Below, piece by piece: positions 1-57,500 of a stretch of DNA of 57,500 nt. The stretch is from assembly GCF_000091045.1 (NCBI RefSeq), contig NC_006685.1, forward strand, positions 210,001-267,500. Direction: 5' to 3'. Below the pieces are notes generated by a model, which was given only the letters and a program-made list of their open reading frames with translations, did no database searches and was not told the origin of the DNA. Made by a program: the position numbers and the translations under genes. How positions within the stretch are numbered: the stretch's first letter is position 1; every line of letters starts with the position of its first letter. Source of the stretch: Cryptococcus deneoformans JEC21. Its lineage: Eukaryota; Basidiomycota; Tremellomycetes; Tremellales; Cryptococcaceae.

Positions 1-843
1 GACCTGTGAACCAACGTACTGCATCTTGCTTCCGACAACGAATGAATAATGATTGAACAATTGGTTTCTCTGTTGGCTGACCTCAAAAGTTCCATCAGAC
101 ATCACCAAAGCACGAAGATACTAAGCTGCCCAACTGTCTGGTGTTTGCGCCTGCACGCTCTGCACACTCGTTGTCGAGGGATGATGGATGTTGGACATGT
201 GGTGACACTTCCTGTGCATGTGGTAGTATTAGTACAAGTAGTATATGTACCCCGACGCGTCGACGCGTACTTCCGGCGCTGCGCGAACTGCGAAACAGAC
301 GTTGCTGTTCAAATGGTACACGTGTCACATGCGTAAAGTCTATTATGACTAATTCGGATCAAAGGCGAAGGGATCTTATAGTCAGATGGTAAACGGTAAA
401 AGGCAAAGTCCCATCTCCTTTTGGAAAGCCTTCGTCAGCAGTATAATGGAGATTTAATCTCGCCAAACATAACGAGTAACGAACCTTAGAATTGGCATAA
501 TAAGAGTCATGTTTCGCGGTGTCGGCTGAAGATGGTTAATAAACGTGTTTTAACATTGAGATTTTGAGATGCTCTGAAATTTGATACGCAGGCGAATGAA
601 TAGTTAGGACAGACACACCGACCCCCATGCTCCGGATGTCAAAATTGCAGAGATGATAGAGACACGATGCTTACGACGACATCGGATACATACGAACTAT
701 CTACGAACGCGTCCTTGATCTACTACTACTCCTCATACTACTCCTCGTACTCCATTGCCTCTAACCTCTATGCTCCGTCGCTCGTGTATTTGCACATCCT
801 TCGGATACGATAAAGAGGGTGTTGGTTTTGGGAGGTAAATAAT
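1..843. other. Intergenic, downstream of QSP1
   Basis: I see no coding region here. The open frames at 49-392 overlap one another on both strands and show no family motif. Positions around 718-752 carry a short low-complexity stretch of repeated tac/tcc triplets. The right-hand part should contain the 3' untranslated region of the minus-strand QSP1 gene. Confidence 0.5.
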
Positions 844-1184
844 TTACCAGGGGTAAGCTATTAGATGGGAGATGCTATTCAGTATAATGCCCATGGAAAT
901 GAAAACGAGACAAGCGAAGAGTAGAGGAAGGAAAAAAGGATGAAGATGATGATGAAAAACGAGATAAGGATGAGGATGAGGACGAGGTCACGTAAAACAC
1001 GGACAGGAGAGATGGGCCCACATAGTGAGCATTCACAGAACGGTATGAATTAGTACTTACCACCACCGGGGGCGCCGAAGTTCTGAGACTTAACGCTGGG
1101 CGCAGGCTCAGCAGCAGGGGCAGCGGCAACGAGGGCCGGGGCGATGAGGACAAGGGCAGCAGTGAAAAGGGTGGTGAAAGACAT
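844..1184 (-). CDS. CQS1: Quorum-sensing-like peptide precursor Qsp1 (Cqs1)
   Basis: This encodes the precursor of a secreted 11-residue signalling peptide. Exon 1 is 1061-1184 and exon 2 is 844-857; joined they give a 138-nt reading frame of 45 residues. The N-terminus MSFTTLFTAALVLIAPALV is a hydrophobic signal peptide, followed by an Ala/Pro-rich pro-segment and then, after KSQ, the C-terminal peptide NFGAPGGAYPW. That peptide is identical to the one I know from Cryptococcus as Qsp1, reported to be secreted as a pro-form, matured by the protease Pqp1 and taken up by the transporter Opt1; it affects density-dependent growth and virulence. The last four residues, AYPW, come only from exon 2, so splicing is needed to make the known peptide. 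Read unspliced, the frame stops three codons into the intron, giving a C-terminus of GGGKY. The 203-nt intron is long for this genome. A TATA box lies about 110 nt upstream of the start. Confidence 0.93.
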
Positions 1185-1294
1185 TTTGCTGGTTGTGTAT
1201 ACAAAGAGTGCTTGTACAGGTGTGGAGTTTGGAGATAGACTTGGTGCTGATGAAAGAAAGAGAAAAGAATTGGGAAAGGATGGAATACGAGGGG

Positions 1295-1302
1295 TTTATA
1301 TA
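1295..1302 (-). promoter_or_regulatory. TATA box of QSP1
   Basis: The minus strand reads TATATAAA about 110 nt upstream of the QSP1 start codon. This spacing is plausible for a strongly expressed gene with a short 5' leader. The assignment is by position only. Confidence 0.6.
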
Positions 1303-2919
1303 TGCTGACGGCGGGGAGGCGGGGGGATTTACAAGGCTTTCGAGATCACCGACGTGCCCTGAGGACCCTGTGTCTCCGGCGCGTGGATCAAACCACAGGA
1401 GCATGTGAAAATGGGTAGTTTATTAAAGTTCCGGGCTCGGCTGTTTCAGCATTGGGCCATGACCGTGTATCTCCTCCTGTATCCCGTCAATCGGTAACTG
1501 CATCTGATCGTCTCTCATCGGCACTACGTGGCCCCGCAGCATCTATGCATGGAACGTATGCGCGGTGCATAAAGCTCCCGGCTAGGTCCGCAGCGAAAAT
1601 GGCAGCTGCACTTGCTATACACTCCCGTCTGCAAAGCCGCTACACATCTGACCGGCGGCGTCAAAGTGGGTCAACTGTCATCAGCGTCCTTGGGCGCAAG
1701 AGGAAAGGAAGACGGCAAGACAGCCAGACGGGAACGGTCGTGCTTGATCAAGGTTCTCTGTGCGAAAGCGGCCGAGTCGACTCTCCTTTTTACCGTATTT
1801 GGTTAGCGCGTTAACGCTCTTTATCAAGGAACACCCACGGGAAAATCATCGTCATGCATCGCATACCAGGGACCCTCTTTGGCCTGAGTGCTCTTTGCTC
1901 GTTGCCAACTGAAACTGACTTGGACGCTGGACTTTCCGATTCACCTCTCATCTGCTTGTTGGTCTTCTCTCGAATCTTGAGGGGCCTTTCGTCCCGAGTT
2001 GAAGATTTGAGGGTCATCTCAATAGTTCATGCATATAGTATATAGCGTCATCTTGTGCCTCGTAGGCAACGCCATTTTTTACTTTTGGCCCCGAGCGAGC
2101 CTGTCGGTACTCATCATGATCTTCAATCTTATCAGATCGGGGACGGAGAAGGAGTAGTCGCACGCTTGTTTGTTGGGTTTGGGTGTTGGGTGTTTGTCGT
2201 TCAGAATTTCAACCGCTAGCGTGACGGCCAGAGCTACACATATGCATCTGCATTTCGCATGGACGGAGATCAGAGCTTCGAGATATGCAAGAAGAGAAAA
2301 GTGGAAGAGTGAGGCAACACCTCTCACGTGATCGATCATCCTCCACAGTCGCGTCTGTTAGGCTGTGGACGGAGTGACAAAAGTGATCTCACTTCTTCCT
2401 CTTCTTGATACAGATAGTTCAGTAGCATGGAGGTTGTGTTACTACTTGGAATAATACTGGTAGCTCAAGGTTACATCACAAGCCGCCTTTCAATTCGATC
2501 TCTTGGTCTTCTTTCTCCCCTCTTTTCTACAGAATCTAAGGTCCTCCACAATCTACATATCTCTCTAGTAGTCCTTCGTTTCCCTGTTACTTTGTACCGT
2601 TGGCAGCCGTCTCCTATTATGCCTCATACCTCATGACACGGTAAGTCATGAGTATTATAGTGATATGGGTCATGATTATTGGCTCCTTGCAGAGAAGATG
2701 AATGGTGATCAGCGGTAATTAAGATATTGATCTATTGCACTCTGCCTAGTGGACTTCTTGATCCCTTCTTTAGGGGATTTTCTAATGCATTTAATGCATT
2801 TATGCGGTAATTGGGAGGAATGACCCTTTGCATCTATAATTGCCGTTCAATTACCGGACTATTTGTGCGCCCAAAACTGGGGGCCCAAAGGGCAAAAAGT
2901 ATGCGGAACCAGAAACTCC
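1303..2919. other. Intergenic between QSP1 and the transposon
   Basis: I find no gene in this stretch. The open frames (for example 1452-1814 plus and 2079-2339 minus) show no recognisable motif and no splice partners. It is expected to hold the upstream control region of QSP1, which is transcribed leftward. Near 2783-2800 there is a small tandem taatgcatt motif. Confidence 0.4.
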
Positions 2920-3063
2920 GGGAACTATTTCGGACACCCCCCCTATTTCTTTTGGGACACCCCCCCTCCTTCTACTTTGGGTAATTTTGACAGAGCAGCC
3001 GATAGATAACACCATGGACCCTGCAGCGCATCCCTGAGGCCCTTATGCCTGTTATTTACGTAA
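2920..3063 (+). repeat. Left terminal inverted repeat of the MULE
   Basis: The 144-bp arm starts GGGAACTATTTCGGACAC and ends TTATTTACGTAA. It matches the reverse complement of 6247-6390 with one mismatch, a C/T difference in ctgcaRcgcat. Inside it the motif GGACACCCCCCC occurs twice, about 25 bp apart, possibly transposase-binding sites. Confidence 0.93.
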
Positions 3064-3220
3064 TTAGTTCAGATGATATTGTCGCGTGCGCCAGACTGCA
3101 ACATTTTACAAAAGTAACGAACAACAAACGCGTTTTTTTCTCTAATAACGCGCCTCCTTTTTGCTGTCATTTAAATACTTTTCATCCTCCTAAGAAACTT
3201 ATAACGTATTCGAAAACATC

Positions 3221-6136
3221 ATGGCTTCGACTGATTTGCACTCTTCGGATCCTCTTTCTCCCCAACCCGGTATCTGCCCACCTTCTCCTATTATCCGCGT
3301 CCCAGAGGCCGAAATATACTCGGGACATCAATCAATGGCGTTTGATTTTGATGAAGGTAATCTCCATGCCATGGAAGGTTCGGATTCATCGGAAGTCTCC
3401 AATATTGCCGACGAAGAGGATAGTGAGGATGACATTATCCAGGCTCCCATTGACTCCTTCAACGACGACGAGATGATCTCTACCCCTGGGTTCGACGAGC
3501 AAGCGTACTACCAATCTAAAGATGAGTGTAAAGGCGCTGTCCAGGCTTACGCAGCCTCACAAGGCTTCGCTGCTGTTATTAGGCGGAGCAAAAGGAAGAA
3601 GCCAACGAAAACTCACAAAGAGGGCAGAGAATTGATACAATACTCGTGCATCTTTGGAGACGAGTATCGCTGCACACGAGGGGACAGTTTCAAAGATGTG
3701 CGCATTAGGACTATACAGACCGTAAAAAATGGATGCCCTTTTGCTGCTGTGGCTTGGGAGATGGCAGAGGCAGAGGTAAAAGAGCATGGTGGAGACAAAT
3801 GTTGGACTTGGAAGGTCGTGAATGCCTCGCACAATCATCCGCCTGTCGCCAATATTGGAATTGCACTTCTTCGGCGTGCTTCGCGGACGCCTGAAGCCAA
3901 AGAGCTGATCAACACGTTGATCGACAGCCGGACTCCATTCCCCTCCATCATCAGTACCATGTCTCAGCGTTTCCCAACGGTAATGTTGACATCGGAAGAC
4001 TTGCATCGTCTCGCCTTTCGTCGTCGTGCAGATCTCCGTGCTGGCTCCAGTGCAAGTGCTGCTTGTATTCGGCAATTAGTGAGCAATGATGAGCTCCATC
4101 GTCCGTTTGTCAACACACGCGATGAACTCATTGGTTTGGTTTACACCAAGCGAACTGCTCGCGCACTGATTCACCGATTTCCCGAAGTCCTTTTCTTCGA
4201 CTGCACATACAAGACGAACCTGTACCGGATGCCCATGCTCCATATCGTCGGATCCACATCGACAGGTATGACATACACTGCAGGAGTCATCTTGATGTTG
4301 CGTGAAACCACAAACTGGTATACCCAAGCTCTCAATTCGTTCTTCGAACTTGTCGGCAAACCGGATGTCAAGGTTGTCATTACCGATCGTGACCCAGCAC
4401 TCATCAACGCTCTCATGTCTGTCCTCCCCAAGGCTTACCGCTTCTCCTGCTTCTGGCATCTTCAAGAAAATGTCAAAAGCAATATAAGGCCCTGTTTCGT
4501 TGACGAAGAGAACATCGTCATGGCTGTCTCGAATTTCTGCAAAGCTTGGGTACGGTATTGTGTACATGCAAAATCGGATGAGCAGCTTGAGGAAGGTTAT
4601 CGGAAGATGGAAGAACTTTATCCTGGTCAGAAATATGCTCGAGCGATCTCGTATATCCGGGGTTTGGATGAAATCAAGGAGCGCTTTGTACATGCCTATA
4701 TCAACAAGCAACTTCACTTCGGACAAACCGGTAATTCACGCTTAGAAGGTCAGCACGCAACTCTTAAGAAATCAATTGACACCAAGTACGGTGATCTTCT
4801 GCTTGTCATTGGGTCTCTAAGTACGTATTTTGATCAGCAGTGGTTGAAAATTTTGAAAAGAATTGAGCTCGAGAGAACGAGGTGTGCTACACATATTCCC
4901 AGTACTTTTGTTCGGGTATGTTCCTTCCTTCTTTCTGTCCTTTTTGTAATCGTGCTGATATAATTGTTTAGTTAAAAGGCTCCATATCCCGCGCTGCAAT
5001 GAAGCTTCTTGCTGAGCAGTTGACTTTGGCCAAAAGATATTTGGGTGATTACGATGAAGGTGTCGATGACTTTGAAGAATCACACCCGTGCAGTGGCTCG
5101 TTTACAAAATCCCATGGATTGCCCTGCGCCCATCGTCTCATTAGCTTCGTCCGGGAAAGAAGACACCTTGAAAAGGATCACATTCATCCTCACTGGCGTC
5201 TCGGGTCTGCCGCAAGTCTCAAAAGATACCTTGACCATATTAACAGACTTGTTGGCACCCCAGATACATCAGTCATACGGCTGGATGATGTATTTGACTT
5301 CGGTGAGGACCAAGAACTTATCCTCGATCCACCCATTTTAAGCACCAAGCGGGGAAGGAAGGCCCCTAATCCACCAGTGTTGCAGGAAGACCGGATGTCG
5401 GCACCTTCAGGAAGGTACTTGACTCAGTCAGAAAGAATTATGGGGGCTGGATTGACCCAGCGAAAAAAAGGGCGCTGTAAACACTGCCAAAGTTCCACTC
5501 ACTATACCAAAGACTGTGCGCGTGTTCAAGCGTCTCGAAGGGTCGACAAAAACCAAGAAGCTGAGAATGCAGGTGAAGACAGAAGAGTTCTTGTCCCAGA
5601 TAGCGATGATGAGGAAGGAAATGAGGAAGATCTTGTCGAGGTACCGAATGAAGTTGGTCCTTTCATTCAAAGATTAGCCCAACTCGATGACCTTGCGCTT
5701 ACATATTTTATAGCCCAATCTTCGTCCAAAAAAGCATTCTCGGTCACAATATCCTGCCCCCTCTCAAATATATCCGTCACATGCTGTTCAAATGCAGCAT
5801 CTTCCTCCTGAACCCTCGGTCCCCCAATTACCCCCTTCTTCCCAATTCTATCCACCATTATCACAATACTATCCCCCTGCTCCACAGCATTACCCAACTT
5901 CAAAATACCATGTGCCTCCTACCCAGTATATCCCTTACAACCAAGTATTATTCCACAATCATTCCGAAGCCCCAACTCCCTATCATTACCCTTCTGTTAG
6001 TGGATACAATAATCTCCAATCTCCTCAAATTTACCAATACAACTTAGAGAATAATGTGGGCAAGGATGCGAGCATTCGATCGCAGGAGGATAGTATTATA
6101 ATGCAGCGAGGGAGAGATCGACATAGCTGGGAATGA
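3221..6136 (+). CDS. MULE transposase (spliced)
   Basis: This should catalyse cut-and-paste transposition of the surrounding element. Proposed exons are 3221-4915, 4972-5652 and 5714-6136, giving 932 residues. An N-terminal FAR1/WRKY-GCM1-like zinc-binding region (about residues 90-210, ending in ASHNHPP) precedes the DDE catalytic core. Likely acidic residues are Asp327 in FFDCTYKTN, Asp389 in ITDRDPA and Glu509 in SRLEGQH. A SWIM-type zinc finger follows (around 605-621, HPCSG...LPCAH), then a CCHC zinc knuckle near 733-746 (CKHCQSSTHYTKDC). The C-terminus is rich in Pro, Tyr and Gln. The second intron has a GTTGGT donor and a CTTAC branch point and is supported by frame continuity. A one-base slip in the A6 run near 5728 would also join the frames. 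No stop interrupts the core, so the gene looks intact. Confidence 0.85.
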
Positions 6137-6246
6137 AGGCGAAGGAAGAATGAATAGATGTCGAAAGAGGAATAGATGTCACAAGAAGAATAGATGTTTA
6201 TAATATTAGAGGACTGAATTTACTATGCACGAAAAAGAACATTTAG

Positions 6247-6390
6247 TTACGTAAATAACAGGCATAAGGGCCTCAGGGATGCACTGCAGGGTCCATGGTG
6301 TTATCTATCGGCTGCTCTGTCAAAATTACCCAAAGTAGAAGGAGGGGGGGTGTCCCAAAAGAAATAGGGGGGGTGTCCGAAATAGTTCCC
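6247..6390 (-). repeat. Right terminal inverted repeat of the MULE
   Basis: This is the reverse complement of the left arm, also 144 bp, with one mismatch. Both C7/G7 homopolymer runs are the same length in the two arms, which argues for recent divergence. Confidence 0.93.
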
Positions 6391-7498
6391 CAAGATGTAA
6401 GACCAAGGGTGGAGGTTAGGTGGAAGATCCAAAGAAGAGAAGGTGAAACAGCACCCTCATATTTTGCCGATCAAATTTAAAAAAAGAAGTTGTGCCGAAA
6501 GGCCCGGAAATAAAATTAAACGAGACAAGCTTCACAAAAGAAAGCGTCAGAACGTGAGACGCGTGTAGCAGAGGTGATTATGCGGGGCATGCAAGCGTAT
6601 TGGAAATATAGCAGCATATATGCAGTACAAGGCAGGAAGGGGAAGGACATGCAAAGAGCAAAGGACGGCAGGCCACAACAACAGTTCCACTGCAATCTTC
6701 GTCGCGTGTTACCACCCGATGGCTGAGCCTGAGCTGAGGGTTAATAATAAAGACTGTGCCGCTGCGCGAATGGCTTGATTCGCTTCCCGCCGTGACACTG
6801 CGTTCAAGGTATCTTAAAAGACGAATCTCTTCATCCTGTCACAACACCTGACGGAAGGCTCGAGCACCAAAAAAGTTCAGCTGCATTACAACAATAAGGA
6901 GTGCGACTGATGCATACGTGTTACTGGGAATGAAACAACGGAACGGGCGGGATGCGGGAAGTGTAAAAAAACGCGTCGTATAGTTGTCATTTTTTCTTAT
7001 TGTTCAGCGCAAATTTTTGTAATCAGGGAATTGGTCCCGACTAATACCTCACTAATGGTCTCGACGAGCGATTAAAAGTCAGGGAAGGGATGGAACTCCG
7101 ATCAACGAACGGATCCCGGACTAGGCGGCGCAAGTCCAGGCTTACCGCGGGACGAGGCGAGGATAATTTGGGGTGCGTCGTAGTTATTCCGCAGACTGCA
7201 ATTGAATCCCGGACCCTGAGCTGAATCTCGACGCGTCTTTTGTTTATCGATCAACAGCGGCACCCCACACCTCGCCGCATAATCTTCCTCAGCATGACCC
7301 CATTTTCTTTTCTTCATCTTCCTCTCTTCACCCGCCAAACTTTCTCTTTTTCTTCCTTCCAACCCATATCCAACCCGGGAACCTGTCGCTTGACGTGCAA
7401 CGTTCCAGGCTTTCATTCACTCACCCTCATTTACAGCTCGCTCAGTGAGCCTCGAACAAGAAATACGTTTTTCATTCGCCGACCAGCATCCAACAAGG
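6391..7498. other. Intergenic, upstream of the beta-barrel protein gene
   Basis: No gene is recognised here. The open frames at 7102-7503 lie in opposite strands over the same bases and have no motif. It should contain the promoter of the downstream secreted protein. Confidence 0.45.
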
Positions 7499-7505
7499 TA
7501 TAAAA
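7499..7505 (+). promoter_or_regulatory. TATA box of the DPBB secreted protein gene
   Basis: TATAAAA lies 170 nt before the start codon. It is followed by a pyrimidine-rich leader ending in an A-rich stretch (caaaacaagcaaa) just before the ATG, typical of a highly expressed fungal gene. Confidence 0.6.
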
Positions 7506-7668
7506 CACTGACAGTTTGTGGTGAGTATCCTTCCCCATCCTTCAACACTTTTACCACCACTTCCAAACGAGCAGCGCTCACACCAGTTCTTGTTTGCTCC
7601 ACGACAGTCTTTTGACAGTTACCACTACTACACTCTCTTACAACAACCAACAAAACAAAACAAGCAAA

Positions 7669-8681
7669 ATGTTCGCCAAGGCTGCTGTCATCGCCCTTGC
7701 TTCGGCTTCTATCGTCGTTGCTGCTCCCGTCAACTGTGCTAGGGCCAAGCCCACTACTTACGACGAGGGTTACCTTGAGTCTTATGATGCCTGTAAGTTA
7801 CCTTGACCATTCAATCATCTCGTTTTGATCGCGTCTGACATATGTGCACAGACCACACCAGGTACCTTGCTCTCTCTTGCTCCACCCAGCACAACACCAC
7901 CTTCTTCGACGACTGCTGTCACCCTCTCCTCGCCACCGAGACTCTTGCCGACAACCGTGCTTCTTACTGCACTCCCAACTCTACTGCTATCGCCTCTGTC
8001 AATGCCACCATCGCCGAGGCTACTGCCTCCGCCACTGCATCTGCCGATATCGAGGCCGAGTCTCAGTACAACAACGCTTCCAGCTACGCTGCTGAGGCCA
8101 CTGCTTCCGTCACCGCCGAGGCTACTGCTTCTGTGACCGCCGAGGCCACTGCTTCCGTCACCGCTTCCGCCGTCAACAACCTTGCCGACGTTGCCCAGCA
8201 AACTGCTGCCAGCTCTTATGAGGAGCAGCCTACCGCTTCTTCCAGCAGCTCTTACGGACGTGCCTCCGCCTCTTCTTCCTCTTCTGATGAGGAGAGCGCC
8301 ACCTCCACCTCTTCTTCTTCCGCTTCCGACTCAAGCTCTACCTCTTCTTCTGAGGTCTACACCGGTGGTTACGCTACTTTCTACTCTCAGGGTGGTGTTG
8401 CCGGTGAATGTGGTACCGTCCACTCTGACGACGACTATGTCATTGCCATTGACTCCAACGGATGGTGGCAGGACTACGAGTCCAACGACTCTTCTCCTTA
8501 CTGCGGCAAGTCCATCACTCTCACCAACACCAACAACGGCAAGTCTGTCACTGCTGTCGTCGCCGATGTCTGCCCCACCTGTGAAACCGCCAACTCTCTC
8601 GACCTTTCCATCGGTGCCTTCAACCAAATTGCCACTGAGGAGGACGGTATGGTCCCCATCACCTGGTACTTCACCGACTAA
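7669..8681 (+). CDS. Secreted double-psi beta-barrel (expansin/RlpA-like) protein
   Basis: This predicted extracellular protein of 317 residues comes from exons 7669-7792 and 7852-8681; the 59-nt intron splits a Tyr codon. A signal peptide (MFAKAAVIALASASIVVAAP) is followed by a Cys-containing N-terminal segment. Next come Ala/Thr-rich near-tandem repeats of VTAEATAS and a Ser/Thr-rich linker likely to be O-mannosylated. The C-terminal domain of about 105 residues begins GGYATFYSQGG and contains GECGTV, VVADVCPTC and LDLSIGAFNQIA. These are hallmarks of the double-psi beta-barrel fold of barwin/expansin/RlpA proteins. The typical fungal role is at the cell wall, but many members lack shown catalytic activity, so no substrate is assigned. 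The gene is divergent from QSP1, with the transposon in between. Confidence 0.85.
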
Positions 8682-9494
8682 GCGGTCTACCTTGATGGTA
8701 TCGTTTATTCTTTGTAGATCTTTTCTCGTATCTCTTTATTATTTTGGTGTTTCTAGTATCATTCATCATCTTTCACGAGTTCATGACAATCTTTTATCCT
8801 TCATCCTCCGTAGTGCGGTCTTTGGCCTTTCTTCTTTGTCTAGCTTTTCAATTCCCGTTTTAGGTAGCGTTTCTTTGACTCCTAGTGAGCTTTTTTCGTC
8901 TATACCTATAGCGGTGTTTTTGACTGGCGCGCTGAGTAGAACGGTTGAGTCATGAGTTGTACTGGTGCTTCTCATGAGGAAGAGAAAATGCATATGAGCT
9001 AGTCTCACCTGTAGCCTTGAATTATCACTTTCGTTCATTCTTCTTTACATCTTTCGACCGTTGTTTAAATTCTGGATTTACCGTTGATCGCGAACGCAGT
9101 CTCATTATTATTCAATTATGCCAAGGTCACGAGTTTCGAGCTAGGAGCTAACGGTACGCTGGCGTCGTTAAGAACGGTGCATGGATGGCGACCCCTTCAT
9201 TCGTTCCTGCTTGCATTTATATTACTACTACTGCACTTGACGAACGCCGAAGCGGGTAGTTGGCAGATAGGTCAAAATCGAAGCACGCACTGCACGGGTG
9301 GTGCATCAACTTTGGATTTTAATGCAGTTGTATCATTCGATAACCAGCCCTATGCAATTCACAAAAAAAAAAAACCAAGAAAGAAAAGTACAACCATGAC
9401 ACGAACTCTTTCCCCCTTTTTGAATCCGTCGTACACTGTAGTTACACTGACAGAACATGTATATTAACATACAAAAAATATGGTGTAATTTACA
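8682..9494. other. Intergenic between convergent genes
   Basis: This holds the 3' ends of the beta-barrel protein gene and the deacetylase gene. There is an A-rich run near 9361-9373. No gene is seen. Confidence 0.5.
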
Positions 9495-12400
9495 TCATCC
9501 CACATGTACATGTCCATTAACAACTACCAGCTCTCCACCAGCACCAGCACCTCCTAGACCGTATAAGCCATCCAGACCCGAATGCGCGCGGGGTGCAAGC
9601 CCATCTTCGACTTTGGATTCGACAAAGGCCTTGATTCGCGGAAGGACATCGTTGAGAACGTCGACGACTTTTGCTTTTTCTGGTGGGGAAAAAATATTGG
9701 GAAATTGGTCATTTTTTTTTTTCGTCAGTGATTTGTTTCCTCGACGCCGGGGAGGGGGCGGGCGGGGGGAGATGGGTTGAAAAGACATACGGGATGTAAA
9801 CACCGCGTCGCCTAATCTCCGCTTAACCTTTTCATCTTCCAATACCACATGCTCGGCAGGCACGTAGATTTGATTACACTATTACAACAAACAAACAAGC
9901 ATAAACATGACTGGATTGATAAAATTGATATGCAAAAGACTCACCTGCTTGAACCAGCTCAACTTTTCCTTATTTGACGGATTTGGTCTGACCAAGGAAT
10001 GTAAGCCGGCCACTTGCACCACAGCCTTCACCTTGAGCTCGACATCCCTCGCATTGACAAGATCCATGATCGCCTGACAGCCTGTACCGTGCCCTATGAA
10101 CACGACCTTTTCGCATTCGGACAGTTCAATGTAATTATCCCAAATGTACTTCATTAATTTGGATTCCATGTCGTTGGCTTGTTTCACGACCATCTTGGGG
10201 CCTTCCTGTTTAGTTGGGGAAGAAGGACCGGGCGAGTCAGTGAACAGCTGGCTGTTGCAATGGGAGTCGGGAAGGAACGTACGGGGTATTCGGTAGGTAG
10301 TTGCTTTAGGATATTGACATCGATGATGTTGTAGCCTTTTGTTTTAACCCATGAGACAACCGCATCGCTCGTATCGAGCTGGAAAAGGAGGAAAAAAATC
10401 AGATTGTTGGTTTACTCGCGAAATAAGCATGGTGGCGCCTTACAAGGTAGCTGTTCGCCAGGTGGATGTTGGTCGACCTTGCGCCGTCGGTCTCCACTCT
10501 CAGGTTACCACTTTGAGAAGATTCGTATTGTCAGAACAGTTTCCCCCCTTGCATAAAACGGGAGCTACGACTCACAAATCATGGACAAACACCACCAGCA
10601 CTCCCTTTTCTCCAACTTCATACATATTCTCACTATTCGCACATCGAGTCAGTCCATCCTTTTCATACTGGCAAGACAAGGATAAGGACAATAGAAAAAA
10701 CGAAAGCGACCCACTTGCAGATGATCTGACCGCCAAATGCAGCTTCTAATTCTTGGCTGGCCAATGGTATTTGATACAACTGGTGTTTGGTAAACATGTG
10801 GTGTGCGCGATGGATTTTCAGTAGGTCTGGGATTGTATACACGGGAGAAGTGCCATTCTCAAGCTCGGTAACTACATTGCTTCGTATCAGTTTCCATTTA
10901 CTTTAAACGGAAGATGAAATGAGAAGCGGGAGGAGGGAGGGAGAGAAGAGAAGGACATACCTTCAGGCGGTTCACAAGCCTTTACATCGATGCACTTCCA
11001 GTACTTGCTCTGTTCAAGCGCGACCTGGTAGACCACCTCGGTAGCCGCTTCGGATGCTCGCATGATGCCCAGCTCGGGCGGGATTTCACCCAAGAGGACA
11101 CGGGCGACGGCGAGGGCGGAATCGGAGATGGCTCGGAGATTGTATCCACCCTGTTATGATTCAGTCAAAGGGTTCAGTGTCGGGGGGTTGTGGAAGAGAG
11201 ACTTACTTCAAGAGCGACGACAAGCTTGCCACCAGCCAATGAGCTGAGCATATGTGTCATATGTCCGTAAGCTGCAGGGGTGACACGACATTGACCGAGC
11301 ATGTCTCCGTCCGCAGCATCGAATCCGGCAGAAACTGGGTTGTTGAGACTGTCAGTTTTCTGGACGGTTGAAAAGACAATAGGATCGATGCAAGTCAAAA
11401 AAAGGATTTACTGATGACGAGATCGGGGTCGAACTCGTATGCTATTGGCATGATGATCCGCTGGAAAGCATAGATATAGTCGGCATCACCGAAACCCGGT
11501 CCAGGCCAGGGGATGTTGACAGACCTGGCCCAGGCAAATATGAGCGTTTACATTCTCTTTTTTGAATAAACGGAAAGATAATACACCACTTACTTGCCGA
11601 CACCTTCACCATCACCGACCATGTTGAGAGATCCGAAATCGCTGTTGGGGTAGAATGTTCCTCCTTCATGTCTATGTAATGACATGTAAAGTACATCACC
11701 ATCATGCCAGAATGCTCTTTGTGTACCGTTACCATGGTGGACGTCCCTTTTTTGTGTTTACAGGGTCAGAGAAGGGTTTTCAGTCTAATGAACAAACGGA
11801 CTTACCAATCCAAGATCAAGACCTTTTTGGCCAACCCTTCCCTCTGCATCTCCCTGGTAGCCACTGCAACGTTGTTGAAGAAACAGAAACCCATATGTTC
11901 GTTGGGCTCTGCGTGATGGCCCGGCGGACGTACGATGGCAAAGGCGTTGCGCACTTCATTCTTGCAGACTGATCGACATGCTTGAATCACACCTCCCGCA
12001 GAAAGACGAGCACAGTGGGCAGTCTCACGGCAGACGTAGAGGGATAGCTGATCGTAGTACTCTTTCATATCTTGAATTTGCTGATCGCTCAACACTAGAA
12101 GAGGGAATGATGAGTAGCTGGTCAATGGACTGGAAAGAGAGAATATGGACCCACGCTCCGTAGCCTGCACTTTATCCCACATCTCCTCGCCATGCACCAG
12201 CAAGACTTGCTCAAACTTGACCTCTTCAAAATCCAGCCTCTTCATCCGCCTGATCAACCCTTGCTCCGCCAGCCTGGTAAAGATCCTCTTGATCCGCATG
12301 GGATCTTCCGGGTGTCCGTCGCCGTTATCCATTACATTTTCTGCGGTGGGCATGTAGCCTTCCATGCAGTGCAGCATCATGAGAGGGTCGTAGATGTAGC

Positions 12401-12521
12401 CGGTACGGGCGATACGTGCTGCTGCGCCTGGCATGGCCATGGTTGTATGGCTGGGCGAGTTGCCGACGTTTGTGGGGGCGGCGGGGGGCGGGCCAGTGTG
12501 CATGGCGGCTGTGTGTGCCAT
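9495..12521 (-). CDS. Class II histone deacetylase (Hda1/Clr3 type) with Arb2 domain
   Basis: It removes acetyl groups from histone lysines in a repressive chromatin complex. Thirteen exons: 12155-12521, 11806-12094, 11594-11746, 11412-11524, 11207-11334, 10961-11150, 10715-10871, 10576-10632, 10444-10510, 10283-10378, 9945-10205, 9791-9878, 9495-9679; 716 residues, all phases consistent. The catalytic domain carries [10 protein letters not shown] (catalytic His pair near 182-183), [11 protein letters not shown] and [10 protein letters not shown] (zinc ligands), and GGYNL (active-site Tyr). From about residue 440 the Arb2 domain follows ([23 protein letters not shown]), as in yeast Hda1 and fission yeast Clr3. 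The start at MAHTAAMH is chosen because upstream in-frame ATGs run into the promoter shared with NOP12. I give no symbol because Cryptococcus has several class II paralogues. Confidence 0.92.
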
Positions 12522-12742
12522 CCTGCGGTGCGCTGGCGCGGGGCGGAGAGAAGGGGGAGCACAAAGGGGGGAGGGGGAGTGCATGTAGAGCACGAGTAAT
12601 GTGGAGGGCTGATTAAGGGTGTCCCACTGTCTGCAGCAACACATCCACCGTACTGGTGCCTGCCCTCCACCCGGCGCTCCCTCGGAAATTTTGGATCACA
12701 CATCGCATCTGCCTTTATCGCACATCCCGCACTCACCGAAAA

Positions 12743-14057
12743 ATGGCGAAGCACTCTGCACACAAGGGCAAGGCCCCAGTCACAGACAAGAACAATAAGC
12801 GCAAGAGAGACGCACAGGATAGCAGCCAGGGGGACGCACCCGTCGCTCTCTTTGCTGCTGTCAAGGATACCGAGTTGGACGACATTTTTGCAAAGAGCGT
12901 AAGTGTCTTGCCCTTTTTTTTTTCTGCAAAGCGATCGATGCTCATATACCGACAATCCAGAATGCCTTTTCTGCACCTGCACCTGTTGCCAGTACATCAA
13001 AAGCTCATCTCCAGACTACATCTGCTCCCGCAGCCAAAAAGGGCAAGAAGAGCCCTTCACCCGAAATGGAAGAGGACGTGCGAGTAGACGATCAGGATGA
13101 GAGCGAGAGTTCCGAGGAAGACGAAGATGGAGAGGACAATGAGGCCGAGCTTTCCGAGATTGATGAAGAGTTGCCGGACGACGACGACGAGGATGTTTCT
13201 GATGCCGAGAGTGACAGTGAGGCGGCCAAGGCCAAGGAGACTAAAAAGACAAAGAAGAGCAAGCTCGGCAAGTATGTGCCTGCTGAGGAATCGGTACAGG
13301 ACAAGAACAGGAGGACTGCGTTCATTGGTAACCTTCCTATCGACGCTGCAAAGTCCAAGGTGAGCTCTATTCTTTGCTTCCCCCCTTTTCGTTTGGATAC
13401 GCCAATCTGATAATCGAAACGCAACAGTCGACATTGAAACAACTCCGAGCCCACATCATGTCATTTGTCCCATCTGCCAAGATTGAATCTCTCCGATTCC
13501 GATCTGTTGCCTTTGCCACCCCTACCGCTGCGCTCCCCACTGAGGATCCTGAGAAGGACGCCAACCAGCGTGCGAAACGAGAAAAGGAGCGTGCTGCCGC
13601 TTGGAAGGCCAAGCAAAACGCTGATGGGGAGGATGCGGAGCTTGACAAGGCCAAGGTGTTTATCGATGCCAAGGGAAAGAGAAAGGTCGCTTTCATCAAA
13701 AAAGACGTGCGTCCCTGATACTAGCTACCCATCATCTCGCATACATAACATTGGCTGACAAGGTTATTCATACAGTTCCACTCTGAGATTGACTCTTGTA
13801 ACGCCTATGTCGTCTTTGCTTATCCCCACCCTGACCGAGCTGCCAATGTCGCCCCGATCCTCGACCCCTTTGAGGCTGCCGCCAAGTTCATCGCGTCTGC
13901 GAACAGCAGTACCTTTTCCGGGCGTACGATCCGCGTCGACTCTGTCCGCTTACCTTCTTCTGTCGGTCTCGCCGGCGCGTCCACTTCCCTGAGCAAGCGG
14001 GACGCATGGCTGCCTAGTAACACGGATCCCAAGAAGAGTCTCTTTGTGGGCGGTTTA

Positions 14058-14101
<44 letters not shown>

Positions 14102-14156
14102 GTTGGTCAAGGCTGAGAGGGGTGCGAACAAGGAGGGGAGCGGAAAGTGGGTTACT

Positions 14157-14188
<32 letters not shown>

Positions 14189-14567
14189 GCTCGGTAAAGG
14201 TTTCGGTTACGTTCACTTTGCTGTGAGTATATTCCCGAGGAAAAGAAGAAAAAGGGTCTTATGCTGATATTCAATAAAATAGGACCGAGAAAGCGTGGAA
14301 GAGATTCTCGCAATGGACGCTAAACAAATCAAATTCGCCAAACGAACGCTTCGTGTGCAGCCATGCAAGACCATCCCTACCGCCAACACTCTTCAAAACA
14401 CTATCAAAAAGATCGCTGCCGGCTCTGGCGGCGCTTCAAAGGACAAGACCAAGAAAGCTTATGTCCGACCGGGTGTCATCCCCAAGGGCGACCCTGCGCT
14501 CGGTGACAAGCTCAAGAACCTGTCCAAGGAGGAACGAAAGACTATCAAGAGCTCTGACGCTGATCGG

Positions 14568-14629
<62 letters not shown>

Positions 14630-14630
14630 T

Positions 14631-14674
<44 letters not shown>

Positions 14675-14690
14675 CGCGTCAAAGAAGCCC

Positions 14691-14725
<35 letters not shown>

Positions 14726-14756
14726 GGTTGCAAAGATGAAGGGTTCAAGGGAGTAG
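12743..14756 (+). CDS. NOP12: Nop12-like nucleolar RRM protein
   Basis: This is a pre-60S ribosome assembly factor that binds RNA in the nucleolus. Exons 12743-12898, 12961-13359, 13428-13706, 13776-14222 and 14283-14756 give 584 residues. A basic N-terminus and a long Asp/Glu-rich stretch (about 100-160) lead to the first RRM (RTAFIGNLPID). The second RRM has KSLFVGGLDY (RNP2) and GKGFGYVHFA (RNP1, split by the last intron). The C-terminus is a Lys-rich tail typical of nucleolar proteins. Two RRMs after an acidic region and a basic tail are the Nop12 arrangement; an Rbm34-like name would be equivalent. It shares a 221-bp divergent promoter with the deacetylase gene. Confidence 0.87.
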
Positions 14757-14940
14757 ACGTGTGTATTTTTCCTGTGACTTGGATTATTCTCGTGCATGAT
14801 GTATTGGCTTTGTTAATTATTAATGGCGACGGCTTGTTCGGCCTGTTCGGATTTACGTCGGCGATGTCCGTTGTGATAAGTGCCGTTTTATATACGTACA
14901 TTTATATTTTGTGGGGATTTTTGTATTCACTCCACACACA

Positions 14941-15108
14941 ATGCCAGGCCCGACACCGTCAGCGCACCAGGTGCTCGTGTACTCGGGCCCCGGGGTGTCG
15001 CCGCTCTCCCTCTCGCACACCCTCCTCACCCTCCGCCTCCTCCTGCTCCCCCACTACACCGTCCAGCCCGCAGCCCCAGACCTCCTCGCACTCCAGCCAT
15101 GGGAACCG

Positions 15109-15140
<32 letters not shown>

Positions 15141-15237
15141 GGACCTTCCCTACGTCGACGAGCTCACGCACAAGCGGCCCGTCACAAACAGGATCAGAGA
15201 GTATGTCCAGCAAGGCGGCCGCTTCTTGGGCATATGT

Positions 15238-15274
<37 letters not shown>

Positions 15275-15949
15275 ATGTCGGAGGCGGTATGGAAGTTGCC
15301 GGGAAGAGAGATTTGGTGCGTTTTTTTGCGATGTGGAACAGGTTTCGAACTGCGTGCTGACGGTGCGAATCAGGCCTTTTTCCCTGGGCCTAGCAGAGGA
15401 CCCGTATTCCAAGGTTTTCAATATGCGTCTGAATCCGGATCCAGGGCTGTCGTCCTCAACCTCGAATCTTCCAAGCTCGAGACACTCAACCACATCTATT
15501 ATAACGGCGGCGGCCAATTCATTCTCCCTTCGCCTCCCCCTCCAAACGTCCAAATCCTCGCTCGCTTCCAAGAAACTTGTTCCGACCCATCAGGACAACA
15601 ACAACAACAACTCGTCGCCGCCGTCTTCACCCAAAACGGCAAGGGCTGCACCGTTCTCTCCTCTGTCCATCCAGAATACCCTCTCTCCGACCCTCCGGCG
15701 AGTAACGCCATTGCTAAACTGGACGTGCGGCCGTCCCAGGTGGAGGTTGAGATGAGCGACAAGGCTCGTTTGTCGTGGGTCGAGGAGTTACTCATCAAGC
15801 TCGGTTTGACCCCTCCCGAACGTCTTACCGCCGCAAACCGGGCCAAATCCTCAGCCGACTCGGAGCACGAGGATGAAGACCCGGCTCTCCTCCTTCACCC
15901 CACTCACCCTTCACCCATCTTTTTCTTGTCTCATCCCAACCTGCCGCAG

Positions 15950-15987
<38 letters not shown>

Positions 15988-16303
15988 CAAGATGGAGCAA
16001 AGAGATGGGTGGGATGTTTTGAGGGATGCGAACGATGAGATTCGTTTTGGTACGACGGAAGCTACCTCGCCTGAACGAGCAGCCTCTGAAGATGGTATCA
16101 CGCAATGGCTTGCGCAAGCCCGTCGTACCCAGCCCGTGTTCCCACCTTCCGTCGAAGATCTTTCGATACAATCCGACTCTACCCCACAACCTCCCTCTCC
16201 ACCCGATTTGCACGCTCTCACCAAAACCATCCTCCTTCCTTCGCCTTCAGTCGAATACTCTTCCAGATGGACTCCATTGTTCAACTTTTCTACTTACTGG
16301 GAT

Positions 16304-16338
<35 letters not shown>

Positions 16339-16525
16339 TTCAGGCGTGATGCGGCAGGGATCGGATGGACAGGGCGAGCGGTGTTCATTGGGTGACTGTG
16401 TCTTGTACGGTGAAACAGTGACGAGTACTCAGACGATGCTTGACGGCAACCCCCTTCTCCTCACCAATCTCCCTACACCGCTCGTCTTCCTCGCGTCTTT
16501 CCAACTTTCCGGCCGAGGTCGAGGC

Positions 16526-16557
<32 letters not shown>

Positions 16558-16615
16558 CCAATTCTCACTGCTTCTCGACCTCCCCGCTTCCCTTTCATCC
16601 AAAATGGTTTTCATC

Positions 16616-16648
<33 letters not shown>

Positions 16649-17246
16649 ATCGATGAGGATGGGAGATTAGGTGTTAGAATCAAGTGGCCGAACGATATCT
16701 ATGCCGAGGTTGAAGGCGTGGGTGGGACGGAGATCGGTAGTGGAAAAAAGGGCAAGGCCAAGTTGGGTGGGATCTTGGTGAACACTAGTTTTGTCGGCGG
16801 GAAATGGAGAATTGTTGTTGGTAAGCTTTGCATTTTTTTTTGCAACCCATTTTATCCTACTTCACCCCCTTCTAATGACCTGTTTCTACAGGATGTGGTA
16901 TCAACATTCTCAACGCTCTTCCCACATCATCCGTCTCCCAACTACATGCTTTACTCGCCGCCAAACTTTCTTCCACATCATCTAATAAACCTCTTCCGCC
17001 TGCACCTACCATGGAGGGTACCTTTGCTCGCATCATGAGTTCCTTTGATGCGAAATGGGAGCAATTCATCGAGGAGAAGGGTTTCAAAGGGTTCATGGAT
17101 GAATACCACGGAAGGTGGTTGCATTCGTCGGTTTTTTTCTTTTTCTTTATCCCCATTGATTGTTCCGTTTCCATGATCTCATACTGACTTTTTTGTTAAT
17201 TATTAGAGGGCAAGACGTTCTCCTCACTACCACCGAACCCCACACT

Positions 17247-17305
<59 letters not shown>

Positions 17306-17477
17306 CGACAAACCTAAAGCCTCCACCGGTCTCACACCCCTGTACAACAGGGACATTGACGCCGGCGAGGATGATCGTGGTTCGTGGTCTTCTTCTCCCT
17401 CTGTTCCTAGGTCTGGAGCTGCTCGAGCCCAAACGCAGAACCACTCACCGTTTGTCGACCTCCAGCCAGATGGGAAC

Positions 17478-17512
<35 letters not shown>

Positions 17513-17519
17513 AGTATAA
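14941..17519 (+). CDS. BPL1: Biotin-protein ligase (holocarboxylase synthetase)
   Basis: It attaches biotin to biotin-dependent carboxylases such as acetyl-CoA and pyruvate carboxylase, via biotinyl-AMP. Exons 14941-15315, 15374-16820, 16892-17126 and 17207-17519 give 789 residues. The N-terminal domain resembles a class I glutamine amidotransferase (VVPGGRDLPY, GRFLGICAGAYFAS), as in other fungal Bpl1 proteins. The catalytic core has GETVTSTQTM, the biotinyl-AMP loop SGRGRGSNMW (near 505), IKWPNDIY and KLGGILVNT. The C-terminal SH3-like domain starts at WLHSGQDVLL; that motif is rebuilt by the third splice, which fixed the donor choice (cattc|gtcggt). The start lies 184 bp after the NOP12 stop on the same strand. 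Confidence 0.93.
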
Positions 17520-17720
17520 GGGGTTCTGTGTATTGTAGGTATAAAAAGCTCGACATTGACATCCTGTCTTTATGAAAGGTTGTACTCCTCTTTGCATGGT
17601 TTGTAGTGAAAAGCTAATCTCTACTAACCCTCGGCTTTCCTTGCTGACCTTTTGCCTTCTCTCTTCTTTTTCTTTTTTGCTTTTTTTATGTCATTCCTTA
17701 CTCGATATCGCAACTCAGAA

Positions 17721-17746
17721 CCGAGCTTAGACACGTCGGCAGCCAA

Positions 17747-17779
<33 letters not shown>
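17721..17779 (+). repeat. Non-coding direct repeat, copy A, with stem
   Basis: It begins ccgagcttagacacgtc and ends gatgtcacagctatcggaa, like copy B at 18110-18172. Inside it, gtcggcagc (17735-17743) can pair with gctgccgat (17755-17763), nine pairs including one G-U, with an 11-nt loop. A small non-coding RNA is one possible explanation. I could not assign boxes of a known snoRNA class. Confidence 0.65.
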
Positions 17780-17789
<10 letters not shown>

Positions 17790-17822
17790 TCTCGTTCATA
17801 GAGCTTTCCTCGACCAATCTCA

Positions 17823-17855
<33 letters not shown>

Positions 17856-18109
17856 AGTCACCTCTTTTTTTGGGCCCTGGGAAGCTTACTATGAAGCCTT
17901 TTCCCACTTCATGGTGTTCCTCTACGAGACATTCCGACATTTATTTTGGAAAAAAGGTCCACTATATGGTCTGACAGTAGCGGCCGACAGTGAATTGATG
18001 TCTCTGCTTCTCTCTGTGGACTGCTCTTGCCAGGCTGTGTATTGGATCTTTTTTCTTCTTTTTTTTTCTCATTTCCCTTTTAGCCATAATTTATCATTAT
18101 TATCCGAAC

Positions 18110-18172
18110 CCGAGCTTAGACACGTCTGCAGCCTACCCTTTTCCCCCGCTGCCGATGTCACAGCTATCGGAA
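18110..18172 (+). repeat. Non-coding direct repeat, copy B, with stem
   Basis: This is a second diverged copy of the 17721-17779 element. Outer blocks are nearly identical while the middle (loop) differs in sequence and length. The stem arms gtctgcagc (18124-18132) and gctgccgat (18148-18156) keep eight of nine pairs. Confidence 0.65.
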
Positions 18173-18431
18173 AACCAAAATTTCTATCGCCAAATGCTCG
18201 CCTCGTCGTGGTGGTCTTTTCGGGCCTACTCGGGAAATGTTTACTGTGCTTCGGTACAGTGGCAGATCCCCACGAGGCATACAGAGCAGGAACCTTTCAC
18301 TTTCTAGCTCGGGCAAATTGCGGACACATCTTTCACCTTCCTTTTTTTTGCCATTTTTCATGCATCATGTGCATGCGTCAGCCGTACGCACGAGGTCTAT
18401 AATACATTATTATCCCCAAACCTATATCTTA

Positions 18432-18498
18432 TTAAGCCCTTGTCGATCTCGATGACCCTTTATCCTTCTTTCGCAATGAATAATGCCCATTAAACGCG

Positions 18499-18530
<32 letters not shown>

Positions 18531-18549
18531 CGCGTGCGCCCCAGCCATG

Positions 18550-18582
<33 letters not shown>

Positions 18583-21500
18583 TTTGAACACTCTCGAATT
18601 CGAATTCGGATGGACTGTAGTTGCTCCTCAGAACGAGTAGGATCGTCAGACGAGGTGGATGGGGTGTAGAGACCTCGTGAGGCGTCACGTTGTCGGTCGA
18701 GGCGGGTTGCTTCCCCAAGTGACCACGCGTAGAGGTCATCCTGTAGACTATGGTAAATGAACGCGCTAGTCGTTGGAAAGAGCAAACTTACCATGGCATC
18801 TTTGAATTGTAATATAAGCTCCAATGCATCTCTCACAAGATCCAAAAGTATCTCCTATGATAACCATCAGCTGCGTTAATGGAAATGGATTAGCATTTGA
18901 GGGCACCCACTTCCTTATCTCTCTTCGCACTCAATAACAGCACTTTTCTCACAACCCTACTTAGGTACTTTCGATGAGCTGTGATAAGCGCATCCAAATC
19001 CCCTTCCCTTTTCGTTGTAAATTCGATCAAATCTGCCCATGAGCATTCTATAACCTCCAGCTGACAGAAAGCTTGTAGTTGACGAAGAAAGTGGACCATC
19101 TCAGCCTGGACGATGCGACAATGGTGCCAATCATTGTTCAAACCGGGTACCCGCTCATACACTTTAGACCCGCTCGTAACCCTCATCCAATTTTGGGTCA
19201 AAACTACCTCTACACGTTTCAACCTCCAGAGATGGTTGAACAATCGATCGTAATCACCCATCGCACGATGATCCAACACGGCGTTGAGAGGAGCCTCGAC
19301 CTTGTATTGAAGCGCAAAGCAGTCCCACCCTGTTTCGCCGTGAGAGTATTCGAGGATACGAGCGTCCAGACGGCGGAGGATATCGGGAGAGTCGTATTGG
19401 GCATTGGAGCCGCGGATGGCGGACTCGAGATCGGAGGTGAGGTGGTGGCGGTAGAGGTTGATGGCGGGCTTGGAGAGTCGAGGGCTAGAAATGATCAGCA
19501 TGAGAAAAGTGACCTTGGTTCAGCACAAAACTCACGCCATAGCTTCCATTAGTAGCTCAGTGAAATCACCAGCTCCTAACATCAGGTACGATTTGAGCGC
19601 TCGAAGGTGATCAAGCAATCTGAATTTGTCAAAGAAGATCTCTAATAAACGCTGAGAAGCTATTGAATAGGCATCGTCGATGGATCGTTCCAAGCCGGCC
19701 AAATCGCTATACTTGAGTGCTACAACTCTGTCAGACATTGACCCTCTTTTACATCCCATGAACTCACCTCGTCCTGCATTGGCTATCTTGGCTTGCGTCT
19801 CGATCCAGTCGCTATCATGGCAGCTATACCTGATAAAGTTCAAGCTCCGACCAGTGGAGAAAATCTAAATAAGAGAAAATCAATTTTTCAATCGACACAT
19901 GGTTTCGCGATTCATATTAGACGACCTACCTTTTTTGCAAAGTCCTCGCCCACAAACCCAGGCACCATCTTTTTCACAAACACATACTTCTTTTCCCACA
20001 GCTTATACGCCTCCTCTTCTCCACCATCTGCGTCCATGCCCATCTCAAAGCCTACATCACCAGTCGGTGAAATTTGGCCCTCTCGAAATGAAACGTTTTC
20101 AGGGTTGAGCTGCACGAAGAATTCTTTGAAGGGATCATGGAGCTCGCCCGAGAATATCCAGCGCTGGAGAGTTAGGAAAAATGGTTTTGAGACCTACGGG
20201 AGCGCTTAGCACAAATGTGAGAAAACTATTCCTGATTTACCTCTTCAAGAATCTGGGTGGTGAAATTCCGGATCAGAGGATCACCATTACTTGTGTGTGA
20301 ATGTAGTTTGGATACTAAAGCTCCACCATGGGTGTCTGACGACCGGGCATGTCAGTTCCTTCATAGTCATCCACACGATTGACTCACTCTTCGCCTCATC
20401 CACAATAGTACTCATCTGCTTCAACTTCAACTTCATATCCTCGGTCCATAGTCTGAGTCTCAGTAATGTGAGACCGCTGTCAGGCTGCTCTCCACTGGAA
20501 GACGCCGTGTTCATCTGGGATTCAAGTACAGCCAGTAGTCGGTGGTATTCCGAAAGCTCATGATGAAGAAAATGGCACAGACTCTTAAGATGACAGTATA
20601 AGAAATCGTCAACTTCATTTTGCGCGGATCATGCATTGTGACTGACCTGTTCAATCATCCCTCCTTTGCTATCCCCAGCTTGTCTGGAGTTTACAAAGTT
20701 TGTTACACGTCGATAAAGCATTCCCATCTCTGACAGCTGCATCAACAATGTCCTGGTGGGTTGAGATATCACTCCATCCTAATGCTTGTCAGCATGGTCT
20801 TCCCTCCATACATAATCAGTAGATTTCACCTTTTCCTCATCAGCAACGATTTCAATACCGACTACTTCGTCATCATATCCCTCCTCAATAATGGGCCCTT
20901 CCTTGCCTAATGGGAATCCGGTTCCCTCGCCTTCACGACCTCTTTCGGTAAGATATGGATTCTGTTCTTTCGGTGGTGAAACGGCAAAGTGTACATAACG
21001 CCCGTCTATCCCTTGAAGGAGGTAAAGTGTATCCCGCAAGAGCAAATGCTGAGGAAACGGTGGTTGAGCTAGAAACATTCAATCAGTCGAGGGAATAGAG
21101 ATTATAATCGGCAACTCACAGCGATTAGCACGCCATTGATTGATAATATCCGCCTTAGCCTTGCCTTTGGCGTCGAAACCTAATAGGGAAATGTTTGGCA
21201 CGGCGTCGACCAATGGTTGTCTTGACGAGCTGGGCTTTGTGGATGGGAAGGTTGGTGGCGGCATATTTTTGGGCGATTTAGAAGATCCGGCAACAGTCGA
21301 TCTGGAAGCGTTGTTTGGATTGATAGGGGAGAGAGCTGCTAATAATTCCAAATGAGGATTGGGTGATGACAATAATTTCTGGCAACCGAGTGATGAGTTA
21401 CTTCTGTAATCACGGGTTGCGCCCAGACTCACACCTCGCTCGAGCTTGTTCCAAATCGCATTGAATTTGAGGGCCTTCTCAGCGCCCCCTTCTTTCGCTC

Positions 21501-21843
21501 CAGAGCTAGTGTAGGCATAGATCATCCTCTTCACTGTCTCGGGCAGTGTCTCTGCAGACAGAGGAGTTGACGAAGGAAGGTTGCTATTCAAGATGTCAGC
21601 TCTAACGACCAATCTACGCCTACGCGATAAAACAGACCTGTCAAGGATTTTCTGACACCATTCCATCATCTCGGCAACACTTTCCCTTCTTTCTTTTTCT
21701 TTTGGATCATCTGTCCTTGTTCCTCGGACTGGGGCCAGTGACGGGACAAGAGAATATATGAGCTGTTCGAGAGGGGGGCGAGATACGGGCATCGCTGCTG
21801 TTCCCCGTGAGGAGGAGGCCACTGAGCTTGGCCTTGGTACCAT
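18432..21843 (-). CDS. Gamma-tubulin complex component 3 (GCP3/Spc98/Alp6)
   Basis: It is a core subunit of the gamma-tubulin small complex that nucleates microtubules at spindle pole bodies. Thirteen exons: 21638-21843, 21433-21583, 21120-21378, 20830-21068, 20647-20778, 20388-20583, 20241-20335, 19930-20193, 19768-19864, 19536-19719, 18911-19484, 18792-18854, 18432-18740; 922 residues. Family motifs include LLRDTLYLLQGIDGRYV, LVSKLHSHTSNGDP and WIFSGELHDPF in the first GCP domain. In the second are SAIRGSNAQYD, DILRRLDARIL and KVEAPLNAVLDHRAM, which fit GCP3 better than GCP2. The first ATG (MVPRPSS) is at 21843; further upstream only non-ATG codons extend the frame. Introns 1 and 2 are 54 nt without in-frame stops, so retention would leave the protein in frame. 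Confidence 0.9.
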
Positions 21844-22487
21844 GATACTGGTGTACGGTGCTGGACAAGATGTTCTCTTGGATTGAGTGCTGGTGTATCT
21901 TTGGTTGTTGTTGCCCAAAGCGAACGCGAACTACGCAACGCGTGCAAACGGAATTAAATTGTTTACATGTTTGGTGTTACGTAAGTGTGTTTTCTCGGCA
22001 TCTGCCGTAGATTAGAGGAGATCGGGTTTCGGAGATGGCCTGCCGGTTATCTTGTCTCGTCGAGCCCATACTGAGACGCAGCGAGTGTCACTATCGAGTC
22101 GGTCACTTGATAGACACACTCCGCAAGCCGGCCTGTGTCTCCAACGGCACTCTGGCCTTTCTCGACCTCACAATACTACTCCAACGTCTTCCTTTCACAA
22201 TCCCTGTCACTTCTCTCGCCTCACACCCATCCTCCGATTCCACCGGGTTACCAGCTTCTGATCCCGTTCAGACCTGCCCTAGTCAAATCCCCAAAGATTA
22301 CTCGGACCATTCAACCGGTCATACATCCTCTTAGCGTTTCCTTTCATACCCTCGCTACTGCCACTTCTTCTCTATCGACTCGCACGACACCATTTCAGAG
22401 TGCACGTGTGCCACTATAAGAGCACGCTCATTCGCTTATCCGACCTTCATACTCTTCATTCAATCTCCAAACCAAGCACCGTATACA
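21844..22487. other. Divergent promoter region of GCP3 and URC4
   Basis: This is 644 bp between two divergent start codons. The right part, from about 22140, is pyrimidine-rich and is likely the 5' leader of the URC4 gene. Overlapping open frames here have no motif. Confidence 0.5.
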
Positions 22488-24135
22488 ATGTCAACTCCCA
22501 AAGTTGTTACCTACCTTAGATCCCTCGAGGCCGTTCGTGACCGCTCGAGGCAAGTCTACAATCTCGGTGTCGACGGCAAGCTTGATCACTGGACGTTTGA
22601 CGAGGCAAAGCTTGCCGACATAGCCGATTACTGCTCCAAGATCATTGAAGTGAGTCCGGTATGATTTGTTGTTGGATACATACTGATGAAACACTTACAG
22701 AGAGACTTTGGTGTCGACTACGCTTCCATTCCTCGTACGTTACCACGCCCCGTATCGTTGCCCAGCACCAGCTAAATCTAGCTTCTCTTTAGCCCACTGT
22801 AGGCGAGGCCACTTTATCACCCCTTCCAACAATCGAATCGCAACCCTCCTTGCCAAACCATCTTTCCCGCCCAAGTCAGAACCACTTTCCCGAGCTGGAA
22901 CTCTTATCGATCTTTACCTCGTCTCAGTCCTCCTCGACGCAGGTGCAGGTCCGGACTGGACTTTCACCGAGACAGACGAAGAAGGTAACGAGACCTGGAA
23001 GGGAGGTCGAAGCGAGGGGCTGGCTGTTGCCAGCTACCACATGTTCATTAACGGATTGTTCTCTAGCTCCGGCAACAAGTTCCAGGTTGATGGCGAGTTT
23101 CCTTCCAACTGTGCTTCGACGATATGGCTGACATGGTAAAAAAGCAAACGGTTTGAAGAAACTTACACCCGAGCTTCTCGCCAAACATCTCCAAGTATCA
23201 GAGGACAACCCTATGACAGGCCTTGAAGGTCGCTGCAACCTCCTGATCAAGCTTGGTGATGCTCTTGCTGCTCGGCCAGACCTGTGTGCTACAGGACGAC
23301 CAGGCGATCTTCTTAGTAAGTCCACCCTTATCTTAGCTTGCCAAACGGAAGTTGATAACCCCGTGATAGAATATTTCGAGCCCAAAGTCAAGGACAGTCT
23401 CCCTCTCTCAGACTTTTGGTCTACTCTTTTCGACCTCCTCCTTCCCATTTGGCCTTCCCGAGTCACACTCCCTTCCCACCCCACATACCCTCTCGGCGAC
23501 GTCTGGCCCTGCACTTCACTTTCCAGGTCCCTTGATCAAGCTGGTATAGACAGAGAAGAAGGCGACGACTTTGTGCCATTCCACAAGCTTACTCAATGGT
23601 TGTGTTACTCGCTTGTAGATGCTATCGAAAGTGAGGCAGGATGGAAAGTTGATAAGGGTCTCGGACAGACCGGATTGCCCGAGGTGAGTACCAGGCCGTC
23701 TTTCGCCTTTTTTTGCAGGACTGATAATCTATGCCCTTTGTCTCCTGTAGTACCGTAATGGAGGGCTCTTTATTGATCTTGGAGCTCTCACCATCAAGCC
23801 CGAATCACTCGGAGGCAATGCTTATCCGAACGGTAAGGACAAACCTCCCGTCCTTGAGCCTTCCCACCCCGCCGTCATCGAGTGGAGGGCTGTGACTGTC
23901 ATCTCCTTGTACGTTTTCTGTTCGCCAACCAGGTCGCAGCAAGATAAGCTGATGCTACTTCAGGGATCGAATTCATAATCTGCTATGTGAGAAGCTCCAG
24001 GTCGGCAAGGACGTCCTGGCCCTCGCTCAGGTCCTAGAAGCCGCCACCTGGAAGGGAGGTAGGGAGATTGCCAAGGAGAAGCGAGCTGGTGGCGGGCCTC
24101 CCATAGACATTGTCAGTGACGGTACCATCTTCTAG
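22488..24135 (+). CDS. URC4: Urc4-like uracil catabolism protein (DUF1688)
   Basis: It is likely to act in the fungal URC pathway that uses uracil as a nitrogen source; the exact reaction of Urc4 is not known to me. Exons 22488-22649, 22701-22734, 22793-23092, 23145-23315, 23370-23683, 23751-23908 and 23964-24135 give 382 residues. Family marks are VVTYLRSLEAVRDRSR at the N-terminus, IPPHCRRGHF around residue 64, SRAGTLIDLYLVSVLLDAGAG, NPMTGLEGRCNLL and the conserved C-terminal YRNGGLFIDLGAL and AVIEWRAVTV. The third intron appears to be GC-AG (23093-23144): only the donor g|gcgagt restores VDANGLKKL. The frame is otherwise broken. Confidence 0.88.
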
Positions 24136-24271
24136 GAACCATATCCGCGTTCGTTGTACAATCTCATACCCAGCTACCGTTGTCCAATCATGCAGAAATT
24201 GTAAATAGTATAGCCCTAATGATCGTGAACTGCATTCTACACTACAGACGCTCTCTGTCTCTGCGTTCCAC

Positions 24272-26328
24272 CTAATGCCCGTGAGGGTCAACCTCCTCCT
24301 TCTGCTCCGGCGCAACCTGTATACTATCGTCTATCCTCAACAAACTCGTCGCCGCCTCCAACGCGGACTTCAAACTCTTAATCTTACTCATCGTGGGCTC
24401 CAAAACGCCGGCTTGCCTGTTGTCAATCACTTCACCGTTGATAAGGTCGAGACCATAATACATGAGCCCTCTCTTGGGATCGTTCAGAGGGGCGTTCTGG
24501 GCAGCGTTATGGTATGCACGGAGCTTGGCGACGAGGTCGGTAGAGTCCTTGGCGGCATTGATGGAAAGAGTCTTAGGGATGGTGAGGAGGGCAGCGGCGA
24601 ATTCGGCGATGGCAAGTTGTTCTCGAGAGCCCTGCGCAAATGTCAGCTCATCAGTAACAAAATACTTGCTAACAACTCACCAAAGTAGTGGCGAAATTTT
24701 CGAGATAGATGGACAAGGCAGTCTCAACAGCACCACCACCCGGAACCACACTTCCACTCTCCAACGTTCTCTTGACAATGGACAACGCATCGTGCAGAGA
24801 CCTCTCCATCTCGTCAAGCATAAAGTCGTTGGCACCTCGCAAGATAACGGAACTAGAATTGACGATCTTTGTACCCTTGACAAGAATCAACTCATCGTCG
24901 CTAATCCTCTCCTGAACAACCTCTTCGGCGTAACCCAAGCTTGAAGCTTCAAAGGTCTCATCGCCTTCAAGATTGGCAAGAGATGAGATGAGAGTGGCGC
25001 CAGTGGCCTTGGCAATCCTTCTCAAGTCCTCCTTCCTGCATCGCCTAACAGCCATCGCACCAGCCTCAACAAACTCCTTTAACACGAGGTCGTCGATACC
25101 TTTGGTAGTGAGAACAACGTTCGCGCCAGCAGCGAGAATCTTGCGGACTCGTTCGAGGGTGATCTCGGATTCACGCGCTCGAATGGCTTCAAGCTGATCG
25201 GGGTCGTCAATTGTAATGTGAACACCAAGGTGCATACGTTGCTTGGCGAGGTTCATGTCGAGACAGGCAATTTTTGCGCCAGTGATACGGGTCTTCATAG
25301 CTGTGTCCTTTGTTAGCTGGGCCCTAGTGAGAGTATGAACATTGACGTACCGTGAGAAGCGACAGTACAGTTCAAAGCGTAACCCTTAACCATGAAACTT
25401 TCCCTGGCAGACTTTCCGTGGGCCTTGAGAACGTTGACAGCCTTGACAGGGTACTTCTTTTCACCCTTGGCGTTGATGGTCTTGACGGCAAGCATAGCGT
25501 CGACAGCAAGAGGTGCGAAAAAGTCATCGTCGGCACCGAGGATCTTAGAGCTCATAGAAGTCTTGGCAACGTTGATCAAAGAGTCCTTGCCGAGCTTGTC
25601 AACCTTGGTTGAAAGCTGTTCGGCCATGTATCTGCACGCCTCCTTGCACGCAAGTCTGTTGCAGAGTTTCAGCGTGATTAGCATTCACAAGCCGAAATTC
25701 AACATACCTGTAACCGGTGATCACAGTGGTGGGATGGATCTTATTCCGCACAAGCTCATTGGCCCTTCTCAAAAGCTCAGAAGCGAGGAGAACGACAGAG
25801 GTGGTACCGTCACCGACTTCTTTATCTTGCTGAGTTGCAAGAGAAACAAGTACCCGGGCCTAAAAACGTTATCAGTCGAGCATCAAGGATATTGAAACAG
25901 TGATACTAACAGCAGGGTGGGCAACTTCCAAGAGCGAGAGAATGGTAGCACCATCGTTGGTGATAGTGACATCTCCGACATTGTCAACAAGCATCTTGTC
26001 AAGACTGAAGCAAAATCAGAAAGGACTCGCGATGATCAATCAGGAGATTTCACAACGTACCCGACAGGTCCCAAAGATGACTTGAGGATGTTGGAAACAG
26101 TTTGACAGGCCATCACTATCCACCTCATCAGTTCCAGCTCTCTATTACACCCTGATCCTTCCTTGTACTGTCTGACAATCGACTAACCGTTGGCATCCCT
26201 AACTTCGGCACCACTTGTTCTGGTACCTCCCAAAAAAAGGCCCTAGCACGATTGTCAGCTTTCATGAAAGAGTCCCATGGAGAATGACTCACCGCCCTGG
26301 GGTCGCGCTGGTACATTGTGGAGGCCAT
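24272..26328 (-). CDS. TCP1: T-complex protein 1 subunit alpha (CCT1)
   Basis: It is one of eight subunits of the cytosolic CCT/TRiC chaperonin that folds actin, tubulin and other clients. Exons 26293-26328, 26188-26242, 26061-26115, 25911-26004, 25708-25859, 25351-25655, 24681-25300 and 24272-24631 give 558 residues, the usual length. Group II chaperonin motifs are [30 protein letters not shown] and the ATP-site [25 protein letters not shown] and the C-terminal [14 protein letters not shown] are also present. The wording of [18 protein letters not shown] matches the alpha subunit. Its 3' end is only 136 bp from the convergent URC4 stop. It shares a 265-bp divergent promoter with TIM21. Confidence 0.96.
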
Positions 26329-26593
26329 TTTTGGTTGTTATAGAGGGATAAGATATCGTAGAGAACAGCTTGATTGACGCGCGAAGAATGTCGAGGAAGC
26401 TCAGAGGCGAAAGGGTCTCAGCGTGGCCAGCGGGATCAAATAATTGTTCACCTCCACCGCCATGGTCCGCGACGTAGGATGGCTCTCACGTGACCAACAC
26501 CGGTTAAGAGAAACGACGAAGGGAACAAGTGCAATCTGCGTCTTCATCATCTCTCGATCACCAATTACAGACCGTCACTGTCTCTTATACACC

Positions 26594-27792
26594 ATGAACC
26601 GCCCCATCTCCACACTTCGCCTCGTTCTTTCCGCTACTCAGCCTCGCTTCGCCCCGTCACCTGCCGTCCTTCGCCCATTTGTATCCTCCACACGCCTCTA
26701 CGCTACCCACCATGAAACGGCTTCCCCGCATTCTCAATCACAAGCCACAAGCGATCTTTTGAAGGGGCTCGGAAATAAGACGGGAACATCTTCTGGTACC
26801 CAAGACACTGTCGGGCCATTCCCTCTTGGAGTTGGGCCCAATGGCCGTAGGAAGACTTGGAAGTCATGGTCTGACTTGAACATTGGAGGAAAGCGTAAGC
26901 ATCAGTCTTGCAGTTCCAACAACGTCTCAACTGAAGTCTAATACAGTGGTCCGTACAACGCAGCAGACTGGTAATCTGACTGTCATCCTTTTCGGAGGCG
27001 CCCTTTTTGTTGTCCTGACGTTTGCTCTCACAACGGAATTGTTTGCAAAGAACTCCCCTTCTGTGCTCTACTCCCATGCCATAGATATGATCCGCGGTTC
27101 AAATGCTGTACGTCTGATCAACATGTTTATTCTAAACCGTACTGACAATCCACAAGCTTGACGCGTACCTTCTGCCTCCTCTTAAATTCACTCATTCCCC
27201 ACATTCCTCTGCACCCGTCAGAGGCTCTCCTCCAATCGCTCATACCTTTATCCGCAACCCCACTTCAGGCAAGGATCATCTTGTTATCTCTTTCTGGATC
27301 CATGGTAGGGCCAAAGACGAAGAAGAGACTCTTTCATGGATAAAACAAGGTTGGAGGTCTGCTGTCGCTTGGGGAAAGGAAGGCATGGATATGTTGGTGG
27401 GCGAAAAACCAGAAGATGTGGTAAAGGAAGATGTGGAAAAGAAAGAGCGAGTGGTGGTTAAGAAGGAACCCGGAACGTTATCCAGATGGTTCGGTGGGTT
27501 GAATTTGAGGTCGACTGCTGGATCTCGGGTTCCATTAGCAAAAGAACTGCCTCCTGCTGGGACATATACCGTGGGAGAAGCTCGAGGAGAGTATGTCAAG
27601 GTACGTTATCGTCTATCTACTCGTCAGGCTTGGCTGACTTGTGATTTTCTGCAGGATGAGGCTGGAGAGTTCCAAATGCTCTCGCTGATAGTCGACATAC
27701 CATCATCCAAGGCTTCCTACCCTGGACGAGCTGTCATCTTCCAAAGCCCCGAGGCGGAAACCGAGGGCCTTTTAGGCAAACGCATCCGATGA
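26594..27792 (+). CDS. TIM21: Mitochondrial import inner membrane translocase subunit Tim21
   Basis: It is an inner-membrane protein of the TIM23 complex that contacts Tom22 and links the translocase to the respiratory chain. Exons 26594-26894, 26947-27107, 27157-27600 and 27655-27792 give 347 residues. The N-terminus is Arg/Ser-rich without acidic residues, as expected of a matrix-targeting presequence. One transmembrane segment follows RTTQQTGNLT (about 105-135). The intermembrane-space domain includes KNSPSVLYSHAIDMI and HLVISFWIHGRAKDEEETLSW. A charged Glu/Lys insertion near 205-230 makes it longer than the yeast protein. The last intron (54 nt) has no in-frame stop. Confidence 0.9.
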
Positions 27793-28319
27793 TTGTCAGC
27801 TACGGAACGGGTAAGGACAGAATCAGAAGTTTCTCGCAGCAACAGATGTGTAATGCATTTGTTGTAAAAGGTTACTCTTGTCTTTCCACTCTTCGTGTAG
27901 TAAATGGGCTTCTGGCAAGTTCGCATGCTGATGCCTCAAATTTTAAGCGTGTGAGGAGATCATATACTAAATGTGAGAGCTGTGGTTTAATTCCGGATCT
28001 TAGGAGGAAATGTACTAATGAGAGGATGCCCAAGTATGCTGGTATGCGAGAAATAAGCAATTGTGCCGATAAGTACAGATGATAAATTACAACAATGCTT
28101 GTGCTTTGGCTTTTTCCGGGCAGCCGTAATCAGATAGGAAGACCTTTCTATGCCATATCCTATTTTAGCTGCTCAGAACAGATGTGCGAAGACGACGAGA
28201 TGTGAGAAGCAGAATAGGGAGCGAAGTCGTTTGACTATTGTTTAACGGCGTATAGAGCCACAAGGCGTTGTAAGTACCTTGAGTACGGATTTAAAAGCTA
28301 ACTCCAAACTTCAGCGTTG
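27793..28319. other. Intergenic between convergent genes
   Basis: This contains the 3' ends of TIM21 and of the methyltransferase gene. The frame at 27789-28082 has no recognisable motif, and I see no other gene. Confidence 0.5.
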
Positions 28320-29822
28320 TCATTTTACTGGGGTATATGGACCCACCTCATCGAGACAGCCCTCGATCATGCCTTCAAGATCTGTAAGACGATATCCATA
28401 AGCAACTAATTCAGGTAGAAATGAACGGAGTTCCGAAGAAATAATTCGAGAATGTAGAGAGCCAGCCTGTGCCAAGGTAGGGGAGTCTAAATAAGCCTAG
28501 GTTAGTCGAGCATCTTCCGGTCATTGACGTAGAATGAATTTACTCTCTGGCATGTAGCAGGCTACTGGTACCCCGATGTCCTGGACATATGCAGAGAGAC
28601 CACTGTGAGGCAGTCAGTTGGTGACATCGTCATAGATGAAACAAAACCTTACAAGACCCCTGCCGATCTCACACACTCACTGAGCCTAGCAGCCATCATT
28701 GAATCAACTGATACATTCACGGTTAGTACTTAATCTGTCCATCCCGGAATCCTGGGCTTACTGCCATTAGCGGCTAGTGCCTTCTCGATAGAAGCATTCC
28801 ACTGGAGTAGACAAGGGGGCAGATTTTGACTAGACGATGATTCCTGTTAACATATCAGCGCTTCCCATTTGTCGGACCCAGAAAGCGGACCTACATATCC
28901 CAGACAATGCTCAACGATTACAAGTAGACCGCCATGACGAAGCAGTCTTGCAAGGCGCTCAAGAAAAATGCCGTAGCTTTTGTACGTTCTAGCCAGACCT
29001 TTTACTTGGATAACGTCTGAAAGTGAAATAGTCAACTTGAGGCGTAGAGTAGCGAGATACCTCCTACTGACCAAATGAGCTCGAAGGCCACGGCAGAGGA
29101 CGGGCAATGTCTGCAGAAGAGAAGTCCAGGTTGCCATGGTGAATTCTTTCTCCAGTATATGACTTCCAGTCTGGCCTGGGATGAGGCGATTAGGGGAGGA
29201 AAGGAAGGAAAAAGAGGGAGAAAAAAGGTAGAAATCTGCTTACGCGAGAGTCACAACATCGGCAAATGGTTCAGCATTGGCTAAAAGTGCAGCCCATTGA
29301 CCTAAAGTCCCATCATTTATTATATAGAAAAAAATGAGACAGTTAATGAGTTGGAAGAAGAAATACACCATGATCGCTGTTAGTATCCTTTGTCATGGAA
29401 TGGGAAGCGGAAGGTATGGGCGACTAACCACTGCCCTGTCCGCGAAACCGAGGGTCAGGGTGAAGTGAAAGAAAAGGATAAACTTGATGTTTAAAGATGC
29501 TCACAGTACCCACGTCAAGAACTGCGCTACGCCTACCAGAGGAGTGGACCATGGAAAGATGGCTGTGGATGACCGAGGAGTGGTATGGCTCGACCACTAT
29601 ACGGTGCATGGTGTCCAGCTGCTTTAAGCTATATAAAGTAAGCGCTTTACGCTGCTGGGGATAAACAAGTACTGCTCACCGCTCTTTTTTATCAAGCCTT
29701 GAGACTCCATCAGCCCACCCCATTCTGTGAGTAGAGAGCCGATAGCTTGCAGGAAAAGTGAATGAAGAATCGAAGAGGGTAGATGGCCTCGACGAAGATG
29801 AAGACTGAAAGGGAAGACGCAT
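28320..29822 (-). CDS. Class I SAM-dependent methyltransferase
   Basis: It is predicted to transfer a methyl group from S-adenosylmethionine to an unknown substrate. Ten proposed exons: 29680-29822, 29505-29628, 29429-29435, 29244-29301, 29072-29175, 28895-29016, 28762-28843, 28653-28707, 28544-28602, 28320-28486; 306 residues. Motif I, VLDVGTGSGQWAALLA, holds the SAM-binding glycines. Later motifs are LPWPSSSFDVIQVKGL and the post-core FLERLARLLRHGGLLVIVE, as in fungal methyltransferases of the LaeA/UMTA type. The C-terminus ends FLPELVAYGYRLTDLEGMIE. Exon 3 is only 7 nt and supplies GSG of motif I; without it the SAM loop is lost. The small exons make this model less certain than its neighbours, although every junction keeps phase. 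Confidence 0.75.
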
Positions 29823-31267
29823 AGTAGATGACTAACTGTATACTGACTGTGAAGAAACGATATGATAAAGCTCTCTACTATGACTCTTAGGCTGTCAAGG
29901 AGTGAGGACAAGCAGAGGATGAACACAGGCATTGAAATCCGCAAGAGTCATCGCCTCAAAGAAGTTCATACATCTCGACATAACTCTAAGAGTGAGGGAT
30001 AGTAACGCTCTCTCGACGCTAATCCAAAGGACGGCCATCATTTTGTGTCTGTGTTTGCCGAACTAAAGGAGATAAAGTTGCTCACTTATTACAAGCTATG
30101 GCTCAATTATCCTATCCAAGCGTCAATCCCCGTCGGTGATTATTAACACCCTCAGCAGGCCCTTTGCACACCTTTTGCTTCTCATAATATCCCCATCCTC
30201 GATATAACCAACCCAGGATTAAGCCTACCATGAGACAGCAAGGGATGCTACGCTGAATGCTAGAAGCATTCTGGGAATCATCTTTGATAGGAAGGATGAG
30301 AATGCTTGTACGGTTAGTTTTCAGTATATGTTTCTGCCGCTTTTAGTATGATTCTCTCATGTGAAATACCACAGTCAAATATATCGCTGTAAAACGCCCT
30401 TGCGGATTGCTGACGCTACTTTCCAATCCGCAGTTATCTGTGCTGAAGAAGCGAAAGGAGTTTAAGGTCCTTGGCGGTATGAAATATAAAAGGAGTCGCG
30501 TCGACGAGGGGGCCGAGGGTTGTCACCCCTTACACGGCGGGCGTCACAGGTACAATAAGACGAGGCTCCTGAGAGCGGGTGAAAGAGAAGGAGTGGAAAA
30601 CCGCTGTCCTTTGGTACAATATAGACCATTGTGTTTTATATTAAAATCCATTAAGAAGATAACTCAAAGACCTGCGTGGATAATCTGAGTCGACAACGTC
30701 AAAGGCCGATCAGTGATGGCTGACAACTGATTTGATCCCCCACCACAACCGCCCACCTTTCAACTTCCGTCATCGAAGCCGAAGTATGTGTTGAGATATA
30801 TGAATGTCACCGTTCTGTTTGTGGTCATCGATGATCGGTTTGTCCTGTGTTGTATCCGCCGGTCTTTCATTCCAACATCTGAAACGACGGGGTCCGTCAC
30901 GTGTCTCTACAGTTAAAAACAGACGATTCAAGTTGTAATAATAACGTCATCATTTGCTGGCGGCATCTTTGTTGGCGAAGTTAGCGAAGGGCGGCGGGAC
31001 TGCTGTCAATCAGCGCCGATCTGATATTAGGTGGCCAGTTATGGGTAAAAGTCAAGTTTCTTTTTGTCTTTGAATGCTTGATTGATTTGATCCATTTAGA
31101 AGCAACGCTCCATACTATCAACAAATAGAGCTCCAGATACTTTTCCGAGGGCTTAAGAACGTACAGGGGACTGCACGTCAAGCTAGAGCTACCGACGGAC
31201 GGCTTGCTTTTGAGATTACGTTTGAGCCGCCAGTGCTCTGATATGCTCTCCTGGTTCGTAGGACACG
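29823..31267. other. Divergent intergenic region
   Basis: This is 1.4 kb between two divergent start codons. No gene is recognised. A TATA-like stretch (tataaaa, 30485-30491) on the plus strand has no convincing downstream open frame. The minus-strand frame at 30981-31283 overlaps the first exon of the next gene and has no motif. Confidence 0.4.
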
Positions 31268-32371
31268 ATGAGAGAGTCATCAAAAGAGGGGGATCAGGCT
31301 ATGGAATCACCACTACTGCTAGTTGTAAGCGGTCTGTCAGGAACCATTGTCGCAATCACTAATTGTTAAAACACAGCCGTTGCATCTGTAAGCTCAATGA
31401 GGCGGATACTTGAGAAACAATCTCACAGATATGATAGTATGGACAAGGACCTCCTTCAAGTACGTTAAATCGATGGCACGGTATTGGCAAAGGTCCAGAG
31501 ATGTGAGCGCTGTCTTAATTGGAGTGAGCGGGGCTGATTGCAGGAGCAGTGCTGGATCGACTGGCGGCTTTATTGGACTTCTTTCGGTGCGTTCGATGAT
31601 TGGCTATTAGCTTCACTACTAAAGCTTGATCTTCTGAAGGGCCTTGCCATATTTATCCTTGTTGCAGTTATTGCCGGTATCTACGTCTATAACCGATATC
31701 GCAAACGCATACCTCCCAAATCATCAAATTCCTTTATTTTTGGGATTTTTTCCCCCCCAAAAAAACCTATCCTTCCAACATTATTCCTGTCCCGCCCTTC
31801 CACAGATCCTTATGCTCAAGGTCCCTCTGCCTTGGAGCTCAATGAGACACCAAAAGCTAGCAACTTCGGTTACGCTTTCACCCGTCCGGTATATACTCGG
31901 CAGAGGAGCTCAGATTGGGATCTGGTCTTCGATGGAAGTCCTAGTCCGAATTCCCAGCGTAATGAGCGGTCAAGAGGAAGTATGGAGATAAACATGCCCG
32001 GCGAACCTGGAGAGGCGGTTTGGCCGATAAGAAATATTCACCACAAATCCGTCAGCCCATCACACAGTACGTCAAGCTCAACGTCAACATCATCTACACA
32101 GAGGGAGAGAGAGCGGGAACGGGAATATCGAGAATACAGGGGAAAAGGGAAGGCTCTTCCTGAACACCGATATGATCCTTCGTTCTCGCGCTCTAACCCA
32201 TTCGAACATCCACATTACGCCGCAGATTCTAGTAACCTTTCAGCACGTGATGGTCAAAATTCCAGAGGGCGCGAGCCCTTGTTGAGGACGGATAGTGGTG
32301 ATGCTTATGACTCGGCGGACATGGAATATTGCGAAGAGAAAACCCCCCGGATACAGCAACATGACGAATAA
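31268..32371 (+). CDS. Single-pass membrane protein of unknown function
   Basis: I do not recognise this protein. Proposed exons are 31268-31324, 31377-31387 (11 nt), 31429-31459 and 31544-32371, giving 308 residues. After a short N-terminus with a Trp-rich patch (CWIDWRLYWTSFGAFDDW) there is one strong hydrophobic segment (about residues 62-80, GLAIFILVAVIAGIYVY). A basic stop-transfer sequence NRYRKRIPPK follows. The rest is predicted to be disordered and Ser-rich, with a short run of alternating Arg-Glu (QRERERERE). It ends in an acidic tail. This suggests a type III membrane protein with a cytosolic tail. The last exon is well supported by its long open frame; the first three rest only on splice signals and phase. 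Confidence 0.6.
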
Positions 32372-33459
32372 TCGTTGCGTGAGAGTTATCCAATCATAGG
32401 CTTAACAAGACTGCCCTTTATTCTGCCAGTTGTGATTCAACGTCAGATGAGGGTGGATATTCTTGTTTTCGCGCTAAAAGGATAAACACTTACAGAAATA
32501 CCTGTGGCAAGCACTTGATAATGTATCCAGTGACGTAATGTGGTGATTGGACAACGCCGCTACTCAATCACATCATCTTCATTCATCTCTTCTTCTTGCT
32601 TTTTGAGATTTCTCGTGCCTGCATCATGCACTACAACAAATCGAGAGTGACGATGAGCGACGAAGGAGTTACTCTTACGTGCTATTGAACCCCATTGTCC
32701 TCATTTGGCTATCAGCAGCAGTGTCTAGTTTATTGAATTCAGCTATGTTACGTCATCATACATCTCTGACGGTTCAGTGCTGGCGTAATAATAAGTCGCG
32801 TTCGTGCTGCTTGCCGGCTCGCTGTTCGTTCTCCTTTTCTTCAGCCCCTACCCAATCTTCAGTCTTCATCATCTAGATGAGGATATGGAAGCGATTATTC
32901 GGAATTTATTCAGGTACGTACTATGCAATTCAATTTAGTTTAATACTGATCTCAGCAGCCATACATAAGGAAGAGATCTGTCAGAGACTATACTATAGGA
33001 AGTGTGATAGCCGGTCCGGTATATGGCGGGTGCGAATCACACCATTGCTCGCGATAGTGCCTAGGTCGTTATATTCTCGCTGCCTATCATAGAAACTACA
33101 ATGCTTATGATTATCATCATCTGCAACGATCAGCTACATGTGAAACGCAAGTTCGCGATGGGATACGCCAAGTTATGCCCTAGCACTCAATTTTATGCCT
33201 TGACGTGACTTGCAGGTTCTAAGTTCGCAACGAGAAGATGCCATTTCATACTTTGTCACTTGATTAACCATCGATATTAGTCCTTAGTGACTTAGCACCT
33301 TCATCGAATACAAATCGTGCCATCAAGCGTGCTTGGAAAATATCTTTTTATGGGTCTTGGCATTGGAGCGATTCTAGAGAGCAGATTGTACAAAAGCGCT
33401 AGACTTACCCTTCGAGCTTCGGCATCCTCGACGAATCCAACGAATTCCAAATCACTTTC
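32372..33459. other. Intergenic, upstream of the MFS permease
   Basis: No gene is seen in this 1.1 kb. Short open frames at 32679-33092 have no motif. The right end should hold the promoter and leader of the permease gene. Confidence 0.45.
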
Positions 33460-35924
33460 ATGTCCGCCGCAGTACCTGTTGTAGTAGACACTCACGCTGT
33501 CACTAATCCTCGACCTGTCGACCAACCAGATTCTCTTATCAAAGATGACATTGAGGACAAGGGTGAACTTTCTTATTCAGACATCAACGATTCTGTCGAG
33601 ACCCTCGATGCCAAATGGTATGAGCCTCCAGACTCCTACGAATCTAAGCATCGATGGGATCCAGAAGCCAAGTGGACAACGCAGGAGGAGACCAGATTAA
33701 GGAGGACACTGGGTGAGTAACAGTTTATCCACTACCACATGAACACATGCCTATATGTTTGCATAGACATTCGTGTGGCTGCTTTTGCTTGTCTTTGTTT
33801 CGCAGCTCTTCAACTGGATCGGGGAAATGTGAGAACTCAAGACCACCAATAAAGGTAACTGTTGCTCATGTGAAGTTTAGATTACCAATGCCCTTTCGGA
33901 TGGAATGCTCGCCGACATTGGCCTCACTACCGCAGGATGTAAGTGACAGTGTTCATTGCCACTATAACAACATGCTGACATGTACCAGATAATACTGGGA
34001 TGACCATCTTTTATTGTTGCTTCTTGGTCGCCGAACTTCCATCTCAAATGAGTAAGTCACTTATTGGGACTTCGTATCTGAGAGCTGATATCTCATGTAG
34101 TATCAAAAAAGCTCGGTAGCGATGTCTGGATCCCCATCCAAATGATGGCTTGGTCAATTGTCGCTATTTGCCAGGTGGCTATTAAGGGAAAGTCTTCGTT
34201 CTACGCTACCCGAGCTCTCCTTGGTTTGCTCGAAGGGTAGGTATATCTTTCACGATGCTGGAACTATGCTGACTTTGTCGTAGTGGATTCATTGCCGATA
34301 CAGTCAGTATACAACGCTGAATTCCCGTTCTGCTCCTCGCTGACTTATTTCTGCCACCCTCGATAGGTTCTCTATTTATCGTAAGTTAGATTTCCGCGCG
34401 CAATCAAATTCGAAATTGTTCAATGCTTACGAATGAAATCTCGATCTGCTACCAACAGCTACTATTACAGTACGTACTCCCCGTTGACTATATTTTGTAA
34501 TGATGTGTAGTAATTATGTTGCCACAGCTGCCGCTGAACTTACCATACGGCTTTCTTGGTTCTGGGTTTCACTGACCACTACTACCATTATCGGTTCTCT
34601 CTTGGCTGCTGGCATTCTTCAGATGCGAGGCGTTCACGGACTTGCTGGGTGGAGGTGGCTCTTCGCTATCGAAGGCGCTCTTACCTTCCTCATCGGCTTC
34701 TGGGCTTGGTGGTACTTGCCCGCCTCTCCTACTGAGACCAAAAAGTGGTGGAGACCCAATGGATGGTTCACTGAGCGAGAGGAGACCATCATTGTCAACA
34801 AAGTCCTCCGAGACGACCCCACCAAGTCTTCTAGTATGCCTGACACTATGCTTGCGATGCGATGTCTGAGGATCTAACGTTGGTATAGTGCATAACCGTG
34901 AAGGCTTGTCGCCTATAGACCTTTGGCGCTCTATTGCTGATTTTGACATGTGGCCTCTCTACGTTGTGGGTAGATCCCGAAGTTGATCTATACGTGAGCT
35001 CATGCCTTCCCCTAGATCGGTTTGATTGCTTTCATTGTCCCTTCTACCGTCCAGGCATACTTTACTCTTACACTCAGGAATTTGTAAGCCTCTTGCATTC
35101 GTGGCACAATATTGCTATAACTCATATCCGTTTCAGGGACTTCTCCACCTTCCAGACCAACTTGCTCACTATCCCTAGTAACGTCATGTTTATCTTTATG
35201 AACCTTGGTGTTTCCTTCTTATCCAAGAGACTTAACGAGCGCCTTATCGTCACAACTGTCCAACCCATCTGGCATCTGATTTTCCTGATCGTAATTATTG
35301 CTCTCCCTGATGATGTTAACCGATGGGCAAAGTGGGTGGTTACCAGTCTGCTTATGGCTTACCCTGTAAGTGAATGTTGTGCTTACAGGATCTATCATAC
35401 TGACAGTGTGTATGCAGTACTGCCACCCTATTTTGGTCTCTATGAACAGTATGGTAAGTGAAATTGTAGCGCTTTTAAGGCAATCCTGATGATACCATAG
35501 AACGCCGGGTCCGTCCGAACACGTACTGTTGCCAGTTCTGTGTACAACATGTTCGTCCAAGCCGCATCACTTATTGCCTCCAACATCTATCAGCCTTGTA
35601 TGTTTTGCTCTCTATATCATTAAGGTCACTGGTTAACCAGTCTATCCCTGCTCAGCCGACGCACCCTACTATCACAAGGGTAATCGAGTCCTCATTGCTC
35701 TCAGTGTCGTCTCGATTGTCATGTGTTGGTCTGCCAAGGCCTGGTACATCTGGCGCAACAAGCAGCGTGCCAAGATCTGGGACTCTTGGACCATCTCCCA
35801 AAAGGAGGAGTATCTCGCCACTACCAAGGACCTCGGTAACAAGAGGTGGGTCGAACGGGATCATCAAATGACGTTCCGTGCTGATTTATTCTCGACTAGA
35901 CTCAACTTTCGTTTTTTGCACTAG
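33460..35924 (+). CDS. MFS permease, Dal5/allantoate-type anion:cation symporter family
   Basis: It is a plasma-membrane proton symporter for a small organic anion (allantoate, nicotinate or a related compound); the substrate cannot be told from sequence. Sixteen exons: 33460-33712, 33767-33828, 33881-33938, 33989-34051, 34101-34236, 34284-34302, 34367-34380, 34459-34469, 34528-34833, 34889-34965, 35016-35083, 35137-35365, 35418-35453, 35501-35597, 35656-35845, 35900-35924; 547 residues. Family signatures are ALQLDRGNITNAL (TM1), KKLGSDVWIPIQMMAWS, TAAELTIRLSWFWVS, GWRWLFAIEGALTFLIG, WWYLPASPTETKKW, GFSTFQTN-like DFSTFQTNLLTIPSN and a C-terminal KRLNFRFLH. Exons 7 and 8 are 14 and 11 nt. A short last intron is inferred because it restores the family C-terminus. 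Confidence 0.85.
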
Positions 35925-36532
35925 GTCTTTTCCCATTCACCGCCAGCACTCTTTGTCTGTATTCTTATTCCCGGCCTTGTTAGTTCCCCTTTTCCCTTTA
36001 CTTACGGCAGAGTGTTGTCTATCGTCTTTTTTGGCGAATCGACTGATTATAGAGTGTAGCAACTAGAATATAGATACGAACCCCCTTTTGCCTTCTGTAA
36101 TCTGTTGATAGCGCTATTTTAATGCAGAGGCTATCAAGACTATCAGCGGAATTTCAGTGCCGAGAAGGTGCTAAAAGAGTTTTTAATAATGGAACGGGCC
36201 GATGATTCGTTGCTGATCTTCACATTGATCAATCTCGAGCGTTGCAGATCCCCGATCGAAAAGAGATGCGGCATGTATCGAAACTGGGAAACGGAGCCTG
36301 GGCGGTAATAACAAGGAGTAAAAAAGATGTGGGATAATAATTAAACGAATACAGACGGAGTTGATAAGAATTCGCTAGGGATCCGAACGCTGTTCTTCAA
36401 TAATTGACCCAATGGTTCTTCATCACCTTGCTTTCGCAACAGCCCTACTCGTACTCGGGGCTTTTTTAAACAACTTTAATTATAGTTCGATTCCATCTTC
36501 GACTACCTCAAAAACCCTGGAAAACAATTCCC
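35925..36532. other. Intergenic
   Basis: This is the 3' flank of the permease gene and of the sulfatase relic. No gene is seen. Confidence 0.5.
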
Positions 36533-37341
36533 TCACCTAGACGCATCACGCGCATCCGAACCATACTCCCACTCATTCTTCCAATCAGGTTTCTCCAATT
36601 CTTCTTGGAAACCCAAAGCACACTTATCAAACTGAACCTTGGGCAAGTCCTTAAAAAGGCATCGAATCGGCTTTCAAGAATCTGAGAGAACTTGAAGATT
36701 TCTCCGCCGGTAGCTTGAGATGATGGAGCGAGTTCGCGGTAAGGGTTGTGGCATGCTTCGCCAATAGTACATCTTTTGAGAACGAGCAGAAGTGCTTCAA
36801 GTCGGTTAAAAAGATTTTGGAGGTGGTGGGAGAGGGCAGGTTCGCCGTTGAGAATAGTAGAGTTGAAAGGAGAGAAAGCGCCGAGTTCGTTAAGAGGAGA
36901 AAGGAGGTTGTTGATCTGCTTTGGGTCTTTCTCGAGGTCGTAATGTTCTCGCTCGTCGGTACACCAGACAGAGTACGAATGAGAGTGAGACTTGTCGTCG
37001 TGCTCGTCGTGGATACGGAGAGTTCGATAGCCTTCATCTTATTAGTTTGAAACTCTTTTTATATAAGGATGATCATTTTTTAAGTCCTTCCGACTACTTA
37101 CTGTTGTTCACTCGAGTGTGCCCGCCAAACACGCCGTCATCCACACCCAAAACCTACGTAGTACTTCCTGATAGTATGTCTAGCGATCTGACACTCAAGA
37201 TTCTTTTCCCCGTGTTGGTGGAGGTTGGTCTTTCGTCCGTCATCAGTGTAGTCCGGGTTGGCGCCGGCATTGTCGAGGATGGTCAGAGAAAGGTCGATCA
37301 TGCCGTAGGATGAGAGACTGTCGCGGAAACGAGACGTACGT
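36533..37341 (-). pseudogene. Arylsulfatase relic (C-terminal half only)
   Basis: The C-terminal half of a fungal arylsulfatase is recognisable on the minus strand. MIDLSLTILDNAGANPDY (near 37280) matches the DLAPTIL region that follows the catalytic core. Then come GVFGGHTRVNN and, after a normal-looking intron ending in ctaataag near 37035, EGYRTLRIHDEHD and YSVWCTDEREHYDLEKDP. RLEALLLVLKRC, FKFSQILESRFDAF and, in another frame, KDLPKVQFDKCALGF follow. The frame change at the T5 run near 36651-36660 is a one-base loss inside a conserved block. Nothing resembling the catalytic N-terminus (CxPxR active site) is found upstream, so the gene is both 5'-truncated and frameshifted. No restored sequence is implied; a sequencing slip could explain the frameshift but not the missing half. 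Confidence 0.7.
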
Positions 37342-40300
37342 GTTTTCATGTATCCCAAGGGTTATGGCGTGCAATAATATGGGTAATAAATGATAGGGGA
37401 TGGGGGGTAGATTCTGCTCAAACGCACTACCTCGCGTATACATTGAATTGTTGTTGTTGTGCGCCTCCTTACGTGTTGCAAAGTTGCATAATAGCATGCA
37501 AAGGCGCCATTGTGTCGTTTGGGAACAAAAGAAGGTATCATCATCATATAATAATATCAAGATAGAGCATCATCGTCGTCACGCAAACCAAGGGCTTTGA
37601 TTTTTGCATATGCGGCGATATAAGTCATTTGTTAGGGCACAGGCGGAAGAACGAAGAAGAGCGGAGTCGACGACTGAGAAGAGATATTATTTTTTGGACA
37701 GGGGACCACGCTGGCCAGCGAGATCTCAATAATGCTATATTGATCAATCACCATCATGTTGTTGTGTCACAGGTGCCATCATCCAGTTATGTCCCGAGGA
37801 GCCGCGCGACGTGTGCTGCTTGGCCGGATGGAAGGCCCAACGAATCATATATCCATAATAATAAAGAAAGGTCGATCGACTATCTCCCGGCGGAACATTA
37901 AAAATAATTAGCAATTCATTCGTGCAAGGATAACAGGTAAACAAGTAATGCGCTCGTGACTTCTACGTCCCCAGCTAAAACGAGCTCATCCCTCAAATAT
38001 CTCGTAATAAAAAAGAATCAATCTGTACATTTCCGATATCCAGTTAATATCCGACGGACAACAAAGCTACAGAAAGTGACGACAAACATTAACAATACCC
38101 TCGTCGGACATCATCAACACCGATGATACAGGGCAACAAAGTCTGCGCTTCCCGTTGATTTTCGACTGTTTTTTTCCCTTCATGCTGCTACATAAATTAT
38201 GTATTACGTTGCTTATTATTGCATGTTCGCTTGTTGTTCAAACGAGAATGCAGAGCATGCAGACAATGAGAGATGACTATGACGATCCAATTGATAGATT
38301 ATATTATTGTTCTTCTAGCGTGGCTCGCGGCTTGGATGTGCCTGAATTCCGTAGGTTCTCTCGACGTCTATTTGCTGCAGTTAAGCCGATAACCGACACA
38401 GAAGAAGAGCTGTGATGTGTGAAGCTGGACATTATGAGCTGTGAACTGTTTGAACAGACGGTCGTGATACCAATCAATGGACACACCACCACACCGGACA
38501 GTGACATCCGATCGCAAATTTTTACTCTTAACTTCATCCTTCGGACCCCTGAAGGATAGGAGAACGGCAAAACGCACAATGCAGGTTATCGGCCCCAGAC
38601 GCATAGATCAGGAACAGGAAATCAAAGATCTACAGAGAGAAAGAGGTGGTTGGAAGGCGGAAACACTGGACGATCGATACGTGGAAAAAGTGCATGTCCT
38701 ACGTAGATAGCTGCTGCCATATGCATCTTCTTCCGTATGTGTCGGCGGCGGGAAAGGTGAGGGTCAGCAAAGGCCCTGAAGGATCAGGCCTACTGTACCT
38801 CCTACTCAACGCCTACAACTTATGAGTTTTGAGGTTGATTCCGCCTGAACTCTGAAGACTAGAAAAAAAAATAGATCACAAAAGACCGTACGCAAGAAAA
38901 AAGAGCCGCAGAATTGCACAAGATGCAGTTGAAAAGGAGGGGGCCGGGTTCTGGGACAGCAACCGTAACAGCAGTACCATGCGCCTTATTGAAATTATTT
39001 GACGAATAAGTCATTCAAGAGTCATGTCAATTGCCATACCACCAATTTTCAATGGCCAAGGCAATGATTGACCAACCCAAACCCTTATGACCCGTGCGTG
39101 TCCCGTCAGTAGGGGAGGACAGGCGAGGAAGTGATCACTCATCGCTCGTTGCCCGTCAGGCGCGGTCGCCAGGGAAACAGATACTTCTACTATGATTTTT
39201 GAGTACTTGTTGATTATTACGTTGCGTTGCGTTGTTTGCGGCTTTCGTCGTCCCGCGTTTTTAAGGACTATATATTATATGTCTACTATGGATTGTTCGG
39301 CTTTCTCTTGGTATCGGGTCAAGGATGCCCGTATATGCATGGCAGTGTGGAGCTTCATATTTTAGCACGCCAGATGATGCATGGCATGACCTCACCAGAC
39401 TAGCTCTGGTGTGCCAGAGAGGCTTGGGGAAATTTAGATGAAAAGGTTGACGTCTGACGCGTAACGCGGTGGAAGTGGCACCCTTTGAGGATGCACACTA
39501 CGCGACTCTACCCTGCAGGGGAAAGGGAAAGACAGTCGCGATGATTTTCTCAAGTTGATTGAGGGACCTATCTATTGCAGCATATCAACACCCACCGGCA
39601 GCCAACAGCCGCCTCCGACATTACCTCTTCCCATACCGCACAAGCCCTCATACTTACACCCAACTCTCTCTTCTGTATCCTTCAAGCCACCCAATTCTGT
39701 TCATTCTTCCCCTTGCCTACTGTCACGACCCGCTTCGTAGCTGGCATAGCCAAGGGCGATCACAACCAAGTCTGCCCAGCAACCTTTTGCAAAGTGACCA
39801 ACCAACGACACCCACAGTCCATACTCTACTACGTGAGCGCCGGATCGCAACGGGCGGTGAGCTCTATCTGCAGATTCTCCGCATACTCCGACCTCCTCCA
39901 TTGCTTCGAATCCCACCACTGTATCTACCTCTTAAATTTGTTTCGCCTTCTTGATCTCGTCCTCCGTTCATTCATCCATCCATCCACCCGTCCAAATCCT
40001 TGGTCGCATCTGCGCGACGGCACCAGAAGACGCGCTCAGACGGAATTGACGGTCGAGGAAATCGCGCTAGGCTCGCAAAAAGCGGCACCGCACCTAATAC
40101 CTAGTGTGCCGGACATTACCACACTCCCTTTCGACCAACAACCTTTGCTTTACCAATTCTTCCCGTATGCTGCAAAACTAGCCCTGCACCAAAACTCATC
40201 CCTTCCCATTTTATTCTGTATACATGCCTCCAAGCTGCATATAGCTCCAGTCGGCGGTTCGTATATAACACTATAGTGTCTAAAATCTGATCTCGGTGCG

Positions 40301-40471
40301 TGCCCCCCTCCGTCTCATTGGTCTCTCTCTGTGCCTCCTGATCAGAGATGTATGCCGGATTATATGATGTTATCATCGCCGGCATAGTTCGCTGACAATG
40401 CCCGTCTCTTGTAGGACAATTTTCAGCATTATCTGTCTCCGCTACAACGCTCCTATTCCCGCCTCGTCACC
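37342..40471. other. Large intergenic region and CDC25 leader
   Basis: No gene is recognised in 3.1 kb. Small frames such as 38155-38415 (ending EFRRFSRRLFAAVKPITDTEEEL-like residues) and 38477-38710 have no family match that I can name. From about 39560 to 40460 the plus strand is pyrimidine-rich with long overlapping stop-free frames, which looks like a long transcribed 5' leader of CDC25. Confidence 0.4.
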
Positions 40472-42868
40472 ATGGCGCTCTTCGGCTCTTCACCGCTCGT
40501 GGACGCCTTTCCATCTCCTCGATTTTCCGAACCTCCTTCACCCACCAAAACGGAGACCGATCTCCCCATCGATGTCGATCAATCCTTCAACTCGTCCTTG
40601 TCGCTTAGCGACTCACCCTACTTTTCCCCTACTCCTTCCATGGCTGTGGGTGCCAAATCTGCTGGGTCGTCCAGTATGCTCTCTGCCGCTCCTCCTTCTT
40701 TCTCACTGAAGTGTAAGCAACCTGAGGCTGCTCCGACTCAAGTAAAACCACCGTTACAGTCGAAAAGTACCACTGAGACGACGCTTGGTTCCGGACAGTT
40801 GAGCCGAGGGCGCTCCTTTGGGATGGACATCACTAACAATGTTCTGCACCAGCCAGACTCCAATATAAGGAACAACAAGGGCAAGATGCTCCCTCCAGCA
40901 GTGCCCGAAGCCAGGATGTTAAAAGCCAATGCGTCTGTACCTATGCAATGGACGTCATCTAACGAGGAATTGGGTGAATGCTCCAAGAATTCGTCTCTAT
41001 TTGGTGTCCCCAGGACGGAGGTAGGTGATATCCACAGCTTGATGCAAGAATCTATTAGCTAATGTTATCATTTACAGAGTGACCCCGCTATTTCAGGGTC
41101 TCCTCTCTCTTCCTTGAGTCGGGATGACAGCGCCATGCAGGTTGACTCACCCCAAATCAGGTCAAACTCTCGACCAGGATCGCTCATGGCATCACCTGCG
41201 CTAGGCGGACCTGCATCATGTTCAAGTTCTCCTGACCTCGGGTCATTCTTTTGTGACTCACCTGCTCCATCATCTCAAGCGCCACCCGCTAAGCGACGTA
41301 GCCTTGTCAGTGGCCCTCCAGCGTCCCCTTCGTCTGGTTCCCCTTCAGCCAAACGCACATCTTTAGGGCTCGGTGTCTCACGCCCTCCTTTAGACAAGAC
41401 TGCTTCATCTAGTGCACTGCTCTTTGGAGGGGGAAGGGCGAATACAGTGGCTTCTCGGCGTGGACCTTCCTATAAAAGACCTACTCTTGGTCCGCTTGCG
41501 GCTCCATCCTGCGATGCCAGTAGAACTGCTTCAACCAACTCTGCCTTCCCCATCCTATACGGGCCACCTAAGCAGACCCTCGGCCAATCTGGTACATTTC
41601 CTCGTGCAGCCAATGCACCTATGCGACGAGCTTACTCTGTATGTGACCAAAACACTGCAAACGAGATGGACGACGACGATAGCGAATTTGAAAACTCCCC
41701 TTGTGTTGGTGCTCACGCTGAATATGCACGGAGATACGGTGCACGCATGGGCCCCAGAATTGATGGGTCGCCCGGATTCAAGTCCGTCCGAGCTTCTATT
41801 GCCGCGTCGGGTGAAGGTGTCGTCAGTCCACTTCATAAAGGAAAGAAAACGAGCCCTTATGGGCCTGGAGGGCTACCTGGGTTCGGAGATAATGAAATAG
41901 ATGGAAAAATCTTGCCCTGTCACAAGGTAAAAGAGGATGGTTTGGTGAGGATTACACCCGATACCGTAAGTTTTATTTCATGGCTTTTGTCCCAGTCGCT
42001 AACAGTTTACCAGCTTGACGAGCTGCTCAGCGGCAAGTACTCACATAAGATCAAGCGCTACCATGTCCTCGATTGTCGGTTCGATTATGAGTACGATGGT
42101 GGTCACATTGCTGGCGCAATCAATGTGAAGTCCATGGACGCCCTTGACAAATTGCTTCTTTCTGAGGCTGATGGAATTCACGCCGACGGCGAATGTCTGC
42201 CGAGACCCAGTCGAAGTGGGCAACTTGAAGATGGCCAACCAGTAGTCCTTATATTCCATTGTGAATTTAGCGCCAAACGAGCCCCTACTTTCGCCAAACA
42301 TCTCAGGTCTCGAGACCGTCTGCTCAACAATGCCATTTATCCTAAGATATACTATCCCGAAGTTTACATCCTCGAGGGCGGTTATTGTGGGTTTTACCAG
42401 ACTCGACCGGAACGTTGTGATCCCAAGGGCTACACGCCCATGGACGATCCCAAGCACTTTGAACGTCGAGACTCAGATTTGCACGACTTTCGCAAGTTCA
42501 GCCGCACTCGGTCGTTCACTTATGGCGAGCAACAGCAACCTTCCTCTCGCGCCCTACTCCCATGTCCTCCTCTCGCTTTTGCTGCGGCTTCGGCTGCTGC
42601 TGCTCGTCGGATCGGCGCTCAGGGGGGGAGTACCAGTGGTAACAATACAATCAAAGAAGAGGACGACCAGGATAACAGCTCCTCACCGCATCCGGGGGAT
42701 AGCAGTGCGGAGATGGATACCGACGCTAGCCCTTGCCCACGTGCGGTCTTGAGTCTCGGTCAACCGCCGATTTTTGGCTCAGCGAAGACACGAGTGCTGG
42801 GGAGAGTAGGGTTCAGCCGTGTCGCTTCTTATGCTGGTACTACCACCATTCCTGCTCCACGACCGTAA
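40472..42868 (+). CDS. CDC25: M-phase inducer phosphatase Cdc25
   Basis: It is a dual-specificity phosphatase that removes inhibitory phosphates from the cyclin-dependent kinase and triggers mitotic entry. Exons 40472-41020, 41078-41965 and 42014-42868 give 763 residues. The N-terminal 470 residues are Ser/Pro-rich with many SP sites, the usual regulatory region. The rhodanese-like catalytic domain starts near 480 (LDELLSGKY) and has YHVLDCRFDYEYDGGHIAGA, then the active-site loop HCEFSAKRAP with Cys562 and Arg568. It ends with YILEGGYCGFY and a C-terminal Ala-rich tail. The second intron is only 48 nt and has no in-frame stop. Confidence 0.95.
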
Positions 42869-43462
42869 TGCTCTTGCACAACGTCACGTCTTTCACGAAC
42901 AACGACTTTCATGATAATACGCACGTCTTTCAAGCGCTCAGTTTGCATCTCGGGATTTTTCACCAGAGATTTTCATCCTGCCAGCTTTCGCATTGTATCA
43001 TCCCAACGCATAGCATTTCGCATTGTTTTTACGACCTTTTCATTCCCTTTCACATCAACGGTTGGCCAATACGGCTGCTTGATGCCTGTTATTTTACCAT
43101 TATATTGCCCTGTGAATATACGCATTGTGTACTACTGTATCTATATCGATAACCTATCTAGTTTAGAACTCCGGACACATAACGGACAGAGCCCAAATAG
43201 ATAGATAGCGTGGTATCTGTGCGAGATGACTGCTTCATTTAGCTACGACCGCTCTATAATTTGCACAGTCGGTCGACCAGCAACTGGGATTTGAAGATCA
43301 CAGCTTCACTAAGAAGGATCCATGCATGTCACAACTAATAACGTACAACTATTCGTACCCAGAGCAATTAAATATAAACAGTCGAGCCCGCTCGCAATAT
43401 ATTAATGTTACTACAGCTTGTAAGGAGCCGCACTCGCAGATCAATGTTGAAAGCCCTCTCTA
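42869..43462. other. Intergenic between convergent genes
   Basis: This holds the 3' ends of CDC25 and the CAF-1 gene. No gene is recognised. Confidence 0.5.
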
Positions 43463-46400
43463 TTATGAATCGACAACGGTCGGTTCGGCAGCACTTCCAT
43501 CTTGCACAGGCGAAGTTTGTAGAGATTGGTCTAAAGGTGATGGAAGGTTAGTGGGTTGATTGACCGTGGATTTGGGGTTGAGTGACAGGGCTGCTGTAGT
43601 GGATGGGGCTGTGGGTGGACGGGATGGAGCAGAAACGGCAGGTTCCAATCCAGCGGCAATCTGAACACTGTCAGCGTAGGCGACAAACAGGACATGGAGA
43701 GGGCAGATTTACCCAAGCTTCGCGGTACACTCTCCAAACACTGTCTTTCGATCGTCCTTCTCGAACAGCAGACTCCTTCAGTTCATTCTCAATGGAAACT
43801 TTGGTGGCCACACCGTCAAACTTTTCACGCAAAAAAGTAATCATATCCTTCAGATACCGATTGTCTCCCTCTATGAGTCTGTAAAGTTCAGGGATATGCG
43901 ATGAAGGAAAGGCGCTTCGAACACGGCGTGGAAGTTCAGAACGAGGCACGGGGCTTGACATAGCAGCAGCGGTAACAGGAGAAAGTTTGGTTATGGGACC
44001 CGGTTGTTCTTTTTGAACAATAGTTTCCACTGACAAGAGACAGCGAACATTGAGATTGTGGCCAATAACGGTGGTGCTATAGTTAGCCTTGTATTGTTGA
44101 GGAGTATCTGTAGACTCGAAGGTGAACGGATTGAGGGATACCGGAGTATCTGTAAATTTGTAAGTATTGAAAGTGAAAACCGAAGGTTGCTTGCCCACTC
44201 ACCATTCAAAAGCTGGATACGGTATGACTCTAGCCCTTCCGTCCCCTTCTCTCCAATCCTATTCTCCCAAATAGGCCCCTTCCAGTTGGGCACAAGTTTA
44301 ACAATCCTTTTGATCGGTTGCTCTTTGAGTTTTTTAACGTTCCTGGACAGTTTCTCCGGCTCCGGAGCATCATCCACATCCATCGAATCCGGTTGCGTAG
44401 CTTCAACGTCTTCTGAGTCATCAAGCCAATCATCGAACTCGCCCTCGTCTTCTTCGTCTTCATCTTCCTCTTCCTCCTCCAAGTTCTTTTCACCACCGAA
44501 ATTGTCAACATCCTCACCTTCATCATCATCTTGCCATTCATCGCCCGAATCATAAGAATAGTCGAAAATCGGGTCTTGGGCGAAGGGCGTTCTGGGTCCG
44601 ACAACAAGAGATTTTTTGGTAAAGGTACCAGAATAGGGCGGCCTTGGTTGCTGATCGAATGCCAAAGTTTTCCAAGGAAATCGTCGTCGATCCCGTAATT
44701 GGTCAAGAACTTCTCGAGGCTCTTCAGCGACTTGCAACGCAGCCCATAACTCTCCAACGCTTCCATCAATGGGTGCAACTTTGAACCCCCGAGGGAGGTT
44801 TCTTCTGGGATGTCGCATCTGGTGACCATGTTTCTTTAAATGATCCTTGATGAAGTCTGTAGCCAAGTTTTAGCAAATTGTTCAACTTACGTGCAAAATA
44901 CCCTACCTTGGGACGACCAGCCCTCAACATCCGGAGACCCCTCGTTGATCCATTGCTCAACTTTCCCCCCCGAGATATCACCTGCAGCGTGATTTATGCC
45001 ATTCTCGATCCTGATCCATTCGTTTACTTTCGCGGTCTTGACGTATTTCTTTGGCGGCAGAGGCCGGAAAGTTTTTTGGTAGTCACTGAGGGCTTGATTG
45101 CTACTGCTGACGCTAGGAAGTGCAGTAGTTTTTTTCGCGATACAAGTCGGCTTTGGCTTGAAAAACATGCTCATAGCTTTGGCCTGCTTGGCCATGGCCT
45201 CTTCCTTCTTCTTGACTTCCCGCTCCTTTGCGCTGTGTCTTGTTAGATGACTATGTTGATCAGTGATTAATTACGTACGCCTTTTTCTCGGCCCAGATAG
45301 CTTTTTTCTCATCTCTCTGCTTCTTTTTTAAACGGTCTGCTTCAATCTGATTGTCGATTAGTTAGCTAAGGGAAAATAAAAATGAGACGGCCTACCTCTT
45401 CAGGGGTTCTCCCAGGCTTGATAGGTGAAGATCCCCCATGAGATGCTGCGTCTTCATCTGGCCCTTCGCTTTCATCGACGCGAAAGATTGATTGAGGAGA
45501 GTCCTTCTAGATGTCAGTGTCAAGCAGAATCCATTAGCACGTACTTGGATCTCCTTGGGTAGAGCACTCTTTTCGGCGGTACTTGCGGATTTTGATGGTG
45601 TGTCTTTTTGGTCCTTGCTTCCACCAACCAATTCAATCTTTTGAGCGTCTGTCATTCCTTGTAAGAGCTTAAAGCATTCCTCGGTCAGACTTTCTCGCTC
45701 CGTCCTCCTTGCACGTAATGCCTCAAGTTCTTCGGATGGGAACCATTTTTCAGGCTCGTTTACTTCCCAACATCGGATTTGAAGAGATGAAGGAATTTTT
45801 ACACTGTTAGGGAATTGAGAAGGAAAAAAGCCATAATGGCTGAGTGTGAACAATTTCCGGCTGATAACTGTAAGTACTTCATTGGGAAGAGATTCTACGC
45901 AAAAATTAGTAAATGAAGGTAACAATGATAAATAAATTGCGCACTTTGTTCGGCAGGCTCGAGGCCCAAAGCAGCTTTCAGTTGCTTGACAAACGAACCC
46001 TCATTAGCTGAAGACCTACTTTTTTATTAGCTAGTCCTCTTCATCCGCAATGAAAGCCCCTACATCTCGTTACCAGCCATTGCAATGAGAGCCCAATGTT
46101 CCTCAGGGATTTCATTTATAGTTCTTCCACCTTCCACTTCGTCTAGAACGTATCCTTGAAAATTAAGAATTCCTGCAGATAATAGCAGATGAATATGTTG
46201 ATTTTTACTTATGAACGTGAAAATACACTCACTCCTTCTGGGAAGATTTCGAGATGGAAGAGCCTGTTTGAAGAGCAGTTTGCGATTCCTCAACTCAAAC
46301 AACGGCTGCCCTAGTGTAGCTGACAAAGAAATGTAAGTCAATGCAGTTGGGTTGTATGCGCATTTGCTCACCATCTAATGCCTTTTTCTTTTGTGTAGCC

Positions 46401-46589
46401 CCATTTTCTTTTCCTTCTCCTTCCGAGCTACTATTTAACACGTCTGAGAAGCATCAGCCATATTACACTTTCGTTTCGACGCGTCAACTCACCATCTACT
46501 TTCCGCTTTGCGCCTAAAACGGTTGAGTGGCTGGTGTTTCGCACGTTGGAATTAATGACCATAGGTTTGATGGGCTTGGAGCTAGACAT
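43463..46589 (-). CDS. Chromatin assembly factor 1 subunit A (CAF-1 p150, Cac1/Rlf2)
   Basis: It is the large subunit of CAF-1, which deposits H3-H4 behind replication forks through contact with PCNA. Twelve exons: 46493-46589, 46372-46443, 46233-46319, 46064-46172, 45945-46018, 45545-45894, 45396-45506, 45279-45346, 44907-45232, 44203-44856, 43713-44149, 43463-43660; 860 residues. A Lys/Glu-rich coiled region (EADRLKKKQRDEKKAIWAEKK) ends in AMSMFFKPKP, resembling a PIP-like motif. The CAF1A core follows: RPPYSGTFTKKSLVVGPR, DYSYDSGDEWQDDDEGE and a long acidic run. The C-terminal winged-helix-like part contains LPRRVRSAFPSSHIPELYRLIEG. An MCB element lies about 112 nt upstream of the start, fitting G1/S expression. 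Confidence 0.9.
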
Positions 46590-46700
46590 GTTGACAGTTG
46601 GATTTCTGGAAGTCATTAGGTCCGTGGGGTATCTCGAATGGCAATAATAACGGAGATTGCTGTCGAGCGACAATCTCCTCGCGGTTCCTTCCACAGACCG

Positions 46701-46706
46701 ACGCGT
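46701..46706. promoter_or_regulatory. MluI cell-cycle box (MCB) upstream of CAF-1
   Basis: ACGCGT, in the wider context gacgcgtc, lies 112 nt before the CAF-1 start codon. MCB sites bind the MBF-type G1/S factor in fungi, and CAF-1 is an S-phase protein. A second ACGCGT occurs inside the first intron near 46480. Confidence 0.5.
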
Positions 46707-48254
46707 CGAAATGAGCACGACGCGCTTCGGAAAACTGAGGCGTTATATGCCACGTGCTGAGCAAAGTGATGTGGCACCATTTCAACTCGACAGATTTCAG
46801 ATGAAGAAGAAAATCCCGCCAATTACCGAACAGGCTCTCGGTGTGGCGTATGCTAGGATACGCAACGCAGAGATCCGCCACAAAAGAATTATTTAGTAGA
46901 ACAGTTAGCGGCGGGCGGAGATCAGCATTATGATGACGCAATTAAGGTTTCTCAGATGTCGGACCAGATAGTGCGGAATTCCCCCCACCCCCACTGCCCG
47001 CTGAACCTTCAAGAAAGCCAAGAAGACTGATGAGGTGGATGATGGATGACGGAAGGCTTGAACCGGAAGAGCGTCCGAATTCTGGACCACGCAGCCAACC
47101 CTAAATAAATAAAACTGCCAAATACCTAACTAATAATTAATAATATCGTTAAACGCAATATAACGACGTCAAACCAAAAAGACAATGGCGTGTGCTGTGA
47201 TCATCGAGTTCTGAACAATTATTTTTCCGTATTGCGAGCGACTCGACACTTCTTGTCATCAAGGTAATGGTGACTTAATATATGATACATGATATTTTTC
47301 TTCTGCATCTTCGCCTTCATCTGAACACGCCTAACTTTGCTATTCACTACATTCTACCTTCTGAACAAAGCGGAACTCTGGGGAGCTAGTGAGTACAGTT
47401 TGCTTTTGTACCTACTCCGCGGTTTGCACCCGGCTTCTTCCTTCCCTTTTCAACCGGATTGAGTCGGGCAAAGAAAACGTGCCAATAGTCTAGCGCAGTA
47501 ACGGAAGATGCCGATATCGCGCTTATTAGACACACGTTTTAACCTCTCCTTTTTCTGCAGGACAAAAAAAGAGCGTTCAAGGTGGATCGTGCATGACAAC
47601 TGGCGACTTGTTCCGGTTGTCCCCAGTTTTAAGAGACCAGAGTTTTGCACGCATCATGCTATAGTCATGGGGCCAGTTACAGTAAAAAAATAAGGGCTCG
47701 TTGAGCACGGGTCCTCACGAATGCTCTCTATTTTAGATCTTTAAAAAATTCCCTTTGCCTTGTCAACGACCACCAGGTCCTCATCTTCTTTCTTTCTATC
47801 TTCCTTCTTCCATCTCTTATACAGTCAAACATTTTCAATAGCCTTCGACTTTTCAAGTCTTCAAAGAAATAGTCGCTGATCATTCATCGACGCGATATCG
47901 ATCTATAGTAGCAAGATCTATAGCAGCAACGACCGACTCATTTTTTTATCTGATAGTCGCTTTCGGCCGACGTCGCTATCAAACCCAACCGACTCATTAC
48001 TGCCAAAAATCTTTCCTCCATTGTCTTCCATCGATTGAATCATCATCTTTTCGAAATTCTTCTTTCTATATCCCATCAGTCATCAAAGTGCTTCCCCCCT
48101 CGCCGCAGGCCGATTCTGCTTTGTCATACACTCAACCTCCTTTCAAGTCCATATCTCATCTCCTTCAAAGCCAGTTTGTGGACGAATACGGACTTCAGCC
48201 CAGCGATCAAAGCTCTGACTAGTGTCATCCCATCGGAGCGTAGAATTGGGAGGA

Positions 48255-48261
48255 TATAAAA
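48255..48261 (+). promoter_or_regulatory. TATA box of the Ecl1-like gene
   Basis: TATAAAA lies 265 nt upstream of the chosen start codon, after a 500-nt pyrimidine-rich region. The distance suggests a leader of about 200 nt, which may contain an intron: gtgagt at 48412 is a good donor. Confidence 0.5.
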
Positions 48262-48519
48262 GGAGTGCATTTTCAGTATTCTAGCATTCTCAACGATCTC
48301 GTCTCAACATTCGATCTCAGCTGGTCATCGGAGTAGAAATTGGAAAACTTTGGAGTTCAGCTCTGCCTATATTGTCAGGAATATATAGCAGGAAGACGAC
48401 AAGTGATACTTGGTGAGTTTTCATTTCCGTCATATCAAAAAAAGCCTTTAGTTTGCTTTACATCTTCGTTTAAAAATTTGTCACCGCCACCTCAAACTTT
48501 TAAACGCACGTTCGACGGC

Positions 48520-50086
48520 ATGTTGCTGACAACCATGAACAATCAACAGTTTTGTAACAAGTGTGGCCTGCTTCGCACGTTATCCAAACCACTTCAAACC
48601 ATGTTCGAGGAAGATTTCGAGAGGTGCTTCATCTGCCAAGGGCCATCCAAGGGGTAAGCGTTTCTGTGCGAATGAACTCTATAGTAGTACTGACGTCAAC
48701 CTTCCCAGACTCTATTGTTCCTCAATGTGTCGGCAAAAGGACCAGGGCTCTTTCTCTCCCCAGGTTAACCCTGACCAGGAATCAGTACACATAACCTCCC
48801 AGCTTCCACCTGCCCTTAGCCCGCACGTTCGTCCCATGAACACCATCTCTCTTTCCCCACGGAACTCAGGACAACCTCGGGCAACTAGCAATGGGACTTC
48901 TTCCGGCTCATCCTCTGTGAATTCTTCCCCTCTGCACTCACCGCAAACAAATCCTTCAGATCTTGATTCCCCCCAAAAGGGTCTTTTCAACCTTCCTCCA
49001 CCAGCCTACCCGGTTACGCAGTTCGGTGCACCACCTTCTGCTGTACCTATGAAAATCCCCCCCCTTCTACCCAGAGCTTCACCCATTTTTGGTGCCATTG
49101 GCACACCGGGTTCTCAGGGATCAACGGTTTACCCTCATGGTGCATCAATAGATACGTTGCGGTTCGGTCGAAGGCCTGGAGCAGTCAACAGTGTCACTTC
49201 TCCCAATGCCCTCATTCCTCGTTGCGCGTGTGGCTTGCCAGCCAACCATAGGACACGGGCCAGGAGTAAGGATCGCGCGGATGTTGTTGACTCTGGGTTT
49301 TCCCGTCTTAGTCTGGGACCTTCTGTAGTGGCTCGAGAAGAACCCATCAGCAGATCACTACGTATTGTCTCCGACTCTGCCATTCCACCTTTCACTCTTT
49401 CCCCCAAGGGGACGCCTCAGACTATTACTGCCACTCTCAACCATTCAGGTCCTTTCCACACTGAGCAATGTTCCCCTGTCGCCCCGAATAATGTCCTTTC
49501 GCGTTCCCGATCTGATCCTATTCCCCCTTCACCCAAAGTTGGAAAGCGCACATTAGCGCCTGTCCCAGTGGTTTCTACCATTCTTCCCATCCGACGCCAG
49601 TCTTCCCATGAACCCGAGCGTCGAACGAACGTATTGGAAGTCTCCAATATCGATTCCCCTCGACGCGGAAGGAGTAGAGAAAGGCAAGAGCACCATGGAG
49701 ATGCCGAAGACTGTCCTCCTGCGATTTTGAACCATCCTCCAGAAAGGGAAGCTGCCCCGTCCCGGTCGAGGACTAGGCGGGATTCCAGACGGAGGAGTGG
49801 AGAGCGATCCAGGTCACGACCAAGAGAAAGAATCAGGGACCTTGACATGTCTCGAGACAGGGAACACGACGGACAGAGGTCTCCTGTTTCTCACGAAGGC
49901 CCCCAAATCCTACCAAGCTGGTCTCGACCAGCTTCAGTTGCCGACCATGTCGTTCCGCTTTCTATGAAGGGGCAAAGCAGTGGTGACAAGGAGAAGTATG
50001 CGAGAGATGAGGATGAGAGGAAGAGGGAGGAGTTACGGAGGGCGACAAATCAGTTCGGCCAGGTTTTCGGCGTTGCCGCTGGATAA
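48520..50086 (+). CDS. Ecl1-like zinc-binding lifespan-factor family protein
   Basis: Exons 48520-48653 and 48709-50086 give 503 residues. The N-terminal zinc-binding module has the Ecl1 pattern: FCNKCG, then ERCFICQGPSKG and, across the intron, LYCSSMCRQKD. Ecl1-family proteins in fission yeast extend chronological lifespan and respond to nutrient stress; the biochemical role is not established. The rest is long, Ser/Pro-rich and probably disordered. It has a second Cys/His cluster (IPRCACGLPANHR) near residue 215, and an RS/RE-rich stretch (RRGRSRERQEH; RSRSRPRERIRD) near 415-450. Two in-frame ATGs (48520, 48535) are possible starts. A splice from an upstream exon at the caacag before FCNKCG cannot be excluded. 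Confidence 0.7.
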
Positions 50087-50900
50087 AGAGCGGATGAGAT
50101 AGCAAAATAAAGGAGTAACATTGTATATTTCAAAAGAACACATGTTCCATCATCAGTATTCACACATTTGCATAGTTCACAAAAGGGGCATCATTGCCTC
50201 ACGTACATACATCATTCACAATAGCATCAAACATTACATACTCGTCTCAATGCATGAAAACGATAGCATCTTTTTACGTTTTCGATACCGCATGGTCCAG
50301 TTACGTTTGCAGGGGGAAGTAATACTCATCGCCATTGCAAGTGGACCATGTTTTCAACAACCATGCGTCGTGACATCGGCGGCGGCGCGAAGACAGCAGG
50401 CCAAAGAATGAAACAGCTGTCTCACAGTACTGACAGTAACAGGAGTGATGTTAATGACCTCGGAACAGTATAATATTATTGGCACCTTCTACACACTCTA
50501 GTCACGTCGGTCCCAACAATTATCAAGTAATTTAATAATACGCCTGTCTGTGCAAGTAGAAGAAGATAGAGAAAATGCTCCGTTTGCCGGCAGCTACCGT
50601 CGCGTCGTAAGCTTGAGTTATAATAATGGCCTCAATTATTATTACAGAAAATTACAAGGCTAAAATATATACAATCATCAATTCCTGCTATTATTATCGT
50701 ATAATTGCCACACCACGTAGTACAACTTTTGTGGCTTTCCCAATGACGTGCCTGGGTGATCTTTTGCATGCACGATGATGAAGCTGGTCAACTTCTAGCA
50801 GGCGCCAACCTTAGTCCTTCCTCCTCATCATTTCTTAATATTTCTTAATTTCCACAACTCACTCACGACCGACCACTCAAGACAGTCAGCAAAATACAGA
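50087..50900. other. Intergenic
   Basis: No gene is recognised in this 814-bp spacer between two plus-strand genes. It holds the 3' flank of the Ecl1-like gene and the promoter of the ABC transporter, and it is AT-rich near 50620-50710. Confidence 0.5.
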
Positions 50901-53900
50901 ATGGTTGTGCAAGATCTTGCACAGTCCGTCTTCTCATCTGTCTCGGAGTCTCTCGTAGAGGTTGCAAAGAACAAGAACAAAAATCCGTAAGCCGGTTTGG
51001 TTACCTTCTAGTCCTATTTCAGCCATGAATAACACTGACGATCAATATGTCACAGCCCACCACCATTAATCTTGCGGCATAGTTTATTCTTTCTCCCTCT
51101 CTTTGTGTCAATCTCAGCACTTGTACTCCTTCTCTCTTGGGCGGTCCCTAAAGCGTACACCTTTATTCGCACAAAACTCTACAGACAATCTTATCAACCT
51201 TTGCTCATCAATGACGAAGAACTAGATGTTGAAACAGAAGCTGTGGAAGTGACTCCCATTCCCCCCTCTATGCCGTCCGGCGGTCTTCTTGCCGACTTCA
51301 AAGCGCATGTTAGATCTATGAAAGAGTTTGGTTCTGTGCTGTTCGGCCTGGAGATTTTGCGAACCTTATGTCTGTGTGCTCTTTTGGGTCTCAGTATATA
51401 TGCCACAATCTTGGCCGAATCACCAGAGGAACATCAGACTGTGTATGAAGACGGAACTGTCGAAGATATGGCCAAGCAATGGGGCAGGAAAAAAAACAAG
51501 AAGAAGAAGGGCAAGCACTCCAAGTCTACTGTGGATGATTACTCTAGCTTGGAATGGGGAGAGTTTGGCGTTTCCGGATTCTACGTGAGTGTCTATAGGC
51601 TAATTCAACGATTATTAAGAGAGCTTCGTACTGACTATTCACAGCTCTATACTCTCATCTTCTCTTTACTTCTGCTGACGCTACGCCCGGCAACCCGTCT
51701 TCGAAGACATATCATTACCCACCTTGACTCTCTTCTCTTGCTTGCTTTTGCTGTGTACGCCTATCGTGACATTTGGCCACTTTTCACCTTCAACCTCGAC
51801 CCTGCGGACATCAACACTCCTGTCACTTGGGCTCGTGTTGCTATTCTCACAGTGTCGGCAGTGCTCATCCCTCTTGTGCGACCGAGAACTTATGTCCCTG
51901 TTGATCCCGAGAATCCTTCGCCCCCGGGAGAGATTCATCCTGAGCAGACTTCCCCCTTGCTGTTCTACATGTTCTTCGAATACATGACAGGATTGGTCTG
52001 GAAAGCTTGGAAAACACCAGCCCTTCCTTATGAAGATTTACACCCTTTGGCCGATTATGACCGGGCGGAATATCTGTACAAGGTGTGATGAATTTTCATA
52101 ATCACCGGCTTCACTGACTTTGTCTTCTGTAGCAACATATGGATAAGCTTGATCCTGTCCGACGAAAGGAAAAAGGTCTCAAGCCTCGAAACTTAGTTCT
52201 CAGTTTGGCGTCAGTGTTTAAGAAGGAGATCGTGATGGTTTCTCTCATGTCAGCCTTGTCCGCGATCTTTGAACTTTCTGGCTCTGTTGGTATCAACCAG
52301 TTGCTTGACTATTTGGAAAAGGACGGCAAAGGCCATAGTCTTCGTCCAATCGTTTGGATCATTTTCCTCTTCCTCGGGCCCACCTTCGGCTCTCTTACAA
52401 TGCAATTCTACATCTTCACTACCACTAGGTCCCTCGTTCGGAGCGAGGCTCTTCTTACCCAGTTACTCTTCGATCATGCCCTTCGACTGAGAATGAAAGA
52501 CCAGGTGGATGACGATCGGGAGAAAGAAGTGGATAGCATGACGAATGGCGAAGGCTCAGCCCCGTTGATCACGGTGGAAGATGTGGAAGAAGTTATTGAT
52601 CATGCTCCTGGAGCTCCAGGAGAGTTCCACGATAGGTTCGATAACGAGACGGAGGAGGAAAGTACTGCACAAGGTAATGGCAAGCGAAAATCGGCTCCTC
52701 AGTCGACCGATGCTACAGAAGTTGGTAGTGCCAACGGTTCTAATAAGGACGCCGCTGTCGATAGGAAAGCTGCTGCCGATGAAGAGGCGAGGAAGAGCAA
52801 GGGTCAAGGGTTGGCGGGAAAGATCAATGTGCTTATGGCTGCGGACATCGAGTCAGTCATTGAAGGTGTGTATGGTATCAGACCAATATGAAGGCAACAT
52901 GCTAAGGAATCATTTAGGACGTGACCTTGCCTTAATCTTCGTTTACACCCCTGTTCAGTTTGTTCTTTGTGTCGTCCTGCTCTATCGCATCCTTAGCTGG
53001 AGTAAGTGACCTTCAATAGTGCGAGAAAAGCCCACACTGATGACGTATGGTTATAGGTTCTCTCATTGGGATGTTGACGATGTTCATCACTCTTCCTCTG
53101 CCCGGTCTACTCACTAAACTCAATGCCCAATTCCAGCAGAAGCGAATGCTCGCGACTGATTCCCGTATCGATACGATTACTGAGTCTATCAACGCTCTGA
53201 GAATCATCAAGATGTTCGGTTGGGAAGACAGAATCAAGGAGCGTGTGGCTGCCAAGAGGGAGGAAGAATTGACCTTAATATGGCAAAGGCGATTGATGAA
53301 CCTGTGAGTTATGCTCCAGCCGGTGGGATATATGTCAATGCCGCTTACAATATCGACAGTTTCACCACACTTTTGAACACTGTGTTGCCTGTTCTTACTA
53401 TGACCGTTACTTTTGCTGTTTACACCACTATCCAGAAGCAGCAGTTGACAGCTGCAAAAGGTTTGTGTCAAAATCATCAATTTGGCCAGCGTTAATAACG
53501 TCTTTCGAAGTGTTTACCAGTATGACGGTGTTCGAACTAGTAAAGGGTCAATTGGGAATGGTAAGTCGTTGCTCGACCTAGTAAGCCAGGTTACTGATGC
53601 TTTTTACATCAGTGTTTCTATCTCATCAACTCTGTCGTCACTGCTTGGGTGTCTGTTCGACGGTTGGACAAGTTCCTACACGAGGTGAACATTTGCAATG
53701 CTTTTACGTCTCTTCTCGCTAACCAAGTTTGTAGAGTGAGATGATTGATGAATATTCTGAGGGCAAGCTGGCAACCATCAAGCCTCCGGAGCAATTAGAA
53801 GCGGAGCAGGAAGGACTTATCCGAATTCACAACGCCACGTTCACTTGGGGTAGTGAGCTCTATACCTCCACCGAAATTCCTTTCAGGTTGAGCATTGAAG

Positions 53901-56900
53901 ACACGACTTTCAAGAAGGGCAAGATTAATTTGATCACTGGGCCTACAGGTAGTGGCAAGAGTTCATTCTTGAAGGTAATCTCAACCGCTGATATGCGAAT
54001 CAAGTCGCTGATCTGGTGCTATTAGGCTTTGATCGGAGAACTTCATTTCGAACAGAAGCAGGGCGCCTTTTACCACCTTCCACGTGAGGATGGAGTGTCG
54101 TACGCTGCTCAGGAAAGTTGGTGTACCTCCGACTCTGTTCGGGACAACATTCTTTTCGGCGAACCTTTTGAGGAATCCAGGTACTGGAAAGTTATCAGCG
54201 CTTGTGGTCTTGAGCCTGATTTGAAGCTGTTCGATGATGGCGACTTAACGGAAGTTGGCGAGAAAGGCATTACCCTCAGTGGTGGTCAAAAAGCGAGGCT
54301 CACTTTGGCTAGGGCGATATATTCCAAGACTGCGGTCGTCTTACTTGATGGTAAATCTTTTTTATCAATCGAAGATATGATGCTCATCCTTTACGGCAGA
54401 CATTTTCTCTGCATTAGACACCCTTACGTCCAGATGGATCATCGACAATCTTTTGAGTGGTGACCTCGTCAAGGACAGGACTATTTTGCTTATCGTATGT
54501 TTGGGATCATTCACTGCAATGTTGATCACTGACATATGAAACAGACTCATCACATTCATCTTGCCGCTCCGGTGGCCGATTTCATCATCACGCTCAATGA
54601 AGATGGCAGTGTTCGCAGCCAGGGCTCTATCAAGGAGGGTACCCTCGACGCAAGCGAACTTCAAGAAGCCGAAGAGGCCGAGGAACAGGAGCTCAAAGAG
54701 GCCAAGCAAGGGGAGAAGAAGGTTGAAGAGAAGCCTACCACTAAACTTATTCAGGCTGAAGAAAAAAGCGAAGGAAGAATTTCCAGGAAAGCATTGTTCG
54801 CATTCTTCAGGTGGGTGAAATGAATCTCAATGTGAGACTGCGCAAATGTTGACTGAAGTACAGAACATTCGGTGGTCCCATCTTCTGGTTCCTCTACTTT
54901 GGTCTTCTTGTCGGCGGCCAGGCCATGTCGTCCTTTGAAACATACTGGCTGGGTCGTTGGGCCCGAGCTTACGATCAAGCAGAGGATCCAAGAAAGGTCT
55001 CTGTGACGTTTTATCTAGGCTTGTATTTTGTCTTCGTTCTCATCGGTCTCGTGCAGCTTGCAGCTTCAGCCATTATTTTCTATATGGGTGCCGTGAAGGC
55101 GTCGCGAGAGGTTCACAAGCGTTTGGTGAACACAATATTTGGCGCCTATATGAGGTTTTTGGATTCGACTCCGGTTGGAAGGATTATCAGTCGTTTCACT
55201 AAGGATATGAAGTCCGTTGACGGCTCTTTCACCGAAGTAAGTCATTCGCTAGTTGATATTAGCACCAAGAAAATTAATTGAAATCGATTCTCATAGACTT
55301 TTGCAAACGTTGCCGATGTGACCGTTGGATTGGCACTGAAGATTATTGTTGTCATTTCGCTTGTCCCATTGTTCTCTCTTCCTGCGGTCGTGAGTGTCAC
55401 TTAGGTTGGTGAGTGCATAGAAGCTGATTACATTTTTGCAGTTCATTGGTTGTCTGGGCGGTATTTTGGGTGAGATGTACATTCATGGCCAACTCAGCGT
55501 GAAGGTGAATCCAAAGCTTTTCGACCTTAACAACTCCAAGCTAACGAGAGTATCACAGCGAGAGATGTCTAATGCCAAGAGCCCCTTGTTCTCGCATTTC
55601 TCTGCCGCCTTCAATGGTATCGTGTCCATCAGAGCTTACGGGGCCCAGCAGAAGGTCAGAAAGGAAGCCCAGAGGAGAGCTGACAAGTATACTAGAGCAG
55701 CAACTGCTGTAAGTGCCGTAATCTGCTTCCAATTGGCTCACCTGCTTATGCTCTCGTGTTTCTGCGCGATTTGTTCTTTCTCTCATCTAGTTGTACGTTG
55801 AATTCTGGGTTCCAAACCTTCACGAGGCTGATCTAAAATTGTAAAGCTACAATCTTAATCGTTGGGTAACCATTCGACTTGACATGCTTGGCGGCTTGTT
55901 CGCAGCTTCGCTCGCTGCCTTCTTGGTATATGGCCCTAGGCTCGACGCGTCTACCTCTGGCTTCGCTCTTTCTCAAGCCATTTCATTCTCATCCATGATT
56001 CTCGTGAGTTCCATCCTAGTCTCAAAAAGTGGACATATAGCTGATATACGTCACAGTGGTGGGTCAGGATGGTCAACGAGATGGAAGTTCAAGGAAACTC
56101 TGTCGAAGTAAGTAAAATGTTTCCTCAATGGCTTGTCGCTTATCCTCATATAGCGTATTCAAGACTATTTAGTCATCCCTCAAGAACCCGCTTTTGAAGA
56201 GTCCAAGCAACCTCCCGCAGCTTGGCCTACATCCGGAGAGATTGTTCTTGATCATCTTTCTGCCAAATACTCTAATGATGGGCCGCTCGTCCTTGACAAC
56301 CTTAATCTTACGATCAAAAGCGGCGAGAAGGTTGGCATCGTGGGAAGGACTGGTAGTGGCAAGTCGACCCTTGCCTTAGCTTTGTTGAGGATGTTGCCCA
56401 CAACTGGAAAGGTTTTGATCGATGGAGTCGATACGGGAAAGATCAACTTGCATGCGTTGAGGTCAAATGTGACCATCATCCCTCAAGATCCTGTGGGTAT
56501 CTTTTAGCGTCTTATTTTGTTTGGCTCATGCAGTTTCGGCAGATCCTGCTTTCAGGCAGCCTCCGTTTCAATCTTGATCCCTTTGGCGAACATGACGATT
56601 ACGAGCTCAACGATGCTCTTCAACAGTCTGGCCTTGGTGCTACCCGCCAGCCTGGTGGTATTGGCGCGGCTACACCTCAGCGATTAACCCTCGACACCCA
56701 TATTTCCGCTGGTGGTGGTAACTTGAGTCAAGGCCAGAGGCAGCTTGTGGCGTTGGCGAGAGCTCTGGTGAGAAATAGCAAGGTCCTCATACTTGATGAG
56801 GTACGTCTGTTGGGGTTAAGGATGATTGATCGTAACTGACTACAATATACTCATAACAGGCGACAGCGTCTGTTGACTTTGACACGGACACACTAATTCA

Positions 56901-57108
56901 AAAGTCTATTCGCGACCTGCCTTCCTCGTGCACTGTCCTTACAGTCGCCCACCGGCTTTCAACCATCATGGACTATGACCGAGTCCTCGTCTTAGGAGCG
57001 GGAAAAGTGTTGGAATTTGATGCGCCCGAAACATTGAAAAAGAATAGCGATAGCTACTTTGGAAAGTTGTGTCAGGCGATGGAGGGGAAGAGTAGCGACG
57101 AGCGTTGA
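50901..57108 (+). CDS. ABCC/MRP-type ABC transporter
   Basis: It is a full ABC exporter, probably moving glutathione conjugates or organic anions at the vacuole or plasma membrane. Exons: 50901-50986, 51056-51584, 51645-52082, 52133-52865, 52918-53001, 53057-53303, 53360-53460, 53511-53560, 53613-53684, 53735-53974, 54026-54350, 54400-54494, 54545-54810, 54864-55236, 55297-55389, 55442-55504, 55559-55708, 55791-55792, 55847-56003, 56057-56107, 56154-56492, 56543-56800, 56860-57108; 1,666 residues. An extra N-terminal membrane region precedes the first membrane domain, which has a long charged insertion (about 475-580), as in the Ybt1/Vmr1 group. NBD1: GPTGSGKSS (849), LSGGQKARL (944), VVLLDDIFSALD, with Asp at the catalytic position. 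NBD2: GRTGSGKST (1449), LSQGQRQL (1559), LILDEATASVD. The 2-nt exon is discussed separately. Confidence 0.9.
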
Positions 57109-57500
57109 CAGACTTCTTTCTGAGTGTATAAATTAGATATATAGTAATGCATTCCGCTATTCCTTCTGAATCTAGTAGGTACTGGCAATTGTCTACCAAT
57201 CATTCAATGTCCATGGGTCGGCGAAGTCATTTGTGATGAACAAATATCGATTATCGCTCCTCCTCTTGGTGATGTGCGATCGCCAAGTCCTTTTAGCGTG
57301 AATTAATAATGGAAGTGAGAACAGGCAGACTAATTATAAGTCCGCAATGGTACAGTATCCGAGGCATTTTCATCGAGCAATAAATAACAGTTATTAAAAT
57401 CAAGCACGTTTTTGGCTTTATCATGAGTCACAAAGGCGAATTTCACATTTCCAACGCAACAGCAGCAGAGCTAACGCTGATTAGCGGTTGGTAAATGACG
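57109..57500. other. Right-end flank
   Basis: This is the 3' flank of the ABC transporter gene. I see no gene before the end of the window. Confidence 0.5.

What the first reader, a model, noticed from the sequence alone, without database searches (positions are those of the whole stretch)
844..1184. QSP1/CQS1 quorum-sensing-like peptide gene, easily missed by gene finders
The 45-residue spliced product ends in NFGAPGGAYPW, identical to the Cryptococcus Qsp1 peptide as I know it. The final residues AYPW come from a 14-nt coding exon separated by a 203-nt intron. An ORF scan sees only a 44-codon frame with the wrong C-terminus. It is the most biologically significant gene in the window.
Basis: partly seen in the sequence, partly recalled or inferred. 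Interest (0 to 1): 0.9.

Follow-up and report, generated by a model that had tools for sequence, protein, structure and literature searches.

The report
Known Cryptococcus quorum-sensing peptide gene QSP1/CQS1
This is the already known gene for Qsp1, the 11-residue signalling peptide of the yeast Cryptococcus; its last four residues depend on one splice junction, and a public protein record for this gene shows a different ending.

Summary
On the minus strand, 1184-1061 joined to 857-844 encodes 45 residues ending NFGAPGGAYPW, the published Qsp1 sequence. Unspliced, the frame gives 44 residues ending GGKY. The host contig has the same length as the contig behind public protein CNC00730 of C. 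deneoformans JEC21, so this is almost certainly JEC21 QSP1/CQS1: a known gene, with no second copy found.

One point goes beyond the finding. The intron ends in two possible acceptors 17 nt apart, both AATAG|C. The downstream one gives AYPW; the upstream one gives ASPI, as in the public CNC00730 record. Of five database representatives only one, C. deuterogattii, ends AYPW. The nearest branch-like motif (CTGAA) lies 4 nt before the upstream acceptor and 21 nt before the downstream one; in 21 stretches of this genome 4 nt is not a favoured spacing, and 21 nt lies just past the favoured 10-20 nt. I read ASPI as a gene-model error; a minor real isoform is not excluded. RNA reads would settle it. 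Known gene, modest interest.

The parts
1061..1184 (-). QSP1/CQS1 exon 1, coding part: hydrophobic leader, pro-region and NFGAPGG of the mature peptide, plus the first base of the Ala codon
   Evidence: product 91-98% identical to four database proteins over 93-100% of its length
858..1060 (-). 203-nt intron, GTAAGT...TAATAG; its interior is free of AG for a 181-nt run (876-1056)
   Evidence: average Cryptococcus intron 65 nt (PMC5851062, first of three parts read)
844..857 (-). exon 2 coding part, CTTACCCCTGGTAA: completes Ala, then Tyr-Pro-Trp-stop
875..877 (-). alternative acceptor TAG (intron position 186); gives ...NFGAPGGASPI, as in public protein CNC00730
858..860 (-). acceptor TAG (intron position 203) that gives the Qsp1 ending AYPW
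878..882 (-). branch-like CTGAA (intron 179-183); its A is 4 nt from the upstream and 21 nt from the downstream acceptor
   Evidence: placed by motif only
1296..1302 (-). TATATAA box, starting 118 nt upstream of the ATG
1050..1060 (-). intron-retained reading: GGKY then TAA stop
   Evidence: the stop is not shared by relative P0004

Best explanation
This is QSP1/CQS1 of Cryptococcus deneoformans JEC21. It makes a 45-residue secreted precursor whose last 11 residues are the quorum-sensing peptide Qsp1. The 203-nt intron is removed with the downstream acceptor, so that exon 2 supplies Tyr-Pro-Trp. Shown here: the reading frame, splice-site consensus, the identity of the 11-mer with the published peptide, no second copy found. 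From papers on C. neoformans and relatives: secretion as a pro-peptide, maturation outside the cell by the protease Pqp1, import by Opt1, action through Cqs2, Nrg1 and Liv3. Inferred: that the same holds at this locus, and that the public ASPI ending is a gene-model error.
For: Exact 11-mer in the spliced frame equals Qsp1 as printed in PMC5959073, PMC9426920, PMC4071575 and PMC5959062 (passages). Public record CNC00730 shares the first 42 residues and comes from a contig of 2,105,742 bases, the length of this contig. C. deuterogattii P0001 ends AYPW. C. floricola P0125 keeps QNFGAPGG. Hydrophobic leader: the 9-residue windows starting at residues 5-14 have mean hydropathy 2.16-2.92. A C. deneoformans mutant lacking Qsp1 is partly rescued by synthetic Qsp1 (PMC9790007, passages). 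The upstream acceptor lies 4 nt after the branch-like CTGAA; over 21 stretches of this genome the first YAG after CTRAY shows little excess at 3-9 nt (49 against 42 in the control) and a strong one at 10-20 nt (171 against 38). The ASPI 11-mer is in none of the held papers.
Against: No RNA or mass-spectrometry data seen here. The public JEC21 protein ends ASPI, not AYPW. CTGAA itself is hardly enriched at branch spacing (20 against 16 at 10-20 nt; 6 against 4 at 21-25 nt), and 21 nt is just past the favoured range (21-25 nt: 15 against 12 for CTRAY), so the branch point of the AYPW splice is not established. PMC9426920 prints the peptide as 11 residues in Results but with a further G in Methods, and PMC6687208 did not find Qsp1 in its supernatants.
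Confidence: 0.93

Rival explanations
1. Both acceptors are used: the gene makes Qsp1 (AYPW) and a second 11-mer ending ASPI, in a ratio set by acceptor or branch-point choice.
For: The two acceptors end in the same AATAG|C and both keep a 45-aa frame. The public CNC00730 model uses the upstream one. The interior is AG-free for 181 nt, the longest such run in the window and sixth of 30,975 runs sampled, which leaves a distant branch point possible (CTCAC, CTCAT, CTCAT at intron 32, 81, 87; CTCAT is enriched at branch spacing, 31 against 6), from which the first AG met would be the upstream one. 1,462 alternative splice-site events were reported in this variety (PMC5006051, passages).
Against: The upstream acceptor has no CTNAN between 4 and 90 nt before it. 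The ASPI 11-mer is in none of the held papers. [quoted passage not shown] The AG-free run is only mildly unusual for its base composition (base shuffle P = 0.02).
Confidence: 0.12
2. The unspliced 44-aa reading ending GGKY is a functional alternative product (regulated intron retention).
For: Database protein P0003 ends GGKY and P0004 passes through GGKY; intron retention is common in this species (7,879 cases, PMC5006051, passages).
Against: The stop after KY is missing in P0004, which runs on to 65 aa, so that ending is not conserved.
Confidence: 0.03
3. A gene that merely resembles QSP1, not QSP1 itself.
For: None found.
Against: No second copy found in the genome, exact 11-mer, public JEC21 gene on a contig of the same length.
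Confidence: 0.01

Closest known systems
QSP1/CQS1 of Cryptococcus neoformans (CNAG_03012 in PMC8561399 and PMC6687208, passages)
   Same: Mature peptide NFGAPGGAYPW; small secreted precursor (PMC7537855).
   Different: Nothing seen.
CNC00730, public protein of C. deneoformans JEC21 (P0002)
   Same: Residues 1-42 identical; contig of the same length.
   Different: Ends ASPI, which is what the acceptor 17 nt upstream gives.
C. deuterogattii I307_03691 (P0001)
   Same: 45 aa, mature 11-mer identical.
   Different: Four substitutions, all in leader and pro-region.
C. floricola B9479_001724 (P0125, 106 aa)
   Same: Starts MSFTT, keeps QNFGAPGG.
Gram-positive peptide signals that are exported and re-imported by oligopeptide permeases (PMC7537855, Discussion)
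   Same: Secreted, imported, acts on transcription.
   Different: No sequence relation tested. According to that paper the bacterial peptides bind TPR-domain regulators, while Nrg1, Liv3 and Cqs2 have no TPR motif.

Membership tests
QSP1/CQS1 | Mature peptide NFGAPGGAYPW at the C-terminus | tested here: met
   depends on the inferred splice 1061/857
QSP1/CQS1 | Secreted precursor with a hydrophobic leader | tested here: met
   hydropathy only; no signal-peptide predictor was run
QSP1/CQS1 | Same locus as the public JEC21 gene CNC00730, and orthologues in the genus | tested here: met
   contig length 2,105,742 in both; relatives. Synteny with H99 not tested
QSP1/CQS1 | Junction 1061/857 used in the transcript | not testable with these tools
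   no RNA reads; the public protein fits 1061/874
QSP1/CQS1 | Maturation by Pqp1, import by Opt1, response through Cqs2, Nrg1, Liv3 | not testable with these tools
   reported in PMC7537855 (Introduction and Discussion); the genome holds WOPR-domain matches at two places (4 matches) and OPT-transporter matches (22, on four contigs), not matched to named genes

The most novel reading that the evidence does not exclude
One gene, two signals: choice between two look-alike acceptors 17 nt apart makes either Qsp1 (AYPW) or a sister 11-mer (ASPI). A control of Qsp1 in which one G is replaced by A is inactive (PMC5959073), so an ending changed at two of its last three residues would probably be a dud or a competitor, and splicing would set the signal dose. 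The first bases of exon 2 (CUUACC) can also pair with the donor (GGUAAG) and could favour the downstream acceptor.
Probability: 0.1. Interest if true: 0.6.

Novelty: already known. Interest (0 to 1): 0.22.

Why it matters
The gene is known and matters to Cryptococcus biology: in papers seen, Qsp1 affects cell-wall integrity, mating and virulence (PMC7537855, abstract and two sections) and, when added, lowers titan-cell formation (PMC5959062, PMC5959073, PMC9426920, passages), although in PMC5959073 the qsp1 mutant formed titan-like cells as the wild type did. What is useful here is practical. The public JEC21 protein record has other last residues than the published peptide, so a search of predicted proteins with the full Qsp1 sequence, or proteomics against that record, could miss it in its own reference strain.

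Tried and rejected
Relatives at DNA level: viral contigs and genome contigs gave none (304 and 159 pattern matches, none confirmed), so intron and exon 2 could not be compared between species.

A WOPR-type motif TTAAAGTT upstream at 1423-1430 was considered as a Liv3 site (motif recalled): 2 occurrences in the window against 1.93 expected. Rejected.

Donor and exon 2 pairing (GGUAAG with CUUACC): the fold is not significant (z -1.32; 21 of 200 shuffles fold as well), and by my own count 4 of the 32 codon choices for AYPW give CTTACC. Kept only as a lead.

The dinucleotide shuffle for AG in the intron is uninformative, since it keeps the AG count at zero; replaced by a base shuffle.

Original papers on the peptide (Lee 2007, Homer 2016, Tian 2018; the DOI of Lee, the other two recalled) are not held, so the published gene structure could not be checked. 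A library search for CNC00730 found one paper, unrelated by its title; one for the ASPI 11-mer found none.

Full report
What is there. On the minus strand of the window, an ATG at 1184 opens a frame that runs to a donor at 1061/1060 (G|GTAAGT). Joining it to 857 gives 45 residues, MSFTTLFTAALVLIAPALVAAAPAAEPAPSVKSQNFGAPGGAYPW, with a stop at 846-844. Without splicing the frame stops after 44 residues at GGKY.

Identity. The last 11 residues equal Qsp1 as printed in PMC5959073, PMC9426920, PMC4071575 and PMC5959062 (all four found in search; passages read; PMC9426920 adds a final G in its Methods). A search of about 5.8 billion proteins found four relatives, one named CNC00730 of C. deneoformans JEC21, on a contig of 2,105,742 bases. 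The contig of the window has the same length, and the genome has 14 contigs and 19.05 Mb. So this is almost certainly the JEC21 gene. CQS1 and QSP1 are names of CNAG_03012 (PMC8561399, passages). No second copy was found (withheld stretches not covered).

The C-terminus. The public CNC00730 protein (P0002) is identical to the spliced product over 42 residues but ends ASPI. A script that tried each AG from intron position 40 on as acceptor shows why: the TAG 17 nt upstream (877-875) gives exactly ASPI and also 45 residues. The two acceptors share AATAG|C. After the donor these are the only two AGs of the intron. Across five database representatives one ends AYPW (P0001), one ASPI (P0002), two follow the intron frame (P0003, which stops at GGKY, and P0004, which runs on), and one, C. 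floricola P0125, keeps QNFGAPGG and then goes on DPPPTVRHW. Cluster members behind these representatives were not seen. So one of five shows the Qsp1 ending. This bears out 'easily missed by gene finders'.

Which acceptor. I measured, in the window and 20 further 10-kb stretches (257,500 bases, 21,460 of them N), the distance from a branch-like CTRAY, preceded within 15-70 nt by a donor-like GTRNGT, to the first YAG, against the same sequence reversed or complemented. At 10-20 nt: 171 against 38. At 3-9 nt: 49 against 42. At 21-25 nt: 15 against 12. Two CTNAN lie near the acceptors: CTAAT at intron 197, whose A is 3 nt from the downstream acceptor and beyond the upstream one, and CTGAA at 179, whose A is 4 nt from the upstream acceptor and 21 nt from the downstream one. 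That disfavours ASPI from this branch point. It does not prove AYPW: 21 nt is just outside the favoured range, and CTGAA is hardly enriched (20 against 16 at 10-20 nt, 6 against 4 at 21-25 nt). A distant branch point remains possible: the run 876-1056 has no AG over 181 nt, the longest in the window and the sixth of 30,975 runs in 472,080 strand-bases, and CTCAT, present twice in the intron, is enriched at branch spacing in the sample (31 against 6). A base shuffle of intron positions 7-183 gives zero AG in 2% of trials, so the run is only mildly unusual for its composition. The weight for AYPW rests on the published peptide, on C. deuterogattii P0001, and on the partial rescue of a C. deneoformans mutant by synthetic Qsp1 (PMC9790007, passages; no peptide letters in what I read). 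The ASPI 11-mer is in none of the held papers.

How it works. According to PMC7537855 (Introduction and Discussion), Qsp1 is secreted as a pro-peptide, matured outside by the protease Pqp1, taken up by way of the transporter Opt1, and changes promoter binding of Cqs2, Nrg1 and Liv3. PMC10312749 calls CQS1 the most abundant transcript in stationary phase and in RPMI medium (passages). PMC6687208, on the other hand, did not find Qsp1 in its supernatants and gives its extraction as a possible reason (passage), and PMC8561399 notes that the mutant survives as the wild type does in the rabbit subarachnoid space (passage). The window fits a well expressed secreted peptide: a TATATAA box 118 nt before the ATG and a hydrophobic leader. 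The genome holds WOPR-domain and OPT-transporter matches, not matched to the named genes. Everything after transcription is taken from papers, mostly on relatives.

Intron retention. The GGKY ending is not conserved: P0004 reads through to 65 residues. I give a functional retained form little weight.

Surroundings. About 2 kb upstream at 3194-5811 lies a MULE-type transposase gene whose 2,618 bases occur in seven full-length copies of about 100% identity, this one included, besides partial ones. Of the 10 kb fetched on the far side 7,000 bases are withheld and were not studied. The window also encodes a CDC25-type phosphatase, a biotin-protein ligase and a CAF-1 subunit A domain, so the claim that this is its most significant gene is a matter of taste.

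Verdict. The modest new point is that the public protein record of the reference strain bears another C-terminus than the published peptide, for a reason visible in the DNA, and that RNA reads can decide between gene-model error and a second peptide.

Noticed in passing
window 3194-5811 (+): MULE-type transposase gene (PF10551, E 1e-22); seven full-length copies of about 100% identity in the genome, which suggests recent movement, one of them about 2 kb upstream of QSP1.
   Followed up: partly
window 876-1056 (-): 181-nt stretch without AG inside the QSP1 intron, pyrimidine-rich; the longest AG-free run on either strand of the window.
   Followed up: yes
window 844-1075 (-): Start of exon 2 (CUUACC) is the reverse complement of the donor GGUAAG, and resembles the 5' end of U1 snRNA as I recall it; chance not excluded (4 of 32 codon choices).
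   Followed up: partly
window 41063-42868 (+): CDC25-type M-phase inducer phosphatase (rhodanese domain) with close relatives in Cryptococcus and Kwoniella.
   Followed up: no
P0125 (C. floricola B9479_001724): Public protein keeps QNFGAPGG then a long tail unlike Qsp1; probably another mispredicted QSP1 second exon, in a species that I recall as non-pathogenic.
   Followed up: no
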